The notes under the pieces: model-generated
Seen by the model: the letters and a program-made list of their open reading frames with translations, nothing else
Databases searched by the model: none
Told to the model about the DNA's origin: nothing
Position numbers and translations under genes: made by a program
In this document: positions 1-64,000 of the stretch, in pieces
Numbering within the stretch: the stretch's first letter is position 1
How the letters are laid out: each line of letters begins with the position of its first letter
NCBI GenBank assembly: GCA_017549335.1
Contig: JAFYVB010000017.1
Coordinates: 1-64,000, forward strand
Length of the DNA stretch: 64,000 nt
Direction of reading: 5' to 3'
Origin: Clostridia bacterium
GTDB lineage: Bacteria; Bacillota; Clostridia; Christensenellales; Aristaeellaceae

Positions 1-521
1 AGCACGATGGGGCCGTAATTGCTGCGGGAAACGGTGAGAGAATCGATGGCGGATTCATCCACCATTTCATCGTTGATATACAAAACACCCTGACGGAATT
101 CCAGCTTATCGCCGGGCAGACCCACAAGACGCTTGACAAACAGGGTATGGTTGGTGAAGGTCAGTTCAAAGGAGCCGCCCAGAGAAACGCTGCCCTGCTT
201 GTTGCGGTTGGGATAGCGGCAGATGATCACGTCGCCGCGGGTATATTCGCCGTCCCAGTATTCGGGCTTGGTCACCACCACGATATCGCCGTCCTGCAGG
301 GTATTGCTCATGCTTCTGCCGTCCACACGGATGGGCTCAAAGAAAAAAGTGCGGATCACGGTAACGATCACCAGCGCAGCCAGAAGGGTATATACCCAGC
401 TGAGGATCTCCGCCTTCAGGGACTTTTTCTCTTTCTTTTTACCGGCCTTGGGCTTTTCTTCCTTCACAGGCTCCTGCACCTGCGCGGCGGGCACAACTTT
501 CTTTTCGGGTTCGGTATTCAT
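1..521 (-). CDS. lepB: Signal peptidase I (3' end cut by the window edge)
   Basis: Membrane serine peptidase that removes signal peptides from exported proteins. The visible N-terminal 173 residues hold a Lys/Glu-rich cytoplasmic tail (1-37), one membrane segment (about 39-58), the catalytic serine in GRSMSNTL (Ser70) and the VKRLVGLPGD block with the catalytic lysine. The usual Pro after SMx is Asn here. The start ATG overlaps the stop of the upstream DUF951 gene as ATGA, so the two are probably translationally coupled. The C-terminus lies outside the window. Family assignment is firm from the motifs; the presence of many signal-peptide proteins in this window fits. Confidence 0.95.
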   Translation of the reverse strand, partial: MNTEPEKKVVPAAQVQEPVKEEKPKAGKKKEKKSLKAEILSWVYTLLAALVIVTVIRTFFFEPIRVDGRSMSNTLQDGDIVVVTKPEYWDGEYTRGDVIICRYPNRNKQGSVSLGGSFELTFTNHTLFVKRLVGLPGDKLEFRQGVLYINDEMVDESAIDSLTVSRSNYGPIV

Positions 522-748
522 TTTACGGTATCTCCTTCGGATTGAGTTTGTATCATTTCGGGGCCCTGCGAAATCAGGCGTTTGCGGCGGCGCAGAAAAT
601 CCTGCCGGTCGAGCATCACGATGCGTCCGCAGCCGTGGCAGCGTATTTTGATATCGGCGCCCGTGCGGATCACCGTCCATTCGTCGCTGCCGCAGGGATG
701 CTTCTTGCGGGTTTGCACCCGGTCTCCCAAACGGATCTCTTCGACCAT
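518..748 (-). CDS. DUF951 family small protein
   Basis: A 76-residue basic protein beginning MVEEIRLGDRVQTRKKHPCG and containing a CxxC pair (CHGCGR), typical of the DUF951 family of Firmicutes, whose function is unknown. A longer reading frame extends upstream, but the ATG at 748 sits behind a strong GGGAGGT ribosome site and matches the family start. A TTGAAA-17-TATAAT promoter lies about 35 bases upstream. The gene overlaps the start of lepB by four bases (ATGA), so the promoter probably serves both. The basic strand-and-Cys pattern suggests nucleic-acid or metal binding, which is only inference. Confidence 0.85.
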   Translation of the reverse strand: MVEEIRLGDRVQTRKKHPCGSDEWTVIRTGADIKIRCHGCGRIVMLDRQDFLRRRKRLISQGPEMIQTQSEGDTVK

Positions 749-782
749 GCCTGAACCTCCCTTTTCCCTCGGTACTGCACAT

Positions 783-811
783 ATTATAAACGATAAACCG
801 CCGTTTTTCAA
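783..811 (-). promoter_or_regulatory. Sigma-A promoter for DUF951-lepB
   Basis: On the minus strand TTGAAA (806-811) and TATAAT (783-788) are separated by exactly 17 bases. Transcription would start near 775 and run into the DUF951 start at 748. Confidence 0.75.
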
Positions 812-930
812 TGAGAAAACCATGTATGAATGGTTAGAATCGGATTAAAAAGGGCGAAATCGAGAAAATCTATGGTAATTCCCGCAATCTTTTGGTATAA
901 TATGCGTATCAACTCAAGGAGGCTTTTCCC

Positions 931-1662
931 ATGACTCTCCGTGTTACGGTATGGAATGAATTCCACCATGAAAAAACAGAAGACCGCGTCAAGGCGGTTT
1001 ACCCTGACGGTATCCACATGGCGCTCAAGCGCATGCTTGAATGTGAAGACGTCACCGTGCGTACGGCTACGCTGGATGACGAACAGTGCGGTCTGACCCA
1101 GGAAGTGCTGGACGAAACCGACGTACTGCTTTGGTGGGGACATATGCGTCACAAACTCGTTCCTGATGAGGTGGTGGATCGCGTGTACTGGCGCGTTATG
1201 AACGGCATGGGTCTGATCTGCCTGCACTCCGGTCACGATTCCAAGATCTTCAAGCGCCTGATGGGCACCACCTGCTCTCTGCGCTGGCATGAAGTGGGCG
1301 AGCATGAGCGCATTACCGTCATCGATCCTGCCCATCCCATCTGTCAGGGACTGCCCCTGCATTTCACCATCGACCATGAAGAAATGTACGGCGAGCGTTT
1401 TGACATTCCCACTCCCGACGAGCTGCTCATGCTGGGCTGGTTCCCCACGGGCGAAGTGTTCCGCAGCGGCTGCGTATGGCGCCGCGGCCACGGCAAGGTA
1501 TTCTATTTCCAGCCCGGTCACGAAACCTTCCCCAACTATACCGAGAACGAAAACATCAAAACCGTGATTCGCAACGCCGTGCGCTACGTCGCGCCCGCGC
1601 AGAATATGCAGATCCGCACCAACTGCATCAAAGCAGAACCGCTTGAGCCTTATCAGGCGTAA
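931..1662 (+). CDS. ThuA-like domain protein (trehalose utilisation type)
   Basis: A 243-residue cytoplasmic protein with the glutamine-amidotransferase-like ThuA fold: N-terminal VTVWNEF strand, ADVLLWWGHMRH-like block (DVLLWWGHMRHK, about 68-79), ICLHSGHDS (about 95-103) and a late WRRGHGKVFYFQPGHE segment. ThuA proteins are linked to sugar metabolism (trehalose/sucrose, 3-keto-sugars) in other bacteria; the substrate here is unknown. The start has a clear AAGGAGG site and a TATAAT -10 box at 896-901 about 30 bases upstream; I saw no good -35. DUF1292 follows after 17 bases, and both probably form one transcript ended by the terminator at 2001-2035. Confidence 0.85.
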   Translation: MTLRVTVWNEFHHEKTEDRVKAVYPDGIHMALKRMLECEDVTVRTATLDDEQCGLTQEVLDETDVLLWWGHMRHKLVPDEVVDRVYWRVMNGMGLICLHSGHDSKIFKRLMGTTCSLRWHEVGEHERITVIDPAHPICQGLPLHFTIDHEEMYGERFDIPTPDELLMLGWFPTGEVFRSGCVWRRGHGKVFYFQPGHETFPNYTENENIKTVIRNAVRYVAPAQNMQIRTNCIKAEPLEPYQA

Positions 1663-1679
1663 TGAAAGGAGAATATCCC

Positions 1680-1997
1680 ATGTCCGAAGAAGAACGCATC
1701 GATATCGTGGAAGGCATTGACGAAGACGGCAACCGCCTGCTCCTGCGCGTCAACCGCTATTTCTATTACAACGGCGAAGAATATGTGCTGCTCAGCGATG
1801 ATTGCGACGAGCCCGCGCAGGACATTGACGACACCACCTTCTTTGTGATGCGCGTGGTGGAAGCCGTGGACGAAGACGGCGAAGAGATCGAGGAATTCGA
1901 GCCCGTGGACGAAGATCTGATGGAAGCGCTGATCGAAGTGGTGAAAACCAATTTCGAAGACGACAGCGAGATCATCGACGAACTGGACGAAGAATAA
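1680..1997 (+). CDS. DUF1292 family acidic protein
   Basis: A 105-residue, strongly acidic protein (IVEGIDEDGN, EAVDEDGEEIEEFEPVDEDL) with the DUF1292 pattern found across Firmicutes, often near Holliday-junction resolvase genes; the function is unknown. The chosen ATG at 1680 has an AAAGGAG site nine bases upstream; an in-frame ATG at 1662 overlaps the ThuA stop and has no site. It shares the strand and probably the transcript with the ThuA gene. Confidence 0.8.
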   Translation: MSEEERIDIVEGIDEDGNRLLLRVNRYFYYNGEEYVLLSDDCDEPAQDIDDTTFFVMRVVEAVDEDGEEIEEFEPVDEDLMEALIEVVKTNFEDDSEIIDELDEE

Positions 1998-2000
1998 GAA

Positions 2001-2035
2001 AAAGCTTTCCGACAAAAGTCGGAAAGCTTTTTTCT
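2001..2035. terminator. Bidirectional terminator between DUF1292 and the MFS gene
   Basis: Perfect 13-base inverted repeat AAAGCTTTCCGAC (2001-2013) and GTCGGAAAGCTTT (2018-2030) with a 4-base loop and T-runs on both sides. It serves the convergent genes ending at 1997 (+) and 2036 (-). Confidence 0.9.
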
Positions 2036-3250
2036 TTACTCGGAATAAAATTTCCGCCACGGCTTCGCCGCGATCAAACAGCAGATCCCGCCCAGCAGCG
2101 CAATGATCGCCCATACGCCCACGGTGTTTCGCCAGCCGATCTTTTCGGAGAGGAACGCCACGGCGTAGGTAAAGATGGCGGAGCCGATATAGGTACAGGC
2201 GTTGACCGCCCCCGAAATGGTGGAGATATTGCCGTATTTCTTGAAGCGTTTGGGAACGTGGGTGATCAGCATCAGGTTGATGCCGTGCATGCAGGCGGTG
2301 AGGATCGCCATGAGCAAAATAGCCAGTACGGCGCCGCTGTCAAAGAAGAGGAACAGCAGTACCGCCGACGCCACGGAGATGCCGAAGATCACGCCGCCGC
2401 AGGTGACTTCGTTATTGAAAAAGCGCTTGTACAAAGCGGTAGCCACAGAATAGCTGAGCATCCCGAAAATCGCCAGCGACACCGTGCAGAAGATCGACGT
2501 TTTATTTCCGAGCTTGAAAATTTCCGCCAGATAGGTGGGCATCCACGAGGTCACGCCGTCACGGAGCATTCCCTGAAAAATAATGCCAAGGGCAATAAAC
2601 GCCATGGGAAACAGCGCTTTTTTCGGAATGCGCGCTGCCGCGGGGGTTCTGCTCTCCCTCTTTTCCGCAGGCATTTCAATACCGTTTTTGATAATGCTCC
2701 ACAGCACCGTCACCGCCGTTCCAATCAGCGCGGAAAGGATGAATACGCCCTTCCATCCAAACAGCGAGATCACAAAGGGCGAAAGCATATACACAGCCAC
2801 CGTTCCGATGGAGGATCCCCAGGACACGCGCACCACGGCGTAGGAATACATTTGATCGTCCATGGTGGCCACCAGGATCTTCACAATAGGCGGCCACATC
2901 ATGGCCTGCGCAAACCCGTTCATCCCCCACAGAATTGCCATCAGCAGAGGCGAAGACCCCAGCAGCGGGAACAGGAAATTGATGGCAGACGCGGCAATCA
3001 AGCCTGTCAGGATGAGATTTTGCGGCTTGACGCGGTCGCCGATCATGCCGTTGACGATCTGACCAAGGCCGTAGGTGGCAAACAGGCAGGTCAGCGCCGC
3101 CGCCAGCTCGGTACGGGCAAACCCCGTTTCGGTGACCACTTCGGAAATCACCGCCGCTAAATTGATGCGTGTAACGTAGCTGGAAAAATAAATCAGAGAA
3201 AGCGCCCAGACCAGCTTTTTCCCGCCCAGCGCTTTAGTGGAAGCAGACAT
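2036..3250 (-). CDS. MFS transporter
   Basis: A 404-residue polytopic membrane protein with about 12 hydrophobic segments. The N-terminal FSSYVTRINLAAVI stretch and the layout (two six-helix halves, Lys-rich loop near the middle) resemble the organophosphate:phosphate antiporter (GlpT/UhpT-like) branch of the major facilitator superfamily. The substrate cannot be read from the sequence. The start ATG lies six bases after a GGAGGG ribosome site that is itself inside the 3' arm of a hairpin (3252-3299), so translation may be controlled by that structure. Confidence 0.85.
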   Translation of the reverse strand: MSASTKALGGKKLVWALSLIYFSSYVTRINLAAVISEVVTETGFARTELAAALTCLFATYGLGQIVNGMIGDRVKPQNLILTGLIAASAINFLFPLLGSSPLLMAILWGMNGFAQAMMWPPIVKILVATMDDQMYSYAVVRVSWGSSIGTVAVYMLSPFVISLFGWKGVFILSALIGTAVTVLWSIIKNGIEMPAEKRESRTPAAARIPKKALFPMAFIALGIIFQGMLRDGVTSWMPTYLAEIFKLGNKTSIFCTVSLAIFGMLSYSVATALYKRFFNNEVTCGGVIFGISVASAVLLFLFFDSGAVLAILLMAILTACMHGINLMLITHVPKRFKKYGNISTISGAVNACTYIGSAIFTYAVAFLSEKIGWRNTVGVWAIIALLGGICCLIAAKPWRKFYSE

Positions 3251-3251
3251 A

Positions 3252-3299
3252 AAAACCCTCCGCTCATGTGATCACCTTTACATGATACGGAGGGTTTTC
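3252..3299 (-). promoter_or_regulatory. Terminator-like hairpin containing the MFS ribosome site
   Basis: AAAACCCTCCG (3252-3262) and CGGAGGGTTTT (3289-3299) are perfect inverted repeats, with a shorter internal pair ATGT/ACAT. On the minus strand the 3' arm carries GGAGGG followed by TTTTT and then the ATG of the MFS gene. The structure can act as a terminator for the upstream HAD gene and would hide the MFS Shine-Dalgarno sequence when folded. Confidence 0.65.
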
Positions 3300-3306
3300 G
3301 GTTTTG

Positions 3307-3966
3307 TCAATCCCAAAGAAAGGCTTCCAGCTGTTTTACACGTTCAAAGGCATAGCCTCCGCAGCCTTTTTTCATGAAGCTGCGAATCTCCTCGTTTTCG
3401 TATGCCCACAGCGCGGCGGCATAATCGCACCCGACAGCGCGGGCCATGTCAAACCCGGGCTTCAAGTCATCTACCACCAGCATATCCCCGGGAGAAAGAT
3501 CGTAGCGGCGCATGATCTCCTGAAGCGGCCAGGAATGGGGCTTTTGCTTTTCGCTGCCCAGCTCCCAGCCCAGCACAAGATCGGGAGCTTCCAGCCCGGC
3601 AGCGGCATAATCCCGCAGAACGGTTTGGGAATAGGCATGGGATACCACGCACAGGATCCCGCCTGCAGCGCGGAATCTTGTGATCAGCTCCGCCATCCCG
3701 GGATGAAAGGCCGGTACTGTTTTTGCCACAAAACTTTTCCAGTTTTCAAGCTGAAAGGCCATTTCCTCTTCGGAAAAGCCGTATACGTCATAGCACAGCC
3801 CTTCAAAGCCCGGATCAAAGCTGAATTTCACGAATTCCTCCATGGAAAGCTTGGCTTCGGGGCGCAGATGCTGCAGCGTATTCACAAAAGACGGATAATG
3901 AATACAAGGGGTGCTCATCACTGCGGTATCATCGTGATCCAGCACCAGACAACGATAACGGGGCAT
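3307..3966 (-). CDS. HAD superfamily hydrolase
   Basis: A 219-residue cytoplasmic phosphatase-like protein. Motif I is LVLDHDDTAVM (Asp10 and Asp12), motif II lies near VVSHAYSQ and motifs III/IV in GDMLVVDDLKPGFDMA. In most HADs motif I is DxDGT; here it is DHDDT, which keeps both aspartates. The cap is small and helical. Substrate unknown. The ATG has an AAAGGAG site and follows the transglutaminase-like gene by 23 bases, which suggests a shared transcript. Confidence 0.85.
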   Translation of the reverse strand: MPRYRCLVLDHDDTAVMSTPCIHYPSFVNTLQHLRPEAKLSMEEFVKFSFDPGFEGLCYDVYGFSEEEMAFQLENWKSFVAKTVPAFHPGMAELITRFRAAGGILCVVSHAYSQTVLRDYAAAGLEAPDLVLGWELGSEKQKPHSWPLQEIMRRYDLSPGDMLVVDDLKPGFDMARAVGCDYAAALWAYENEEIRSFMKKGCGGYAFERVKQLEAFLWD

Positions 3967-3989
3967 AAAAAACTCCTTTTGCCGATCGG

Positions 3990-4877
3990 TTATTCTTCAG
4001 GAGAGCGTTCGCAGGACCACTGCGAGATCTGCCTTTCCTCGGGAACGCTAAGCGCTTCCGAAGAAAGCCGCACGACCGGGAAAACTTCGCCCGCGGTATA
4101 AGCGGAGCAATACTTTGTATACACCATATTTTTCATAATATATACAAAACTTCCCATATGTTTCTCTTTCAGCTTCTGCACATTGTCCGTGGGCTCATTG
4201 GGAGATACAGGCGTACAGAACTCGTTTAAAGCACCCTTCTGCCGAATTTCAAGAACGGACAGCGGCAGGCCGTTTTCATCGATCCAGTACTCATTATTGG
4301 TAATATCAAGCATCACCCATTTGCCCAGCGAGCGATCCCATACTTCATTTACCACATGGCAGTCACCGTCATACACGGAATAGGGCATGATCCAGACTTT
4401 GCGGGAATGAATCCCCAGCGCAAGGCACATTTCATTGAGGATCTGTGCCTTCGCCCGGCAATTGATCCCCTGTCGGGATCCGATGCTGTAATCAAGCAGC
4501 GCCAGCGCATTCACCGGAACATGATTGTCATAGTTGCTCTTATGCTGCAGTTTCGGGGCATAATGATCCATTAACCGGAGCGCCCGTTCAAGCTCCGTTC
4601 CTGCTCCTGCCGTCTTATCAATGCCGTATTGTTCAATCAGCCGGGGATAATCCTCATGTTCAAAATCATAGGCGAAAGTAAAATCCTCACCCGGCGCCAT
4701 CATCAGATGATTGCGAAGAATGCCCGCTTCCATTACATAAATCTGGTCGGTGCTTTGCAAATAACTGTCAAATCCCCAAAATGTATAGTAAACATTCAAG
4801 CCTATGCTTCCAAGCAGAAGAGCGCCCAAAATCACAATGCAGATAATAAAATTTCTCCTTGATTTGGCGTTTTTCAT
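3990..4877 (-). CDS. Membrane-anchored transglutaminase-like protein
   Basis: A 295-residue protein with a basic N-terminus and one membrane segment (about 9-32), then an exported domain. The transglutaminase-like catalytic triad is visible: Cys140 (GINCRAKAQ), His174 (GDCHVVNEVW) and Asp191 (MLDITNNEY). In bacteria this fold is found in cysteine proteases and in enzymes acting on the envelope; the reaction here is unknown. It sits between the histidine kinase (26-base gap) and the HAD gene (23-base gap) with a GGGAG ribosome site, so it is likely part of the two-component operon and perhaps its output. Confidence 0.85.
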   Translation of the reverse strand: MKNAKSRRNFIICIVILGALLLGSIGLNVYYTFWGFDSYLQSTDQIYVMEAGILRNHLMMAPGEDFTFAYDFEHEDYPRLIEQYGIDKTAGAGTELERALRLMDHYAPKLQHKSNYDNHVPVNALALLDYSIGSRQGINCRAKAQILNEMCLALGIHSRKVWIMPYSVYDGDCHVVNEVWDRSLGKWVMLDITNNEYWIDENGLPLSVLEIRQKGALNEFCTPVSPNEPTDNVQKLKEKHMGSFVYIMKNMVYTKYCSAYTAGEVFPVVRLSSEALSVPEERQISQWSCERSPEE

Positions 4878-4903
4878 CGTTTATATTCTCCCGTTGTGCG
4901 TTT

Positions 4904-6181
4904 TTACAAAGCCTTCTGTTCACAGGAAGGCAGACACAGCGTAATGCGCGTGCCCACGCCTTCGCGGCTGAGTACGTCAAAGCAGGCGTTGTGGGCGTCA
5001 GCGATCCACTTGGCAAGGGACAGACCAAGGCCCGTTCCTCCCTGCCGTGTGCGCGCCTTGCTGGAACGGTAGAAGCGTTCAAAGATATGGGGCAGATCCT
5101 CCTGCCGGATGCCGATGCCGTTATCCTGCACGGTCAGGCAGCTTTCGTTTTTCTTGTTGATAAAGGCACGCAGCGTGATCCTTTCATCCTTTGCGGAATA
5201 GCGCATGGCGTTTTCGGTGAGGATGCGCACGCACTGCTTGAGCATGCCGATATCCCCCTGCGCATACACCGGCTCGGTGCTGGTCAGCAAAAACTCGCGC
5301 TCGGGCTCCACCAAATGCATTTCCTCGCATACCTCGCGCAAAACAGCGTTGAGATCCACGCGGGCCATTTCCAGCTGCTGACGGCCCGAATCGCCGCGGG
5401 CCAGGAACAAAAGCTGCTCCACCAGCCGCTGCATATTGTCCGCTTCCTTGCGGATGGCGGCAATGGCCTCGTCCCGCACTTTTTCGTCATTTTTGCCCCA
5501 GCGATCCAGCATATCCGCGTACCCGCGAATCACGCTGATGGGGGTGCGCAGCTCATGGGAGGCGTCGGATACGAAGCGCGTCTGCTGGCGGTAGGCTTCA
5601 TGGGTACGGCGGAGCAGACCGTTGACGGCATCCTCCATGCCCTGCAGATCCCGGTCACCCGTGCGGATCCGGGCGTCTTCGGTTGCCACGTCCACGTGCA
5701 GAATAGCTTCTTCCAGATCGTGATATTTCTTGCTGTCAAAGCTCTGATCCAGCGTCTGCGCCGTTTCCGCCATGCGGTAAAAGGGGGTCAAAAGCTTTTG
5801 CGTGCGGCGCTTTCCAATGCGGTATTCAGAAAAGAGCGTCATGATCTCCAGCACCAGCACGGCAACGGAGCAGCAGAGCACAACGGACATAAATCTGCCG
5901 CCGCTGACCGTCGCCCCCGTTTGCGCAATGGGCGACCAGAAAGTATACTTCAGGCTGCCGGGCACCTGCCACCAGGACAGAGAGCTGTCCACCTGAATGC
6001 TTCTTTCAATATTCGGCTGCCAGTAGCTGCCCAGGGTGCCGATCTCGTGGTACAGGCAAAAGCCCAGAGCGGTAAACACCAGCACAAAAATATTCAGCCA
6101 CAGCATCAAATACGTCAGCCGCAGCATGAAACTGCGGTTGATGCGTGCTGCGGTGGACGTCATGCGGCGCGTTTCGGTCAT
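4904..6181 (-). CDS. Two-component sensor histidine kinase
   Basis: A 425-residue membrane kinase with two transmembrane segments (about 22-46 and 96-116) around a short exported sensor loop of about 50 residues. The phosphoacceptor is His209 in DASHELRTPISVI; the ATPase domain has NAMRYS (N box), DNGIGI (G1) and GTGLGLSL (G2). The region between the second helix and the H box (130-200) is a linker of HAMP-like length. The start has a GGAGG site, 16 bases after the response regulator stop. It should phosphorylate the regulator encoded just upstream. Confidence 0.95.
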   Translation of the reverse strand: MTETRRMTSTAARINRSFMLRLTYLMLWLNIFVLVFTALGFCLYHEIGTLGSYWQPNIERSIQVDSSLSWWQVPGSLKYTFWSPIAQTGATVSGGRFMSVVLCCSVAVLVLEIMTLFSEYRIGKRRTQKLLTPFYRMAETAQTLDQSFDSKKYHDLEEAILHVDVATEDARIRTGDRDLQGMEDAVNGLLRRTHEAYRQQTRFVSDASHELRTPISVIRGYADMLDRWGKNDEKVRDEAIAAIRKEADNMQRLVEQLLFLARGDSGRQQLEMARVDLNAVLREVCEEMHLVEPEREFLLTSTEPVYAQGDIGMLKQCVRILTENAMRYSAKDERITLRAFINKKNESCLTVQDNGIGIRQEDLPHIFERFYRSSKARTRQGGTGLGLSLAKWIADAHNACFDVLSREGVGTRITLCLPSCEQKAL

Positions 6182-6197
6182 TGCTTTTTCCTCCGCG

Positions 6198-6875
6198 TCA
6201 TTCCATCTTCATCACATAGCCTACGCCGCGAACGGTATGCAGCGTTTTGATCTGATACGTTTCGTCGATTTTTTGCCTGAGATAGCGGATATACACGTCC
6301 ACCACATTGGTTTCACCCATGTAATCGTAGCCCCAGACGTTGGTCAAAAGCGTTTCGCGGGAGAGAACGATGCCGGCGTTTTCCATCATATATTCAAGAA
6401 GCTTGAATTCTCTGCCTGTGAGCAGCACTTCCTCGCCGCGCACGGTCACGGTATGGCGCAGCGTATCAAGGGCAATATCCCCCATGCACTTCAGATCGCT
6501 TTCGGGAACTTTATCCTGCTTGCGAAGCAGTACGCGGATGCGCGCCAAAAGCTCCTCGATGGCAAAGGGCTTGGTGATATAGTCATCCGCACCCATATCC
6601 AGACCGGTCACCTTGTCCATCACCGCATCACGGGCCGTCAAAAGGATCACCGGCGTATGCTTTTCCCGGCGCAGACGGCGCAAAACCTCCAGCCCGTTAA
6701 GGGAAGGCAGCATGATATCCAGCAGGATCAGGTCATAATTGCCCGCCAGCGCCGTTTGCAGCCCCTCGCGGCCGTCATATACCTTTTCCACGCTGTAGCC
6801 CTCATGGACAAGCTCCAGCTCCACAAAGCGCGCCAGCGCTTCTTCATCTTCGATCAGCAGAACGGATTGCGGCAT
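6198..6875 (-). CDS. OmpR-family response regulator
   Basis: A 225-residue DNA-binding regulator: receiver domain 1-115 with phosphoacceptor Asp53 (LILLDIMLP), switch Thr80 and Lys102 (TKPF), then a winged-helix domain ending YLRQKIDE and the HTVRGVGYVM signature. It starts the operon RR-kinase-transglutaminase-HAD; AGGAGAGG precedes the ATG. The terminator at 6893-6927 separates it from the DUF4342 gene upstream, yet I could not find a clear promoter in the short gap. Confidence 0.95.
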   Translation of the reverse strand: MPQSVLLIEDEEALARFVELELVHEGYSVEKVYDGREGLQTALAGNYDLILLDIMLPSLNGLEVLRRLRREKHTPVILLTARDAVMDKVTGLDMGADDYITKPFAIEELLARIRVLLRKQDKVPESDLKCMGDIALDTLRHTVTVRGEEVLLTGREFKLLEYMMENAGIVLSRETLLTNVWGYDYMGETNVVDVYIRYLRQKIDETYQIKTLHTVRGVGYVMKME

Positions 6876-6892
6876 AATGAACCTCTCCTGTA

Positions 6893-6927
6893 AAAAATCG
6901 CAAGGGGATGCCGCTTGGGCACCCCCT
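6893..6927 (-). terminator. Terminator after the DUF4342 gene
   Basis: On the minus strand AGGGGGTGCC and GGCATCCCCT form a 10-base stem with one G-U pair, followed after four bases by a run of six T. Confidence 0.7.
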
Positions 6928-6937
6928 GAATCGGCGG

Positions 6938-7522
6938 TTATTCTTCTGTTTCAGGCTTTTCAGCCGTTTCTTCGGTGGGCTTGGCTTCTTCATCGTGCTT
7001 TTCCACAACGACGGTCACCACATTGGGGGCAGCCTTGACCACGTCTCCCACAAAGGTGCCCGCTTTATCCATAGCGGCGTTGACGGATTCGTCAATGCTC
7101 AGGCCCTTGACGCTGAAGCGGTAACCAAAGCACATGGCAACGATCATGGCAATGGGGACAGCCCAGAAGGCAAAGAGCAGCGCCAGCACGATCACCGTCA
7201 TGGACAGGGACAGGCGCTCTTCGCCGTCCTTGTGAGCCTTGAGATGTACGCTGTTGAGCACCTTGATCACCTCAGCCAGCTTGTGCATCACGGTAGCGAT
7301 CAGGCCCTTGTGCTCCTTTCTGCTTTCCTCGCGCTTTTGCTGACGGGTGGTGTAGGTCTTTTCCTCGGTCTTGGTTTCATCCTTGTTCAGACGGCCCTCG
7401 CCCTCCAGCATCAGCAGCGCGTCCAGCAGATCCCAATTGCACTTTTCCAGCGCAGCGCTGGCTTCCTCGTAAGATACGTTTGCCTTTTCGCGCAGAGTTT
7501 CTACCATTTCAAAATGATCCAT
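6938..7522 (-). CDS. UBA-like / DUF4342 membrane protein
   Basis: A 194-residue protein. The N-terminal 42 residues (VETLREKANVSYEEASAALEKCNWDLLDALLML) form a UBA/TS-N-like three-helix domain, then a charged linker, a hydrophobic segment (about 108-130) and an acidic tail rich in Glu and Thr. This order matches the DUF4342 family of Clostridia, with unknown function. The start has an AAAGGAG site. A -10-like TATACT is present upstream (7566-7571 on the minus strand) but no convincing -35. Confidence 0.8.
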   Translation of the reverse strand: MDHFEMVETLREKANVSYEEASAALEKCNWDLLDALLMLEGEGRLNKDETKTEEKTYTTRQQKREESRKEHKGLIATVMHKLAEVIKVLNSVHLKAHKDGEERLSLSMTVIVLALLFAFWAVPIAMIVAMCFGYRFSVKGLSIDESVNAAMDKAGTFVGDVVKAAPNVVTVVVEKHDEEAKPTEETAEKPETEE

Positions 7523-7637
7523 GTTTCTTTCTCCTTTCGACCCCTTCTGTATCGGGTACGGTCAAAGTATAGCGCGCAAAGGTTAAACGCTTCTTTTGAA
7601 AAAATGAGAAAATGATTAGAAAATGGTTTGTTTTTCC

Positions 7638-8552
7638 TTATTCTGTCTTTTCACAGGTAAAAATAACGGAAGCAGGCGTGCTCACGCCCTGATGATCCAC
7701 CGTTACGCTGACGGGGGATTCGGAAAGCAGCTTATAGCCCGCGGGCACCAGCGCAGAGGCGGGATACACCGGCGTTTTGCCCTCTTCCAGCGTAAGCGTT
7801 ACGGTTTTCAGCGTTTCCGCCCCGCAGATGTAGATGACCTTCACGTCCGCTGCAGCGGGTGCAGGCACGGCGGTAGGCGCCTGCGTGGGAACAGCCGTAG
7901 GTACCTGCGTAGGCACGGCAGTAGGCACCTGGGTGGGAACGGCCGTAGGTACCCGGGTGGGTGCAACCGTAGGCACAGCGGTAGGCGCCTTGGTGGGCGC
8001 TACGGTAGGCGTGGCGGTGGGAGCCTTGGTAGGCACCACGGTAGGCGTGGCGGTGGGAGCCTTGGTGGGCACCACGGTAGGCGTGGCGGTGGGAGCCTTG
8101 GTGGGCGCCTTGGTGGGCACGGGCGTTACTTTGCTTTGATGAGGCACGCGGTCGGCGGCATAGAGCTTGGCAATGGTCTGCGGGCCGGCAATACCGTCCG
8201 CTTCCAGACCGTTGCGCTTCTGGAAGGCTTCCACCGCCTGTTTGGTCAGCTTGCCGAAAGCGCCGTCAGGCTGTGAGTCCAGATAGCCCATATCATACAG
8301 CTCCTGCTGCAGCATACGCACATACGAACCCTTCAGTCCCTCGTACAGAGAAACGGGAGGCAGCGTGGGCGAAGGCTTGGGCGTGGCCGTAGGCGCAGGC
8401 GTACCGGGCTTGGGCGTCTGCGTTACAACGACATAGCTTGTAGGCACGGGCGTATACAGCTGCTCGTAGGGAATGGGCGTCGCTCCGCTTTCCAGCGTAG
8501 CAGCCGAAGTGGTCATGATCATATAAAGCAGCAGCGTTTTCAAAAGATCCAT
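7638..8552 (-). CDS. Secreted peptidoglycan-binding protein with Thr-Pro repeat linker
   Basis: A 304-residue exported protein: hydrophobic N-terminus without a lipobox, a Pro/Thr-rich stretch, one PG_binding_1 domain (about 72-131, GSYVRMLQQELYDMGYL through DGIAGPQTIAKLY), a long repeated PTxxPT linker (about 138-225) and a C-terminal beta-rich domain of about 80 residues with no family I recognise. The ATG at 8552 follows AGGAGG by seven bases; an in-frame TTG two codons upstream is less suitable. Peptidoglycan-binding domains of this kind attach proteins to the wall; the C-terminal domain would then be displayed. Confidence 0.85.
   Translation of the reverse strand: MDLLKTLLLYMIMTTSAATLESGATPIPYEQLYTPVPTSYVVVTQTPKPGTPAPTATPKPSPTLPPVSLYEGLKGSYVRMLQQELYDMGYLDSQPDGAFGKLTKQAVEAFQKRNGLEADGIAGPQTIAKLYAADRVPHQSKVTPVPTKAPTKAPTATPTVVPTKAPTATPTVVPTKAPTATPTVAPTKAPTAVPTVAPTRVPTAVPTQVPTAVPTQVPTAVPTQAPTAVPAPAAADVKVIYICGAETLKTVTLTLEEGKTPVYPASALVPAGYKLLSESPVSVTVDHQGVSTPASVIFTCEKTE
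7856..8115 (-). repeat. In-frame tandem repeats encoding the Thr-Pro linker
   Basis: Degenerate 18- and 36-base units encode PTAVPTQV- and PTKAPTATPTVV-type repeats. The 36-base unit is nearly identical in adjacent copies around 8030-8110, so the linker length could change by recombination or slippage without a frameshift. Confidence 0.8.
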
Positions 8553-8623
8553 AGCCAAACCTCCTGAAGCCTTCGAAAAGAATCATCTGTCATACGGACG
8601 GACAGAAGCGGCATTTTCATGCA

Positions 8624-9634
8624 TCAGAGCGTGATGAATTTCTCAAACTCCGGCAGAATACCGATACCATCGGGATAATGTGCGGCAAACTGCGGCACGG
8701 CGTGGCTGGGGAAGGAATTGCCCTCGATGAACTTGGGGCCGTCCTCGGTGATGGCCACGTCCCACGCCACAAACTTCACCTGCGGAACACGGTGCATGGC
8801 TTCAAGGCACAAGTCCTTCGCTTCCTTAAAATAGGGAATGGTAAAGCCGATGATCTCCGTTCCCGTCATGGGATGCTTTGCAAACACGTTGCCCGCCTTG
8901 TCGGCAGCCACCGTCAGAAGCTTGCCCGTTTCCAGATCCACGCGGGCAGCCATGCCTCCCTGATCCACGTTATCCATCACCTTGCCGTTGCCGATACGCA
9001 GGAAAGCGTACACGATGCCCTCCTGCTTGTCGCCCAAAAGGGTGGCGATGCGCACGGTATTGACCGAAGTGGGGCAAAGACGGGACATTTCGGGATGCTG
9101 AATCAGCAGTTCCTCCAGCAAGCCTGCTCCCAGGCCCTTGATCTTCTCAAGGAAGGCAGCAGGATCCTTTTCCCAGTCTTCCTTCACAAATTTCTCAATG
9201 CCCACGCCGCTGGAGCCTTCCAGAGGCTTGAACAAAACGCAGGGCAGATCACGGAGGAAAGCGGTCATTTCCTCTGCCGTGGTCTCTTCCTTTACCTGCA
9301 TCCACTTGCGGCCCACCTGCGGGGCAAAGAGGGTATTGAACGTAGTTTTATCGTCGAAATTATACCAGTAGGCCTTATCATTCATGCGGCGGACGATATT
9401 ATTGGAGATCCCGCGGGTGATGACCGTACGGCGCTGCGCATCATTCAGGCGGTACATTTCAGCGATTTTATAATCGACATAACCCGCATTGTACTTCGCG
9501 GCGCACCGAGCCATATCAGCCAGCAGCCATGCACGGCTTTTGCCGCTCTTTTTCTCCAGCATACCGGCGGTTTCCCACATGCGCTTCCAGTCCATTTTCA
9601 GCGCGCGCTTGACCATATAGGTAAGTCTGCTCAT
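8624..9634 (-). CDS. ATP-grasp enzyme of the sugar-transfer-associated type
   Basis: A 336-residue protein whose central part (CVLFKPLEGSSGVGIEKF, EELLIQHPEMSRLCPTSVNTVRI, VMDNVDQGGMAA, AWDVAITEDGPKFIEGN) matches the ATPgrasp_ST family, seen in capsule and exopolysaccharide loci. ATP-grasp enzymes join a carboxylate to an amine through an acyl phosphate; the substrate here is unknown. I chose the ATG at 9634 because GAAAGG lies nine bases upstream; another ATG two codons earlier is too close to it. ychF ends 25 bases upstream, so the two are probably cotranscribed. Confidence 0.8.
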   Translation of the reverse strand: MSRLTYMVKRALKMDWKRMWETAGMLEKKSGKSRAWLLADMARCAAKYNAGYVDYKIAEMYRLNDAQRRTVITRGISNNIVRRMNDKAYWYNFDDKTTFNTLFAPQVGRKWMQVKEETTAEEMTAFLRDLPCVLFKPLEGSSGVGIEKFVKEDWEKDPAAFLEKIKGLGAGLLEELLIQHPEMSRLCPTSVNTVRIATLLGDKQEGIVYAFLRIGNGKVMDNVDQGGMAARVDLETGKLLTVAADKAGNVFAKHPMTGTEIIGFTIPYFKEAKDLCLEAMHRVPQVKFVAWDVAITEDGPKFIEGNSFPSHAVPQFAAHYPDGIGILPEFEKFITL

Positions 9635-9659
9635 GATCATCAGCCTTTCAGAAATTCAA

Positions 9660-10754
<1,095 letters not shown>

Positions 10755-10807
10755 AAGAGAATTTCATCCCTTCGTAAAGTAATTGCATGGTGCGCATAAT
10801 CTTTTAT

Positions 10808-10836
10808 ATTATACATTTATTTAAGAAAAAAAGCAA
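10808..10836 (-). promoter_or_regulatory. Promoter of ychF
   Basis: TTGCTT (10831-10836) and TATAAT (10808-10813) on the minus strand, 17 bases apart, about 55 bases before the ychF ATG. Confidence 0.7.
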
Positions 10837-10849
10837 TGCCGGGAACGAC

Positions 10850-10878
10850 TTGCGGGAAAAGACGGAATTTGTTATACT
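10850..10878 (+). promoter_or_regulatory. Promoter of the SH3-repeat protein gene
   Basis: TTGCGG (10850-10855) and TATACT (10873-10878) are separated by 17 bases; the leader to the ATG is about 60 bases and ends with a CGGAGG site. Confidence 0.65.
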
Positions 10879-10944
10879 TTAAGGGAAGAATTCCCGCTGC
10901 TTCAGCGTTATATGAGTACAAACCCCTGATCGGAGGTACAAACC

Positions 10945-12090
10945 ATGAAAAAGATCACGCTGCTTCTCCTCGTTCTTTTCCTTCTTTGCCTCGCTTGTGC
11001 GGCTATGGCGGAAAATTACGCGCTGGTGCATAACACCACGTCCCTCAATATCCGTTCCGGCCCCTCCGCTTCTTACGAATGGCGCGGCAGCGTGCCCGGC
11101 GGCGAATGGGTGACGGTCATCGGCGAAAGCGGCAACTGGTATAAGATCAGAACCGTGGACGGCAAGATCGAAGGCTACATGAGCAAAAACTATCTCAAGA
11201 CCTTCGAAGGCGGCTATGCCGGCAGCAGCAATAAAGCCGTGGTGAACAACCCCGTTCCTACCCACTGGCTCAACCTGCGCGTCGCTCCCTCTTACGAGGC
11301 TGAAGTGCTGGATATCTTCTACAACGGCGAGATCTGCACCATCCTTGAAAAGCTGGGCGACTGGTACTATGTATCCGCATACAAGGGCAATCAGCAGCTG
11401 CTGGGCTACTTCCGCAGCGAATATCTCAAGGTCAATCCCACCGGTGGCGAAGAATATTATGTAGCCCCCGCAAACGGCGGCAAATTGAACCTGCGCACTG
11501 CCCCCGGCTACGACGCCGGCGTTTACCTGCAGATCCCCTACGGCGCCAACGTGTCCGTTCTGCTCAAGGGCAACACTTTCTGGCAGGTCATGTATGACGG
11601 CGTCACGGGCTTTGTGGATCACTCCTTCCTCAAAAAGGGCAACGCCCCCGCCGGCAACACCGGCAGCGTTACCGCACCCTCCGCAAGCACCGCTGTGGTG
11701 CAGACGGGCAATTCCGGCAAATTGAACCTGCGCACCCAGGCCTATGCCAACGCGCAGATCATGGGCCAGTATCCCAACGGCACCACCGTTACGATCCTGC
11801 AGAAAGGCACCGTATGGTGCTATGTACGCATCAATCAGAACGGGCAGACCGGCTACATGATGACCAAGTATCTGCGCATGAACAGTGCCTCCCAGGCCTA
11901 CAAAACGGTGCATAACCCCAACGGCGGCACCTACGTGAACCTCCGCTCCGCCCCCGACAAGCAGACCGGCAACGTCAACGTTCGCGTTCCCGTGGGTCAG
12001 CAGGTGAATGTGCTGTCCTGGGGCGAAGAATGGTCGCAGGTGTGCTACAACAATATCAACGGCTACATGATGACGTGGTTCCTGCGCTGA
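10945..12090 (+). CDS. Secreted protein with five SH3-like repeats
   Basis: A 381-residue exported protein: signal peptide 1-22 (cut after AMA), then five bacterial SH3_3-type modules, each with LNIR/LNLR...AxP...G.V..VL...WYK/V signatures, at about 27-90, 100-170, 178-228, 249-305 and 318-381. No catalytic domain is present. Such repeats bind peptidoglycan or peptide ligands at the cell surface. The start ATG has a CGGAGG site and its own promoter; a strong terminator follows. Confidence 0.9.
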   Translation: MKKITLLLLVLFLLCLACAAMAENYALVHNTTSLNIRSGPSASYEWRGSVPGGEWVTVIGESGNWYKIRTVDGKIEGYMSKNYLKTFEGGYAGSSNKAVVNNPVPTHWLNLRVAPSYEAEVLDIFYNGEICTILEKLGDWYYVSAYKGNQQLLGYFRSEYLKVNPTGGEEYYVAPANGGKLNLRTAPGYDAGVYLQIPYGANVSVLLKGNTFWQVMYDGVTGFVDHSFLKKGNAPAGNTGSVTAPSASTAVVQTGNSGKLNLRTQAYANAQIMGQYPNGTTVTILQKGTVWCYVRINQNGQTGYMMTKYLRMNSASQAYKTVHNPNGGTYVNLRSAPDKQTGNVNVRVPVGQQVNVLSWGEEWSQVCYNNINGYMMTWFLR

Positions 12091-12103
12091 GGCGCTTCCA
12101 TTT

Positions 12104-12141
12104 AAAAACAGCTTGCAGCATCCGGGCTGCAAGCTGTTTTT
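12104..12141. terminator. Bidirectional terminator
   Basis: AAAAACAGCTTGCAGC (12104-12119) and GCTGCAAGCTGTTTTT (12126-12141) form a 16-base perfect stem with a 6-base loop. It serves the SH3 gene (+) and the membrane protein gene (-). Confidence 0.9.
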
Positions 12142-12470
12142 TATTTCACGCTGTACTTTCTGTAAATTTTGTTATAGGTAGAAACCAGAAAAACGATCCC
12201 CAGCGTACAGGCCAGCACCAGCAGCGTCAGCGCCGCTGCCATGCTCCATATTTCTGCCAGACCTGCCGCCGCATACCACAGCGCATACCGTTTCCACATG
12301 ACGCCGTTTTCTTTGTTGTATCGCTTTACGTCGGTGATCTCTTTTTCATCCACTTCGGTACCCGACCAAAAATGCATGGGTTTTTCCCGTTTCTGCGCAT
12401 AAATGCCGATGGCATAAAACAGTATCGCACAGCCAAACAGCGTAATATACCACACGATCGCTCCCGCCAC
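12141..12470 (-). CDS. Small three-helix membrane protein, DUF3784-like
   Basis: A 109-residue protein with hydrophobic segments at about 4-25, 60-75 and 78-97 and a conserved-looking cytoplasmic loop (HFWSGTEVDEKEITDVKRYNKENG). The loop, with a short motif before the second helix, resembles DUF3784 and related small membrane proteins of Clostridia; no function is known. It starts three bases after the stop of the caspase-like gene and is surely on its transcript. Confidence 0.6.
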   Translation of the reverse strand: MAGAIVWYITLFGCAILFYAIGIYAQKREKPMHFWSGTEVDEKEITDVKRYNKENGVMWKRYALWYAAAGLAEIWSMAAALTLLVLACTLGIVFLVSTYNKIYRKYSVK

Positions 12471-12473
12471 GGT

Positions 12474-13931
12474 TTACTCTCCTTCTGCAGTCAGTGTAAA
12501 TTCCACGCTGTTTTGGGTATACGTTTGATCCTCCGTTTTACAGGAGACCTCGGCATAATACGTGCCCGCAGGAACATATTCGCCCCTGTTATCGCGTCCG
12601 TTCCAGTAAAAGAGGCTGCCGTTGGTTTCTCCCGCAGGACGGGAAGGCTCCCGATAAGCCAGACGGCGCACGGAATTTCCCTGGCTGTCGCGGATGACCA
12701 CATTCAGGCTGCAGGGAAAATCATGCCCCACCCGAACGGTCATTTCCTCACCGGTTCGGGGAGAGAATTTCTCTTCCGTACGCACGGTGAGTTTCGGATC
12801 CGCCATCTTCTCCTGTACGGCAATAAGGCGGCTGCCCGCCAGCATGGAGTGGCGGCCTTCCGTCGCCACGATCTGCAAAAGTACGTAGCCTGTGGGCGTG
12901 TCGTCCTCGCTCACCAGCGTCAGCGAGCGTTCCTTGCGCCCCGGCAGCAATACGCCGTTCTCGTTTTCTTCATCGGGCACGATCTGCGGCATATCGAACC
13001 GCCAGCGACCATCCTTGTAATAAATCAGCTGATACTGCACGCGTACGGCACGGTGCACAGTAAAGCTGAAATACAGCGTGTCCTCGTCCGAGCCGATAAC
13101 GGCGGTATCCAGCAAAATCTCGCCGATGGGTCTTTCGCCCGTGCTTTGCACCAGCGGATCGTATACATACAGCGCCTCATCGCTGTCCTGAGGGTAACAT
13201 TGCGCCGTGGATGCACCGTGGCTTTCCAAAACGCCCCGATAGGCCTCCTGCAGCGTGATAGTGCCGTCGCCGTTCAAATCAAAGCTGCGGGTGCGCAGCC
13301 CTTCGCTGAGCCCGTCGGCAAAATAGCTGCCGCCTTGCATCCCTGCGCTCCACAAAAAGCTGTCCTCGGCAGCGCCTGCGCTGGTAAGCACCCGGTAATC
13401 GCCGCCCTGGAAACTGTTGCGCACCTGTTCATTCCAATCGCCCTTGCCGATAAACGCACCGCTGTTGCAGGCGTCCAGCAGCAATATTTTTTTGCCCGGA
13501 ACGGCGTCCAGCACCCGGCGCAGCGCATCTGCCGTGAGGATCTCTTCGCCATGGCCGTCCGACAGCACCAGCGACGGCTCCAACGTAATGCGGTCATACA
13601 GCCCGTGCGTGCAGATATACAGAAGCGATACGTCATCCGCATCCGCCCGGGCAAAGGCCTCCTCGATCACGGAGGTCATAAAGTCCACCCCTGAAATGCC
13701 GGTTTCATAGGTATAAATGCTCTCGTAGCCCCGGATATCGGTACGCAGGATCTCCTGCATCCTGCGTACGTTCATCTGCGCAGAGGGCGCGGTATCCTCG
13801 TGCATGACGAAGTGATCGCAGCCTACCAGCAGCGCGCGGCGTACGGGATCGGGGGTATTTTCTGCCAATGCAGCCAGCGCGAGCAGCAGAAAAACACATA
13901 CCGCCGCAAATGCCGACAGCTGTCTTTTCAC
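12474..13931 (-). CDS. Secreted caspase-like peptidase with EF-hand loop and FlgD-type Ig domain
   Basis: A 485-residue exported protein. Signal peptide about 1-23; caspase/clostripain-clan catalytic domain about 30-215 with His109 (YICTHGLYD) and Cys155 (LLDACNSGAF); a canonical calcium-binding EF-hand loop at 218-229 (DLNGDGTITLQE); middle beta-rich domain; and a C-terminal FlgD-like Ig fold (about 395-470, with YWNGRDNRGEYVPAGTYYAEV). Clan CD peptidases cleave after Arg, Lys or Asp; the specificity is unknown. GTG start. Its promoter lies across the stop codon of ogt. The calcium loop inside or next to the catalytic domain suggests calcium-dependent activation outside the cell, which is inference. 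Confidence 0.85.
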   Translation of the reverse strand: MKRQLSAFAAVCVFLLLALAALAENTPDPVRRALLVGCDHFVMHEDTAPSAQMNVRRMQEILRTDIRGYESIYTYETGISGVDFMTSVIEEAFARADADDVSLLYICTHGLYDRITLEPSLVLSDGHGEEILTADALRRVLDAVPGKKILLLDACNSGAFIGKGDWNEQVRNSFQGGDYRVLTSAGAAEDSFLWSAGMQGGSYFADGLSEGLRTRSFDLNGDGTITLQEAYRGVLESHGASTAQCYPQDSDEALYVYDPLVQSTGERPIGEILLDTAVIGSDEDTLYFSFTVHRAVRVQYQLIYYKDGRWRFDMPQIVPDEENENGVLLPGRKERSLTLVSEDDTPTGYVLLQIVATEGRHSMLAGSRLIAVQEKMADPKLTVRTEEKFSPRTGEEMTVRVGHDFPCSLNVVIRDSQGNSVRRLAYREPSRPAGETNGSLFYWNGRDNRGEYVPAGTYYAEVSCKTEDQTYTQNSVEFTLTAEGE

Positions 13932-13975
13932 TTCTCACGCCCCCTTTCGCCCACGGGCACAATATCCTAATGATA

Positions 13976-14004
13976 ACTATATCACCGGATGGGGTCGTTG
14001 TCAA
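13976..14004 (-). promoter_or_regulatory. Promoter of the caspase-like gene overlapping the ogt stop
   Basis: TTGACA (13999-14004) and TATAGT (13976-13981) on the minus strand with a 17-base spacer. The -35 box contains the TGA stop codon of ogt. Confidence 0.75.
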
Positions 14005-14480
14005 TTTGAAGGGCTTTCCAGACGAAGAAGCGCCGCTTTGATTTCGTTTCCGGCAGCAAATCCCCCAAGGCTTCCGTCTGCGGCGATCACCCGATGGCAG
14101 GGCACAAACAGCATCAGCGGATTTGCGTGATTGGCCATGCCCACAGCCCTTGAGGCACGGGGAGCGCCGATACTTCCTGCGATCTCCCCATAGCTGCGCG
14201 TTTCACCGTAAGGAATTCTTTGCAGCATCTCCCATACGCGCAAACGGAAAGGTGTGCCCGTCAGTTGGATGTTCACATGAAAGGTCCGCCTTTCCTCCCG
14301 TAAATATTCCTCGATCTGCTGCTGTGCCGCTGCAAGCAAAGGGGTATCCCCCGCCTCGCCCACATATTTTTGCGGAACGTTTTCTCCGAAATAACACAGG
14401 ATCAGCGCGCCGTCTTTCTCCGAAATTGTCACTATTCCAAGATTTGTCACAAATTTCTTTGTAATTATCACCGAATTCAC
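14001..14480 (-). CDS. ogt: Methylated-DNA--protein-cysteine methyltransferase
   Basis: A 159-residue DNA-repair protein that takes the alkyl group from O6-alkylguanine onto its own cysteine. The acceptor is Cys128 in PLMLFVPCHRVI; the preceding IPYGETRSYGEIA helix and the RAVGMANHANP segment (with the DNA-binding arginine finger) are present. It is the short Ogt/MGMT form with no Ada domain. The reading frame opens with GTG at 14480 behind a weak GAAG-type site, so the true start could be one of the next GTG codons. It diverges from rpmB. Confidence 0.92.
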   Translation of the reverse strand: MNSVIITKKFVTNLGIVTISEKDGALILCYFGENVPQKYVGEAGDTPLLAAAQQQIEEYLREERRTFHVNIQLTGTPFRLRVWEMLQRIPYGETRSYGEIAGSIGAPRASRAVGMANHANPLMLFVPCHRVIAADGSLGGFAAGNEIKAALLRLESPSN

Positions 14481-14511
14481 TCACTTCTTCGCAAAAATTT
14501 TGTTTAAACAC

Positions 14512-14540
14512 TTGCATTTCAGGCGCGATTATGCTAAAAT
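14512..14540 (+). promoter_or_regulatory. Extended -10 promoter of rpmB
   Basis: TTGCAT (14512-14517), 17-base spacer ending TGC, then TAAAAT (14535-14540): a sigma-A promoter with extended -10. The leader of about 70 bases holds a small perfect hairpin (CGCGGC-AAT-GCCGCG, 14568-14582) and a GGGAGGTG ribosome site. Confidence 0.8.
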
Positions 14541-14620
14541 AGTCAAGCTGTCATATAGAGGCTTTCCCGCGGCAATGCCGCGTGACGTAAGGCAATCTCC
14601 GACAGGGAGGTGTAACGAAA

Positions 14621-14839
14621 ATGGGTAAGTATTGTGAAGTGTGCAACAAGGGTCTGATGAACGGCAACCGCGTCAGCCATGCTGAAAACAAGACCGGTCG
14701 TATGTATGCTCCCAACGTCCAGCGCGTTCGCGTGCTGGTTGATGGTCGTCCTACGCACCTGAACGTGTGCACCCGCTGCCTGCGCAGCGGCAAGGTCGTC
14801 CGCGCGCTGCCTACCGTCAGCGTGAGTGCCGAGGCCTGA
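14621..14839 (+). CDS. rpmB: 50S ribosomal protein L28
   Basis: A 72-residue ribosomal protein. The zinc-ribbon form is recognised from Cys5/Cys8 (YCEVCNKG) and Cys50/Cys53 (NVCTRCLRS); the RVSHAENKTGR stretch is diagnostic of L28. It stands alone between its own promoter and a terminator, as rpmB commonly does in Firmicutes. The zinc-binding (C+) form suggests no need for a zinc-free paralogue under normal zinc. Confidence 0.97.
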   Translation: MGKYCEVCNKGLMNGNRVSHAENKTGRMYAPNVQRVRVLVDGRPTHLNVCTRCLRSGKVVRALPTVSVSAEA

Positions 14840-14853
14840 TTATAGTGCCCGAT

Positions 14854-14887
14854 GAAAAGCCAACGCGGTTTCGCGTGTGGCTTTTTC
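14854..14887 (+). terminator. Terminator of rpmB
   Basis: AAAAGCCAACGCG pairs with CGCGTGTGGCTTTT (two minor mismatches) and is followed by a T-run. Confidence 0.8.
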
Positions 14888-14894
14888 ATTTTAC

Positions 14895-14935
14895 AAAAAA
14901 AGCGGCGAAGGGAAATACCTTCCGCCGCTTTTTTT
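14895..14935. terminator. Terminator of mbl
   Basis: Long hairpin with A7-GCGGCG-AAGG on one side and CCTTCCGCCGC-T7 on the other (one bulge), six-base loop; T-runs are present on both strands. Confidence 0.85.
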
Positions 14936-14940
14936 ATAAA

Positions 14941-15960
14941 TCAATTTCGTCTGCTGCGGCCGTCGTTCAGATAGCGGCCGAACTCGGACATATTTTCAAG
15001 GGTCAGGCCACAGCCCGTGGCAACGCAGGTCTGCGGATTATCCGCCACACGGCAGGATACGTTGAGCGCTGTGGAGATGGCTTCGCTCAAGCCCGGCAGC
15101 TGCGCGCCGCCGCCCGAAAGCACGATGCCGGTATCAAACACGTCGGCAGCCAGCTCGGCGGGCGTTTCTTCCAGTGCACCGTGAATGGCTTCGATCAGCG
15201 CCGTCAGCGGCTCGTCAATCGCCTCGTGGATTTCATCGGAGGTGATGCGCATGAGCTTGGGCAAACCGCTGATCAGGTTTCTGCCCGTCACTTCAGTATA
15301 CAGCTGCTCGCTGCGGGGCATGGCACTGCCGATATTGATTTTCAGCTCCTCCGCCGTTCTTTCGCCGATCAGAAGATTGTGCTTGCGGCGCAGATAGCGA
15401 ATAATCGCCTCGTCAAAATGGTCGCCGCCCAGCTTATGGGAACGGCTCACCGCCATACGGCCCAGGGACAGCACCGCCACGTCCGTCATACCGGCGCCGA
15501 TATCCACGATCATGGAACCGTAGGCGTCGTTGATGTTCAGACCCGCGCCGATGGCAGCAGCCACCGGTCTGTCCAGCAGCTGCGTACGGCGTACGCCCGC
15601 CTCGAACATGATGGCCGTAATGCTGCGCTTTTCCATTTCATTGATGCCCGAGGGCAGGGAAAGCACGGCACGGGGGCGGGAAAACATGTGCTTGCCGATG
15701 GTTTGCACAACAAAATAATGCAGCATGCTGCTGGTCAGCTCAAAGTCTGCCACCATGCCGTCCCGCAGGGGACGCATCGCCATAATATTGGCAGGCGTTC
15801 TGCCGATCATTTTATAGGCCTCTTCGCCAATGGCACGGATCGAGCGGGATTCTCTTTCCACTGCGACCACAGCGGGTTCATTGCAGGTAATGCCCTTGCC
15901 CCGCTCGTAGATCAGCACATTGGATGTACCCAGATCAATGCCTATATCCTCAGCTGCCAT
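14941..15960 (-). CDS. mbl: Rod-shape actin homologue MreB/Mbl
   Basis: A 339-residue bacterial actin: phosphate-1 loop DIGIDLGTSNVLIY (5-18), connect and phosphate-2 segment MIVDIGAGMTDVAVLS, and adenosine loop GIVLSGGGAQLPGL. It forms membrane-associated filaments that guide wall synthesis. I give the symbol mbl rather than mreB because spoIIID lies directly upstream on the same strand, the order known for mbl in Bacillus, and there is no mreC/mreD here. The start has an AAGGAGA site. Function as actin is firm; the paralogue name is inference from synteny. Confidence 0.92.
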   Translation of the reverse strand: MAAEDIGIDLGTSNVLIYERGKGITCNEPAVVAVERESRSIRAIGEEAYKMIGRTPANIMAMRPLRDGMVADFELTSSMLHYFVVQTIGKHMFSRPRAVLSLPSGINEMEKRSITAIMFEAGVRRTQLLDRPVAAAIGAGLNINDAYGSMIVDIGAGMTDVAVLSLGRMAVSRSHKLGGDHFDEAIIRYLRRKHNLLIGERTAEELKINIGSAMPRSEQLYTEVTGRNLISGLPKLMRITSDEIHEAIDEPLTALIEAIHGALEETPAELAADVFDTGIVLSGGGAQLPGLSEAISTALNVSCRVADNPQTCVATGCGLTLENMSEFGRYLNDGRSRRN

Positions 15961-16078
15961 AAATTCACGGTCTCCTTCGTTGATTTGTAATCAGTTTGTA
16001 ATATTCTGCGCAAAATCGAAATTTCCTCTTTACTTTTGGACAAATTTAGTATTTATTTCCCACTTTTTTCGGAAAATT

Positions 16079-16363
16079 TCAACTTTTGTTGCTTTCATTC
16101 CCCACTTTTGCCGTTTTTTCAGCGGCAAATTTGCGTTTCGTCGCTTCTCCGCCCCGCAAATGGCGCACCGCTTTGTGATACAAAAGCTGCTTTCGCACCC
16201 GGGAAAAGAGGCTGGCATCCAGATACTTCAGCCTGACTGTCAGCTCTCTGTGGGCAAGGCTTTTGCTTACCCCGCAGTATTTGGCTACCTCGCGCACGGT
16301 GGATCCTGTTTCCACCATGTGCCGCGCCATTTTCAGGCACCGTATGTTAACGTCGCTTTGCAT
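16079..16363 (-). CDS. spoIIID: Sporulation transcription factor SpoIIID
   Basis: A 94-residue DNA-binding protein. The helix-turn-helix TVREVAKYCGVSKSLAHRELTVRL and the C-terminal basic signature YHKAVRHLRGGEATKRK match SpoIIID, which tunes mother-cell gene expression during sporulation. The ATG at 16363 follows GGGGAGG; an upstream in-frame ATG is not needed. A sigma-E promoter would be expected; I could not identify one with confidence. Its presence is the best evidence in the window that the organism belongs to an endospore-forming lineage. Confidence 0.96.
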   Translation of the reverse strand: MQSDVNIRCLKMARHMVETGSTVREVAKYCGVSKSLAHRELTVRLKYLDASLFSRVRKQLLYHKAVRHLRGGEATKRKFAAEKTAKVGNESNKS

Positions 16364-16429
16364 TTGCTTTTCCTCCCCGCACACCTTGGTATTGCCAAGC
16401 TATGCAGAGGGAAAAGCGCTTATGCCATG

Positions 16430-17692
16430 TTATACGTTACCGGGTACCCATACGCTGCGGTTGCCCAGCACGTCCACCACCATGATGGCAACGGTGCCGC
16501 GCAGCAAGGGCAGCTCCAGCGTGGTGGGAAGCTTGGGCGTCTGCTTCCGTCTTGCGGCGGAGGTATAAGCCTTGAACACGCCGTCTTTCAGGAAGCCCAC
16601 CGACCACTGATCGATGGCGTCCATGCCCATCACCCGCAGCGAAGCGGGCTGCTTTTTCACATTTTCAAAGGGCTCGCTGCCAAGGGCGTAGGTATTGAGG
16701 GTCACTTCGTAATAGCCGATACCCGGCAGAACGTCGGCATCCAGCACGGCGTTGACGTGCTCGGTTTCCTTGCGCAGCTCCAGCTGCGTTTCCAGCAAAC
16801 GCTTGCGGGTAACGGAAACCGCGTGCCGGCACTGATCCACCCCCAGATAGCGGCATTCGTTATCGGAAGCCGCCACCAGCGTGGTACCGCTGCCGCAGAA
16901 CAGGTCTGCCACCAAATCGCCCTTGCGGGTGCAGCAGCGGATGATACGGTTGAGAAGCGCCTGGGGCTTCTGGGTGTCATAGCCTGTGCGCTGGGGATCC
17001 TTCTGCTGCAGGTGGCTCACGTCCGCCCATACGTCATCGGGGAACACCGGCTCGTCATCGTAATAGGTATACACCTTGCCGCCGGCCTTGATGGTACGGC
17101 AGGGACGGCCGTTTTCATCCACCGTACGGCGCATATGATTGGAGCGGTTATCCTTGCGGGGCACGCCCACGCGGGTGATATCAAAGTACAGCGCCTTGGA
17201 CTTGGCATAGAATAAAATCACGTCATGCTTGCGGCTGAAATGCTTTTTCGCGCGGCCGCCGGACTGATAAGCCCAGATGATCTCGTTGATGAAATTATTT
17301 TCACCGAAGATGCGGTCGCACTCCAGACGGGCGTAGGCGTTCATGCGGCTGTCCAGATGCAAAAACAGCGCGCCCGTATCGCTGAGCAGGCTATGAGCCA
17401 GCGTGACCGCTTCCCGCAACAGAGAAAGATACACTTCCTTGCCGCCCAGACGCGTATCGGAATAGGCGGGCAGTTCCAGCGTCTGCGTGCCTTCCGCCCA
17501 GCCTTTTTCGCCGATGCGCATACGGAAAACAAACTCATCCCCCGTAAAGAAGGGCGGATCAAGATACACGCACTGCACCTTGCCCATAAACTCGGAAAGA
17601 TCGGCACGGCGCAAATCGCTGTGAATCAGCACGCCGCCCGTCTGCTCACCGCAAAGAATCTCCTTGCGGCATTCTGCCTGCTGCCAGATCAT
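16430..17692 (-). CDS. Orphan site-specific DNA methyltransferase (N6-adenine or N4-cytosine, beta-type order)
   Basis: A 420-residue enzyme with catalytic motif DPPF (45-48) near the N-terminus and the AdoMet-binding motif DLFCGSGTT (263-271) later, the beta-class order. Residues about 320-420 form an extra C-terminal domain with no family I recognise. No restriction endonuclease or specificity subunit is next to it, so it is an orphan methyltransferase; such enzymes can act in gene regulation (for example CamA in Clostridioides difficile sporulation, a different type). The ATG at 17692 follows GGGAGAG; an upstream ATG at 17743 overlaps the preceding gene. It lies 16 bases after the Cys-rich protein gene and 66 bases before spoIIID. 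Confidence 0.88.
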   Translation of the reverse strand: MIWQQAECRKEILCGEQTGGVLIHSDLRRADLSEFMGKVQCVYLDPPFFTGDEFVFRMRIGEKGWAEGTQTLELPAYSDTRLGGKEVYLSLLREAVTLAHSLLSDTGALFLHLDSRMNAYARLECDRIFGENNFINEIIWAYQSGGRAKKHFSRKHDVILFYAKSKALYFDITRVGVPRKDNRSNHMRRTVDENGRPCRTIKAGGKVYTYYDDEPVFPDDVWADVSHLQQKDPQRTGYDTQKPQALLNRIIRCCTRKGDLVADLFCGSGTTLVAASDNECRYLGVDQCRHAVSVTRKRLLETQLELRKETEHVNAVLDADVLPGIGYYEVTLNTYALGSEPFENVKKQPASLRVMGMDAIDQWSVGFLKDGVFKAYTSAARRKQTPKLPTTLELPLLRGTVAIMVVDVLGNRSVWVPGNV

Positions 17693-17708
17693 CGGTAGCT
17701 CTCCCTTC

Positions 17709-18218
17709 TTACGACCAAGAGCGCAAGCGCTCAAAATACACATTCAAAGCTTTCAGATAAGCGCGGATCTGCGGATTTTTGCAAAGCACTTTGCCTGCTT
17801 CCCGCACAGCGCGGACGAATTCGGCGTCCATGCCGCGCACGCCGCTCTCACTCAGCGGGCACACGCTGAAGGCGCGGGGATCGACGATCACTTTGAGGGC
17901 ATCCTTGCCCTCCGTTTCCGTAACCACAGGCGTGAGAGGAAACAGCATGCACGAAAGCGGTCTTTCATCGCGGCTGCAAACGCCGTCGCACACCAGCAGC
18001 TTCATCCCGGGCAAAATCGCGTCATAGGGCGAAAGCTCCATACCCTCGGGCAGAGCTTCATACAGCTTTTCTTCGCCGGGAAAAAGCACCATGCCGCCCT
18101 GACCGTCTTCATCGCAGTCACAGCAGGCCGCGCCGCAGTACTTGCCGCAATCCGTTTTAAGCGGCGTGATATTCTTTAATATCTCCCGTGCCGAAAGCAC
18201 GCAGCTTAACGCATCCAT
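17709..18218 (-). CDS. Cysteine-rich protein of unknown function
   Basis: A 169-residue cytoplasmic protein. Cysteines cluster at 24, 28, 32, 33 and 35 (DCGKYCGAACCDC), with later ones in VCDGVCSRDERPLSCMLFPL and SVCPL. The spacing recalls metal-binding YkgJ/FliB-like proteins with an Fe-S or zinc site, although I cannot assign a family. The start at 18218 has a GGGAGAG site. It is probably cotranscribed with the methyltransferase downstream (16-base gap). Confidence 0.65.
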   Translation of the reverse strand: MDALSCVLSAREILKNITPLKTDCGKYCGAACCDCDEDGQGGMVLFPGEEKLYEALPEGMELSPYDAILPGMKLLVCDGVCSRDERPLSCMLFPLTPVVTETEGKDALKVIVDPRAFSVCPLSESGVRGMDAEFVRAVREAGKVLCKNPQIRAYLKALNVYFERLRSWS

Positions 18219-18295
18219 ACCGTCTCTCCCGCATTTGTTTCCGATTTTAAGTATACCATAAACTGCCTGCGATTGCAACGAATGCAGCCAATCCC

Positions 18296-18324
18296 TTGCA
18301 TTAACGCGCAAAAAAGGCTATACT
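18296..18324 (+). promoter_or_regulatory. Promoter of cca
   Basis: TTGCAT (18296-18301) and TATACT (18319-18324), 17 bases apart, then AAAGGAGG and the ATG at 18358. Confidence 0.8.
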
Positions 18325-18357
18325 TTTATCGCAAGAAACATGAAAGGAGGAGTTCCC

Positions 18358-19515
18358 ATGCCGTTTTCGCTGCCCCAAAGCGTTACGGAAGCGCTGTTAC
18401 GCCTGAATGCGCACGGCTTTGAAGCCTATCTTGTGGGCGGCTGCGTCCGCGATATGCTGATGGGCATTCCTCCCCACGACTTTGATATCTGTACCTCTGC
18501 CCTCCCCGAAGAAACCATGCAGTGCTTTGCAGATGTCCGCGTCATTGAAACAGGCATCAAGCACGGCACGGTCACGGTGATTCTGCACGGGGAGCCCCTT
18601 GAAATCACCACCTTCCGCACAGAGGGCGATTATCTGGACGGGCGTCATCCGTCCTCCGTCGCTTTTACCCGCAGCCTCGAAAACGATCTCATGCGCCGCG
18701 ATTTCACCGTCAACGCCATGGCGTATCACCCCGAAAAAGGACTGACGGATCTGTACGGCGGACGGCAGGATATTGAAAGAAAGCTGCTTCGCTGCGTGGG
18801 CGATCCTACGGAACGGTTCACGGAAGACGCGCTGCGCATTCTCCGCGCCCTGCGTTTTGCGGCGCAGCTGGGCTTTGAGATCGATAAGGCCACGGGCGAC
18901 GCCCTGCACGCGCTCAGGGGAAGACTTTCGCTGATCAGCCGCGAGCGCATCGCAGCCGAGCTGCTGCGCATGCTTGCATCCCCCCACGCCCCGCAGGTTC
19001 TTCATTTATACGGCGACGTTTTCCTTGCCGCCCTGCCCGATTGCACCCGGTTTGATATCGATGCACTGAAAAAAGCCCCCGAGGGGCATACGCTTTTGCG
19101 CACCGCTTCGCTGCTGCACGGCGATCCGAACGCCCAGGCCGTTCTCAAATCCCTGAAGCTGTCCACCGCCTTTACCGAAGACAGCCTGATGCTCATCGAT
19201 GCCTATGATGCAAAGATCGAGCCCCGGGAAGTGCCGCTGTGGCTGGCGAAAATGGGCAAGGAACGCTTTGATGCACTGCTTCTTTTGCGGGAGAAACAGG
19301 AACGGCAAACGCTCTTAAAAGAAGTCCGCCGGGCGCTTGATGAGCACCTCCCCTTCTCCGTGCGCGATCTGGCCATCAACGGCCGCGATCTGATCGCTGC
19401 AGGCTTGCCCGCCGGACCGCATATCGGCGAACTGCTGGAATCGCTGCACAAAGAAGTGTTAATGAGAAAAATCCCCAACGACCGGGATGCATTGCTCAAA
19501 AGAATAAAAGAATAA
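18358..19515 (+). CDS. cca: CCA tRNA nucleotidyltransferase
   Basis: A 385-residue class II enzyme that builds or repairs the 3' CCA end of tRNA without a template. Head domain: YLVGGCVRD (25-32), catalytic DFD (41-43), the RRDFTVNAMAY motif, and RFTEDALRILRALRFAAQLGF neck motif are all intact. Length is normal for Firmicutes. The ATG at 18358 follows AAAGGAGG; an in-frame ATG six codons upstream lies on that site. Own promoter and terminator, so monocistronic. Confidence 0.95.
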   Translation: MPFSLPQSVTEALLRLNAHGFEAYLVGGCVRDMLMGIPPHDFDICTSALPEETMQCFADVRVIETGIKHGTVTVILHGEPLEITTFRTEGDYLDGRHPSSVAFTRSLENDLMRRDFTVNAMAYHPEKGLTDLYGGRQDIERKLLRCVGDPTERFTEDALRILRALRFAAQLGFEIDKATGDALHALRGRLSLISRERIAAELLRMLASPHAPQVLHLYGDVFLAALPDCTRFDIDALKKAPEGHTLLRTASLLHGDPNAQAVLKSLKLSTAFTEDSLMLIDAYDAKIEPREVPLWLAKMGKERFDALLLLREKQERQTLLKEVRRALDEHLPFSVRDLAINGRDLIAAGLPAGPHIGELLESLHKEVLMRKIPNDRDALLKRIKE

Positions 19516-19545
19516 AAAAGAGGATGGCCGAAGCCATCCTCTTTT
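19516..19545. terminator. Terminator of cca
   Basis: AAAAGAGGATGGC-CGAA-GCCATCCTCTTTT, perfect 13-base stem. A near-identical copy (one base different) is at 19744-19773. Confidence 0.85.
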
Positions 19546-19743
19546 CAAGGTGTTGACAAAGTCAACGCCTTGTCAGATGCTGAGAAACCTTGCAAGGCAA
19601 GGAAGCAAGCTTACAGTCAAGGGAGCTTACATGAGGTAAGTGACCGCAGACTGAAAGAGAAGCTGACGCAGCAAGCAAAAATCCCTACCGATGCTTTTGC
19701 ATCCATAGGAATTTTTGCGTTTGCGGGGTTTGTCAGCAATCTG
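19546..19743. repeat. Hairpin-rich intergenic element between duplicated terminators
   Basis: No protein gene is supported in these 198 bases. They hold a palindrome CAAGGTGTTGAC-AAA-GTCAACGCCTTG (19546-19572, one G-T pair) and a long imperfect hairpin with 20-base arms around GATGCTTTTGCAT (about 19675-19718, three mismatches). The ends share TTGTCAG-plus-CTGA words. The 30-base terminator sequence flanks the element on both sides. This is what a MITE-like or mobile intergenic repeat, or a structured RNA, would look like. No second copy is in the window. Confidence 0.55.
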
Positions 19744-19773
19744 AAAAGAGGATGGCCGAAGTCATCCTCTTTT
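19744..19773. terminator. Terminator of the flavoprotein gene
   Basis: Hairpin AAAAGAGGATGGC-CGAA-GTCATCCTCTTTT, ten bases past the stop of the minus-strand flavoprotein; one base differs from the copy after cca. Confidence 0.8.
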
Positions 19774-19782
19774 GCGTTGAAA

Positions 19783-21579
19783 TTATTCCAGACCCAGAGC
19801 AAACTTGGCAGCGTTTTCGCCGGCCAGCTTACCCCAAACGAGGTTACCGGTGTTGCCGGCGCCGCCGATGGTGGTGCGGCCGAATACGTTAGCAGTACCA
19901 ACGATTTCGCCGGCCTGATACAGACCAACGATGCCTTCGCCCTGCGCATTGATAACCTGGCCCTTGGTGTTCATCAGGGGGCCGCCTTCGGTGATCATGA
20001 TGTAGGGAGTGGTCTCGAAGATGTAGTAGGTGCCGCCGGTGAAGGCCTTCATCAGGCGGGTGCGGCCGAACTCTTCGTCATAGCCCTTTTCGGCATAGCC
20101 GTTGTACTTATCAATGGTCTTCTTCAGGTTTTCGGCGTTGATGCCGGCCTTGGCAGCCACTTCTTCGATGGTGGAGCCGCCGAAGAGGACGTTGCCCTTA
20201 GCCAGCTGATCGTCGAAGTTCGCCCAGTTGGCGTCGCCGGTGATGATGGGCATATTCTTGGCCTTCAGATCGTCAACCATGGCCTGGTCAACCATGATGT
20301 AAACCTCGCCCTTGGCCCACCAGGAGGTGATGGCGTCGTAGCTGGAGCCGTCTTCCTTGCCCAGTTCGTCAACGAAGCGGTTGCCCTCGGCGTTCACGAA
20401 TACCAGGTAGGGGAAGTCCTTCACGCGGATGGACAGAGTCTTGGTCAGGCCGCCTTCGGGAGTCTTCAGACCGCCGGCATAGGCAGTCAGGAAGTCCATG
20501 TTGGACAGCACGCCGCCGGCGCGTTCAGCCATCAGCATACCGTCGCCGGTGGTGAACCAGTTGGAGGTGGTGGTGAAGTTCTTGAAGTTGAAGCGGGTCA
20601 CCAGTTCTTCGCTGCGGCCGTAACCGCCGGTGCACAGAACGGTAGACTTGGCATAGAAGTCGCCCTTATCGGTCTTGGCGCCAACAACGGCAGCGCCATC
20701 CATGATCAGGTCGGTAGCGGGGGTTTCGTAAACGATGTAGCACTGGCCGGCGGTGATGTAGGGCTCCAGTTCGCCGTAGATCACGTCAGTCAGAGAGGTG
20801 CGCACGCAGCTGGAAATGCGGTCCACGCTCAGGGGCTCATACAGAGTGGGCTGAGAGGGACGGCGGTTCTTGTCGGAAGCGAACTGGACGCCCAGTTCAA
20901 CCACATAGTCCACTTCGGAGCCGCAGGTATGGGCGAAGTAGTCCAGCAGTTCGGTGTTCCAGGTGTATTCGATGCCGGGGTTGCGCTCGCGATAACCGGC
21001 GTTCAGGCGCTCAACGTCCTGGGCAAGCAGATCGTAATCGTCCTTGATGCCGTATTCGGCCTGCAGCTTGCTGTTGATACCGATCAGGGTACCGCCGCCG
21101 ATGGTGCCGCCGTAGGTGTTGGTCTTCTCGAGGATGACAACCTTGGCGCCGTATTTGCAAGCTTCCACAGCAGTACGCAGACCGGCAACGCCGGCGCCCA
21201 CTACCAGCACGTCAGGATCGGAAATGGGGCACAGAACCTCTTCCTTATCCAGACCCAGCGCGTTCTTCACAGCAGCCTTGATACCGGCCTGGGTGAAGCT
21301 GGCACCGGTGTTGACTTCAACATCGGGATCCTGGGCATCCTTGATGGCGCCGGGAACCACGTCCAGGGCCTTCTCGCAGAAGCCGGGGGTGTCGTTGTGG
21401 CTGATGACCTGAATGTCGGCGATCTTGCCGTCGGCCACGGTCACGGAAACTTTCAGTTCGCCGCCAAAGCCATTGCCCTTGCCTTCGTAAACGCCGTCAG
21501 CGGGCATTTCGGCCACAGCAAAGGAAGTCAGGCTCAGCATCATGGCGAGCATGAGGATGAGAGATACAACTTTCTTCAT
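19783..21579 (-). CDS. Secreted FMN-linked, FAD-dependent flavocytochrome-type reductase
   Basis: A 598-residue exported enzyme. Signal peptide 1-23 with no lipobox; FMN_bind domain about 28-110 ending in TGASFT, the motif where ApbE flavin transferase attaches FMN through Thr96; then a FAD_binding_2 domain with Rossmann motif GAGVAG (128-133) through to GRTTIGGAGNTGNLVWGKLAGENAA at the C-terminus. This is the fumarate-reductase/urocanate-reductase-like layout used in extracellular flavin-based respiration; the electron acceptor is unknown. It lacks heme motifs. The start has AAGGAGAG and a TTGACA promoter. No apbE is in the window. Confidence 0.9.
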   Translation of the reverse strand: MKKVVSLILMLAMMLSLTSFAVAEMPADGVYEGKGNGFGGELKVSVTVADGKIADIQVISHNDTPGFCEKALDVVPGAIKDAQDPDVEVNTGASFTQAGIKAAVKNALGLDKEEVLCPISDPDVLVVGAGVAGLRTAVEACKYGAKVVILEKTNTYGGTIGGGTLIGINSKLQAEYGIKDDYDLLAQDVERLNAGYRERNPGIEYTWNTELLDYFAHTCGSEVDYVVELGVQFASDKNRRPSQPTLYEPLSVDRISSCVRTSLTDVIYGELEPYITAGQCYIVYETPATDLIMDGAAVVGAKTDKGDFYAKSTVLCTGGYGRSEELVTRFNFKNFTTTSNWFTTGDGMLMAERAGGVLSNMDFLTAYAGGLKTPEGGLTKTLSIRVKDFPYLVFVNAEGNRFVDELGKEDGSSYDAITSWWAKGEVYIMVDQAMVDDLKAKNMPIITGDANWANFDDQLAKGNVLFGGSTIEEVAAKAGINAENLKKTIDKYNGYAEKGYDEEFGRTRLMKAFTGGTYYIFETTPYIMITEGGPLMNTKGQVINAQGEGIVGLYQAGEIVGTANVFGRTTIGGAGNTGNLVWGKLAGENAAKFALGLE

Positions 21580-21626
21580 GGGGAAGCTCTCCTTTTTTTA
21601 TTATATGCGTCTTCGCATACACCTAA

Positions 21627-21655
21627 AAGATATCACAATACCCATCTCATGTCAA
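21627..21655 (-). promoter_or_regulatory. Promoter of the secreted flavoprotein
   Basis: TTGACA (21650-21655) and TATCTT (21627-21632) on the minus strand, 17-base spacer. The leader holds a 6-base hairpin (TATGCG/CGCATA, 21604-21619) just before the ribosome site. Confidence 0.7.
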
Positions 21656-21761
21656 CGGATATTGATATTTTTTTATCGATTCGGCATAAACTTCTGTTTT
21701 TTCCCGTTTCGGCTTTTCAAAACCGGAAAAATCGTGTATATTATAGATGGAGGATGATACT

Positions 21762-22934
21762 ATGTTAAATAAAGCTATTCTGATCGTCTTGGATTCCGCC
21801 GGCGTGGGCCATGCGCCCGACGCCGCTGCATACGGCGATGAAGGCGCCAACACCATTGGCCATATCGCCGAAAACACCCATCTGGACCTGCCCAACATGC
21901 GCGCCATCGGTCTGGGTCATATTCCCGGTGCCAATCTGCCTGCCGACAAGAACGCCGCAGGCGCTTTCGGCCGCCTGACCGAGGCTTCCAGCGGCAAGGA
22001 TACCACCACCGGTCACTGGGAGATCGCCGGCATCAAGCTGGAATCTGCCTTCCCCACCTATCCCGACGGCTTCCCCAAGGAAGTGATGGACGCTTTTGAG
22101 CAGGCCATCGGCCGCGGCACGCTGGGCAACAAGCCCGCCAGCGGCACCGCCATTTTGCAGGAGCTGGGCGAAGAACACATAAAAACCGGCAAGGTGATCG
22201 TCTACACCTCCGCCGACAGCGTATTCCAGATCGCCGCCCACGAGGAGATCGTTCCCGTGGAAGAGCTTTACGATATGTGCCGCAAGGCCCGTGCCATTCT
22301 GCAGGGCAAGCATGCCGTAGGCCGCGTGATCGCCCGTCCCTTTGTGGGCACCTGCGCCGCGGATTTCAAGCGCACCGGCAACCGTCACGATTTCTCGCTG
22401 GAGCCCATCGCCCCCACCATGCTGGATGCGCTCTCCAAGGCGGGCTTTGACAGCCTGGCTGTGGGCAAGATCGAAGATATCTTCTGCATGCGCGGCATCA
22501 CCGACAGCGTGCATTCTGCGGGCAATCCCGCCTGTCTTGACTCGCTGATGCAGTATATGCAAAAGGATTTCAAGGGTCTGTGCTTTGTAAATCTGGTGGA
22601 CTTTGACATGACCTTCGGTCATCGCCGTGACGTGGAAGGCTACGCTCAGTGCCTGCGTGACTTTGACGCCTTCCTGCCCCGTATTCAGCAGGCCATGGGC
22701 GAAAACGACCTGCTGCTGATCACCGCCGACCACGGCTGCGATCCCACCTACAAGGGCACCGATCACACCCGCGAGCGCGTGCCGATCCTGGCCTGGCACA
22801 AGGGCATGAAGAAGGCTGTTGATCTGGGCACCCGCGATTCTTATGCCGACATCGCCGCCACGATCTGCGAAGGCTTCGGCCTTGAAGAGCGTTTCGGCGC
22901 GAATTCCTTCTATTCCGAATTGGAGCTGAACTGA
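21762..22934 (+). CDS. deoB: Phosphopentomutase
   Basis: A 390-residue, metal-dependent mutase of the alkaline-phosphatase superfamily that interconverts (deoxy)ribose 1- and 5-phosphate. ILIVLDSAGVGHAPDA (metal Asp11), SSGKDTTTGHWEIAG (phosphorylated Thr in the DTTTGHWE block), and the metal-site ITADHGCDPTYKGTDHTRE are present. The ATG at 21762 follows GGAGG. Its product feeds from nucleoside phosphorolysis, and the next gene is the phosphorylase, one base away. Confidence 0.97.
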   Translation: MLNKAILIVLDSAGVGHAPDAAAYGDEGANTIGHIAENTHLDLPNMRAIGLGHIPGANLPADKNAAGAFGRLTEASSGKDTTTGHWEIAGIKLESAFPTYPDGFPKEVMDAFEQAIGRGTLGNKPASGTAILQELGEEHIKTGKVIVYTSADSVFQIAAHEEIVPVEELYDMCRKARAILQGKHAVGRVIARPFVGTCAADFKRTGNRHDFSLEPIAPTMLDALSKAGFDSLAVGKIEDIFCMRGITDSVHSAGNPACLDSLMQYMQKDFKGLCFVNLVDFDMTFGHRRDVEGYAQCLRDFDAFLPRIQQAMGENDLLLITADHGCDPTYKGTDHTRERVPILAWHKGMKKAVDLGTRDSYADIAATICEGFGLEERFGANSFYSELELN

Positions 22935-22935
22935 C

Positions 22936-23757
22936 ATGACTGAAATGGAACGTATTACCCGCGCAGCGGACGTTGTGCGTGAAAAGCTGGGCACGGCGGA
23001 GATCGCCGTTGTGCTGGGCAGCGGCCTTGGCAATTACGGTGAAACGCTGGAAAACGTCAGCGAAATTGCATACAGCGAGATCCCCGGTTTCCCCGTATCC
23101 ACCGTCGCCGGTCATGCCGGCAAGCTGATCTGCGGCGAAAAGTGCGGCAAGCGGGTACTGATGATGAGCGGCCGCTTCCACAGCTATGAGGGCTATGACA
23201 TCCACGACGTTACGCTGCCCATCCGCGTGATGGCGCTGCTGGGCGTAAAGCTGCTGATCCTCACCAATGCCGCCGGCGCTGCGAACACCGGCTTTTATCC
23301 CGGCGATCTGATGCTGATCTCCGATCATATCAATCTGGCGGGCAAGAATCCCCTGATCGGGGCAAATCTGGATGAGTTCGGCCCCCGCTTCCCCGATATG
23401 TCCAATGTGTATGACAAGGAGCTTCGCCAGCTGGCGCAGCGCGTCGCTGCCAAAGAGAATATTCTTTTGCGGGAGGGCGTGTACACCTGGTTCTCCGGTC
23501 CCTGCTACGAAACGCCTGCCGAAGTGCGCATGGCGCGCATTCTGGGCGGCGACGCCGTGGGTATGTCCACCGTGCCCGAAGCCATCGTTGCAGTGCACAG
23601 CGGCATGAAGGTGCTGGGCATCTCCTGCCTGACCAACATGGCCGCCGGCATTCTGGAACAGCCCCTGAATCATCAGGAGGTCATGGAAACGGGCGCCAAG
23701 GCCCGCACCTCCTTCCGCAAGGTGCTGGACGGCGTGATCGCCGACGTCGCCTTGTAA
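22936..23757 (+). CDS. punA: Purine-nucleoside phosphorylase
   Basis: A 273-residue trimeric-type phosphorylase that splits purine (deoxy)nucleosides with phosphate to base and (deoxy)ribose 1-phosphate. Phosphate-binding VVLGSGLGNYG (about 25-35), GRFHSYEGYD, LTNAAGAAN, YTWFSGPCYETPAEVRM and GMSTVPEAIVA match the family. It starts one base after the deoB stop, so the two enzymes of nucleoside salvage are cotranslated. A terminator follows. Confidence 0.96.
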   Translation: MTEMERITRAADVVREKLGTAEIAVVLGSGLGNYGETLENVSEIAYSEIPGFPVSTVAGHAGKLICGEKCGKRVLMMSGRFHSYEGYDIHDVTLPIRVMALLGVKLLILTNAAGAANTGFYPGDLMLISDHINLAGKNPLIGANLDEFGPRFPDMSNVYDKELRQLAQRVAAKENILLREGVYTWFSGPCYETPAEVRMARILGGDAVGMSTVPEAIVAVHSGMKVLGISCLTNMAAGILEQPLNHQEVMETGAKARTSFRKVLDGVIADVAL

Positions 23758-23772
23758 AATTTCAGCACATAC

Positions 23773-23804
23773 AAAAGCAGCCTGAAAACAGGCTGCTTTT
23801 TTTG
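23773..23804 (+). terminator. Terminator of deoB-punA
   Basis: AAAAGCAGCCTG-AAAA-CAGGCTGCTTTT followed by more T. The VanZ ribosome site begins right after the T-run, so VanZ is expressed by read-through or from an unseen promoter. Confidence 0.85.
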
Positions 23805-23815
23805 AGGAGTTTTCA

Positions 23816-24235
23816 TTGAAAAAGCTGCGCAATCTGCTGCCCCGCGCCTTGTTCATCCTGTATCTGGCCGTCCTGCTTCGGCTCACCGTTTTTCGAGCCG
23901 GCATGCTGCATAACGGGCTTTTTTCGGGGCGCATGAATCTCCCGGTTTTCACTGCCTACGGACAGCTGTTGTCATGGGGATCATACTTTCACGCCTTTTA
24001 TCTCTTTGTCGGCAACATCGTATGGTTCGTGCCGCTGGGCTGGTTTCTGAGCCGGGAAGGTTTTCCCTTCCTCCCTGCCCTGCTGACAGGCTTTTTGCTG
24101 TCGCTGGCCATTGAATCGCTTCAGTTCGTCTTCGGCTGCGGTATAACGGAAACCGACGATCTGATCCTCAATACGCTGGGAACAGCCTGCGGCGTACTTT
24201 TGTGTATACTCTTTCAGCGCGGCAAAAAACACTGA
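23816..24235 (+). CDS. VanZ-like membrane protein
   Basis: A 139-residue protein with about four hydrophobic segments and the VanZ signature: NLPVF early, GNIVWFVPLGWFL in the middle and ETDDLILNTLGTACG near the end. VanZ proteins are linked to low-level teicoplanin resistance, but in general the function is unknown. TTG start behind GAGGAG. It follows the deoB-punA terminator by a few bases and converges on the XRE gene. Confidence 0.85.
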   Translation: MKKLRNLLPRALFILYLAVLLRLTVFRAGMLHNGLFSGRMNLPVFTAYGQLLSWGSYFHAFYLFVGNIVWFVPLGWFLSREGFPFLPALLTGFLLSLAIESLQFVFGCGITETDDLILNTLGTACGVLLCILFQRGKKH

Positions 24236-24241
24236 CAGGAT

Positions 24242-24706
24242 TTACCGGCCTGCGATGCTTTTTCCGGCCACAAAAATACCTGCCAGCATTTCAGCGACCG
24301 AAAGTCCCAGAAGAATCCCGGAAAAGAAATCCTTTACCGCGGAACCTCCCAGAGTATGGGACAGCGCCTGCGAAGCAATGCCCATCACCACCAGCATGAT
24401 GCCGAAAAGCAGATTCTTTTGTTTTTCCAGCTCCTGCGTTCTTCTCAGCAGCTCCATGATCTGCTCGTCGTCATATGCGCGGACGCTTCTTTCCCGAGCG
24501 ACTTCTCCATCCATCAACTCGGCAACCGTGATTTCCAGTTCCTCACACAGGCTTTTGACGACAGCGTAATCAGGCATACATTTTCCCGTTTCCCATTTTG
24601 AAACGGTCTTATTGGAAACCCCCAGCTTTTCCGCCAGCCGTTCCTGTGTTAAATTTTTCTCTTTTCTTTTTTGCGCGATAAATTTTCCCGTTGTCTGCTG
24701 ATTCAT
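24242..24706 (-). CDS. XRE-family regulator with membrane tail
   Basis: A 154-residue protein: Cro/CI helix-turn-helix at about 8-62 (IAQKRKEKNLTQERLAEKLG, VSNKTVSKWETGK), a linker with a short coiled coil, and two hydrophobic segments (about 98-115 and 128-148) at the C-terminus. A DNA-binding domain on a membrane tail suggests that it reads a membrane or envelope signal. The start at 24706 follows AGGAGG. VanZ, another membrane protein, converges on it; whether they work together is unknown. Confidence 0.85.
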   Translation of the reverse strand: MNQQTTGKFIAQKRKEKNLTQERLAEKLGVSNKTVSKWETGKCMPDYAVVKSLCEELEITVAELMDGEVARERSVRAYDDEQIMELLRRTQELEKQKNLLFGIMLVVMGIASQALSHTLGGSAVKDFFSGILLGLSVAEMLAGIFVAGKSIAGR

Positions 24707-24856
24707 TTTATGTGCCTCCTTTGACAATCTGCACAAAAAGCATAGCGCTTTTCCCCCGAAATAACATCCCCTGTTGAGCGAATTTGCGTGGAATGCGCAA
24801 TTATTGTCGAATAAACGCTTGTTTTCCGCACCCATTCTATCACAGGGAATCAAAAA

Positions 24857-24890
24857 ACAGCAAGCCGTATAAATGATCCGGCTTGCTGTT
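24857..24890 (-). terminator. Terminator of the phosphodiester glycosidase gene
   Basis: AACAGCAAGCCG and CGGCTTGCTGTT form a 12-base stem; on the minus strand it is followed by TTTTTTG. Confidence 0.8.
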
Positions 24891-24901
24891 CATTGTGCGT
24901 T

Positions 24902-26434
24902 TTATTCCAGCGTACCGATGCCGATCACGCTGCTGACCTCGCGCAGGCCCGTGCGCTTGACGTTTTCCTTCTTATTGACGGCTTCGCCCATGAAATACAA
25001 TACCGTGGTATAGCCGCCGTCCAGATTGAAGGCGTCCTTGGCGCCCAGACGCTGCATTTCGTCGATCATCCACTGGATGGTCACGCCGTCGCTGTCGTCG
25101 GCACGGCCCTTGGCGGTGACGATCACATAATGACCGGGCTCGTAATGGCCGATGGCCTGACGGGGCTCTTTGACGTTGTATTCGGTGTAGACGTACTTGC
25201 TCTTGTCGTACACGCGCTGGTTGACTTCGCCGTCCTTGAGCAGGATGGGGCCGAACGCCCACGTGCTCTGCACGCCGTCATCCACATACCACTGAGCGTC
25301 ATGTTCCTCGGCGTAGTACAGCTTGATCGTGCCGTCGGGATAGTAGGCCATCACGTCCAGCGGCGGGAAATCGTAATAATTCTTGGTGGGCTTGTTAGCC
25401 GATTTGATATCGCCGTCACGCACGATGGCGCCCTGCTCGTACTTGTACTCTTTATCGATGGTACGGCGGCTCCAGCGATAGCCGTAGTTATCGTCGGTGA
25501 TGGCAAAAATGGCCTTGCCCTTATCGGCGATGGTCAGAGGATCCTTGAAGTTATGACCGGGTACGCGGCTGCCTTCCGCCAGCAGGGCGCGGAAGGTCTC
25601 CTTTTCGGGATCCATTTTCAGATCCGTCACATACCACACCAGCGGCTGGTTGGGATCGTTATAGCGGCTGATCTCAATGGCCAGCGTATCGCCGATGTAA
25701 TACCAGTGACCGTCTTTCCAATCCTCATGGATGAAGGGCTTGGCCTTTTTGTCGGCAAGGAAGCCGTTTTCATCCCGTTCGGGCAGCTTGACCGCCACTT
25801 TCGGCGAGGTGGTGGGCTTGGGCGTTGCCGTGGGCTTGGGGGTGACCACGCCCTTGGCATGACCGTAATACAAAAGCGCCTGTGTTTCCACGGTAACCAC
25901 GCCGTTGGCAGGCAGATCGTTGGCCTTCTGGAACTTGGTAATACGATCCATCATGCCGGAGTTGCACTGTTCGGAAAGGCTGCTGCCGCTGCTGTACAGA
26001 CCCAGCTTTCGCATCTGCTTTTTCAGCTTTTCCACGTCGTTTCCGTAAGCGCCTTCACCGTATTCGCGGTAAAGACCGTCGCCGCCCGTGCCTTCCTTGG
26101 GCTTGACCGCCTTGGCATCCACAGGCTTGCCGTTCTTTTTCACAGCTGCATCGGAAAACAGCACCTGCTGGGTGTATACGTCCGCCTCGCCCGATTGCGT
26201 CAGGCCGTTGTTCTTTTGGAACAGCTTGATCACGTCGATCATGGCTTCGGTGAAATTGGCGTTGAATTTGCTGGTGGTATAGTATCCCAGCTCCTTCAGG
26301 CGCAATTTGACCGCCATCACGTCATCGCCCGAATTACCGGACACCAGATTGCGGTATACCGTTTCACCCTGCGCCGCGCAGATGCATCCTGCCAGCAGCA
26401 GACAAACAACAAGAAGTACGATTTTTTTCATCAT
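24902..26434 (-). CDS. Secreted phosphodiester glycosidase (NAGPA-type) with peptidoglycan-binding domains
   Basis: A 510-residue exported protein. Signal peptide about 1-24; two PG_binding_1-like modules (about 32-90 and 128-190); a TPKPTATPKPTTSP linker (about 197-212); then a C-terminal NAGPA domain (about 285-510) with the characteristic late motif AFNLDGGYTTVLYFMGE. NAGPA domains remove N-acetylglucosamine or other sugars from phosphodiesters. The wall-binding modules place it at the cell surface, where teichoic-acid-like or wall phosphodiesters are possible substrates (inference). Its ATGATG start overlaps the stop of the CotH gene. Confidence 0.85.
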   Translation of the reverse strand: MMKKIVLLVVCLLLAGCICAAQGETVYRNLVSGNSGDDVMAVKLRLKELGYYTTSKFNANFTEAMIDVIKLFQKNNGLTQSGEADVYTQQVLFSDAAVKKNGKPVDAKAVKPKEGTGGDGLYREYGEGAYGNDVEKLKKQMRKLGLYSSGSSLSEQCNSGMMDRITKFQKANDLPANGVVTVETQALLYYGHAKGVVTPKPTATPKPTTSPKVAVKLPERDENGFLADKKAKPFIHEDWKDGHWYYIGDTLAIEISRYNDPNQPLVWYVTDLKMDPEKETFRALLAEGSRVPGHNFKDPLTIADKGKAIFAITDDNYGYRWSRRTIDKEYKYEQGAIVRDGDIKSANKPTKNYYDFPPLDVMAYYPDGTIKLYYAEEHDAQWYVDDGVQSTWAFGPILLKDGEVNQRVYDKSKYVYTEYNVKEPRQAIGHYEPGHYVIVTAKGRADDSDGVTIQWMIDEMQRLGAKDAFNLDGGYTTVLYFMGEAVNKKENVKRTGLREVSSVIGIGTLE

Positions 26435-28080
26435 TGCAGCCACTTCTTCGCACTCAGATCATTGCCGTTGAAGTAGGAATCAACGTAATCCCAGCGCGCC
26501 TTCATATAATCCTGAATGTATTTGTATTCCGTTTCGGCGTCAAATTTGTACGTTTTGCTGAACTTGGGCCATTTGATCTGCTCGCGTTCCCATACGCCCT
26601 CCGCATCCAGCGCCTGATAATAATCGTCAAAGCGGGCCATCAGGCTGTCGTAGGAGAACAAACCGTTTTTGTTTTCGTTCCACTTCTCACGAAGGAGATC
26701 CGCAAAGCCCTGGGCATTAGTCTTGATCAGCCGCTCAAAGAGCTGATTGCTGGACAGCACCTCGATATCGCGCTTGCTGGCATTGTTGCGGCGACCGAAG
26801 GAGCCGTCCACGTCCCAGGGCACCACCAGCCATTTGGCGTCCTCGGCGGTGGCGTCCTCCATGATGAAATAGAGGTTTTTGTTCATGTTGCCCGTGGCGC
26901 CAATCGCCGTGATGTAAACGTAATAAGAAGCGAAATTATCCAGATCGATGTAGTTGCCGATCTCGGCGGCAAATTTATCGTCCTTGCTCTTGGCAACGAA
27001 GTACACGAAATCGTAAAATTCGTTCCAGTGCGCCTTCTTCACCACGTCTTCCTTGGGGAACTTGATCTCCATATTGTACCAGGTGGTGCGGTTGGCAGGT
27101 TTGTTGCCGCCCAGATTTTTGAAGGACATGATGTTCACGCCGTTCTTTTCGGCTTCCACCGAGCGGACGATACGACCGTTTTCCTTATCCAGATCGGCCT
27201 GCTTGCGGTCCAGCTTTTCCATCAGGCAGAAAAGACCCATGTACTTGCCGTTCATGATGACTTCACAGTACTCGCCTTCAATGGCTCCCGAATCCTTGCT
27301 CCACGGCAGGGTGTAGAATTCATCCCACACCTGCATGGCCACCATGTTGCGCACGCGCAGCTGATCGTTCATGGCGCCGGAGAGCACCCAGTCGTCATCC
27401 TTGCGAAGGCCCAGCAGCGATACCTTGCTCTGTCCGTCCGATTCATCCTTGAGATGGATGGAATAATTGTGCTTGTCATAGCTGAGGGAGGACTGGCCGC
27501 GGTATCCCACGGTGATTTTCGTGGTATAGGCCATTTCACTCTGCCCGTGAGCGGCATAATCGGTATCATACAGGGTCATGGTGCCGTTCACGTTATTGGC
27601 ATACAGGTCAGAGCCCTTGTAATCGATCACAGCCACAGGCAGCGTGGTAAAATAAACATAGAATACCGCGCGGCGGTTCTTGGTGGCAACGCGCACCGGA
27701 ACGTCCTCCCCCAGGGGCACTTCCACGTCCTTGCCATGGGAGAGCAGCTTGCCGTTTACCTCGATCGTTGTAAACGCCGCGCTGTAAGGCAGATGCAGCA
27801 CCGCCTCCGTGCTGCCCACGGGAATGGGGCAGATATAGGAAATACCTTCCGTCAGCTGCGGCCCTTTGATGGGGCCGATACCGTTCACAACGGGCGCCGT
27901 CATCTCGCGGTCGTAGGTACGTTTATCCTTTACATATTTTTTGTTGCCGCTCTGCTGCGTTTCTTCGCTGAGCTTCAGCGTGATCGTGCGGCTTTCGTCG
28001 GCCAGCGAAACCGCGCACAGCATGCACAGCAGCACCAGCACCATCAGGCAGATTCTTCCCGGATGCTTCAGGGGAGTCAC
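26431..28080 (-). CDS. Exported CotH-family protein kinase
   Basis: A 549-residue protein with an N-terminal signal sequence (about 1-27), an N-terminal beta domain and a CotH kinase domain from about 180 on. CotH features are visible: RGQSSLSYDKHNYSIHLKD, DWVLSGAMNDQLRVRN, NGKYMGLFCLMEKLDR and the metal/catalytic VPWDVDGSFGRR. CotH kinases phosphorylate spore-coat proteins in Bacillus; related exported copies in gut Clostridia have no proven substrate. GTG start at 28080 with GGAAAGG just before it; a later ATG is possible. Its stop overlaps the next gene, so they are coupled. Confidence 0.88.
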   Translation of the reverse strand: MTPLKHPGRICLMVLVLLCMLCAVSLADESRTITLKLSEETQQSGNKKYVKDKRTYDREMTAPVVNGIGPIKGPQLTEGISYICPIPVGSTEAVLHLPYSAAFTTIEVNGKLLSHGKDVEVPLGEDVPVRVATKNRRAVFYVYFTTLPVAVIDYKGSDLYANNVNGTMTLYDTDYAAHGQSEMAYTTKITVGYRGQSSLSYDKHNYSIHLKDESDGQSKVSLLGLRKDDDWVLSGAMNDQLRVRNMVAMQVWDEFYTLPWSKDSGAIEGEYCEVIMNGKYMGLFCLMEKLDRKQADLDKENGRIVRSVEAEKNGVNIMSFKNLGGNKPANRTTWYNMEIKFPKEDVVKKAHWNEFYDFVYFVAKSKDDKFAAEIGNYIDLDNFASYYVYITAIGATGNMNKNLYFIMEDATAEDAKWLVVPWDVDGSFGRRNNASKRDIEVLSSNQLFERLIKTNAQGFADLLREKWNENKNGLFSYDSLMARFDDYYQALDAEGVWEREQIKWPKFSKTYKFDAETEYKYIQDYMKARWDYVDSYFNGNDLSAKKWLQ

Positions 28081-28120
28081 ACCCTTTCCAAGTGTTTTTT
28101 GAGCAAAGTAATCCTTTTAA

Positions 28121-28149
28121 ATCATACACATAATATGCCGTTTGTGCAA
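28121..28149 (-). promoter_or_regulatory. Promoter of the CotH operon
   Basis: TTGCAC (28144-28149) and TATGAT (28121-28126) on the minus strand, 17-base spacer. Confidence 0.7.
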
Positions 28150-28198
28150 GTATTTTCGACGAAAAGCAGGGGGCAATTTACAGTCTTTTTACATTTTA

Positions 28199-28226
28199 AG
28201 AGCGGAAGCCGACGGCCTCCGCTCTG
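28199..28226 (-). terminator. Hairpin after the ABC exporter operon
   Basis: GAGCGGAGGCC and GGCTTCCGCTC form an 11-base stem with one G-U pair. The following run (TTAAAATG) is a poor U-tract, so termination may be partial. Confidence 0.6.
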
Positions 28227-28231
28227 ATTTA

Positions 28232-30124
28232 TTATTTCTTGGAAGACAATATTTCCTGCGCTCTTTCTTCTTCGAACTGGCTCATATAGAGTTTGTAGTA
28301 GCTGCCCTTTTGCCGCATCAGTTCCTGATGGCTGCCCATCTCCTTTATACCGCCGTTTTCGATCACCAGAATGCGATCGGCAGAGCGCACGGTGGACAAA
28401 CGGTGAGCGATAATAAAGGACGTTCTGCCCTTAAGCACCTGCGAAATGGCATTCTGAATGATGATTTCGGTCTCGGTATCCACCGAAGAGGTGGCTTCAT
28501 CCAGTACGAAAATGCGGGGATCGCCAAGGATCGCACGGGCAAAGGAGATCAGCTGCTTTTCACCGGTGGACAGGCGGTTGCCGCCCTCGCCCACGTCGGT
28601 ATCATAGCCGTTTTCCAGTTTCAGAATGAACTGTTCGGCATTCACCATCTGCGCGGCGCGGCGGATCTCCTCCTCCGTTGCATCCAGCTTGGAATAGCGG
28701 ATGTTATCGCGGATGGTGCCCGAGAACAGCCTCGGCTCCTGGAGGACGTAGCCCAGATTGCTTTGCAGCCACAGCTGGCTGCGCTTGCGGTAGTCCACGC
28801 CGTCGATCCTGATCTCGCCCGCCGTGGGTTCATAGAAACGGCATACCAGATTGACAACGGTGGATTTTCCGGCGCCCGTGGGGCCGACCAGGGCAATGGT
28901 TTCCCCCGCCTTAACGTGAAGATTGAAGTCCGAGAGCACTTTATCGCCCTCTTTATACTTGAAATCCACGTGTTCAAAGTCGATGTCGCCGCAGATCTCG
29001 GGCCAGTTTTCCCGCTTGGGATGGAAGCTGTCCCCAAAGACCGCCTCCACCTCGGGAGTATCCTTGATCTCGGCTTCGGTTTCCAGCAGGGTGATCACCC
29101 TTTCTGCCGCCGCCTGCGCCGACTGCATTTCGGACAGTACGCCTGCAATGCCGCGGACAGGCTCAAAGAACTGCACGGTGTAATTGACAAACACCTGGAT
29201 CACGCCCAGGGACATGGCGCCGGCCAGCACCAGATTGCCGCCGTGCCAGAGCGCATAGGCGGTGGCGATGGAGCCAAGAGAGATAACAATGGGCAGATAG
29301 GCCGCATTGATGGACGCTGCACGCACGGAGGAGCGGTGCATCTCCCGCGTCAACTCCGTAAACTCTTCTTCGTTCATTTCCTCGCGCACCAGCGTTTTGG
29401 TGGTCTTGGCGCCCATGATGCCTTCATTGAAGGAGCCCGTGATGCGGGAGTTGGTTTTGCGCACGGCGCGCCAGCTTTTAAGGATCTTTCTTTGGAACCA
29501 GAAGGAGATCAGCGCCAGCGGCGGCAAAACCAGCATGACTGCCAGCCCCAGCTTCCAGTTGATGGACAGCATGGTCGCCGAGCACATGATCAGCATCGCC
29601 ACGCCCCAGCACAGATCCAGCAGACTCCAGCCGATGGTTTCGCTCAGACGCTGAATATCGCTGGTCATGCGGCTCATCAGATGCCCCACCGGCATCCTGT
29701 CATAATAGGAGAAGGGCAGTTCCTGCAGCTTGTGGAAGGCTCTGTCACGGATGATAAAGCACACGCCCGTTTCGATCTTGGTTCCCAGATACAAAAAGGC
29801 ATAGATCATAGCCACCTGCATGGCCAGCGTGACCACATACACGCAGATAAAGCCTGCCATGGCGCTGCCGCCGAAGAAAAGGCAGCCAACAGCTTCAATT
29901 ACTTTCCCGATCAGATCCCGTTTTCCTGCGGGGTTATCGTAGATCAGAAAGTCGATGGCATAGCCGGTCATCAGGGGAAACAGTACGTCCAGCAGCGCCG
30001 AAACGGTCATACATACCGCCAGAACGATCAGATGTCCCCAGTATTCCCGGGAATAGCGCAGAAGCGTGCGCCACAAGCCCAGATCAAATTTTTGAGAATA
30101 ATCCTGTTCCTGTACCTGCTGCAT
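28232..30124 (-). CDS. ABC exporter half-transporter, subunit with complete Walker B
   Basis: A 630-residue fusion of six-helix membrane domain (about 20-325) and ATPase domain (about 375-615). Walker A GPTGAGKST, Walker B IFVLDEATSSVD with the catalytic glutamate, but a degenerate signature LSTGEKQL in place of LSGGQ. Together with the upstream subunit, which has the opposite defect, it matches heterodimeric exporters such as BmrCD, LmrCD and TM287/288, where one of two ATP sites is inactive. Its ATG overlaps the partner's stop as TAATG. Likely exports drugs or lipophilic compounds. Confidence 0.93.
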   Translation of the reverse strand: MQQVQEQDYSQKFDLGLWRTLLRYSREYWGHLIVLAVCMTVSALLDVLFPLMTGYAIDFLIYDNPAGKRDLIGKVIEAVGCLFFGGSAMAGFICVYVVTLAMQVAMIYAFLYLGTKIETGVCFIIRDRAFHKLQELPFSYYDRMPVGHLMSRMTSDIQRLSETIGWSLLDLCWGVAMLIMCSATMLSINWKLGLAVMLVLPPLALISFWFQRKILKSWRAVRKTNSRITGSFNEGIMGAKTTKTLVREEMNEEEFTELTREMHRSSVRAASINAAYLPIVISLGSIATAYALWHGGNLVLAGAMSLGVIQVFVNYTVQFFEPVRGIAGVLSEMQSAQAAAERVITLLETEAEIKDTPEVEAVFGDSFHPKRENWPEICGDIDFEHVDFKYKEGDKVLSDFNLHVKAGETIALVGPTGAGKSTVVNLVCRFYEPTAGEIRIDGVDYRKRSQLWLQSNLGYVLQEPRLFSGTIRDNIRYSKLDATEEEIRRAAQMVNAEQFILKLENGYDTDVGEGGNRLSTGEKQLISFARAILGDPRIFVLDEATSSVDTETEIIIQNAISQVLKGRTSFIIAHRLSTVRSADRILVIENGGIKEMGSHQELMRQKGSYYKLYMSQFEEERAQEILSSKK

Positions 30125-31947
30125 TACGCATTCACCTCTTTCGCAGCATGACGGGCTTCCTCTTCCTCCAGCGCAGTCTGAATATTGAAGATACGGCTGT
30201 ACAGCCCCTCCTGCGCGATCAGCTGCTTATGGGTTCCCTGCTGGGTAATACGCCCGTCCTCCACCACCAGGATCAGATCGGCCTGCGACAGCGTGACGAT
30301 CCGGTGGCTGATGATAATGGTCGTGGTATCGCGGCTGCGTTCCTTCAGCGCCTTGCGGATGGCGGCGTCGGTTTCGGTATCCACAGCCGAGAGAGAGTCG
30401 TCAAAAATGAGAATATCGTTTTCCTTCATCAGCGTGCGGGCGATGGCCACGCGCTGCTTCTGTCCGCCGGACAGCGTTACGCCCCGCTCGCCTACCACCG
30501 TTTCCCAGCCCTGCTCGCTCTGAAGAATAAACTCAAGGGCTGCCGCATCCCGGGCTGCACGGTCGATCTTCTCCTGCGCGGGCTCGCGCACGGCGATTCC
30601 CACGTTATCGCGGATGGACTTGGAATACAGGAAGGGCTCCTGCAGAACCAGTCCCACGCGGGAGCGGAGATACCCGCGGTCGATCCGGCTTATGTCCACG
30701 CCGCCGATGGTGATCTTGCCCGAATCGGGCGTAAACAGCCGCTGCAAAAGATGCACGATGCTGGACTTTCCGCTGCCCGTCGCCCCCAGAATGGCTACCG
30801 TCTTGCCCTGCGGCACGGTGAAGGACAGATCTTTCAGCACACTGCGCTGGTTATCGTAGCCGAAGGTCACGTTATCAAATACGATGTCGCCGCGCAGAGA
30901 GGGCTTGACCGCATCCGTTTCTTCGGGTTCTTCCTTTTCGTTCAGCACTTCCTCGATACGGGAAAGGGCCACGAAGCTTTTGCCGATGTCCGACAGCGTG
31001 CGTCCCAGCTGACGGATAGGCCAAAGCAGTTTGCCCACATAGCCCGTAAAAACAACCAGCGTACCCACGGTGATCTCCCCGCGGGCTGCAAAGAACACAC
31101 AGGCCAGCAAGGTAATGCAGCTCTGGGTCATGATCAGAGCATCTGAAACCGCCCAATATACCGACAGCAGCTTGCTGCACAGAAAATTCTCTTTGGTGAA
31201 GTTTTTATTGACGCGGTCAAATTTCTCCACTTCGTATTGTTGTCTACCAAACGCGCGTACCACGCGCACGCCGGTGAGACTTTCCTGCAGCATGTCGCTC
31301 AGACGCCCCTCAGCTTCATCCACACGGGTAAAGCTTTTATGCACCAGATTGAAAAACACATAGGCAAACGCAAACAGCACAGGCACCAGCACAAGGCTGA
31401 ACAGCGTCAGCCGCCAGTCCTTCATAAACAGAACGGTCAGCGCGACAACGATCATCATCACCGAGGAAAACACCGCCATCAGCTGATTGGACAGCGTTCT
31501 GCGCACAGTATCCACGTCGCTGGTGCAGCGCTGGATCAGATCACCCGTTTCTGCCTTCACATGATAGCTGAAGGGCAGACGCTGGATGTGGCGGTAAAGC
31601 TTTTCACGCAGGTGCAGCGCAGCGTTCTCGCCCGCGGTATTCTGCAGGCGCACCTTGGCGTAATTGAAGGCGCCGCCCACGGCGCTGACAGCCACGATGA
31701 GGATACCCACGATCCACAGATTTCTGGCCATAAAGCCCGGTCCGCCCCAGGAATCCACGATCCTGTTGATAAAAGCAGGCATGGCCGAAGGCTTTCCGCT
31801 CAGATAATAGTCCAGCGTTTCACCCAGCAGCAGCGGCGTTACATAATCCAGCGCCACCGAGATCACCGTGCAGATCGCCGCACCGATGAAAAACCGCTTG
31901 TTTTTCCCGATCAAACGCGCCATCAGCCGCACTCTTTTTTGATTCAT
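30124..31947 (-). CDS. ABC exporter half-transporter, subunit with degenerate Walker B
   Basis: A 607-residue fusion of six-helix membrane domain (about 15-310) and ATPase domain (about 350-590). Walker A GATGSGKSS and signature LSGGQKQR are complete, but Walker B is ILIFDDSLSAVD: the catalytic Glu is Asp. Paired with the next gene this gives one consensus and one degenerate ATP site, the hallmark of heterodimeric multidrug exporters. The gene is first in the operon and lies behind a leader ORF, a terminator and a hairpin over its ribosome site (31949-32280), which implies inducible expression. Confidence 0.93.
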   Translation of the reverse strand: MNQKRVRLMARLIGKNKRFFIGAAICTVISVALDYVTPLLLGETLDYYLSGKPSAMPAFINRIVDSWGGPGFMARNLWIVGILIVAVSAVGGAFNYAKVRLQNTAGENAALHLREKLYRHIQRLPFSYHVKAETGDLIQRCTSDVDTVRRTLSNQLMAVFSSVMMIVVALTVLFMKDWRLTLFSLVLVPVLFAFAYVFFNLVHKSFTRVDEAEGRLSDMLQESLTGVRVVRAFGRQQYEVEKFDRVNKNFTKENFLCSKLLSVYWAVSDALIMTQSCITLLACVFFAARGEITVGTLVVFTGYVGKLLWPIRQLGRTLSDIGKSFVALSRIEEVLNEKEEPEETDAVKPSLRGDIVFDNVTFGYDNQRSVLKDLSFTVPQGKTVAILGATGSGKSSIVHLLQRLFTPDSGKITIGGVDISRIDRGYLRSRVGLVLQEPFLYSKSIRDNVGIAVREPAQEKIDRAARDAAALEFILQSEQGWETVVGERGVTLSGGQKQRVAIARTLMKENDILIFDDSLSAVDTETDAAIRKALKERSRDTTTIIISHRIVTLSQADLILVVEDGRITQQGTHKQLIAQEGLYSRIFNIQTALEEEEARHAAKEVNA

Positions 31948-31948
31948 C

Positions 31949-31976
31949 GGACAAATTCACTTCCTTTCCTTTGTCC
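31949..31976 (-). promoter_or_regulatory. Hairpin enclosing the ribosome site of the ABC exporter
   Basis: On the minus strand GGACAAA (31970-31976) and TTTGTCC (31949-31955) are perfect repeats with a 14-base loop that contains AGGAAAGGAAGTG, the Shine-Dalgarno region; the ATG follows after one base. Upstream, TGCGCA repeats (about 32000-32030) can form a further stem. Confidence 0.6.
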
Positions 31977-32038
31977 ATACATTAAAGAAAGATATTATGC
32001 CGTGCGCAAATGCCCCGCTCATCTGCGCATAAGCATAC

Positions 32039-32072
32039 AAAAAGGCCGCCTGCCATGGCAGACGACCTTTTA
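32039..32072 (-). terminator. Attenuator terminator upstream of the ABC exporter
   Basis: On the minus strand AAAGGTCGTCTG...CAGGCGGCCTTT forms a stem of about 12 pairs with two G-U wobbles, followed by TTTTTGT. It lies between the leader ORF and the exporter gene, so it must be bypassed for exporter expression. Its 3' arm (CAGGCGGC) is also complementary to GCCGCCTG in the last codons of the leader ORF (32111-32118), a candidate antiterminator. Confidence 0.75.
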
Positions 32073-32099
32073 TTGCGCAAACAAACGGGAAAATCTCCC

Positions 32100-32198
32100 T
32101 TACGCTTTAACAGGCGGCTGCACACAGACAGATGCAAATGCACCAAAAAGACGCACCTTTGCCATGATTGCCAGTTTGCAGAAAATCAAATTCGTCAT
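32100..32198 (-). CDS. Leader peptide of 32 residues upstream of the ABC exporter
   Basis: A short ORF on the minus strand: ATG at 32198, TAA at 32100-32102, starting MTNLIFCKLAIMAKV and ending CVQPPVKA. It has the best ribosome site of the region (AAAGGAGG, six bases before ATG) and follows a near-consensus promoter, so it should be highly translated. Its codons 27-29 (CAG CCG CCT), which encode Gln-Pro-Pro, are complementary to the 3' arm of the terminator that follows. Ribosome position on these codons could therefore choose between terminator and antiterminator, as established for bmrB upstream of bmrCD in B. subtilis. The peptide itself matches no family I know. That it is regulatory is inference. 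Confidence 0.7.
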   Translation of the reverse strand: MTNLIFCKLAIMAKVRLFGAFASVCVQPPVKA

Positions 32199-32251
32199 GT
32201 TGCAGCCTCCTTTCTCAAATTTCATTTATTGGTAATTCATACCACGCGTGC

Positions 32252-32280
32252 ATTGTAGCACGCAGTTTTTCATCTGTCAA
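32252..32280 (-). promoter_or_regulatory. Strong promoter of the leader-ABC exporter operon
   Basis: TTGACA (32275-32280) and TACAAT (32252-32257) on the minus strand with a 17-base spacer; about 45 bases of leader precede the leader-peptide ATG. It begins ten bases past the pfkA stop. Confidence 0.85.
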
Positions 32281-32289
32281 CCCTCTTTT

Positions 32290-33351
32290 TTACAGCGCGT
32301 TGATGGTGTTGTACAGCTGACGGTTGAAGGGGCGCTTGGCCGCAAGCGCCGTGGTGATATCCTCGTGGAAGATCTTGCCCAGCTTCATGCCGATCACGCG
32401 ATTGGACAGGCCGTGATGCAACAGGTTTACCGCCATCACGCCGGCTTCAAAGGCAAACGTGGCGTCACGGGCCGTGGGACGGGCGCCGCGCTGGGTGTAA
32501 CCGATCACCGTCGCACGGGGCTCGGGACGGCTGCCGTCAGGCATGACGCACTTATAGTTGAGCACTTTGGCAAAATAATCCGCATTGATGGAATCATCCT
32601 CATGCACACGCTTGCCGTGGGCGGAAAGATAGCCGTACAGATCGAACTTCTCCATCATTTCCCAAGCGCCCTCGGCAACGACGATCGTGCTGCGGTAATT
32701 GCCGCGGTTGATCTGGCTCTGCAGACGGCGGGCAACGTCTTCAATATTCCACTGATCGGCTTCGGGCGCGATCACGATCTCCGCGCCGGTGGAAGCAGCG
32801 GTCATCAGGGCGATATCGCCGCAGTGACGGCCCATGACCTCCACCACGTGGGGTCTGTCATGGGAACGGGAGGTAGCACGGATGGAGCGCACGGCATCAA
32901 CGCACACATTCACCGCGGTGTCAAAACCCAGCGTCATTTCGGTATAAGCCAGGTCGTTGTCAATGGTGCCGGGGATACCGATGCAGGGAATGCCCTGCTC
33001 GCACAGCGCACGGGCGCCCTGGAAGCTGCCGTCGCCGCCGATGACGATCAGACCGGCCACGTCCATATCCCGCAGGATCTTCGCAGCGTTCTGCTGCACA
33101 GCCTTTTCCTTGAATTCAACGCAGCGGGCGGTGCGCAGACGGGTACCCGCCTGGTCAGCCATATCCAAAGCGTTTTCAAGGGTGAGATGTATGAAATCCT
33201 TCTCGGGATTCTTTCCCAGAAGACCATTATAACCGCGGTCCACACCGATCAGGGGCATATCATAAAGCGCTGCGCAGCGAGCGATCGCCGAAACAGCAGT
33301 ATTCATTCCCGGGCTGTCGCCGCCGCTGGTCAAAACAGCAATTTTCGACAT
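32290..33351 (-). CDS. pfkA: ATP-dependent 6-phosphofructokinase
   Basis: A 353-residue glycolytic kinase (fructose 6-phosphate to fructose 1,6-bisphosphate). GGDSPGMN (10-17), GGDGS (105-109, the Gly form expected for ATP rather than pyrophosphate use), and GTIDND (128-133, catalytic Asp131) are intact. It is about 30 residues longer than typical bacterial PfkA; the extra segment lies after VVAEGAWEMM and before TVIGYTQRGARPTARD. The start has AAGGAG and its own promoter. Confidence 0.95.
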   Translation of the reverse strand: MSKIAVLTSGGDSPGMNTAVSAIARCAALYDMPLIGVDRGYNGLLGKNPEKDFIHLTLENALDMADQAGTRLRTARCVEFKEKAVQQNAAKILRDMDVAGLIVIGGDGSFQGARALCEQGIPCIGIPGTIDNDLAYTEMTLGFDTAVNVCVDAVRSIRATSRSHDRPHVVEVMGRHCGDIALMTAASTGAEIVIAPEADQWNIEDVARRLQSQINRGNYRSTIVVAEGAWEMMEKFDLYGYLSAHGKRVHEDDSINADYFAKVLNYKCVMPDGSRPEPRATVIGYTQRGARPTARDATFAFEAGVMAVNLLHHGLSNRVIGMKLGKIFHEDITTALAAKRPFNRQLYNTINAL

Positions 33352-33406
33352 AAACGGAAGACTCCTTTCAAACTAACGATGCACTTGCCAAAAGTCCATC
33401 AGTATA

Positions 33407-33435
33407 ATTATAACATAGCCTTTAACATTGCGCAA
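33407..33435 (-). promoter_or_regulatory. Promoter of pfkA
   Basis: TTGCGC (33430-33435) and TATAAT (33407-33412) on the minus strand, 17-base spacer. Confidence 0.75.
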
Positions 33436-33506
33436 TTTCATTTTTTGTTATTTTTATCCACCTGCGCATCAAATAGTGTTATTTTTCGTCTTTTTATTGC
33501 ACATAA

Positions 33507-33536
33507 AAAGCGCCGCCCGTTTCCGGGCAGCGCTTT
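33507..33536 (-). terminator. Terminator of the secreted FMN-motif protein gene
   Basis: AAAGCGCTGCCCG-GAAA-CGGGCGGCGCTTT on the minus strand, one G-U pair, followed by TT. Confidence 0.85.
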
Positions 33537-33548
33537 ATTCGGAACAGA

Positions 33549-34184
33549 TTACAGAATGCTCTTGGTCTGCTCGATGCTCAGCACGTCGCAAACGAAGTAG
33601 AAAGAAGTGGCCTGACGGTCAGCTCCGGAGTAACCGGTGGCGAATTCGCCGGCGTCATAAGCTTCCTTGGTGAACTTCTGCTCGTAAACTTCCACGGTGT
33701 TCATGTGGATCAGGTAGGTGGTGCCGTCGATCTTCACCTGGATGGTGGAGCGGCCGCCGATGCCGGCAGCAGCCAAATTGCGGGCGTTCTGGCCGTCGGT
33801 CAGCTGGAAGACAACCTGATCGGCGCCGGTGCCGCGGCGGGTGTAGGTCCAGTCGCCGGCAGTGATCTTCACGTCCGCGCCGCCTTCATGATTGTCAACA
33901 TAGCGCCAGTAGCCGATGGTGGACAGGCCGGGGCAGCCGTCGGGATTGACGGTGATGATGTTCACGTGGGCGTTGTACATCTTGACGTAATCGGGAGCAG
34001 AGGCTTCCTTGGTGGTGGCAATGTCAGCACCCTTGGTGGTGAGCATGGCAGCCAGAGCGGCCATATCGGCTTCCGCCACGAAGGACTTGGTCAGGGAAGC
34101 GCCGGTGTAGGCGTCCACGGTTTCGGCCAGCACGCAGGGCATAGCCATCATGCATACGAGTACGAGAGCGATCAGCTTTTTCAT
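33549..34184 (-). CDS. Small secreted protein with an N-terminal flavinylation-like motif
   Basis: A 211-residue exported protein. Signal peptide 1-20 (cut after VLA), then within the first dozen residues of the mature chain DAYTGASLT (25-32 region), which fits the D-x-x-[ST]-G-A-[ST]-x-T pattern that ApbE flavinylates with FMN. The rest (YNAHVNIITVNPDGCPGLST, IQVKIDGTTYLIHMNTVEV) looks like a split beta-barrel, as in pyridoxamine-phosphate-oxidase-like flavin binders; that is a fold guess. The start at 34184 follows AAAGGAT. It has its own promoter with a palindrome in the spacer and diverges from lysR. Confidence 0.6.
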   Translation of the reverse strand: MKKLIALVLVCMMAMPCVLAETVDAYTGASLTKSFVAEADMAALAAMLTTKGADIATTKEASAPDYVKMYNAHVNIITVNPDGCPGLSTIGYWRYVDNHEGGADVKITAGDWTYTRRGTGADQVVFQLTDGQNARNLAAAGIGGRSTIQVKIDGTTYLIHMNTVEVYEQKFTKEAYDAGEFATGYSGADRQATSFYFVCDVLSIEQTKSIL

Positions 34185-34220
34185 GGGTATCGATCCTTTC
34201 ATTTTGAATTTTGCAACATC

Positions 34221-34249
34221 ATTCTATACGAATCGCAATTCGTGTTCAA
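34221..34249 (-). promoter_or_regulatory. Promoter with palindrome, upstream of the secreted FMN-motif protein
   Basis: TTGAAC (34244-34249) and TAGAAT (34221-34226) on the minus strand, 17 bases apart. The spacer is filled by ACGAAT-CGCA-ATTCGT (34228-34243), a likely operator; the divergent LysR gene is one candidate for the regulator. Confidence 0.65.
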
Positions 34250-34263
34250 ATTCAAACTATTTA

Positions 34264-34293
34264 TTGACCTATAAAAAACTTTTATGATACAAT
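34264..34293 (+). promoter_or_regulatory. Promoter of lysR-M20 peptidase
   Basis: TTGACC (34264-34269) and TACAAT (34288-34293), 18-base spacer, followed by AGGAGGG and the ATG at 34319. Confidence 0.75.
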
Positions 34294-34318
34294 ACGCATA
34301 TCAGGAGGGTTTTATCCC

Positions 34319-35209
34319 ATGAACGAAGAACAGATCCGTACATTTCTCAGCATCATAAAGCGCGGCAGTTTTTCAGCAGCGGCACAGGAAATGTTTATGT
34401 CCCAGCCCGCTGTCACTCACCGCGTGAAAACACTGGAAGAAGAACTGGGCGTTCCCCTGTTCGTCCGCGATAACGCCCGGGCTGTGCTGACGCCTGCGGG
34501 ACAGGTGTTTTTGAAAGAAGCCCAATCCCTTGAAAACGCTTTTCGGCGCGCCCATGCCAGCGTTTCTCCCTTTTCTCAGGGCAGCATCCTGCGCATCGGC
34601 TTTCCATCCATCATGATGTTGGGCGAATGCCGGGCATTTTTTGCCGTTATGAAGCTTGCCGGTCTTTCGGATAATCTGACGCTGCATTCCGTGCTGCTTG
34701 AAAATCCCTCGCAGAATCTGCAAAAGCTTTTGTCGGGCGATGTGGATCTGGTGTTTTCCGATATCGATCCCGTCGTTTATAACGCTTCGCAGTTCAACAA
34801 GCGTATTCTTTTCCACTGCACGGCTTACGCCTGCGTCCACAAAGATCACCGCTGGGCTTCGCTCCAGCAAATTCCCGTCCATTCGCTGCAGGAGGAAACC
34901 GTTTTCCGCTACCGCGACAGCACCCATTTTTCCGCACAGTTCAGCAGTCTTTTGCGGGAATTTCCGTTGATGAAGACCACAAAGGAATTTGACACCATCA
35001 CGCAGGCATTGGCGATGCTGACCGCCCGGGAAGGCGTGGTCATTACCAACGGAAAATGGACCAGCTCCTCCAGCCACGTTTATCTCCCGCTTGCGCCCGA
35101 TATTTCCATGCGTATCGGCGTGATCTGGCTGAAAAAGCGCTCCTCCTCCGCGCTCCGTCTGCTTGTTGACCGCATCGGCGAACTGCCCGGTGATATCTGG
35201 CGTATTTGA
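34319..35209 (+). CDS. LysR-family transcriptional regulator
   Basis: A 296-residue regulator: N-terminal winged helix-turn-helix (FLSIIKRGSFSAAAQEMFMSQPAVTHRVKTLEEELGVPLF, about 9-48) and a periplasmic-binding-protein-like effector domain. It diverges from the secreted FMN-motif gene and is followed after 22 bases by an M20 peptidase, so either could be its target. Effector unknown. Confidence 0.93.
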   Translation: MNEEQIRTFLSIIKRGSFSAAAQEMFMSQPAVTHRVKTLEEELGVPLFVRDNARAVLTPAGQVFLKEAQSLENAFRRAHASVSPFSQGSILRIGFPSIMMLGECRAFFAVMKLAGLSDNLTLHSVLLENPSQNLQKLLSGDVDLVFSDIDPVVYNASQFNKRILFHCTAYACVHKDHRWASLQQIPVHSLQEETVFRYRDSTHFSAQFSSLLREFPLMKTTKEFDTITQALAMLTAREGVVITNGKWTSSSSHVYLPLAPDISMRIGVIWLKKRSSSALRLLVDRIGELPGDIWRI

Positions 35210-35231
35210 TCCATTCTCCGGAGGTAGCATC

Positions 35232-36503
35232 TTGAACTGTTTTGAATCAAACCAACGCGCCGTGCGGGCGCTGTCGCTGGCCATTATGCAGCCCACAGTA
35301 TCGGGCGGCGACGCCGCGCCCTTTTATCGGCTGCATACGCTGCTGCGTCAGCTGTTCCCCAAGCTGTTTTCCCACGCCTCCTGCGAAGCATTCGGGCTGT
35401 CGCTGCTCATTCACCTGCCCGGAAGGCAAAGCGCCCGTCCCATGGTTTTCCTTTCCCACATGGACGTGGTGGATGCCGGCGATGAAAGCCGCTGGACCCA
35501 CGCTCCCTTCGGCGGCGAAGTGGACGGCGGCTACATTTACGGCCGCGGCGCTGCGGATATGAAGGGCCATATGATCGCCCTGCTCACAGCGGCGGAAGAT
35601 CTGCTTTCGGAGGGCTGGAACCCTGCCAGCGATATCTATTTTGCCTTTTCCTGTGATGAAGAACTGCGGGGCGGCAGTATGGAAAAGCTCTCCTGCATCC
35701 TGCGGGACAGAGGCGTAAAGCCCCTGTTTATTCTGGACGAGGGCGGCAGCGTATCCAGCCCCTATGCCCTCACCACCGAAAGCGCCGCCTACGTGGGCGT
35801 AGCGGAAAAAGGCCGTCTGTGGTTTTCGCTGTCCTGCGAAGGCATGTACGCCATGGAAAAGCTGTCCAAGGCCGCTGCACGCATCGCCCGCATTCATCCC
35901 AAAGGCCGCCTGTCTGCCCCTGTCTTAGCAGAAATGCTCCCCGCGATGCGCCCGATCCTCCCCCGGCGCGACCGCTGGTGTCTACGATATCACAGCGTTC
36001 TTGGCAAACGCCTGATCTACCGTTTTTCCCGCACAGCCGCAGGCTATTCCATCACCCATACGCAGCTGATGCTCTGGAAGCAGCAGGGAGATGCGCTGAT
36101 GCATGAAAAGCCCACGCTGTACTATACCGCCGGCATTCTGCCAGGCGACAGCACCGAAGAAATGCTCGACCGCGTGCGCCGTATCATCCGCAGAACGGAC
36201 ATCACGCTGACGCTGGGCTGCCTTGAAGAGCCCAGCAATGTATCTCCCGCCCAAGGCTTGGCATGGGACGCGCTGGTCACCGCCATTCAGGTGCATTTTC
36301 CGGGCAAAAGCATCATCCCTTCCCTCCTTGCCGGCGGCACGGACGCCCGCCGCATGGAAAAGCTTTGCCCTCATGTTTTCCGTTTCAGCCCCTTCGTTTT
36401 CTCTGCCGAGGAGCTCAGCCGCGTCCACGGCTATGATGAAAGAATCTCCATCGAAAATCTCTCCCGCGGCGTGTCTTTTTTCAGGCAAATGCTGCAATCC
36501 TGA
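35232..36503 (+). CDS. M20-family metallopeptidase
   Basis: A 423-residue dizinc peptidase or deacylase. Zinc and catalytic residues are visible: His76 (FLSHMDVVDAG), Asp109 (GRGAADMKGH), Glu143/144 (SCDEELRGG) and a late His in RVHGYDERIS. A lid/dimerisation domain is inserted in the middle. I chose TTG at 35232 because GGAGG stands seven bases before it; an upstream ATG in frame lies inside lysR. Cytoplasmic; it may cleave dipeptides or N-acyl amino acids. Probably cotranscribed with lysR. Confidence 0.88.
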   Translation: MNCFESNQRAVRALSLAIMQPTVSGGDAAPFYRLHTLLRQLFPKLFSHASCEAFGLSLLIHLPGRQSARPMVFLSHMDVVDAGDESRWTHAPFGGEVDGGYIYGRGAADMKGHMIALLTAAEDLLSEGWNPASDIYFAFSCDEELRGGSMEKLSCILRDRGVKPLFILDEGGSVSSPYALTTESAAYVGVAEKGRLWFSLSCEGMYAMEKLSKAAARIARIHPKGRLSAPVLAEMLPAMRPILPRRDRWCLRYHSVLGKRLIYRFSRTAAGYSITHTQLMLWKQQGDALMHEKPTLYYTAGILPGDSTEEMLDRVRRIIRRTDITLTLGCLEEPSNVSPAQGLAWDALVTAIQVHFPGKSIIPSLLAGGTDARRMEKLCPHVFRFSPFVFSAEELSRVHGYDERISIENLSRGVSFFRQMLQS

Positions 36504-36508
36504 TTTCA

Positions 36509-36537
36509 TTGACAAATAAGGAAAATCCCGCTATTAT
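36509..36537 (+). promoter_or_regulatory. Promoter of the cyclophilin-zapA-U32 block
   Basis: TTGACA (36509-36514) and TATTAT (36532-36537), 17-base spacer. Confidence 0.8.
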
Positions 36538-36578
36538 TAGATTGAAAAAATATGCATCAATACAGGAGGTACACCCTT

Positions 36579-37106
<528 letters not shown>

Positions 37107-37121
37107 TCCCAAGGAGCACCC

Positions 37122-37373
37122 ATGGAAACCACAGCCGTTGTTGTGCAGATCATGGGCCGCGATTACCGGCTCACCAGCACCACTCCGCCCCAGCAGGTTC
37201 AGCGCGCCGCCGCCTATGTTGACCGCAGGATGCGCGAACTGAATGCCGCAGGGCTTCAAAACCACGAAGCGCTGTCTGTGATGACGGCGCTGCAGATGGC
37301 AGACGAATTACTCCGTGCGCAGGACGAAAACACCCGTCTGCGCCGCAAACTGGACGAATTGAACCATGACTGA
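37122..37373 (+). CDS. zapA: Cell division protein ZapA
   Basis: An 83-residue protein with the ZapA layout: N-terminal beta hairpin (VVVQIMGRDYRLTS), the HVDRRMRE-like helix (AAAYVDRRMRELN) and a C-terminal coiled coil (about 45-82). ZapA bundles FtsZ filaments at the division site. It overlaps the U32 peptidase start by eight bases, the common Firmicutes order zapA-U32-mutS2. Confidence 0.9.
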   Translation: METTAVVVQIMGRDYRLTSTTPPQQVQRAAAYVDRRMRELNAAGLQNHEALSVMTALQMADELLRAQDENTRLRRKLDELNHD

Positions 37374-39699
37374 TTTTCTCCCCGAGCTCCTTGCTCCCGC
37401 AGGCAGCCGCGAGGCCGCACTGGCTGCGCTTGCCAACGGCGCCGACGCCATTTATCTTGGCGCGGCGTCCTTTGGTGCGCGTGCAGCCGTGGGTTTTGAC
37501 GAAACCAGCCTGCAGGAGATCACGGAGCTTTTTCATTTTTACGGAAAGCGCGTATATGTAACGCTGAACACCCTCATCAAGGAAAAGGAACTGGAGGGTG
37601 TGCGGCAGACGCTGAAAATGCTGGAAAGGCTGCAGGTGGATGCCGTTTTGGTGCAGGACATGGGCGTTTTGCAGCTGATCCGGGAAGAATTTCCCGCCCT
37701 TTGCATCCACGCCAGCACGCAAATGTCCATCCATAACGCGCAGGGCGCCCGCTTTTTGCAGTCCCTTGGCGTGACCCGCGCCGTGCTGGCCCGTGAATGT
37801 ACCCTTGACGCCATCCGCGCCACCGCCGCTACGGGGATCGAGACCGAGGTTTTCGTTCACGGCGCACAGTGCGTGTGCGTATCCGGTCAGTGCCGCTATT
37901 CGGGGCTGATCGGCGGCCGCAGCGGCAACCGCGGCAGATGCGCTCAGCCCTGCCGACTGCAGTATGACTGGCAGGGAGACACGGGCGCATGGCTTTCCCC
38001 CCGGGATCTGTGCCTGCGGGACAATCTGGATGCATTGTGCGAAGCCGGGGTACACACGCTGAAGATCGAAGGCCGTCTCAAGCGTCCCGAGTATGTGGCG
38101 GTCATCACCCGCGCCTATCGCCGGGCTCTTGACAGCATCGCCCAAAAGTGCTTCAGCAAAGCCACCCTTGCCGAAAAAGAAGAGATCAGTCAGGTCTTTA
38201 CCCGGGGATTTTACTCCGGTTATGCCTTTAATGCCCGGGACGCGCAGGTGATCAATCCCCGCCGCGTCATGCATGAAGGCATCCCCATGGGCCGTGTCAA
38301 GCGCATGCTGCGCAAAGGCAATCAGCTTTTGTGCGAGGTTTTGCTGGAGCGGGAGCTGAACAACGGCGACGGTCTGCAGCTCCGCGGCGCCCGGGAGCAG
38401 GATCTGATCTACAGCGGTCCCGACGTCAAAGCCGGACAGACCGCTACTTTGCGCGTGCATCACAGCGCAAACCCAGGCGATATGGCGGTGCGCATCGACA
38501 GCGAAAAGCAGCTGCGTGCCGCCCGGGAATGCAGCACTTCCGACAGGCTGCCCCGCATCTCCTTTGACGCCGTCCTCACCGTGCATCCCGGCGCCGCCGC
38601 CACGCTGACGGTCTGTGATGACCGCGCGCAGGCCAGCGTCACGGGCGATACCGTTCAGGCCGCGCAAAATGCCGCGCTGGATGAAGCCCGCGCCCGCAAA
38701 TCCCTTGAAAAAACAGGCGATACCGCCTATACTCTGCAAAATCTCACCGTTGTGGGCGAAAACGCCTATCTGCCCGCCGCTTCCCTCAACGCCCTGCGCA
38801 GAGAGGCGCTCACGCAGCTGCGCACCGCCCGCATTGCCGCATACCGCAGGCAAACGCCCCCCGCTTATACTTTTGATCAAGATCCCGCAGACGCCGCTGC
38901 CGAAAAGCCCCTTGTATTCGTCCAGTGCTGCCACGCGCAGTGGGCGGATGCACTTCTTCGCGCCGGCGCAGACCGCTTTATCTACGCCCCCTGCGATCTG
39001 ACGGAGCCCGCTTTCTCAAGAGAGCTGTCGCTTTTGCCCAAGGGCGCATACGTTGCCCTGCCTGTGCAGCTAAGCGATCAAGCCCTGACACAGGCGCTGC
39101 AGGCCATCGCAGACCACGGGCTCCTTGCCGCCGTGGGCAGCATCGGTCAGATCGATCAATGCCGTGAAAAAGCCCCCGCTGAAATGATGACCACCGAAGG
39201 CGTGCCTGTATGGAACCGCAAGGCCTCCGATTTTCTCCGCGCCCGCGGCGCAGCATGGCAGGTGCTTCCCCGTGAACTGACAGGAAGCGAGATCGAGGAC
39301 TTTTCCGAAGCCGCCGATGCCCGGTTCATTCTGCCCGTGTACGGACGCGCAAGGCTGATGTATCTCAATCACTGCCCCGCCCGCACGGCCAAGGGGCTGA
39401 GTGCAGGCCGCGAAAACTGCCGTCTGTGCGAAAAAGGCCAGGGCTGCATCGGTCAGTCGCTGACCGACAGACGGGGAGAAGCCTTCCCCCTGCTGCCCGT
39501 GCGCATGCCGGAAGGCTGTCTTGTGCAGCTTTTGTCCAACCGCGTCCGCAATCTGGGTGAAAAAGCCCTTCCCCGCATGCACTGTCTGCTGGATTTCACG
39601 CTGGAAAGCAAGGAGGAAGCCCTTGATATTCTCCGCGCATGGCGCGAAGGCAAGGCCGTTTCCCTGTATACCGAGCGCTTTGAGCAGGGCGTGGAATAA
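37366..39699 (+). CDS. U32-family peptidase (large form)
   Basis: A 777-residue protein. The N-terminal U32 catalytic-like domain has ELLAPAGSREAALAAL, IYLGAASFGAR and the signature EVFVHGAQCVCVSGQCRYS followed by a Cys-rich RGRCAQPCRLQY; a DUF3656-type middle domain and a second beta-rich region follow, and late cysteines occur in ENCRLCEKGQGC. Members are called collagenases, but the E. coli relative RlhA hydroxylates 23S rRNA, so the role is probably RNA modification rather than proteolysis (inference). Translation is coupled to zapA. Confidence 0.9.
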   Translation: MTDFLPELLAPAGSREAALAALANGADAIYLGAASFGARAAVGFDETSLQEITELFHFYGKRVYVTLNTLIKEKELEGVRQTLKMLERLQVDAVLVQDMGVLQLIREEFPALCIHASTQMSIHNAQGARFLQSLGVTRAVLARECTLDAIRATAATGIETEVFVHGAQCVCVSGQCRYSGLIGGRSGNRGRCAQPCRLQYDWQGDTGAWLSPRDLCLRDNLDALCEAGVHTLKIEGRLKRPEYVAVITRAYRRALDSIAQKCFSKATLAEKEEISQVFTRGFYSGYAFNARDAQVINPRRVMHEGIPMGRVKRMLRKGNQLLCEVLLERELNNGDGLQLRGAREQDLIYSGPDVKAGQTATLRVHHSANPGDMAVRIDSEKQLRAARECSTSDRLPRISFDAVLTVHPGAAATLTVCDDRAQASVTGDTVQAAQNAALDEARARKSLEKTGDTAYTLQNLTVVGENAYLPAASLNALRREALTQLRTARIAAYRRQTPPAYTFDQDPADAAAEKPLVFVQCCHAQWADALLRAGADRFIYAPCDLTEPAFSRELSLLPKGAYVALPVQLSDQALTQALQAIADHGLLAAVGSIGQIDQCREKAPAEMMTTEGVPVWNRKASDFLRARGAAWQVLPRELTGSEIEDFSEAADARFILPVYGRARLMYLNHCPARTAKGLSAGRENCRLCEKGQGCIGQSLTDRRGEAFPLLPVRMPEGCLVQLLSNRVRNLGEKALPRMHCLLDFTLESKEEALDILRAWREGKAVSLYTERFEQGVE

Positions 39700-39740
39700 T
39701 AACAATCTGAAAACAAATTTTGAACTTTCTCTCCTTTGGA

Positions 39741-39769
39741 TTGCGCAGACAAAAAGCGCAATCTATACT
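39741..39769 (+). promoter_or_regulatory. Promoter of mutS2 with inverted repeat
   Basis: TTGCGC (39741-39746) and TATACT (39764-39769), 17-base spacer. ATTGCGC (39740-39746) and GCGCAAT (39756-39762) form an inverted repeat over the -35 and spacer. Confidence 0.7.
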
Positions 39770-39788
39770 TGGAAAGGAGCCTGATTTT

Positions 39789-42152
39789 ATGATGAGAGAA
39801 CGCACGCTGCGCGTATTGGAATTCACCAAGATCCGCGAGCAGCTGAGCACCTATTCCGTCACCGATATGGGACGGGAGCTGTGCCTTTCCCTTACCCCCT
39901 TCACCAATCTCTCTCAGGTGACCGAAGCGCTGGAGATCACCGAAGAAGCTCAGGTCATTCTCACTTATATGGGCGGAAGCCCCCTGATCTCCTTTTCGGA
40001 CGTCCGCGCCTATCTCACCCTTGCGGACAAGGGCGCTACGCTGAATCCCCATGCGCTGCTGGACGTGGCTGAGTGCCTGCGTGCAGCCAGAGCCGCCCGG
40101 ACAGCCCTTGTGACCGAGCGTGAAAACACGCCCCGCATCACCGCCCTTGCCAGCCGTCTGCAGACCTTCCGCAATCTGGAGGACAGCATCACGACTGCCA
40201 TCATCAGCGAGGAAGAGATCGCCGACCGCGCCAGCCCCGCACTTTTTGACATCCGCCGCCATATCAAGCAGGCCAATGAGCGCATCCGCGAAAAGCTGAG
40301 CAGCATGGCTCACGGCTCAACCTTCAGCAAATACCTGCAGGAAAGCATCGTTACCGTCCGCAACGGACGCTACGTGCTGCCCGTCAAGCAGGAATACCGC
40401 CAGTTCGTCCCCGGTCTTGTTCACGATCAGAGCAGCACGGGCGCCACGCTGTTTGTGGAGCCCATGGCGGTCGTGGAATTGGGCAATGACCTCAAGCAGT
40501 GGACGAGCAAGGAAAGGGAAGAGATCCAGCGTATTCTGGCGGAGCTTTCCGCGCAGGTGGGCGCACAGCAGGAGCTGATCGCAGAGAATATCAACATTCT
40601 CACCTCCCTTGACTTTATCTTCGCCAAGGGCCATCTCTCCCGGGAAATGCGCGCCGTGATGCCCAAGATCAACGATCAGGGACGCATCCGCCTCGTGCGC
40701 GTCAGACATCCCCTGATCCCCCGGGAAACGGTGGTTCCCTGTGATCTGTGGATGGGCGAGGACTTTACCACGCTGATCATCACCGGCCCCAACACGGGCG
40801 GCAAGACCGTCACGCTGAAAACCGTGGGGCTGCTCACCCTCATGGCCCAGTCCGGCCTGCATGTGCCGGGCAATCTGGGTACCGAGCTGAGCGTGTTCGA
40901 GCAGGTGTATGCCGATATCGGCGACGAGCAAAGCATTGAGCAGTCGCTGTCCACCTTCTCCTCCCACATGAAAAATATTGTAGAGATCGTCAGCGAAGTC
41001 ACCGACCGCGATCTGGTGCTCTTTGACGAACTGGGCGCGGGCACCGATCCTACCGAGGGCGCGGCACTGGCGCAGACCATCCTGCATACGCTGCTGCAAA
41101 GCAAGGTGCGCACCGTTGCCACCACCCATTACAGCGAGCTGAAAGCCTATGCCCTTTCCACCCCCGGCGTGGAAAACGCCAGTGTGGAATTTGACGTTTC
41201 CACCCTCCGTCCCACCTACCGTCTGTCCATCGGCGTGCCCGGCAAATCCAACGCATTTGAGATCTCCAGCCGTCTGGGCCTGCCGGAATACATCATTGAC
41301 GGCGCGAAAAAGCTGCTTTCCGCCAATGACGTACGGTTTGAAGACGTCATCGCCGGTGCAGAATATCAGCGGCAGATCGCTCAGCGTGAGCGCGAAGCCG
41401 CGGAAAGCGCCCGGGCGGAGACCATCCGGCTGCGCAACGAAGCCGAAAAGCTGTACCGCGAAATGGAAGAAAAGCGCCAGAACATCGAGCGCAAGGCCAA
41501 GGAAGACGGACGCCGCATCGTGGAAAATGCCCGCCGTGAGGCTGAAAACGTCATCCTTGAGCTGAAAAAGATGAAAAAAGAGGGCGCTGCCGGCCGCGAG
41601 GCGGAGGTCAACGCCCTGCGCAAAAAGATGCAATCCAGCATTGACGGCTTAAGCGAAGGCCTGATGGCGAAAAATCCCACGCTTACGCCGCCGCCCAAGG
41701 ATTTAAAGAGCGGCGACACCGTGGAAATCATCCACCTGAATACCCAAGGCACCGTCCTTTCCGCTCCCGACGCCAAGGGCAATGTGCAGGTGCAGGCGGG
41801 CATCATGAAGATGAACGTCAATATCACCCAGCTGCGGTTGATCAGCCAGAAAAAAACGCAGCAGAAAAAATCCTCCGTTCACGTGCACTCTCAGTCCCAA
41901 TCCCGTACCGTACGCATGGAATGCGACGTGCGCGGCATGGCGCTGGATGAAGCGCTGATGGAAGTGGAACGCTATCTGGATGAAGCCGTGATGGCCGGCA
42001 TGAACGAAGTAAGCATTGTGCACGGCAAAGGCACGGGCATTTTGAGACAGGGCATCCAGCGGCATCTGAAAACCTATCCCCACGTCAAGTCCTACCGCTC
42101 CGGCGTGTACGGCGAGGGCGAAATGGGTGTGACCATCGTGACCCTGAAATAA
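39789..42152 (+). CDS. mutS2: Endonuclease MutS2
   Basis: A 787-residue protein of MutS2 length. It lacks the mismatch-recognition domain of MutS, has a MutS core with clamp, Walker A TGPNTGGKT (about 332-340), Walker B LVLFDELGAGTDP, a long charged coiled coil (about 520-620) and a C-terminal Smr nuclease domain (from about 715; CDVRGMALDEAL, VHGKGTGILRQGIQRHL). MutS2 suppresses recombination and splits collided ribosomes in B. subtilis. Two adjacent ATGs follow AAAGGAG; the first is used. Confidence 0.96.
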   Translation: MMRERTLRVLEFTKIREQLSTYSVTDMGRELCLSLTPFTNLSQVTEALEITEEAQVILTYMGGSPLISFSDVRAYLTLADKGATLNPHALLDVAECLRAARAARTALVTERENTPRITALASRLQTFRNLEDSITTAIISEEEIADRASPALFDIRRHIKQANERIREKLSSMAHGSTFSKYLQESIVTVRNGRYVLPVKQEYRQFVPGLVHDQSSTGATLFVEPMAVVELGNDLKQWTSKEREEIQRILAELSAQVGAQQELIAENINILTSLDFIFAKGHLSREMRAVMPKINDQGRIRLVRVRHPLIPRETVVPCDLWMGEDFTTLIITGPNTGGKTVTLKTVGLLTLMAQSGLHVPGNLGTELSVFEQVYADIGDEQSIEQSLSTFSSHMKNIVEIVSEVTDRDLVLFDELGAGTDPTEGAALAQTILHTLLQSKVRTVATTHYSELKAYALSTPGVENASVEFDVSTLRPTYRLSIGVPGKSNAFEISSRLGLPEYIIDGAKKLLSANDVRFEDVIAGAEYQRQIAQREREAAESARAETIRLRNEAEKLYREMEEKRQNIERKAKEDGRRIVENARREAENVILELKKMKKEGAAGREAEVNALRKKMQSSIDGLSEGLMAKNPTLTPPPKDLKSGDTVEIIHLNTQGTVLSAPDAKGNVQVQAGIMKMNVNITQLRLISQKKTQQKKSSVHVHSQSQSRTVRMECDVRGMALDEALMEVERYLDEAVMAGMNEVSIVHGKGTGILRQGIQRHLKTYPHVKSYRSGVYGEGEMGVTIVTLK

Positions 42153-42177
42153 AGTTTGCTTCTTCGGAGGTGACACC

Positions 42178-42867
42178 GTGAAAGAAAAACCCGTCATTAT
42201 GATCGTGGATGACGATCCCAATATTGCGCAGCTGGTGAGGCTGTATCTGGAAAAGGACGGCTATCCCACCGTCGTATCCTCCCGCGGAGACGAAGCGATG
42301 GAGCTTTTCCGCCAGAACCCGCCGGGGCTGATGATCCTTGATATCATGCTGCCCGGTATGGACGGATGGCAGGTGTGCCGCGCCGTGCGGCAGATCTCCC
42401 AGATCCCCATTATCATGCTTACCGCCAAGGACGAGACCTTTGACAAGGTGCTTGGGCTTGAACTGGGCGCAGACGATTATATGACCAAGCCCTTTGAAGG
42501 CAAGGAGCTTCTCGCCCGTGTCAAGGCCGTGCTTCGCCGCACCTCTTCGGGCGCAAGCGAAAAGGATACGCTCTCCTTCCCCGGACTCACCGTCAGCCTT
42601 GACAAATATGAAGTGTATTATCAGGGCAATCCCGTGGAAATGCCCCCCAAGGAGCTGGAAGTGCTGTATTTCCTTGCCGCGCACCAGAATCGCGTGTTCA
42701 CCCGCGAACAGCTGCTGGAGCAGGTATGGGGCTTTGATTTCTTCGGCGACAGCCGCACGGTGGACGTGCATATCAAGCGTCTGCGCGAAAAGCTGCCGGG
42801 CTGCGAAAATCTGGGCTGGTCCATCCGCACGGTATGGAGCGTAGGCTATAAATTTGAGGTGAAGTAA
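42178..42867 (+). CDS. OmpR-family response regulator
   Basis: A 229-residue regulator: receiver domain with phosphoacceptor Asp in LMILDIMLPGMDG (Asp56), TAKDE and TKPFEGKELLARV, then a winged-helix domain ending RTVWSVGYKFEVK. GTG start behind CGGAGGTG. Its stop and the kinase start overlap (TAATG). It begins 25 bases after mutS2, so it may be read from the same promoter. Confidence 0.95.
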   Translation: MKEKPVIMIVDDDPNIAQLVRLYLEKDGYPTVVSSRGDEAMELFRQNPPGLMILDIMLPGMDGWQVCRAVRQISQIPIIMLTAKDETFDKVLGLELGADDYMTKPFEGKELLARVKAVLRRTSSGASEKDTLSFPGLTVSLDKYEVYYQGNPVEMPPKELEVLYFLAAHQNRVFTREQLLEQVWGFDFFGDSRTVDVHIKRLREKLPGCENLGWSIRTVWSVGYKFEVK

Positions 42868-44360
42868 TGTTCCGAAGCATGTTTGCAAGGCTGATGGCGG
42901 TTGTTCTGTCAATCGTCCTTGTTTGCGTGCTGGGATTGTTTTCCCTTTTCTACTTATCCATGCGCAGCACCTATATCGACAACCGCATGAACAGCCTGAA
43001 AACCCAGGCGTATGAGATCGCCTATCTGGCCAGCCGCGTGCGCAACAACGATATGCTCTTCCCCTTCGCTCCCAATAACAGCACCACCAATTCCTATATC
43101 GAATGGAAGGTCAATTCCGTTTATCAGGAGTTTCAGGCTTATAGCGTGGTCGTGGATCGCTCGGGAAAAGCCACGCTGTATGCCAGTCAGGCTCTGCTGC
43201 AAAGCAGCAATATCCACTTTGACGAACGCCAGATCATCAAGACGCTGTCAAGCGTGCTGCAGGGCGAGGAAATCGTCTATAAAGATACCACCGAAAACGG
43301 CCCCACCTTCACCGTGGCTGTACCGTGGGTGGATAACGGCAGCGTGCTGGGCGCCGTTTATGTGCAGACTGCTGCGCAAACGGTATACGCCACCTACGAG
43401 GGAATGGCCATGCAGGTCGCCCTGGCTGCCCTTGCTTCCTTCCTGATCGCCAGCATCTGTCTGTTCCTGATCACCAAGCAGCTGATCGGCCCGCTGCACG
43501 TCATGGCGCAGATGGCCGGCGATATGTCGCAGGGCAAGTTTGACCGCCGCGTTCCCGAAACGGGCAGCCGCGAAACAAAGGAACTGGCTGCCGCCTTTAA
43601 TTCCATGGCCACGCAGCTGGAAGCGCTGGAGCAGACGCGCCGTGACTTTGTGGCCAACGTATCCCACGAGCTGCGCTCGCCCATGACCAGTATGCAGGGC
43701 TTTCTGCAAGGAATGCTGGACGGAACCATCCCCATGCAGGAGCACAGGCAATATATGCAGATCGTTCTGGATGAGACCCGCCGCTTGTCCAAGCTGGTGG
43801 GCAGCCTGCTGAATCTCTCCCGCATGGAAAACGGCGAAACCCCGCTGGCCATGAGCCATTTCGACGTGCATGAAACCATTCGCCGCGTGATCATCGCCGC
43901 TATGACGCAGCTGGATGAAAAAGGGATGGAGCTTTCTCTCTCCTTTGAGGACGAGGCCATGTACGTTCACGCTGATCAGGATCAGATCGAGCAAGTGCTG
44001 ATCAATCTGCTTTCCAACGCCATCAAATACACCCCCGAGGGCGGGCACATCTCCATCGAAACACAGCAAAAAGACCAAACGCATATCATCCTGCGGGATG
44101 ACGGTCAGGGGATCCTGCCCGAAGACGCGCCCTATATCTTCGACCGCTTCTACAAGGCCGATAAAGCACACACCGTGGGCAAAGGCACAGGACTTGGGCT
44201 TGCCATCTGCAAGCGCATCATGGAGCGTCACCGTCAAGTGATCCGCCTGCTGCCCGCAGACCGAGGCGCAGCCTTTGAATTTACGTTGGAAAACGGCCAT
44301 GCGCCGCAAAACGAACAACCGCAGCAGGAGGACCCCGATGCAGCTGAAAGCATGGGCTAA
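42867..44360 (+). CDS. Two-component sensor histidine kinase with HAMP domain
   Basis: A 497-residue membrane kinase: transmembrane segments about 8-31 and 181-203 around an exported PAS/CHASE-like sensor of about 150 residues, HAMP (204-256), phosphoacceptor His267 (VSHELRSPMTSM), and ATPase motifs NLLSNAIKYTPEGG, DDGQGI and GTGLGLAI. It partners the regulator just upstream. Its 3' end overlaps the ispE start by 23 bases. Confidence 0.95.
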   Translation: MFRSMFARLMAVVLSIVLVCVLGLFSLFYLSMRSTYIDNRMNSLKTQAYEIAYLASRVRNNDMLFPFAPNNSTTNSYIEWKVNSVYQEFQAYSVVVDRSGKATLYASQALLQSSNIHFDERQIIKTLSSVLQGEEIVYKDTTENGPTFTVAVPWVDNGSVLGAVYVQTAAQTVYATYEGMAMQVALAALASFLIASICLFLITKQLIGPLHVMAQMAGDMSQGKFDRRVPETGSRETKELAAAFNSMATQLEALEQTRRDFVANVSHELRSPMTSMQGFLQGMLDGTIPMQEHRQYMQIVLDETRRLSKLVGSLLNLSRMENGETPLAMSHFDVHETIRRVIIAAMTQLDEKGMELSLSFEDEAMYVHADQDQIEQVLINLLSNAIKYTPEGGHISIETQQKDQTHIILRDDGQGILPEDAPYIFDRFYKADKAHTVGKGTGLGLAICKRIMERHRQVIRLLPADRGAAFEFTLENGHAPQNEQPQQEDPDAAESMG

Positions 44361-45210
44361 AATCAACTGGTCCCTGGATATTCTGGGACAGCGCGAGGAC
44401 GGCTATCATAAAATGGATATGGTGATGCAGCTGATCGAGCTGCACGACGATATCACTATCGATGCTTCGGATACGCTGTCGCTGCAGGTGGACGGCCGTG
44501 TACACGTGCCCGACACAAAGGATAACCTGATCCTCCGGGCTGCCGAGGCGCTGCGCAGCCATGCCGGTGTCGAAAAAGGCGCTGCGATCCGGCTTCACAA
44601 GCGCATTCCCGTCTGCGCGGGGCTTGGAGGCGGCAGTGCCGACGCCGCCTGCATCCTCCACGGGCTGAACAAATTCTGGGAACTGAACTATCCCCTTGAA
44701 ACGCTATGCGCCATCGGCGTTCAGCTGGGGGCGGACGTGCCCTTCTGTCTGACGGGCGGCCTGATGCGTGCCGAGGGCATTGGTGAAATCCTCTCGCCCC
44801 TTTCCTGCAAGCGCCCGCTGCCGCTTTTGATCATCCAGCCCTGCCGCGGTCTGTCCACCCGCGAGGTGTTCACCGCGCTGCATGAAATGCCCGAAAACGA
44901 ATGGGAGCATCCCCATACCGAAAACGTGATCAAAGCGCTGGGCGAGGGCAATCTGCATCTGCTTTCCGCCTCCCTTGGCAACACCCTCCAGCCTGTTTCC
45001 GAGAAAATGCGTCCCGAGCTTCGCGCCTGCATCCGTATGCTGAAAGAGCACGGCGCCCGCGCCGCACAGATGACAGGCTCGGGCAGCGCGGTGTACGGCG
45101 TGTTTGCCTCCACAGCCGCCGCACGCACCGCCTATGAATCGCTGCGCAAAAAATACCGCATCTGTCATCTCACCTACGCCATGACAGAAAGCGGCTATGA
45201 TACCCTGTAA
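44338..45210 (+). CDS. ispE: 4-diphosphocytidyl-2-C-methyl-D-erythritol kinase
   Basis: A 290-residue GHMP kinase of the non-mevalonate isoprenoid pathway. KAWAKINWSLDILGQREDGYH (N-terminal substrate motif), VCAGLGGGSADAA (phosphate loop) and MTGSGSAVYGVF near the end are diagnostic. The ATG at 44338 lies inside the kinase gene's end, eight bases after AGGAGG. A strong shared terminator follows. It is placed with the two-component genes by overlap only; a functional link is not implied. Confidence 0.95.
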   Translation: MQLKAWAKINWSLDILGQREDGYHKMDMVMQLIELHDDITIDASDTLSLQVDGRVHVPDTKDNLILRAAEALRSHAGVEKGAAIRLHKRIPVCAGLGGGSADAACILHGLNKFWELNYPLETLCAIGVQLGADVPFCLTGGLMRAEGIGEILSPLSCKRPLPLLIIQPCRGLSTREVFTALHEMPENEWEHPHTENVIKALGEGNLHLLSASLGNTLQPVSEKMRPELRACIRMLKEHGARAAQMTGSGSAVYGVFASTAAARTAYESLRKKYRICHLTYAMTESGYDTL

Positions 45211-45221
45211 ATCCAACTATA

Positions 45222-45262
45222 AAAGGAGCGCATTTATTCCTTCCGGAATAGATGCGCTCCTT
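45222..45262. terminator. Bidirectional terminator after ispE
   Basis: AAAGGAGCGCATTTATTCC and GGAATAGATGCGCTCCTTT form an almost perfect 19-base stem with a TTCC loop. It serves ispE (+) and the metallopeptidase-like gene (-). Confidence 0.9.
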
Positions 45263-45266
45263 TGTT

Positions 45267-45971
45267 TCAGAAGTTCAGCAGCTCTTCCATCCGCTGTTTC
45301 ACCTTTTCATCCACAGCGAACAGTTCAATAAAGCTTGTAAATTCCTTATCCAGTTCTTCGGGCGTTTTCTGATACACCAGCTGCATGCCTTCCGCTGTGT
45401 TTTTCTGTTTATACAGGCGCATATAGCGCTCCATGCCGTATGCACTGATCAGCCACTCGGTAAACGCGCCCATGATGGGATAGGTCAGCCAGCAGTCATG
45501 GGCATCGAAGATTTCCTCCTCCAGCAGCTTCGCAACCGAAATATACTGTCCCATTTTTATATAATATCCCGTCCAGTCCATGTTGTGGATGCCCCACCAC
45601 TTCCTGTCGAAGTACATCGCCAGTCCTTCGCGGATGGCAGTGGACTCCGGGCTGTTCACCGTATAGCTGATGATATGCGCATCCTCATGGAAGCCGATGC
45701 ACTGGGTTTCTGCATTATAAACAGCATAGATTTTGTCCGGCGTCTCCGCAAAGCCGTCGCAGGGCTCGTCACCGTCATTATAAAGACGCCCAACTTCCTC
45801 GGGAGATGCGCATAGATAATAATGGATTTTAAAATCCAGCGTCACGCCCAGCACATTACAGATATAGGCATAGCAGCTTTCCTGATACGCTGCGATCGCC
45901 TCTATATCCCGCGCTGCCTGCGTATCCGCGCCGTAGTGAAAAATATAGTGCGCAGTTTCAAATTGTTCCAT
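45267..45971 (-). CDS. Putative zinc metallopeptidase (HExxH type)
   Basis: A 234-residue protein without signal peptide or membrane segment. HEDAH (95-99, GFHEDAHIISY) matches the HExxH zinc motif, and Glu115 in AIREGLAMYFD, 16 residues later, is placed as the third ligand of gluzincins. N-terminal part (HYIFHYGADTQAA...) resembles the entry region of peptidase-MA-like proteins. The substrate is unknown. The ATG at 45971 follows AGAAAGG; it is 17 bases after the DUF1284 stop, so likely one operon. Confidence 0.65.
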   Translation of the reverse strand: MEQFETAHYIFHYGADTQAARDIEAIAAYQESCYAYICNVLGVTLDFKIHYYLCASPEEVGRLYNDGDEPCDGFAETPDKIYAVYNAETQCIGFHEDAHIISYTVNSPESTAIREGLAMYFDRKWWGIHNMDWTGYYIKMGQYISVAKLLEEEIFDAHDCWLTYPIMGAFTEWLISAYGMERYMRLYKQKNTAEGMQLVYQKTPEELDKEFTSFIELFAVDEKVKQRMEELLNF

Positions 45972-45988
45972 ATTTGCCTTTCTGTTTA

Positions 45989-46312
45989 TCAAAAACCGTT
46001 GTTCTGAAGGATGCCGCTCAGCTCCTCCCAGCTGATCCACAGTCCCGAGCGCAGGCCGCAGCGTGCGGCGATCTCCCGGTCAAGGGCGCGCACCTTTTCC
46101 TCTTCCTTGCAGGCTGCGTCCTTTTCACGGGAGCAGGCGCGGCACAGCGTGTCGCGGTGCATGATGATCTGCACCATTTCCCTCTCGCCGCTGTTTAAGC
46201 GTGCGCGGATCTCTTCCAGATTATCGGCATACTCTTTCTCCGGCTGTCTGTCCTCAAAACGATACAGCATCACAGCATGATGCGGGCGCAGACGGATGAT
46301 CGTTTTCTCCAT
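45989..46312 (-). CDS. DUF1284 family protein
   Basis: A 107-residue protein starting MEKTIIRLRPHHAVMLYRFE; RLRPHH and a later CRACSREKDAAC cysteine cluster match DUF1284, thought to bind iron-sulphur or zinc, without known function. A usual cysteine after RPHH is replaced (HHAVML), so the metal site may differ. Start has no clear ribosome site though the promoter is strong. Confidence 0.8.
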   Translation of the reverse strand: MEKTIIRLRPHHAVMLYRFEDRQPEKEYADNLEEIRARLNSGEREMVQIIMHRDTLCRACSREKDAACKEEEKVRALDREIAARCGLRSGLWISWEELSGILQNNGF

Positions 46313-46391
46313 AGCAAATCAGTAAGCGCAGCAAAAAAGCGCTTATTCTCCTTATTTTTTCTGTTTTCAACGGACTACCCCATTTTTGTAT

Positions 46392-46421
46392 ATTATATCC
46401 CTTTTTTGACCATTTTGTCAA
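46392..46421 (-). promoter_or_regulatory. Promoter of DUF1284-metallopeptidase
   Basis: TTGACA (46416-46421) and TATAAT (46392-46397) on the minus strand with an 18-base spacer. Confidence 0.8.
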
Positions 46422-46434
46422 GGGCGGCACATAA

Positions 46435-46463
46435 AAAAGGCAGCCTTTACAGACTGCCTTTTC
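46435..46463 (-). terminator. Terminator of the nucleoside hydrolase-ybaK-isomerase operon
   Basis: AAAAGGCAGTCTG and AGGCTGCCTTTT form a stem on the minus strand, followed by TT. Confidence 0.8.
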
Positions 46464-46469
46464 AAATGC

Positions 46470-47378
46470 TTACGCTTCAATGCGATGAATCAGATACCGT
46501 CCCGTATCGGCAATGAGCTTGATGCAGGTCTTGGCCAGTTCGGGCGGGAAGACCTTGAGCACGCGGAAGGTCTCAAAGCTGAAGCTGCCCTGATAGCCGA
46601 TGTCCTTCATGCCCTGAATGAAATCCTCCCAGTTGATATTGCCCATGTAGGGGCACAAATGCTGGTCGGTCACGCCCATGTTATCATGCACGTGCAGCAC
46701 CTTGATGCGCTTGCCCATGGTCACCAGCGCATGGTACATATTACCCCGGGTAATGTTCACATGCCCCGTGTCAAAGCAGAAGCCAAACAGTTCCTCGCCC
46801 GCGATCTCATTCAGTTCGTCCACCCAGCGCGCCGCCACGTCAAACTCAGAGCAGGCAGAAGCCATATACATACGATCATCATTGGCATGGAACATATTTT
46901 CCGTGCAGCAGATCACGCCGTACTGCTTGAGGGTGGGGATCAGATCGGTATAGAATTTTTTGTTCAGTTCCCACTCTTCCTTGGGCGACAGACGCTCCGA
47001 CGCCTTGGTGGGATGCAGCGGATGGATGACGCAATATTTGCAGCCCAGATAAGCCGTCAGCGCAATGGCTTTTTTCGTTACTTCGGTCATGCGGGGAAGA
47101 ATATCAAGCCCCGGCAGCCAGCAAGGGAAGGGCGCATGGGTCTGGCCGATGGCAACGCCGTGCTTTTTCGCCGCGGCGATAATGGGATCAAGCTCTTTAT
47201 ACATGACCTCCAGCGGCTCATCGATCATGGTATGCTCACCCGAGCGGATCTGATCGCCGCTGATCCACAGCGAAAAGCCGAAATCCACCTGATCGGCGCC
47301 CGCTTCGTGCATACAGGCAAAGGCCTCGTCATATCCCAGATAATTCTGCAGCGGAGACAGCTGAATGCAAAGCTTCAT
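46470..47378 (-). CDS. Sugar phosphate isomerase/epimerase (TIM barrel, AP endonuclease 2-like)
   Basis: A 302-residue xylose-isomerase-like TIM-barrel protein. Metal-binding residues are suggested by AIGQTHAPFP, CVIHPLHPT, CCTENMFH, FCFDTGHVNI and VLHVHDNMG, in the usual order. The reaction is isomerisation or epimerisation of a sugar or inositol derivative; substrate unknown. It ends the operon behind ybaK (19-base gap) and has an AGGAGG site. Confidence 0.88.
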   Translation of the reverse strand: MKLCIQLSPLQNYLGYDEAFACMHEAGADQVDFGFSLWISGDQIRSGEHTMIDEPLEVMYKELDPIIAAAKKHGVAIGQTHAPFPCWLPGLDILPRMTEVTKKAIALTAYLGCKYCVIHPLHPTKASERLSPKEEWELNKKFYTDLIPTLKQYGVICCTENMFHANDDRMYMASACSEFDVAARWVDELNEIAGEELFGFCFDTGHVNITRGNMYHALVTMGKRIKVLHVHDNMGVTDQHLCPYMGNINWEDFIQGMKDIGYQGSFSFETFRVLKVFPPELAKTCIKLIADTGRYLIHRIEA

Positions 47379-47397
47379 TTTTAATTCCTCCTGTAAT

Positions 47398-47871
47398 TTA
47401 ATCCGTCAGATCGGCGTACGCGCCGTCTGTCATTCTCAAAATCGCTTCGGGATCCACTTCCATCTGAAAGCCCCTTCTGCCGGCGCTGACACAGATCGTA
47501 TCAAACAGCTGCGCCGTTTCGTGCAGGAAGGTGGGAAACAGCTTTTTCATGCCCAGCGGCGAGCAGCCGCCGTGAATATAGCCCGTCAGGGGCAAAAGCT
47601 CCTTCTGCGGAATCATGACGATGCTTTTTTCCTTGGCCGCACGGGCTGCCTTTTTGAGATTGAGCGTGCAGTTGACCGGCACGATGAAAACATAATTTTT
47701 ACGGCTGGGCGCCACCGTCACCAGCGTTTTAAACACCTTATCCGCTTCCTGATGCAGCAGCGCCGCAACACTTTCGCCGTCGGTGGTGTCGGGATCATAG
47801 GTATGGGTGATGTACGTTTCGCCGCTTGCGTCCATCAGCCGCAGCGCGTTGGTTTTATCCTGAGGCTTCAT
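47398..47871 (-). CDS. ybaK: Cys-tRNA(Pro)/Cys-tRNA(Cys) deacylase YbaK
   Basis: A 157-residue editing enzyme that removes cysteine mischarged on tRNA-Pro. ALLHQEADKVFKTLVT (with catalytic Lys of the VFKTL motif), VIPVNCTLNLKKAA-type block and YIHGGCSPLGMKK are the family marks. Its ATG overlaps the nucleoside hydrolase stop (ATGA). Confidence 0.93.
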   Translation of the reverse strand: MKPQDKTNALRLMDASGETYITHTYDPDTTDGESVAALLHQEADKVFKTLVTVAPSRKNYVFIVPVNCTLNLKKAARAAKEKSIVMIPQKELLPLTGYIHGGCSPLGMKKLFPTFLHETAQLFDTICVSAGRRGFQMEVDPEAILRMTDGAYADLTD

Positions 47872-48797
47872 CGCACGTCCTCACCCGTCAGACGGCTGAC
47901 AAGATCACGCAGCAGCAAATCGCGGCGGATATAGTACACATATTTACACAGCGGCATTTGAGGATTCTCGCCCCACAGGTTGTCATATTCCGGCACAGGA
48001 CGGGGCATCACGCGGTCATAAAGCATTTCACCCTTTTCATCCAATAGCCACGCCACCGCCGTCACATCCCAGATCACCCGCGTCCACGGCTTGCCCTTGG
48101 CATAGCTTTCGGCCTCGCGTATCGTATTTTTCGCCAGATAATCGCACAGCTTGCCGCGCCCCGCAAACCACGTTTCCAGCTCGGGAGCGGAAAGCGCAAA
48201 GCCGGACACCACGCCCTGACAGGGCAGCATCACCAGCGGCACGCCGGAAGCAAACACCACCCGCGCTGCGGCAATATCCTGATAGAGATTGAACTCCCGG
48301 TTATCCTTATAATGCAGCGCATGACCGCCCAGCCAGATGACCACCGCTTTTTCGGCGATCTCGGGCCGCATCAAGATAGCGGAAGCCACGTTGGTAATGG
48401 CGCCGATGGCGATCACATACAAGGGCTTGTCCGAAGTATGCTCCATGGCCAGATGGGCGATCCTGCGGGCGGCGGGAGAATCCACCGGCGTTTTTTCATC
48501 GGGCAGGAAGGTTTCCGAGCCTTTGAAAACAAGGGGCATCAGATCCTTTCTGTCCATGAGCGACAGCAGATTTTCGATCTCCCCGTAGCTCAGCTCCATG
48601 CCGATGGCAGGGGTCGCAGCCTTTTTATTCAGGAAAGGCGCCGCCGTGATGGCCATCACTTTCAGCTTTTCAGGCGCACTGAGCATATAAGCCAGCGCAA
48701 ACTGATCGTCGATCTCGTTATAGGTATCGGTGTCCAACAGCACGTCCACCCGTCCTGAGGGGCGCTCCAGCATGCGCAAGCGTTCATATTCTTTCAT
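47868..48797 (-). CDS. Inosine-uridine-type nucleoside hydrolase
   Basis: A 309-residue hydrolase splitting ribonucleosides to base and ribose. The calcium site VLLDTDTYNEIDDQFALAYML carries the DTDxxxxDD motif, with later NVASAIL and TRVIWDVTAVAWLL (Asp) parts. The best ATG is at 48797, although its ribosome site is weak; its promoter is good. First gene of a three-gene operon, divergent from an amidohydrolase. Confidence 0.9.
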   Translation of the reverse strand: MKEYERLRMLERPSGRVDVLLDTDTYNEIDDQFALAYMLSAPEKLKVMAITAAPFLNKKAATPAIGMELSYGEIENLLSLMDRKDLMPLVFKGSETFLPDEKTPVDSPAARRIAHLAMEHTSDKPLYVIAIGAITNVASAILMRPEIAEKAVVIWLGGHALHYKDNREFNLYQDIAAARVVFASGVPLVMLPCQGVVSGFALSAPELETWFAGRGKLCDYLAKNTIREAESYAKGKPWTRVIWDVTAVAWLLDEKGEMLYDRVMPRPVPEYDNLWGENPQMPLCKYVYYIRRDLLLRDLVSRLTGEDVR

Positions 48798-48834
48798 CTT
48801 AACGTACCGCCTTGCAGTATTGATCTTTATGTAC

Positions 48835-48863
48835 AGTATAGCAACGGACGAACTGTTTTTCAA
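48835..48863 (-). promoter_or_regulatory. Promoter of the nucleoside hydrolase operon
   Basis: TTGAAA (48858-48863) and TATACT (48835-48840) on the minus strand, 17-base spacer. Confidence 0.75.
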
Positions 48864-48946
48864 TCGTTTTTTCGGTCTTTCCTGTGTTTTCTTTCGCCGC
48901 TGCCCGTGATACAATAGAGATGTTCAAACGAAAGGAACTTAAGCAA

Positions 48947-49732
48947 ATGATCATTGATGTGCATGCTCACATTTTCCCGCTGAAGCTGGCAGAGCGCGCC
49001 GCCGAAAACATCGGCGCGTTCTACGATATCAAAATGGCTCATCCCGGCAGCGTTCCCGCACTGATTGACGCCATGGATCGCGGCGGCGTCGATAAGGCGC
49101 TGGTGCATTCCGTAGCCATGTCCAAATCACAGGTCACCGTCATCAACGATTTTATCCACGGTGAGGTTACCGCAAGCGGCGGCAGATTGTTTGGCTTTGC
49201 CACGCTGCATCCCGATATGGAAAACGCCTGTGACGAGGTGACCCGCGCCCTGAATATGGGGCTCAAGGGTGTAAAGATCCACAGCGATATGCAGCGCGTG
49301 AGCCTGCTGGATCAGCGCATGAACGCCCTATACGAAGCCTGCGAGGGCCGCTGTCCCATGCTGCTGCACATGGGCGATCGCCGTTATGAATACGATAATC
49401 CCGGGATGATCCCCCAAATCCTCAAGCGTTTCCCCCGGCTTCAGCTGATCTGCGCCCACATGGGCGGATACTCCGAGTGGGACAACGCACGGGAATATCT
49501 GAAGAATGAAAACGTGCTCTTTGACTGCTCCAGCACCTCCTTCGCGCTGGGGGCTGAGGGCTTAAAGGATATCATCCGCTATTTCGGCGTCGACCGGGTG
49601 ATGTTCGGCAGCGATTTCCCCATGTGGGATCCCGGCAAGGAAGCAGCGCTCGTCCGCTCGCTGAACCTCGGAACGGAAGCTACCGAAAAAATCTTTTACA
49701 AAAACGCACAAACCCATCTGGGAATCAAATAA
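48947..49732 (+). CDS. Amidohydrolase-family metal-dependent hydrolase
   Basis: A 261-residue TIM-barrel hydrolase of the amidohydrolase_2 type: MIIDVHAHIFP (HxH metal site at 6-8), VKIHSDMQ, LLHMGD, ICAHMGGYS and RVMFGSDFPMWDPG (Asp). Members are decarboxylases or lactone hydrolases; substrate unknown. The ATG at 48947 follows AAAGGAA; an extended -10 box TGATACAAT ends at 48915. It diverges from the nucleoside hydrolase. Confidence 0.88.
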   Translation: MIIDVHAHIFPLKLAERAAENIGAFYDIKMAHPGSVPALIDAMDRGGVDKALVHSVAMSKSQVTVINDFIHGEVTASGGRLFGFATLHPDMENACDEVTRALNMGLKGVKIHSDMQRVSLLDQRMNALYEACEGRCPMLLHMGDRRYEYDNPGMIPQILKRFPRLQLICAHMGGYSEWDNAREYLKNENVLFDCSSTSFALGAEGLKDIIRYFGVDRVMFGSDFPMWDPGKEAALVRSLNLGTEATEKIFYKNAQTHLGIK

Positions 49733-49736
49733 ACCA

Positions 49737-49769
49737 CAGCGGTCTTGGAAAACCAAGGCCGCTTTTTTG
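49737..49769 (+). terminator. Terminator of the amidohydrolase gene
   Basis: AGCGGTCTTGG-AAAA-CCAAGGCCGCT (one G-T pair) with a T6 run. Confidence 0.85.
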
Positions 49770-49772
49770 CGC

Positions 49773-49803
49773 ACAAAAAGCCCCCTCCGTGTGGAGGGGG
49801 CCC
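49773..49803 (-). terminator. Terminator of the sugar importer operon
   Basis: GCCCCCTCC-ACAC-GGAGGGGGC on the minus strand with TTTTTG after it. Confidence 0.85.
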
Positions 49804-49821
49804 GTAATTCAGTTGTAAGAA

Positions 49822-51300
49822 TTACTTGGCGATGTTCTGAGCCTGCAGCTGCTCTTCGCAGATGTCCAGCCAGGTCTGGAAATCATACGCATCATACAGT
49901 TCCTTGATGAAGGCGTCGTATTCTTCCAGAGCACGCTCGCCCTTGATGAACTTGATCATTTCTTCGTTGACATAGGCATCCAGGTCAGCCAGGTTGTAAT
50001 CTTCGGGGCAGACCACGTTGCCGTTGTAAACGATCAGCTTGGGAGTGGCCAGACCGAAGGCGATGGCTTCCTTGGCTTCCGGGAACTTACCCTTGAGATA
50101 TACGGCATCGTCACGTCCCAGAATCTGATAGGCATGTACGAAGTTGGCTTCGCCATTTCGACTAGTCAGTGCAACTTCGTGATTTTCATCGTACACCCAG
50201 TGCACATTCTCCTGGCCCTGATAAACCAGCATCATGCCTTCATCGGTGCAGAAGTAGCGCAGAACCTTCCAGATGGCTTCGATTTCTTCTTCGGTGCAGG
50301 CTTCGTTGATAACGAACTTCGCGCCGGTGTACTTTTCATACTCAGCAATCGCATAGACGGGGTCGCCGCCCTTGCCATCGGTCAGAGCGCCGATCCAGCC
50401 GTACTGGGCATCGGGCTTAACAGCCTTATACTGTTCGACGTACTTGGCCTTGAGGATGTTGGACCAGGGCATCGCGGCAACGCCAACGTTGCAGGCAACT
50501 ACATTGGCCTTCACATTGGAGTCGCCAGTAAAAACTTCCGCGTCTACCAGACCGTCAGCCCAGAACTTGCGAACCCATTCCAGCGCTTCCTTCATACGGG
50601 GAGCCAGCAGGGTATTGGAAGCCTTGCCTTCCGCATCCAGAATGACCTTGTTGCCAAGGAACACGCCGAAGGGAGCGGTGATGGCGGTGAAGCCGTTGTT
50701 CTTGGTCCAGCCGGTGAAGGGGATGGTGTTGTCCTGACCATCTTCATTCACGTCGATGGCCTTCAGCGCCTTGCAGTAGTCATACAGCTCGGGCACGGTG
50801 GTGGGGGTGGTCAGGTTGTACTTCTGGTTAATGTCTTCGCGGACCAGAATCAGGTAGTAGTAGTCAGAGATGGCCTTGGCAGCGGGGATGCCGTACTGCA
50901 CGCCGTCATAATACAAGGAAGGAATGTCGGTGTCATAGCCGTATCTTTCATAAGCGACTTTCAGATCATCGGCGTAGTCGGTCAGGGGCAGCAGCATTTC
51001 CTGAGAAGCGTAGGTCACCAGGTTGGTGGCGGACTTCATGGAAGCCATATGCCATTCTTCCTCGCCCATGATGCGGGCGTTCAGAGCTACGTCATACTCG
51101 TCCAGATAGATCACTTCGAAGGCAACGCCGGTGCGATCCAGAATCTGCTGGTACACATAGTTGCTCTCCAGATCAGCGGGGAAACCGTTGGCGTTGGTGT
51201 CGGTGTAGCACACGATGCGGATGGGCTCTTCAGCCTGCGCGAAAGCAGCCATGCTCAGCACCATCATGATCGCCAGCATAAGGGTTACGATGCGTTTCAT
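49822..51300 (-). CDS. Extracellular solute-binding protein of a sugar ABC importer
   Basis: A 492-residue exported binding protein (family 1, LplA-like). Signal peptide about 1-23 ending AFAQA with no lipobox cysteine, which is unusual for a binding protein of a Gram-positive importer. The body contains typical VYAIAEYEKYTGAKFVI and a C-terminal YDAYDFQTWLDICEEQL. It is the last gene after both permeases; a hairpin (51326-51346) lies before it, which may stabilise its mRNA. The ATPase is not encoded here and is presumably a shared MsmX-type protein. Confidence 0.9.
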   Translation of the reverse strand: MKRIVTLMLAIMMVLSMAAFAQAEEPIRIVCYTDTNANGFPADLESNYVYQQILDRTGVAFEVIYLDEYDVALNARIMGEEEWHMASMKSATNLVTYASQEMLLPLTDYADDLKVAYERYGYDTDIPSLYYDGVQYGIPAAKAISDYYYLILVREDINQKYNLTTPTTVPELYDYCKALKAIDVNEDGQDNTIPFTGWTKNNGFTAITAPFGVFLGNKVILDAEGKASNTLLAPRMKEALEWVRKFWADGLVDAEVFTGDSNVKANVVACNVGVAAMPWSNILKAKYVEQYKAVKPDAQYGWIGALTDGKGGDPVYAIAEYEKYTGAKFVINEACTEEEIEAIWKVLRYFCTDEGMMLVYQGQENVHWVYDENHEVALTSRNGEANFVHAYQILGRDDAVYLKGKFPEAKEAIAFGLATPKLIVYNGNVVCPEDYNLADLDAYVNEEMIKFIKGERALEEYDAFIKELYDAYDFQTWLDICEEQLQAQNIAK

Positions 51301-51325
51301 GTTTGGGTCCTCCTTAAATTATTTT

Positions 51326-51346
51326 AATATGCGCACTTGGCATATT
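51326..51346 (-). promoter_or_regulatory. Intercistronic hairpin before the solute-binding protein gene
   Basis: AATATGC and GCATATT, seven perfect bases around a 7-base loop, between lplC and the binding protein. Placed like mRNA-stabilising hairpins that raise binding protein output. Confidence 0.5.
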
Positions 51347-51355
51347 AGGAACCGA

Positions 51356-52213
51356 TTAACCTTTGACGGCGCCGGCCAGCGTACCCTTGACAAAGTACTT
51401 CTGGATAAAGGGATAGATGATGACGATAGGGGCGGTGGCGAAGCACACAGCCGCCATGCGCAGCGTTTCGGCGGGCACAACGTCTTCTGCGTTGTAGTCC
51501 ATGTTGGCCGATTTGAGCATACGGCGCAGGATGACCTGCATGGGACGCAGCTCGGCGTCGGTGATGTACAGAACGGCGACCATGTAAGCGTTCCAGTGGG
51601 TCACGGCGTAGTACATGCCGATGGTCATCATAATAGGAAGGGACATGGGCATTACGATGCGCAGCAGCACGCCGAACTCGGTGGCGCCGTCGATGCGTGC
51701 AGCCTCGAACAGTTCCTCGGGCAGACCTTCAAAGAACGCCTTCATAACGATCAGGTTATACACCGTGATCAGGCTGGGAAGGATCATGGCCCAGATGGTG
51801 TTCATCACGCCCGTGGCCTTTACGATCAGGAAGGTGGGAATGGTGCCGGCGGAGAACAGCATGGTGAAGATGATCAGCTTGGTCACCAGCTTGCTGCCGG
51901 GCATCTGACGGCGGCTCAAAGGATAGGCTGTCAGGGTGGTGGCGATCAGGTTCAGGATGGTACCGATGACCGTGACCTGCACGGTGATCCACAAACCGCC
52001 CAGCAGCAGACCGTCGGAGAGCATTTCCTTATAGGCGGTCATCGTCACTTTGGTGGGGATCAGCACGAAGCCGCCGCGCTTGATCAGCTCCTCATAGGGC
52101 GTAAAGGACATGGATACAACGAACATAACGGGAATGAGCGTAATCAGCAATACGAACAGCAGGATGCCGTATACCAGCGCGTCAAACGCGCGGTCATTCT
52201 TCGATCTTACCAT
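51356..52213 (-). CDS. Sugar ABC importer permease, LplC-like
   Basis: A 285-residue membrane permease with six hydrophobic segments and the EAA loop EELFEAARIDGATEFGVLLRIVMPMSLP, which docks to the ATPase. Matches the LplC/YtcP branch (carbohydrate permease 2). The ATG at 52213 follows GGGAGGC and overlaps the lplB stop by seven bases. Confidence 0.92.
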   Translation of the reverse strand: MVRSKNDRAFDALVYGILLFVLLITLIPVMFVVSMSFTPYEELIKRGGFVLIPTKVTMTAYKEMLSDGLLLGGLWITVQVTVIGTILNLIATTLTAYPLSRRQMPGSKLVTKLIIFTMLFSAGTIPTFLIVKATGVMNTIWAMILPSLITVYNLIVMKAFFEGLPEELFEAARIDGATEFGVLLRIVMPMSLPIMMTIGMYYAVTHWNAYMVAVLYITDAELRPMQVILRRMLKSANMDYNAEDVVPAETLRMAAVCFATAPIVIIYPFIQKYFVKGTLAGAVKG

Positions 52214-53157
52214 ATAGAAGCCTCCCACTTTCTGGACAACGCATTGGTAGCGAGTACCAAGGTGGTGCTGAGCACGGATTTCATCAGGCCGACGGCTGTC
52301 GCCAGCGAATAGTTGCTCTTACCGATACCCTGCGTATACACCCAGGTATCGATGATCTCGCCGGAGGAACGAACTTCGTCGGTCAGGAATACGTACACAT
52401 GGTTGAAGCCTGCATCCAGAATCGTACCCACCTTGAGGATCAGCAGAACCACGAAGATCTTGCGGATGCCGGGCAGGGTGATATGCCAGATCTGACGGAA
52501 GCGGCCGCAGCCGTCCACCGTGGCGGCCTCATACAGGGAGGTATCAATGCCCATGATGGCAGCCAAATACGTGATGGCGCCCCAGCCCAGACCCTTCCAC
52601 AGGTCCGTGCCGATGATAACGCCCTGGAAATACTCGTTGGAGTTCAGGAAAGGAATGGCCTGACCGCCCAGCTTCTTGATCACGTCGTTGACAACGCCGC
52701 GGTTGACCGACAGCATGGCGGTGGCCACGCCGTACACAACAACCCAAGAGAGGAAGTGGGGCAGATAGGAAACGGTCTGCACAATGCGGGCGAAGCCGCG
52801 CTTGCGGCACTCGGAAACAGCCAGCGCAAAGATCAGCGAGGGGAACATACCCACAAAGAGCTTCCACAGACTGATGGAGATGGTGTTGGCAATGATGTTA
52901 CGGTTTGCCGGGCTTTTGAAGAACTGCTGGAAGTACTTATACCACGGATCCACCCAGGGGCTGCCCCAAATACCCTTTTTGATCTTGAAGTTCTTAAACG
53001 CCAGTACAAGACCGCCCATGGGCGCATACTTATACACCGCGAAGAAGACGATGCCGGGAATCAGCATCAGATACAGCGGCCACCAGCGCAGAAGCGTGCG
53101 CTTGATGCGCTCGCCCAGCGGGAGACGGCTGTACGCCAAATCACGTGTGGTACTCAT
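52207..53157 (-). CDS. Sugar ABC importer permease, LplB-like
   Basis: A 316-residue permease with an N-terminal cytoplasmic tail, six hydrophobic segments and EAA loop SLYEAATVDGCGRFRQIWHITLPGI. Matches the LplB/YteP branch. The ATG at 53157 follows GAGGAGG; an upstream longer frame has no site. It is first in the lplB-lplC-binding protein operon under the promoter-operator at 53303-53331. Confidence 0.92.
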   Translation of the reverse strand: MSTTRDLAYSRLPLGERIKRTLLRWWPLYLMLIPGIVFFAVYKYAPMGGLVLAFKNFKIKKGIWGSPWVDPWYKYFQQFFKSPANRNIIANTISISLWKLFVGMFPSLIFALAVSECRKRGFARIVQTVSYLPHFLSWVVVYGVATAMLSVNRGVVNDVIKKLGGQAIPFLNSNEYFQGVIIGTDLWKGLGWGAITYLAAIMGIDTSLYEAATVDGCGRFRQIWHITLPGIRKIFVVLLILKVGTILDAGFNHVYVFLTDEVRSSGEIIDTWVYTQGIGKSNYSLATAVGLMKSVLSTTLVLATNALSRKWEASIW

Positions 53158-53302
53158 GTGTTCCTCCTCAGTTCCGACAGCCAATATAATACAACAGACC
53201 CGTATATTGGGTAATACAACGGGTAAAACGAAACGCAAACGGGATTCAAACGAAGGGCCAATTCGGCTGTCCGGCAGCAATGAATGATTTATCTATGCTT
53301 TT

Positions 53303-53331
53303 AGTATAAGCATGTACGAACATATTGTCAA
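53303..53331 (-). promoter_or_regulatory. Promoter and operator of the sugar importer operon
   Basis: TTGACA (53326-53331) and TATACT (53303-53308) on the minus strand with a 17-base spacer. ATGTACGAACAT (53312-53323), an inverted repeat, lies entirely in the spacer, where a bound repressor would block RNA polymerase. The GntR gene lies immediately upstream. Confidence 0.8.
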
Positions 53332-53384
53332 GGGGAAATTTATCCATGCCGTCAAAAACAAAGACGTTTTATGCAATGTGCCGG

Positions 53385-54101
53385 TCAAACGGTAATGCGC
53401 AGTGCGAAATCGTTTTTGTCAATGGGATAGAGGCTGGAAGAGTATTCCAGCGGCTTTTTGTTCTGATCCCAGGATACCGAGGTAATGAGAATGGCAAGCG
53501 ATCCCGTGGGCACGCCCATCATGTGGCTCTCGCGGTCGGTCAGCACCCGCGCCGTGAGATTCTTTTCAAAGGTGCGGCGGGTGTAGCCTCTCTCCAGCAA
53601 AACGGAATACAGCGGGGATTTTTCAAGATCGGCGTCCTGCATCAGATCAAAGAATTTCCCCGCAAAATGGGAAGTGGTCAAAACCATCGGCCCCTGCTCA
53701 AAGTTATCCTTTACATAACGCAGACGGGTGATCTTCAGCAGCCTTTCGTTTTCGGGCAGATGCAACGCGGCGTTGATCTCCGGCACGCCGGGAACGGTGC
53801 AGAAGGTCAGCAGCTCCGTACAGGGCGTAAGGCCTCTGCCCTCCAGCTCCTGAGCAAAGCTGGTGATGAACAGCGACGAGCTTTCCAGCTTCTGTTTGCC
53901 CGTCACGTAAGAGCCCATCCCCTTCACGCGGGTGAGGGCGCCGGCATCCACCAGATGGGACATGGCCATGCGGATGGTGGAGCGGGACACGTCATACATC
54001 GTGCACAGATCCACCTCGCGGGGGATCATTTCTCCCGCTGCCCACTCGCCGGTGCGGATCTTTTCCTGCATGGATTTAAGGACTTTATCGTAAAGCGGCA
54101 T
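53385..54101 (-). CDS. GntR-family (HutC/UTRA) regulator
   Basis: A 238-residue regulator: winged helix-turn-helix at about 8-72 (MIPREVDLCTMYDVSRSTIRMAMSHLVDAGALTRVKGMGSYV) and a UTRA effector domain. It is translated after the metallophosphoesterase (27-base gap) and lies before the sugar importer operon, whose promoter contains the matching palindrome. It is therefore the likely repressor, relieved by a sugar or sugar phosphate (inference). Confidence 0.92.
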   Translation of the reverse strand: MPLYDKVLKSMQEKIRTGEWAAGEMIPREVDLCTMYDVSRSTIRMAMSHLVDAGALTRVKGMGSYVTGKQKLESSSLFITSFAQELEGRGLTPCTELLTFCTVPGVPEINAALHLPENERLLKITRLRYVKDNFEQGPMVLTTSHFAGKFFDLMQDADLEKSPLYSVLLERGYTRRTFEKNLTARVLTDRESHMMGVPTGSLAILITSVSWDQNKKPLEYSSSLYPIDKNDFALRITV

Positions 54102-54128
54102 GGTGTTTTCTCCTTTCGTATGGCTGCG

Positions 54129-55895
54129 TCAGGGCAGCGTGACCAGCTGATCGTAGACGGGCAGCCAGCGGCGGTTTGCAAAGTCTGCCGCGCGCAGCAG
54201 AACGGTGCGGCCGAACAGATAGGCAAAATAACCGCAGTGTCTGACCTCAGCATCCGGCTTGGATTCATCGTATCCGTAGCCGTATGTGCTATTTTTGAAC
54301 CCAGGAATATCCAAAACATGATATCCGTCAATGGGGAAGAGCCCTGCCAGTTCGCCCAGGCCGTGATGCACATGACCGGTGCAGAGCACCACGTCCTTGT
54401 ACTGACGCATCAGCTCATACAGCTCCTCACCGTGCAGGATCTTGCTGTGGCTCATACAGCCGCCTTCGGTCTGCTTTTCAAGCAGCGGACCGTGGGAATT
54501 GTGGATCACCAGGAACACGGGCTTGCCCTGTCCGCAGTAAGCATTCAGCTTTTCGCGGATCCAGTCAAGCTGTTCGCGGCCGATCTTGCCGGCAAACTGC
54601 CACATCAGCTTGTAGCCCGTAACTTCATAATCGTAATACTGCGCCAGCGTCAGCACATGATATCCGTTGACTTCGCCGTCATAATACATGGTTTTATGAT
54701 CTTCGCCCACCATGCCGAATTCCCGCAGCCAATCGCACTGACGGCGGGCCAGCGTTTGGGCGTCGTTATGCAGCGTTTCGTGATTGCCTACCGTCAGGAA
54801 GAACGGTTTCCCCTTGAAATTTTCCCGCATGACGTTCCAGAAGCCTTCAAAATCGCACTCGCGGCCATACTGGGAATAATCGCCGCCGTGGAGCATACCG
54901 TCCATGCCCAGTTCGTTTGCCCAGCAAAGGGCATTGCGGAAGGCTTCCGTACGGTGATTTCCCGCCTCTGCGCAGTGGGTATCGGCCACCACCAGCAGCT
55001 TGGCGTCCGGTTTTACCGTATGCAAAAGCATTTCTTCGTATGCTGCCTGCAGCGCCGTCAGCAGTGCTCCGGGCGCATGACCGAGGGACAGTTTTTCCTC
55101 GGTTTCACGGACTTTTTCCAGCAGTTTTTCAGCCGCTTCCCCTTCGAAAACAGGGGTTTTTTCCAGATTTCTGCTCCTGATTTCATAAGCCAGCGCCCTG
55201 ACCGCCGCGTCTTCGTATTCCCGGGCTGCATCTTCCGCCGTAACGGCGCCCTCCAGCAGGGAAAGCTCCGCCAGATCCACCTTGCCAAGGCCGTACAGCC
55301 CCTGCGTATCCGCGCCCAGCACGATCTTCTGCGCTCCCAGCGATTGCCCCGCATAGGCCGAAATATCCGCCGACCGAAGCAGTTTTCCGTCGCAGTAGAC
55401 GCACAGATCGCCCTTTCTGGCCACCGATACGGCGATCAGGTGCCAAACGTCATCACAGCACTGACGCATCCCGCGCAGCTGAATGGGCTCCTGCATTGCA
55501 TCGGTCTTGAAATTCACGGTAAAATAGGACTGCGGTTGATTGACCTGCAGGCTCAGACCCGTGGAAAACACGCGGCAGGGATGATTCGTCAGCACAGCGC
55601 CGCCGTGCTTTGCCTGCAGGGGCGTGCGCTTGGCCGGATCGATCACGCCTTCTTTGCCGGGCAGCGCGGCTTCTGAGATGCATACGCCGTTGCAGCCGCA
55701 GGCATAGGTGCGCATCCATACCCGCACCGTAAAATCCTCCGCGGGCAGCACCGCATCGGTTTTGATGTAATCGGAGGCAAATTCCCCCGCAGGATTATGA
55801 AATTGCAGGGCTTCTCCGCCCATGGGGCCGGCAACATTCCGGCAGCCTTTTCGCTCGAAACAGGTTTCAAACAGCGAACGGATCTCAGCAGACAT
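54129..55895 (-). CDS. Metallophosphoesterase with N-terminal LamG-like domain
   Basis: A 588-residue protein with no signal peptide. The N-terminal part (about 25-215; DFTVRVWMRTYACG, DVWHLIAVSVARKGDLCVYCDGKLL) is a concanavalin/LamG-like beta sandwich. After a helical linker, a calcineurin-like phosphoesterase follows: Asp305/His307 (VVADTHC), Asp339 (LHGGDYSQYG), Asn371/His372 (VGNHET) and CTGHVHHG. The N-terminal domain has several cysteines (CGCNGVC). Substrate unknown; operon with GntR suggests a role in using the imported sugar. Start at 55895 follows AAGGAGG. Confidence 0.85.
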   Translation of the reverse strand: MSAEIRSLFETCFERKGCRNVAGPMGGEALQFHNPAGEFASDYIKTDAVLPAEDFTVRVWMRTYACGCNGVCISEAALPGKEGVIDPAKRTPLQAKHGGAVLTNHPCRVFSTGLSLQVNQPQSYFTVNFKTDAMQEPIQLRGMRQCCDDVWHLIAVSVARKGDLCVYCDGKLLRSADISAYAGQSLGAQKIVLGADTQGLYGLGKVDLAELSLLEGAVTAEDAAREYEDAAVRALAYEIRSRNLEKTPVFEGEAAEKLLEKVRETEEKLSLGHAPGALLTALQAAYEEMLLHTVKPDAKLLVVADTHCAEAGNHRTEAFRNALCWANELGMDGMLHGGDYSQYGRECDFEGFWNVMRENFKGKPFFLTVGNHETLHNDAQTLARRQCDWLREFGMVGEDHKTMYYDGEVNGYHVLTLAQYYDYEVTGYKLMWQFAGKIGREQLDWIREKLNAYCGQGKPVFLVIHNSHGPLLEKQTEGGCMSHSKILHGEELYELMRQYKDVVLCTGHVHHGLGELAGLFPIDGYHVLDIPGFKNSTYGYGYDESKPDAEVRHCGYFAYLFGRTVLLRAADFANRRWLPVYDQLVTLP

Positions 55896-55949
55896 GATAT
55901 TTTCCTCCTTCATGTTACGAAACAGAAGTTGTATTTTCGGGTATGTTCT

Positions 55950-55979
55950 ATTTTAACAGCAATATGCCCTCAAAAGCAA
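55950..55979 (-). promoter_or_regulatory. Promoter of the metallophosphoesterase-gntR operon
   Basis: TTGCTT (55974-55979) and TAAAAT (55950-55955) on the minus strand, 18-base spacer. AGAACATAC just after the -10 resembles half of the GntR palindrome. Confidence 0.55.
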
Positions 55980-56090
55980 GAGGAGAGAATAACATAATGT
56001 CATGAATTTCTCTGACATGCCTTGCCGAACGTCGCATTTCCTTTTGCCGTTTGAAAACCTTGTGTGAAACGCACTCTTCAAAACCACAGT

Positions 56091-56102
56091 ATGTACGGAC
56101 AT
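56091..56102. promoter_or_regulatory. Second copy of the GntR-type palindrome
   Basis: ATGTACGGACAT, one base different from the operator in the lplB promoter. It lies about 75 bases upstream of the start site predicted for the FAD oxidoreductase, in the 358-base gap (55896-56253) between divergent genes. I see nothing else coding in that gap. Confidence 0.65.
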
Positions 56103-56135
56103 ATACGCATAGCAAAACTTTGTTATGTTTTATGC

Positions 56136-56164
56136 TTGTATTTCGGCAGAAGAAGTGCTACAAT
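56136..56164 (+). promoter_or_regulatory. Promoter of the FAD oxidoreductase
   Basis: TTGTAT (56136-56141), 17-base spacer ending in TGC, then TACAAT (56159-56164), an extended -10 promoter. Confidence 0.7.
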
Positions 56165-56253
56165 GAAAAAAACTGTGTTTTTTCTGCGGCAGACTGTCCG
56201 CTCTGTCCGTATTATCCTGTTTTATAAGAAATAAATGAACGGAGGATCCCATC

Positions 56254-58122
56254 ATGGCCATTCGTAAAAAGCAAAAGCAGGCGGCCTTTGACGTGATCGT
56301 GGTAGGCGGCGGCATGACCGGTCTGTGCGCAGCCATCGCCAGCGCCCGTCACGGTGCCAAAACAGCGCTGGTACAGGACCGTCCCGTATTTGGCGGCAAC
56401 GGCAGCAGCGAAATCCGTATGCATATCTGCGGCGCTTCCAATAATATGCGCAAAAAGAACGCCGAGGAAACGGGCATCGTGCGCGAACTGCTGCTGGAAA
56501 ACCGCCGTCATAACGATTACTATAACTGGTCTGTATGGGATCGCATCCTGCACACCGCCGCCAAGGAACAGGAAAATCTCAGTATGTTCCTGAACACCAC
56601 CATGTTCGACTGCGAAACGGAAGGCAAGCGCGTCACTTCCATCAAATGCTACCAGCTGACCACCGAGATCGAATGGACGCTCACCGCGCCTGTTTTCTGC
56701 GATTGCACCGGCAACGGCACGCTGGGCTTCATGGCCGGCGCTCCCTACCGCACCGGCACCGAATGCAAGGCCGAATTCAACGAGCCTCACGCTCCCGAGC
56801 AGCCCGATAACGAGCGCATGGGCAATACGCTGCTGTTTAAGGCCGTCAACCGCGGCAAGCCCGTGGAATTCGTCGCCCCCGAAGGCTCCTACAAATTTAC
56901 CGAAAAGCAGCTGCGCTACCGCAAGCACGCCGACCTGATCGACGAAACCGGCAAAAAGCTGGAAGAGGAAGCCGATGAGCTGCTGGACAACATGGACGAC
57001 GCCACCAAGAGTCTGGTGACCGACTCCTACTGCGTGGACTACGGCTACTGGTGGATCGAGATTACCGGCGAAAAGGCGGATATCATCGAAGAGTACGAAG
57101 ACATCCGCGACGAGCTGATCAAGTGCGTCTACGGCGTATGGGATCACATCAAGAACGACGGCAACCACGGCGCCGCCAATTACGACCTTGAATGGGTGGG
57201 TATGCTGCCCGGTATGCGTGAGAGCCGCCGTCTGGAAGGCGACTATATCCTCACCGAGTGCGACCTGATCAACAACGAAGTTTTCCCCGACGCCGTTGCT
57301 TACGGCGGCTGGGCGGCTGACAAGCACGTTGCCCGCGGTCTGTTTGACTTTGACAAGATGCCCAGTGAGATCTACGATTTTGACGGTCTGTACACCATCC
57401 CCTACCGCAGCTTCGTGGCCAAGGATATGGAAAACCTCTTTATCAGCGGCCGCAGCCTGTCTGCATCCCGTCTGGCCATGGCCTCCAGCCGCGTTATGGC
57501 CACCTGCGCCGTGGGCGGTCAGGCCGTAGGCACCGCCGCCGCACTGTGCAAAAAGTATCATTGCGATCCCCGCGGCGTGATGGAGCACATGAAGGAACTG
57601 CAGCAGGAGCTGCTCAAGGATGACTGCTACATCCCCGGTTACAAAAACGAGGATGAAAAGGATCTGGCTCGCAAGGCCTGCGTCACCGCTACCACCGAAA
57701 AGCACGCCGCCGCCAACGTCATTAACGGCGTTGCCCGCAGCGAAGGCGAAAACGAAAACTGTTGGCAGTCCTGCGGCATTGCGGAAGGCGGCGAAACCCT
57801 GTCCCTGCGCTGGAAGGAAACTCAGCAGGTTTCTCAGGTGCGGTTGACCTTTGACCCCAACCTCAACCACTGCATCAAGCTGACCATGTCTTCTCACCGC
57901 ATGGCGGAGCAGGGCACCGGCGTCGCCCCCGAGCTCATCCGCGATTATGACGTGCTGCTGATCAGGGACGGCAAAACCGTGGCCGAAAAGCAGGTGCGCG
58001 GCAACTACCAGCGCCTCAACGTCATCGATTTCGATGCCGCCCTGTGCGACGAGATCGCCGTTCGCGTACACGCCACCCACGGCTGCGCGGACGCCCGCAT
58101 CTTCGAAGTGCGCGCGTACTGA
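56254..58122 (+). CDS. FAD-dependent oxidoreductase of the FAD_oxidored family
   Basis: A 622-residue cytoplasmic flavoprotein. Rossmann motif VVGGGMTGLCAA (17-27), a FGGNGSSEIRMHICGA segment (46-61), VFCDCTGNGTLGFMAGA and SGRSLSASRLAMASSRVMATCAVGGQAVGTAAALC (about 407-440) mark the pfam12831-type FAD family common beside glycan genes. The last 130 residues form a separate beta domain. It diverges from the metallophosphoesterase-gntR operon and carries the same operator palindrome upstream, so it likely acts on the same sugar. Start follows GGAGG. Oxidised substrate unknown. Confidence 0.88.
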   Translation: MAIRKKQKQAAFDVIVVGGGMTGLCAAIASARHGAKTALVQDRPVFGGNGSSEIRMHICGASNNMRKKNAEETGIVRELLLENRRHNDYYNWSVWDRILHTAAKEQENLSMFLNTTMFDCETEGKRVTSIKCYQLTTEIEWTLTAPVFCDCTGNGTLGFMAGAPYRTGTECKAEFNEPHAPEQPDNERMGNTLLFKAVNRGKPVEFVAPEGSYKFTEKQLRYRKHADLIDETGKKLEEEADELLDNMDDATKSLVTDSYCVDYGYWWIEITGEKADIIEEYEDIRDELIKCVYGVWDHIKNDGNHGAANYDLEWVGMLPGMRESRRLEGDYILTECDLINNEVFPDAVAYGGWAADKHVARGLFDFDKMPSEIYDFDGLYTIPYRSFVAKDMENLFISGRSLSASRLAMASSRVMATCAVGGQAVGTAAALCKKYHCDPRGVMEHMKELQQELLKDDCYIPGYKNEDEKDLARKACVTATTEKHAAANVINGVARSEGENENCWQSCGIAEGGETLSLRWKETQQVSQVRLTFDPNLNHCIKLTMSSHRMAEQGTGVAPELIRDYDVLLIRDGKTVAEKQVRGNYQRLNVIDFDAALCDEIAVRVHATHGCADARIFEVRAY

Positions 58123-58225
58123 TTTGTCCGAAAAGCATGAGCAGCCGGCAGATGCATTGTCATTGCACAGAGGAAGGTTTTTCCCTCCTTGTCTTAAATC
58201 ACGGGAAATACAAATAATTCAGGCA

Positions 58226-58267
58226 GTTATGGTTTGAAGGAAACCCTTCAAGCCATAACCGCTTTTT
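58226..58267 (+). terminator. Terminator of the FAD oxidoreductase
   Basis: GTTATGGTTTGAAGG and CCTTCAAGCCATAAC form a 15-base stem (one G-T pair) with a 4-base loop, then CGC and a T6 run. Confidence 0.85.
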
Positions 58268-58313
58268 TCTTTCCGCGGAACGATCAAACCTGCCCCGGCA
58301 GCCATCATGTGCA

Positions 58314-58342
58314 TTGACACCGCATAGTTTTCGGAATAAAAT
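58314..58342 (+). promoter_or_regulatory. Promoter of the STAS-anti-sigma-MATE cluster
   Basis: TTGACA (58314-58319) and TAAAAT (58337-58342), 17-base spacer. Transcription would begin near 58350 and run through the whole cluster. Confidence 0.8.
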
Positions 58343-58531
58343 ATATGCAATAAACTGAAAGAAAAATCATGAGAAAGGAGGACTGTCGGATCGGCGTTTT
58401 CCTTGGGCTGCGCTCGGCCTCTGCTACGGTATTGATCCGATATAACTGCACGTCGCCGTCCGGGCCGGAGGAAACGGAAGGAACCATCAAATACGCTTTA
58501 TTGACAAGGCACTGATAAAGGAGAGCAAGCG
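58343..58531 (+). other. Leader region of the STAS cluster with a possible 48-codon ORF
   Basis: The 5' leader holds an ORF from ATG 58369 to TGA (about 58515), beginning MRKEDCRIGVFLGL. It has only a weak GAAAG ribosome site; a strong AAAGGAGG lies inside it at 58375-58382 with no standard start codon at the right distance. No hairpin terminator was seen. Whether it is translated is uncertain. Nothing else is recognised in the gap 58123-58531 apart from the terminator and promoter listed. Confidence 0.3.
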
Positions 58532-58828
58532 ATGACTATCAACAAAAATGCAATCGGAACTCAAACCACACTGGAGATTATCGGAAGGCTGGATACAACG
58601 ACCTCGCCGGAACTGGAAGCAGCCGTTGACGCCTGTTTTGCCGATACGCAAACGTTGATATTGGATTTTCACGGATTGGAATACATCTCCTCCGCCGGCT
58701 TACGTGTTCTTTTGAAAGCCCAGAAAGGCATGGCGCAAAAAGGAAGCATGAAAGTTCTGAACGTCAACGAAACCATCATGGAAGTATTTGAAATCACCGG
58801 TTTTTCCGACATTCTGACGATTGAATAA
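58532..58828 (+). CDS. STAS-domain protein (anti-anti-sigma factor)
   Basis: A 98-residue protein of the SpoIIAA/RsbV family: EIIGRLDTTTSPELE at the start and LEYISSAGLRVLLKAQK (about 49-65), where the serine before AGLR (Ser54) is the usual phosphorylation site. It switches an anti-sigma kinase partner when dephosphorylated. By eye it matches the second STAS protein of the cluster at 57 of 98 positions, so the two are recent paralogues. Start follows AAAGGAG; the next gene is 18 bases on. Confidence 0.93.
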   Translation: MTINKNAIGTQTTLEIIGRLDTTTSPELEAAVDACFADTQTLILDFHGLEYISSAGLRVLLKAQKGMAQKGSMKVLNVNETIMEVFEITGFSDILTIE

Positions 58829-58846
58829 ACAAAGGAGGATGCAACC

Positions 58847-59443
58847 ATGAAATCAAACATCTGCACGATTCAAAAAGGCGGCCTTGGACTGGAAACCATT
58901 TTGACCGAAGTGGAAAAGGTTGCCGCTTACAACGGCCTGCAAAAGAAAGAAACCCTCCGTCTCCGTTTGCTCGCAGAGGAGCTGACGGGCATGCTGCCGG
59001 AGCTTGTCAGGAACTTTGAAGGCTCCTTCTGGATGCAGAATAATGAAAACAAGTACGAGCTTCATGTGGATCTTTCCGTTGACAGCCTGAGCAAGGAAAG
59101 AAAGCAAGCGCTGATCGACGTATCCGCCGCCAAGAAAAACGCTTCCGCTGCGGGCTTCATGCAGAAAATTCGGGATATTGCCGAAAACATGCTGCTCTAT
59201 TCCGAAGAGCCCAATATTAACCATTTTTATATGCCCGAGTATATGTTTGATTATTGCCCCGATGATTATCACTATGCGTATGCATGGACGCTGGATCACT
59301 ATGTTTCTCAGCAGCACGAAAGAAAGGCCGACGACAAGGAATGGGATCAGCTGGAGAAGTCGATCGTTGCCAAGCTGGCGGATGACGTGATCGTGGGCGT
59401 GAGAGGCAGAAAAGTCGAGATCATTATCAAGAAAGAATTTTAA
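58847..59443 (+). CDS. Anti-sigma-factor-like (degenerate HATPase) protein
   Basis: A 198-residue protein between two STAS genes. The segment KKETLRLRLLAEELTGMLPELVRNFEG (about 33-58) resembles the first helices of GHKL anti-sigma kinases, but the Asn of the N box (ExxxNAxxH) is missing and no clear G1/G2 loop exists. The C-terminal VGVRGRKVEIIIKK strand fits the end of such a domain. Position strongly suggests it is the STAS partner; ATP binding is doubtful. A similar domain ends the VanZ-RDD protein downstream. Start follows AAGGAGG. Confidence 0.55.
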   Translation: MKSNICTIQKGGLGLETILTEVEKVAAYNGLQKKETLRLRLLAEELTGMLPELVRNFEGSFWMQNNENKYELHVDLSVDSLSKERKQALIDVSAAKKNASAAGFMQKIRDIAENMLLYSEEPNINHFYMPEYMFDYCPDDYHYAYAWTLDHYVSQQHERKADDKEWDQLEKSIVAKLADDVIVGVRGRKVEIIIKKEF

Positions 59444-59456
59444 GGAGAAAACGGCT

Positions 59457-59753
59457 ATGACGATTCATCAGAACAGAGAAGAAGCCAAACTGACGGTTGC
59501 TATTGAAGGCCGCCTGGACACCATGACCGCACCGGAACTGGAAAAAGCCCTTGAGAAAATCTGGAGCGGCGTTTCGGAGTTTGTATTGGATATGACTCGC
59601 CTGGAGTATGTTTCCTCTGCAGGCCTGCGCGTGATTCTCAAGGCTCAGAAAATCATGTCCCGTCAGGGAAAGATGAAGCTTGTCGGCGTGAACGAGAGCA
59701 TCATGGAAGTGTTTGAGATCACCGGATTTACCGACATTCTGACCATCGAGTAA
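59457..59753 (+). CDS. STAS-domain protein (second anti-anti-sigma paralogue)
   Basis: A 98-residue paralogue of the STAS protein at 58532-58828. Conserved LEYVSSAGLRVILKAQK with the phospho-serine (Ser54), and an almost identical C-terminal stretch NES-IMEVFEITGFTDILTIE. It begins 13 bases after the anti-sigma-like gene, with AAGGAG. Two copies around one partner suggest two inputs or a phosphorylated/unphosphorylated division of work (inference). Confidence 0.93.
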   Translation: MTIHQNREEAKLTVAIEGRLDTMTAPELEKALEKIWSGVSEFVLDMTRLEYVSSAGLRVILKAQKIMSRQGKMKLVGVNESIMEVFEITGFTDILTIE

Positions 59754-59796
59754 TCGGAAAAAGCGTCCGCAAACGCATTTGAAAGGGAAATCAACT

Positions 59797-61272
59797 GTGG
59801 ACACCACGCTGAAGGCCATATACATTGCTTTGCAAATCGCACCGGTCATTGCTTTGGTATTGGTTGTACCGTACGTAATGTTCAGCTATACGAAATCCCG
59901 CAGCCTGAACGTGCGATGGTTTACATACCTTTATATACTGACGCTTTATTTTCTGTGCGCATACTTCATGACAATGCTTCCTTTGCCAAGCAGAGAAAGC
60001 TTTGCAGCCATGCGTCCGGTCAGCGAGCTGATCCAGTTGATCCCCTTTCAGAACTTCCTCGATATCAAGGCGCAGTCCTTGGCCCGTGATATTGCCATTC
60101 TGGTTTTCAATGTGTTTCTTACCGTGCCGTTGGGATTTTTTCTGCGGTATCTGTTTGGATTCAATCTGAAAAAAACAGTATGGTACGGTTTTCTGACCGC
60201 ATTGCTTTATGAAATCACACAGCTGACCGGACTGTTCTTTATCTATCCGAGGCCCTATCGCATTTTCGACGTGGATGATCTGACCATCAACACCCTCGGC
60301 GCTTTCATCGGATATTACTGCGCGCCTCTCCTGTCCCCTGTTTTGCCGTCGCCCTTTGACGCCAAGCACAATCTGGCACAGGGAAGCGAGGTATCCTTCT
60401 TCCAGCGTTGCGCGGCAAGCCTGATCGATTTCGGCATTGTCTTATGCACCAGCATTCTGGTGATCGTTGGCATTCCTCCCCTTCGAAAAGTTCTGTCCCA
60501 CAGCGTCTCTCTGTGGAGATTCCCCCATTTCTACCTGCTGTTTCTTGCCATTGGCGCCGTATATGGGCTGCTGTTTCCGGGAGGAACGCCGGGAAGCAGG
60601 CTTACGGGGCTCCGGCTGATGACAAAAGGCGGAAAGAGCGCATCCCGTTTTCGCTGCGCCGCGCGTTTTTTGATCATCTGTACGTCGGTTATCGCAATCC
60701 CGTTCTGGGTGTACTTCTTTATGACGGTGAACAGCGAGTATGCCGGTGCAAAGAGCGTCATCTGGGTGTCCTTCGGCGCTTTGCTCATGATGTTTGCCGC
60801 CGCCGTTCTCCTGGAAATGATGTTCAACGCCGTAACCCACGGAGCATCCATGTTCTATGACCGTTTTTTAAAAACCTACATTGCCTACGGGAAAAACCGC
60901 AATTTCTCCCTGTTCGGCATCCGGGTCATCGATATTCAGCCGCTGACAAGAGCCAACGTCGACCTGTTTGCAACCGAAATCAACGACGTTCTTCTCACCA
61001 TGGGAGAAGAACGCGAATCGGTCATCAAGGTGCGATTGATGGTAGAGGGCATTATGCTGGACTGGATTGGAAACGAACTGGCAAACGCGCCGTGCGAGTT
61101 GCGTTTGGATAAACGATACAGACGCAACGTTCTGATGCTGAGCGTGCCCGGAGAGGATCGAACCAACCATTCCCTGACCGATAGCTATGCCGAAATGTTA
61201 AGCGGCCTGAATCTGACGATCGAAACCTATTATGCCGCAGAGAAAAACATTTGCAACATCTTTATTCCGTAA
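59797..61272 (+). CDS. VanZ-RDD membrane protein with anti-sigma-like C-terminal domain
   Basis: A 491-residue three-part protein. VanZ domain about 1-185 (PFQNF at 83-87, VPLGFFL, DVDDLTINTLGAFIGYY at 158-174); RDD domain about 199-350 (QRCAASLIDFGI, GTPGSRLTGLRLM); then a soluble C-terminal part (about 375-491) in which NDVLLTMGEERESVIKVRL and VEGIMLDWIGNEL recall the anti-sigma-like protein two genes upstream. At least eight hydrophobic segments. The GTG at 59797 follows AAAGGG; an in-frame TTG at 59779 lies on that site. I know no described protein with this order. Confidence 0.75.
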   Translation: MDTTLKAIYIALQIAPVIALVLVVPYVMFSYTKSRSLNVRWFTYLYILTLYFLCAYFMTMLPLPSRESFAAMRPVSELIQLIPFQNFLDIKAQSLARDIAILVFNVFLTVPLGFFLRYLFGFNLKKTVWYGFLTALLYEITQLTGLFFIYPRPYRIFDVDDLTINTLGAFIGYYCAPLLSPVLPSPFDAKHNLAQGSEVSFFQRCAASLIDFGIVLCTSILVIVGIPPLRKVLSHSVSLWRFPHFYLLFLAIGAVYGLLFPGGTPGSRLTGLRLMTKGGKSASRFRCAARFLIICTSVIAIPFWVYFFMTVNSEYAGAKSVIWVSFGALLMMFAAAVLLEMMFNAVTHGASMFYDRFLKTYIAYGKNRNFSLFGIRVIDIQPLTRANVDLFATEINDVLLTMGEERESVIKVRLMVEGIMLDWIGNELANAPCELRLDKRYRRNVLMLSVPGEDRTNHSLTDSYAEMLSGLNLTIETYYAAEKNICNIFIP

Positions 61273-61323
61273 CGGTCACCGTTTGACGCTGCCGCAGCAA
61301 AGCCGGTGAAAGGAGCGAACGCA

Positions 61324-62568
61324 GTGAAAAGGAAGTATCCGTTGGGCGTAATGGATCTGTATCCCATCGCCGCCAACAAAACGCAAATCGAAAACAACCC
61401 TTTTCTTCAAGCTCGTCTGAAAGAACCGGTGGATGCAGATCGTCTGCAGGCAGCGGTCAAAAAATCACTGACTGAGCATCCGCTGTTTGGATGTACCCTC
61501 CGGTATGACCGGGGGTATTACCTTGAAACCAACGAAAAGGAATTTTCGCTGATCCACGCAGACGAAAAAAGCAGACCGCTGTCCTTCGGCGATGCCACGA
61601 ACGGCTATTTATGGCAGATATGTTATGACCGGTGTACCATCACCTTCGAATGGTGCCATGCGGTCAGCGACGGCAGAGGCGGCTTCGCCTTCTTCTCCTC
61701 TGTGCTGTGCCATTATTTCGGTGCGGAAATCCCGGTAGAGCCCGCATTGGCTCCGGGACTTGAAAGCTTCTATAACAAAAAGGAAAAAGGGATCCCCCAG
61801 CGGAAACAGGCTCCGGGCTTTGCGGCCAATGCGCTTCCCTTCCTCAAGCGCGGCTATCAGACCGATTGCCACATCCTCAAGGCGCCCATGAGCGAGGTGC
61901 TTGCCGCCGCAAGGAAGAACGACGCCTCCCCTGCGGCCGTTCTCCCCCCGTTGGTTTCCATGGCGCTGCGCAAGCATATCTCCCCCACAGCAAGGAACAG
62001 AAACGTTGCCTGCAATGTGGTGATCGACTGCCGCGGTCCCATGAATTTTCAGACGATGCACAACTGCATCATCTCCAAGAACATTACATACATTGACCGC
62101 TTCGACACCATGGATTTTCCTCTCGTCAGCACCATTTACCGGGCCATTCTTGATCTGGCGGTGCAGAAGGAAAACATCGTAAAGGCGGCCACGGAAACCG
62201 CGGATATGCTCCGCCCCATCGTTTCTGTAAAGCCGCGCTTCCTGCAAAAGGCACTGGCACAGATTGCAGCCGGTGTGATGAAGCATTCCGACAGCAATTT
62301 CACCTTCACCTATCTGGGAAAAATGAACCTGCCCGCCGAAGTGATGGCCGGACTTGAGGATTTCAATTTCCGTTCCTGGACGGATTTCGGTGAATGCAAC
62401 GTCGCCGCCATAGACTTCGGCGGCACGCTGATTTTGAATATTTGCGAGAACTATCGGGATAAACAGATCATTCCCGACCTGATCGATCTGTGCTCCGGAG
62501 TAGGCATTCACTTTGAAACGACAGAGAAGCTCCTCTTTGAGCAGGCGAATCTGAGACTTTCCGTCTGA
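61324..62568 (+). CDS. HxxxDG acyltransferase / condensation-like enzyme
   Basis: A 414-residue cytoplasmic protein of the CoA-dependent acyltransferase superfamily. The catalytic HAVSDG (His112-Gly117, TFEWCHAVSDGRGG) lies at the expected place in the first half; the second half has a NFTFTYLGKM stretch where the DFGWG-type motif is usual. It resembles alcohol acetyltransferases (AATase) and condensation domains; no carrier domain or adenylation partner is encoded here. Acyl donor and acceptor are unknown. GTG start behind AAAGGAG. Confidence 0.75.
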   Translation: MKRKYPLGVMDLYPIAANKTQIENNPFLQARLKEPVDADRLQAAVKKSLTEHPLFGCTLRYDRGYYLETNEKEFSLIHADEKSRPLSFGDATNGYLWQICYDRCTITFEWCHAVSDGRGGFAFFSSVLCHYFGAEIPVEPALAPGLESFYNKKEKGIPQRKQAPGFAANALPFLKRGYQTDCHILKAPMSEVLAAARKNDASPAAVLPPLVSMALRKHISPTARNRNVACNVVIDCRGPMNFQTMHNCIISKNITYIDRFDTMDFPLVSTIYRAILDLAVQKENIVKAATETADMLRPIVSVKPRFLQKALAQIAAGVMKHSDSNFTFTYLGKMNLPAEVMAGLEDFNFRSWTDFGECNVAAIDFGGTLILNICENYRDKQIIPDLIDLCSGVGIHFETTEKLLFEQANLRLSV

Positions 62569-62607
62569 TACACGGATCCTTCGAACAGATGAAAGGAGAC
62601 CTCACGG

Positions 62608-63597
62608 ATGAATGAATCTTTAAAAGCAGCCATGCGCGAAATTCTGCTTGATCGTTACGGGATCGACATCGAAAGGGCAAAATGCCATTTTTCGACCCAG
62701 AATTATGCCTTTGTGTTCCCCGGCGAGCCCTTTATGATTCGCGTAAGCGCCACGCCCAAAAAGACCCGCGGCGAGATTTTGAGCGAGCTGATGTGGCTTG
62801 ATGATTTAAAGCAGTTCAAACAAACGGTTTGCGAGCCCAACGTCTCCCTGCGCGGAAATCTGCTGGAGGAATTCGAGATCGACGGAAAAACATATCGGGC
62901 CAGTATGTTCCGCACCGCCAGAGGCGTGATCAAATCGACCACGGACATGACGCCTCTCTTCTTCATCTGCGTGGGCGATCTGCTGGGCGCGATCCACCAC
63001 GTCAGCACAGACGAACGCGAACTGGGCATCAAATTCAAGCGGCAAAGCAAGGCCGGGGATTTTGCTGCGCTCAAAGCGCGCGTAGCCGATAAGGTTCCGG
63101 CCTCCGTCATGGAAAAGATCGAAAGGATCGAAGCGCAGGTCAATGGTCTTTCGCAGGATATCGGACGGTACGGCCTCTGCCATGGCGACTTCCACATGAA
63201 CAACTTCTTCGTGGAGGAAAACAATATCTGGGTCTTTGACTTCGACGGCTGTGCTTACGCGCATTATCTGTACGATATCGCAAGCTTTATTCAGGCCTGC
63301 TTCCTGTGCGGCTATGGCGCCGGACGGGATTTGCGCAAGGTCATGGACGAGATACTGCATTATTTCAAAATCGGTTATACGCTCAATCATTCCTGTGATG
63401 AGCATTTCTGGGATGATCTGGAACTGTTTATTGCCTACAGAACGGCGCTTACCTATCTGTCACTTTGTGAAATCGATAACATCGGCGTGGTTGAGGATAC
63501 GAACAAGATCAAACAATTCTTTGGCTTTATCGTGTCGCAGGACGACGTGATGAATGCCATGACAGCAGCGATGGGAAAAGGCGGCAGACTGATTTGA
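62608..63597 (+). CDS. Phosphotransferase of the APH / choline-kinase type
   Basis: A 329-residue kinase-like protein. Catalytic loop LCHGDFHMNNFFV (Asp194) and metal site VFDFDGCAYAHYLYDIA (Asp211, Asp213) are intact; the N-lobe (NYAFVFPGEPFMIRVSATP) has the beta-strand Arg/Lys in a reduced form. Related enzymes phosphorylate aminoglycosides, choline, ethanolamine or homoserine. Context with a transferase and a MATE exporter suggests modification of a small molecule or lipid head group. Start follows AAAGGAG; its TGA overlaps the next gene start. Confidence 0.85.
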   Translation: MNESLKAAMREILLDRYGIDIERAKCHFSTQNYAFVFPGEPFMIRVSATPKKTRGEILSELMWLDDLKQFKQTVCEPNVSLRGNLLEEFEIDGKTYRASMFRTARGVIKSTTDMTPLFFICVGDLLGAIHHVSTDERELGIKFKRQSKAGDFAALKARVADKVPASVMEKIERIEAQVNGLSQDIGRYGLCHGDFHMNNFFVEENNIWVFDFDGCAYAHYLYDIASFIQACFLCGYGAGRDLRKVMDEILHYFKIGYTLNHSCDEHFWDDLELFIAYRTALTYLSLCEIDNIGVVEDTNKIKQFFGFIVSQDDVMNAMTAAMGKGGRLI

Positions 63598-64000
63598 GAA
63601 ACGATTTCCTTGTCAGAAAAACATATCTTTCTTTCGTTATTACCGCAATTTTGACCTCCTTGACCGCCACCGTGGGGATGTTGATCGATAATATCATCAT
63701 CGGTCAGTCCCTGGGCTCCGACGCGCTTGGCGCCATGGGAATCGTAGGGCCGATCAGCCTGATCTTTTCCGCGTGCGGCAATATCTGCTCCGGCGGCGGC
63801 GGTGCAAAAGCGGCGCAGGCGCTGGGACGCGGTCAAAAAGATCGCTTCCGTCAGATTTTTACGGTCAATATGCTGTTTGTGCTGGCTTCCGGCTTGTCCT
63901 TTACGGTGCTGGGAATGCTCTTCGCTCCGCAGATCGCTGTTTTTCTGGGCGCAAAGGAGGCTCTGCTGGAGCCGGCAACCCAGTATCTGTATGGATATTT
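63594..64000 (+). CDS. MATE-family transporter (3' end cut by the window edge)
   Basis: The visible 135 codons begin TTG at 63594, overlapping the kinase stop (TTGA). The translation starts MRNDFLVRKTYLSFVITAIL, then SLTATVGMLIDNIIIGQSLG, VGPISLIFSACGNICSGGGGAKAAQALGRGQKDRFRQIF, typical of MATE transporters (first two to four helices). It would export a cationic compound or lipid-like product using a Na+ or H+ gradient. Likely last or late gene of the STAS cluster; the rest lies outside the window. Confidence 0.88.
   Translation, partial: MRNDFLVRKTYLSFVITAILTSLTATVGMLIDNIIIGQSLGSDALGAMGIVGPISLIFSACGNICSGGGGAKAAQALGRGQKDRFRQIFTVNMLFVLASGLSFTVLGMLFAPQIAVFLGAKEALLEPATQYLYGY

Follow-up and report, generated by a model that had tools for sequence, protein, structure and literature searches.

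A candidate ribosome-controlled transcription attenuator upstream of a predicted multidrug ABC exporter in Clostridia

We have analysed a window of 64,000 nt from a Clostridia bacterium (Christensenellales; Aristaeellaceae; assembly GCA_017549335.1, contig JAFYVB010000017.1, positions 1 to 64,000), in which the genes of a predicted multidrug exporter are preceded by a leader region that is very likely an attenuator. Four parts of its RNA are considered throughout: region 1, the Shine-Dalgarno (SD) sequence of a short leader open reading frame (ORF); region 2, the final codons of that ORF; and regions 3 and 4, the 5' and 3' arms of an intrinsic terminator. We consider it probable (about 0.75) that the leader is a ribosome-controlled transcription attenuator with 1:2, 2:3 and 3:4 as alternative helices, and that ribosomes held early in the leader switch the exporter on. 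If the leader were left untranslated, the 1:2 helix (anti-antiterminator) would form, region 3 would stay free and 3:4 would terminate transcription (OFF); when translation runs undisturbed, region 2 would be covered by the ribosome that has reached the stop codon, with the same outcome. A ribosome stalled in the first codons would block 1:2, and region 2 would then capture region 3 (antiterminator) before region 4 is made, allowing read-through (ON); the stalls predicted to act in this way reach to about codon 20 in the window and to codon 4 in the shortest case. Comparison of the sequences establishes 1:2 and 2:3 complementarity, an ORF that runs over region 2 free of frame, a stop codon just behind it and a terminator before the gene. 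The structure and its evolution are well supported in the family; from these we infer the regulation and its signal.

All described features of the leader region lie on the minus strand, between pfkA (32290-33351) and the exporter genes (Table 1). The promoter TTGACA-17-TACAAT, the 32-codon ORF with its SD, the terminator and the hairpin over the exporter SD were all found where the original prediction had placed them, and both promoter hexamers were recognised by eye in seven of seven same-genus leaders. The order of elements is AAAGGAGG-CTGCAAC-ATG followed by the leader ORF; an in-frame ATG further upstream would yield 41 codons, and the 32-codon form is preferred because the position of the SD favours it. 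From SD to terminator the window RNA folds with -66.1 kcal/mol, compared with a shuffle mean of -53.3 (z -3.0; equalled by 0 of 200 shuffles), and in the best fold of the naked RNA the SD is paired with the last leader codons. In the part left free by a stalled ribosome and ending before region 4, region 2 is predicted to lie on region 3 (z -2.5; 5 of 200 shuffles equal). Rfam gave no matches at gathering score in the window or in 20 relative loci, and seven sub-threshold hits had E values from 0.052 to 4.9.

Table 1. Features of the leader region and the exporter genes in the window.
Feature	Position	Strand	Remarks
Sigma-A type promoter TTGACA-17-TACAAT, extended -10	32252..32280	minus	11/12 matches; TG ahead of second hexamer
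Region 1: SD AAGGAGG, spacer CTGCAAC, leader start codon	32196..32212	minus	5' arm of predicted 1:2 (anti-antiterminator) helix
Leader ORF, 32 codons + stop, MTNLIFCKLAIMAKVRLFGAFASVCVQPPVKA	32198-32100	minus	strong SD AAAGGAGG ahead
Region 2: TGTGTGCAGCCGCCTG, final leader codons	32111..32126	minus	partner of region 1 or region 3
Small hairpin GGGAGATTTTCCC, immediately past leader stop	32087..32099	minus	
Region 3: terminator 5' arm AAGGTCGTCTGCCA	32056..32069	minus	alternative partner of region 2 (predicted antiterminator), from comparison and folding of cut RNA
Region 4: terminator 3' arm TGGCAGGCGGCCTT	32042..32055	minus	
T run (T5) of intrinsic terminator	32039..32043	minus	stem about 32067-32044
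Hairpin GGACAAA..TTTGTCC enclosing exporter SD	31949..31976	minus	lineage-specific
ABC exporter subunit 1 (P0001), 607 aa	30124..31947	minus	Walker B FDDS, degenerate; YheI/TM_0288-like
ABC exporter subunit 2 (P0002), 630 aa	28232..30124	minus	degenerate signature LSTGE; YheH-like

The promoter starts 9 nt past the stop codon of pfkA, without a terminator between them, so that pfkA transcripts may enter the attenuator too. Such spacing (pfkA ends at 32290, 9 nt from the -35 hexamer, which leaves no room for another terminator) is also what would be expected if the terminator belonged to pfkA and the leader ORF were incidental. We give this explanation practically no credence: the promoter stays with the element in G008 and G006, where the sequence further upstream is different (by eye), and in G005 a separate hairpin and T run follow the pfkA-like gene ahead of the promoter (by eye). 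An inverted repeat, GCGTGC/GCACGC, flanks the TACAAT hexamer (window 32246-32263) and scores as a plus-strand terminator-like site; a similar repeat is present in G008 and absent from the other genus members (by eye), and it may be an operator or a chance occurrence. Close to the leader stop, a hairpin is seen in seven of seven genus members (the window and L053, L057, L063, L065, L072 and L078; by eye) with unrelated sequences, and it could serve as a pause hairpin or as a spacer within the 2:3 loop. The hairpin over the exporter SD was seen in the window (G000) and G008 and not in the other five genus members (by eye); by analogy with SL-4 of vmlR, it is possibly a second, translational layer of control.

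The two exporter subunit genes overlap by one base. The heterodimer marks named in the original prediction were seen by eye, FDDS in P0001 and LSTGE in P0002, which we take to be the signs of one degenerate ATP site; with one such site over two subunits, the predicted pair has the characteristics of the BmrCD / TM287-288 type. In PDB, P0001 matched YheI and TM_0288 chains and P0002 matched YheH and TM_0288 chains, with two-domain P-glycoprotein chains outscoring them in both lists; YheI and YheH are, we assume, BmrC and BmrD. Among the best 25 of 187 and of 186 NCBIfam hits for the two subunits, respectively, no family was above its cut-off.

Orthologues of the exporter were found in seven of 11 genomes of the genus, each of the seven with the leader. 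Two stretches are invariant among them, AAAGGAGGCTGC, whose first A is exactly 15 nt from the ATG, and CAGCCGCC near the leader end, the latter read as Gln-Pro-Pro in six members and as Arg-Ser-Arg in G005. A sequencing error behind the odd frame of G005 was considered and dropped, since this frame recurs in many g30 members. An exact-sequence scan of about 85,000 named genomes returned 62 stretches. Six are true leaders, all from the window's genus, and two of these carry titles that mention sheep rectum and roe deer omasum; the remaining 56 were discarded as being without a leader plus terminator. A pattern scan of the family matched in eight of 308 genomes, five matches being real. Treating the leader peptide as a conserved protein family was also rejected: it gave four hits in 200 family genomes, only those of the window and G008 being real, and at the weak peptide hits L015 and L016 (E 0.08-0.09) the element was not seen.

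For the family comparison, the exporter was located in 120 of 308 genomes (E up to 1e-180), many family members being unfinished metagenome assemblies, and the upstream regions of 110 of the 120 loci were examined, a few of them short or inside the exporter gene (G168, G290). Strict rules (an SD, an ORF of 8-70 codons and a terminator) kept 71 of the 110 and dropped 39, namely 29 for the leader, three for the SD and seven for the terminator; after removal of a spurious 8-codon case (G223), 70 elements from 20 genera were available for the tests. Among the dropouts, an element with a different SD is visible by eye in G207, G067, G135, G134 and G124, and the element is apparently absent from g13 (five genomes), g6 (one) and g41 (one). 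A scan that required all criteria of the element at once was passed by 71 of the 110 family upstreams, which represent 22 of 29 genera, and by 0 of 550 dinucleotide shuffles; it overlooked g35 entirely (0/5) and g16 (1/8) and g24 (1/6) for the most part.

The sequences of the arms differ between genera in a matched manner. In place of the GGCTGC and GCAGCC of g1, genus g30 mostly shows AAAGGAGGCCGC and GCGGCC, and matched arms are likewise seen in g9 (GGGTCGCAAA with TTTGCGACCC), g14 (GGGCGCAGA with TCTGCGCCC), g48 (CTGCCAC with GTGGCAG) and g36 (AGGCGGCTGAA with TTCGGCTGCCT). In a duplex test, energies of cognate arms were compared with those of partners from other genera (70 elements, 20 genera, 2000 permutations), region 2 being placed by its match to region 1, which gives no bias toward region 3 over region 4. 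Cognate 1:2 duplexes averaged -21.1 kcal/mol versus -16.2 for non-cognate ones and were better in 20 of 20 genera (0/2000 permutations), with an advantage near zero (-0.1) in g5 and g24; for 2:3 the values were -16.6 and -13.3 kcal/mol, the cognate partner being better in 19 of 20 genera (0/2000) and worse in g5. The 1:3 and 1:4 pairings gave no signal, with cognate partners better in nine of 20 genera each. Against dinucleotide-shuffled partners the mean z over the 70 elements was -2.7 for 1:2 and -1.4 for 2:3, with 19 and 11 of 20 genera, respectively, below z -1. When the genome's own gene start replaced the leader tail, 1:2 dropped to -14.4 kcal/mol, and the cognate tail was better in 64 of 70 elements. 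Pair types were counted in 78 elements from 26 groups; since the pairs were taken from each best duplex, pairing is there by construction and it is the variety that matters. Over the 26 groups, three or four Watson-Crick types occur at each of positions 2-8 of the SD arm (numbered from the G of GGAG), for example C-G in 11 groups, G-C in eight and T-A in seven at position 3, and C-G in nine, A-T in eight, G-C in seven and T-A in three at position 6. In the family, compensatory changes accompany the conservation of both predicted helices, 1:2 and 2:3, and matching substitutions preserve the putative pairing of the SD with the leader end in most of the 20 genera examined. Neither the pairing of the leader SD with the leader end, which is the best conserved, nor the 2:3 antiterminator had been part of the original prediction.

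That prediction had proposed a different antiterminator, 2:4, in which leader codons 27-29 would bind the 3' arm of the terminator in place of its 5' arm. The GCCGCCTG/CAGGCGGC complementarity on which it was built is exact in the window, an 8-bp GC-rich match, and 2:4 is there the stronger duplex (-20.7 kcal/mol, next to -20.6 for 1:2) compared with 2:3 (-14.3), which is broken by mismatches; the window has z -2.4 relative to shuffled 3' arms, and 2:4 of genus g1 is 3.8 kcal/mol better than non-cognate pairings. Across the family, however, cognate 2:4 duplexes (-12.1 kcal/mol) do not surpass non-cognate ones (-12.8): they are better in four of 20 genera, including that of the window, the observed mean is reached by 1948 of 2000 permutations, the mean z against shuffled partners is +0.33 and 0 of 20 genera fall below z -1. 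Within the genus, the GCCGCC match is missing in G005, whose terminator is without 2:4-type complementarity to the leader end, and has one mismatch in G004 and in G007 (by eye). In stalled window RNA at equilibrium, 2:4 contributes only 0.2 pairs (4.7 in G006), and as region 4 is made last, region 3 would have a kinetic advantage. A 2:4 antiterminator is therefore decidedly unlikely, even for this species. Loss of the complementarity in homologues, which the original prediction had named as grounds for its refutation, is seen for 2:4, and not for 1:2 or, within the family, for 2:3.

How the alternatives may succeed one another was considered by folding transcripts of the 70 elements, cut before region 4 or at full length, either naked or with a ribosome on codon 4. 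Naked cut RNA had on average 9.1 pairs of 1:2 and 3.1 of 2:3 (12.4 and 0.3 in the window). With codon 4 held, 2:3 rose to a mean of 9.4 pairs (10.1 in the window), compared with 5.9 for a foreign region 3; the cognate 2:3 was better in 19 of 20 genera, and stalling added at least two 2:3 pairs in 16 of 20. Three elements run counter to the simple model: in G008, a member of the window's genus, the naked cut RNA is already in the 2:3 form (12.7 pairs, with 0.1 of 1:2), in G042 it is divided between the two forms (5.5 and 6.9), and no 2:3 is seen in the stalled cut RNA of G045. In full-length stalled RNA at equilibrium 3:4 had 9.8 pairs and 2:3 had 1.9 (10.9 and 0.5 in the window), and the terminator wins in mostly every state, the exceptions being G045 and G051. 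Equilibrium folding was for this reason rejected as a predictor of the ON state. Since the terminator wins at equilibrium even with a stalled ribosome, the switch would have to be kinetic and decided before region 4 is made, in line with the usual view of how attenuators work.

The leader ORF is placed in a way that fits such a switch. Region 2, sought anywhere up to the terminator, ends ahead of the leader stop in 66 of 70 elements, at a median distance of 9 nt; ORFs remained open that far in about 0.38 of interior shuffles, which gives a product of 2e-9 over 19 genera, a value to which the selection for ORFs of 8-70 codons contributes to some degree. The frame in which region 2 is read is 0 in 28 elements, 1 in 12 and 2 in 26 (undefined in four). 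As region 2 occurs in all three frames with the stop kept just behind it, the position in the RNA, and not the peptide, appears to be under selection; together, the stop placement and the freedom of frame suggest that the ribosome must cross region 2 and halt there, its product hardly mattering. The last P-site codon that spares region 2 ranges from 4 to 44 (median 15, window 20), so that a stall would have to come early.

These observations bear on two further explanations. According to the first, 1:2 merely limits translation of the leader, and the terminator is a fixed, unregulated damper on exporter expression. This would agree with 1:2 as the strongest signal, with a terminator stable in all states at equilibrium and with a 2:3 pairing that is unclear outside the family; we regard it as very unlikely, because a fixed damper needs neither the 2:3 complementarity kept in 19 of 20 family genera nor a stop codon just behind region 2. 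The second retains the same switch and gives it a specific signal: like erm or trp leaders, the leader would encode an arrest peptide specific to a drug or an amino acid. The leaders of the window and G008 do contain KVR, a +x+ motif, and the residues before region 2 in the 70 leaders differ from the numbers expected from shuffled bases, a comparison that does not control for codon usage: Asn (119 observed, 40 expected), Met (67, 24), Ala and Phe are over-represented, and acidic residues (Glu 16, 41), His and Pro (21, 70) under-represented, with 157 Arg and Lys versus 41 Asp and Glu. Nevertheless, +x+ is not enriched over the 70 leaders (18 versus 15.6 expected), no residue run or motif common to genera was seen by eye among the peptides, the frame of region 2 shifts and leader lengths range from 16 to 57 codons, which makes a specific arrest peptide unlikely. 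With a poorly conserved leader peptide and no enrichment of +x+, the likely signal of the proposed 1:2/2:3/3:4 switch is early elongation being slowed or arrested in a general way by drugs that target the ribosome, and not one drug-specific arrest peptide. In g30 leaders (L101, L102 and L106-L108 among them) a similar RNA stretch, e.g. AAGGGTATTTTTGCGCATTTTTGCGGCC, occurs upstream of region 2 in different frames, giving KGIFAHFCGRL and KGYFCAFLRP; its conservation exceeds the needs of 1:2 pairing alone.

Other families of the order have the same architecture, with 2:3 less clear there, as judged by the following scans. The exporter was found in 43 of 347 genomes of the order, 30 of them in other families, and the upstreams of 18 of these 30 were examined. 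Eleven of the 18 loci, from families f10, f17 and f23, passed the all-criteria scan (0 of 90 shuffles); those not passing include two f31 loci and one f15 locus, and one of the 18, G604, is inside the exporter gene. In the 12 order elements with a testable leader, the own 1:2 pairing beats the foreign-tail mean in 12 of 12, and the own 2:3 beats the foreign mean in six of 12, some terminators there being perhaps misplaced by the finder. At class level the exporter was present in 60 of 341 genomes, and the all-criteria scan was passed by three of 27 upstreams (G732, G775 and G645) versus 0 of 135 shuffles, a looser scan giving a candidate in nine of 27; this sample is weak, as at least seven of the 27 upstreams are inside the exporter gene (contig ends, by eye) and a 28th locus lies at a contig edge. 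In G645 and G678, GGTCGTGA occurs with GCACGACCT at the leader end and an AGGTT(C/T)GTGC-like copy in the terminator 5' arm, all three sequences (region-1 motif, leader end and terminator 5' arm) fitting one another by eye, as in the three-way match of the family. Two successive CCATAGGT..ACCTATGG-like terminators were seen by eye before exporters in other orders of the class (L244 of G645, L233 of G678, L235 of G762 and L217 of G721).

A wider proposal, to which we would give slightly less than even odds, is that these elements represent an ancient, sequence-free attenuator class of Clostridia, in which the ribosome-binding site and the last codons of the leader fit each other and the terminator 5' arm, only the 'started but stuck' state is ON and both 'no initiation' and 'finished' are OFF; such a class would sense any early ribosome arrest and control multidrug efflux across the order and beyond. 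If this is true, one RNA strand would link the initiation of translation to the termination of transcription. Multidrug efflux in these little-studied Clostridia may be drug-responsive without a protein regulator. Because arms, peptide and frame all vary while the complementarity stays, switches of this kind can escape RNA family searches; the rule itself (SD, leader end and terminator 5' arm mutually matched) can be scanned for.

In E. coli trp-type attenuators 1:2, 2:3 and 3:4 alternate, a stop codon lies near region 2 and region 1 holds the control codons. The element described here shares the alternation and the position of the stop; unlike in the trp type, the SD serves as its region 1, and we saw no control codons. 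Among attenuators that control resistance genes through a leader ORF, bmrB, vmlR and rli80 act on transcription and cplR on translation (PMC4191407, PMC9226507, PMC6310831, PMC10201436); as far as these sources describe them, the first three respond to ribosome-targeting drugs via their leader ORFs (PMC4191407, PMC6310831, PMC9226507), and vmlR and rli80 are described as having an anti-antiterminator that has to be broken by ribosomes (PMC9226507, PMC6310831). Three features of the bmrB/vmlR/rli80 class are present here as predictions from the nucleotide sequence: a leader ORF with a ribosome site between promoter and gene, an intrinsic terminator upstream of the gene, and a mutually exclusive antiterminator and anti-antiterminator, as 1:2 and 2:3 share region 2 and 2:3 and 3:4 share region 3, with comparative support in the family and mixed support outside it.

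A close parallel is bmrB-bmrCD of B. subtilis, where, in the account of PMC4191407, a short leader likewise precedes a multidrug ABC exporter pair, with an intrinsic terminator and a predicted antiterminator and anti-antiterminator, and where blocking leader translation lowers expression. Of the bmrB-like control first proposed for the window, attenuation by the leader is well supported by the comparison, and the antiterminator suggested with it is not. Unlike in bmrB, whose terminator is reported inside the leader coding region (structures nt 60-162; PMC4191407), the stop here ends at 32100 and the stem begins near 32067; to this extent the 'independent design' suggested from the peptide fits. 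The arm of the predicted anti-antiterminator also differs from that given for bmrB in being the leader's SD (PMC4191407). With uORF(MIN) of B. subtilis vmlR, as presented in PMC9226507, the element shares the logic of anti-antiterminator, antiterminator and terminator governed by a drug-stalled ribosome, and the SD-sequestering hairpin at the main gene; in contrast, the vmlR uORF encodes a tripeptide and has a single-stranded SD ahead of the anti-antiterminator (PMC9226507), whereas here the SD is in the predicted helix and the ORF has 16-57 codons. In L. monocytogenes rli80-hflXr, loss of the start codon is reported to block activation and loss of the anti-antiterminator to leave the system constitutively ON (PMC6310831), the logic predicted here; unlike our element, rli80 has an RLR macrolide motif and controls an HflX-like ribosome-splitting factor (PMC6310831), and a conserved +x+ of the macrolide arrest-leader kind (RLR / +x+) was not found in the 70 leaders. 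In other reported systems, MsrDL blocks the terminator directly (PMC10314930), and toiL is described as sensing at least five drug classes through stalls at different places (PMC12121999), which provides a precedent for a general sensor. The element was not found described in the titles and abstract starts of the open-licence literature searched. Ribosome-mediated attenuation is a known kind of control; the design proposed here, with the SD as an arm of the anti-antiterminator, and its breadth are new.
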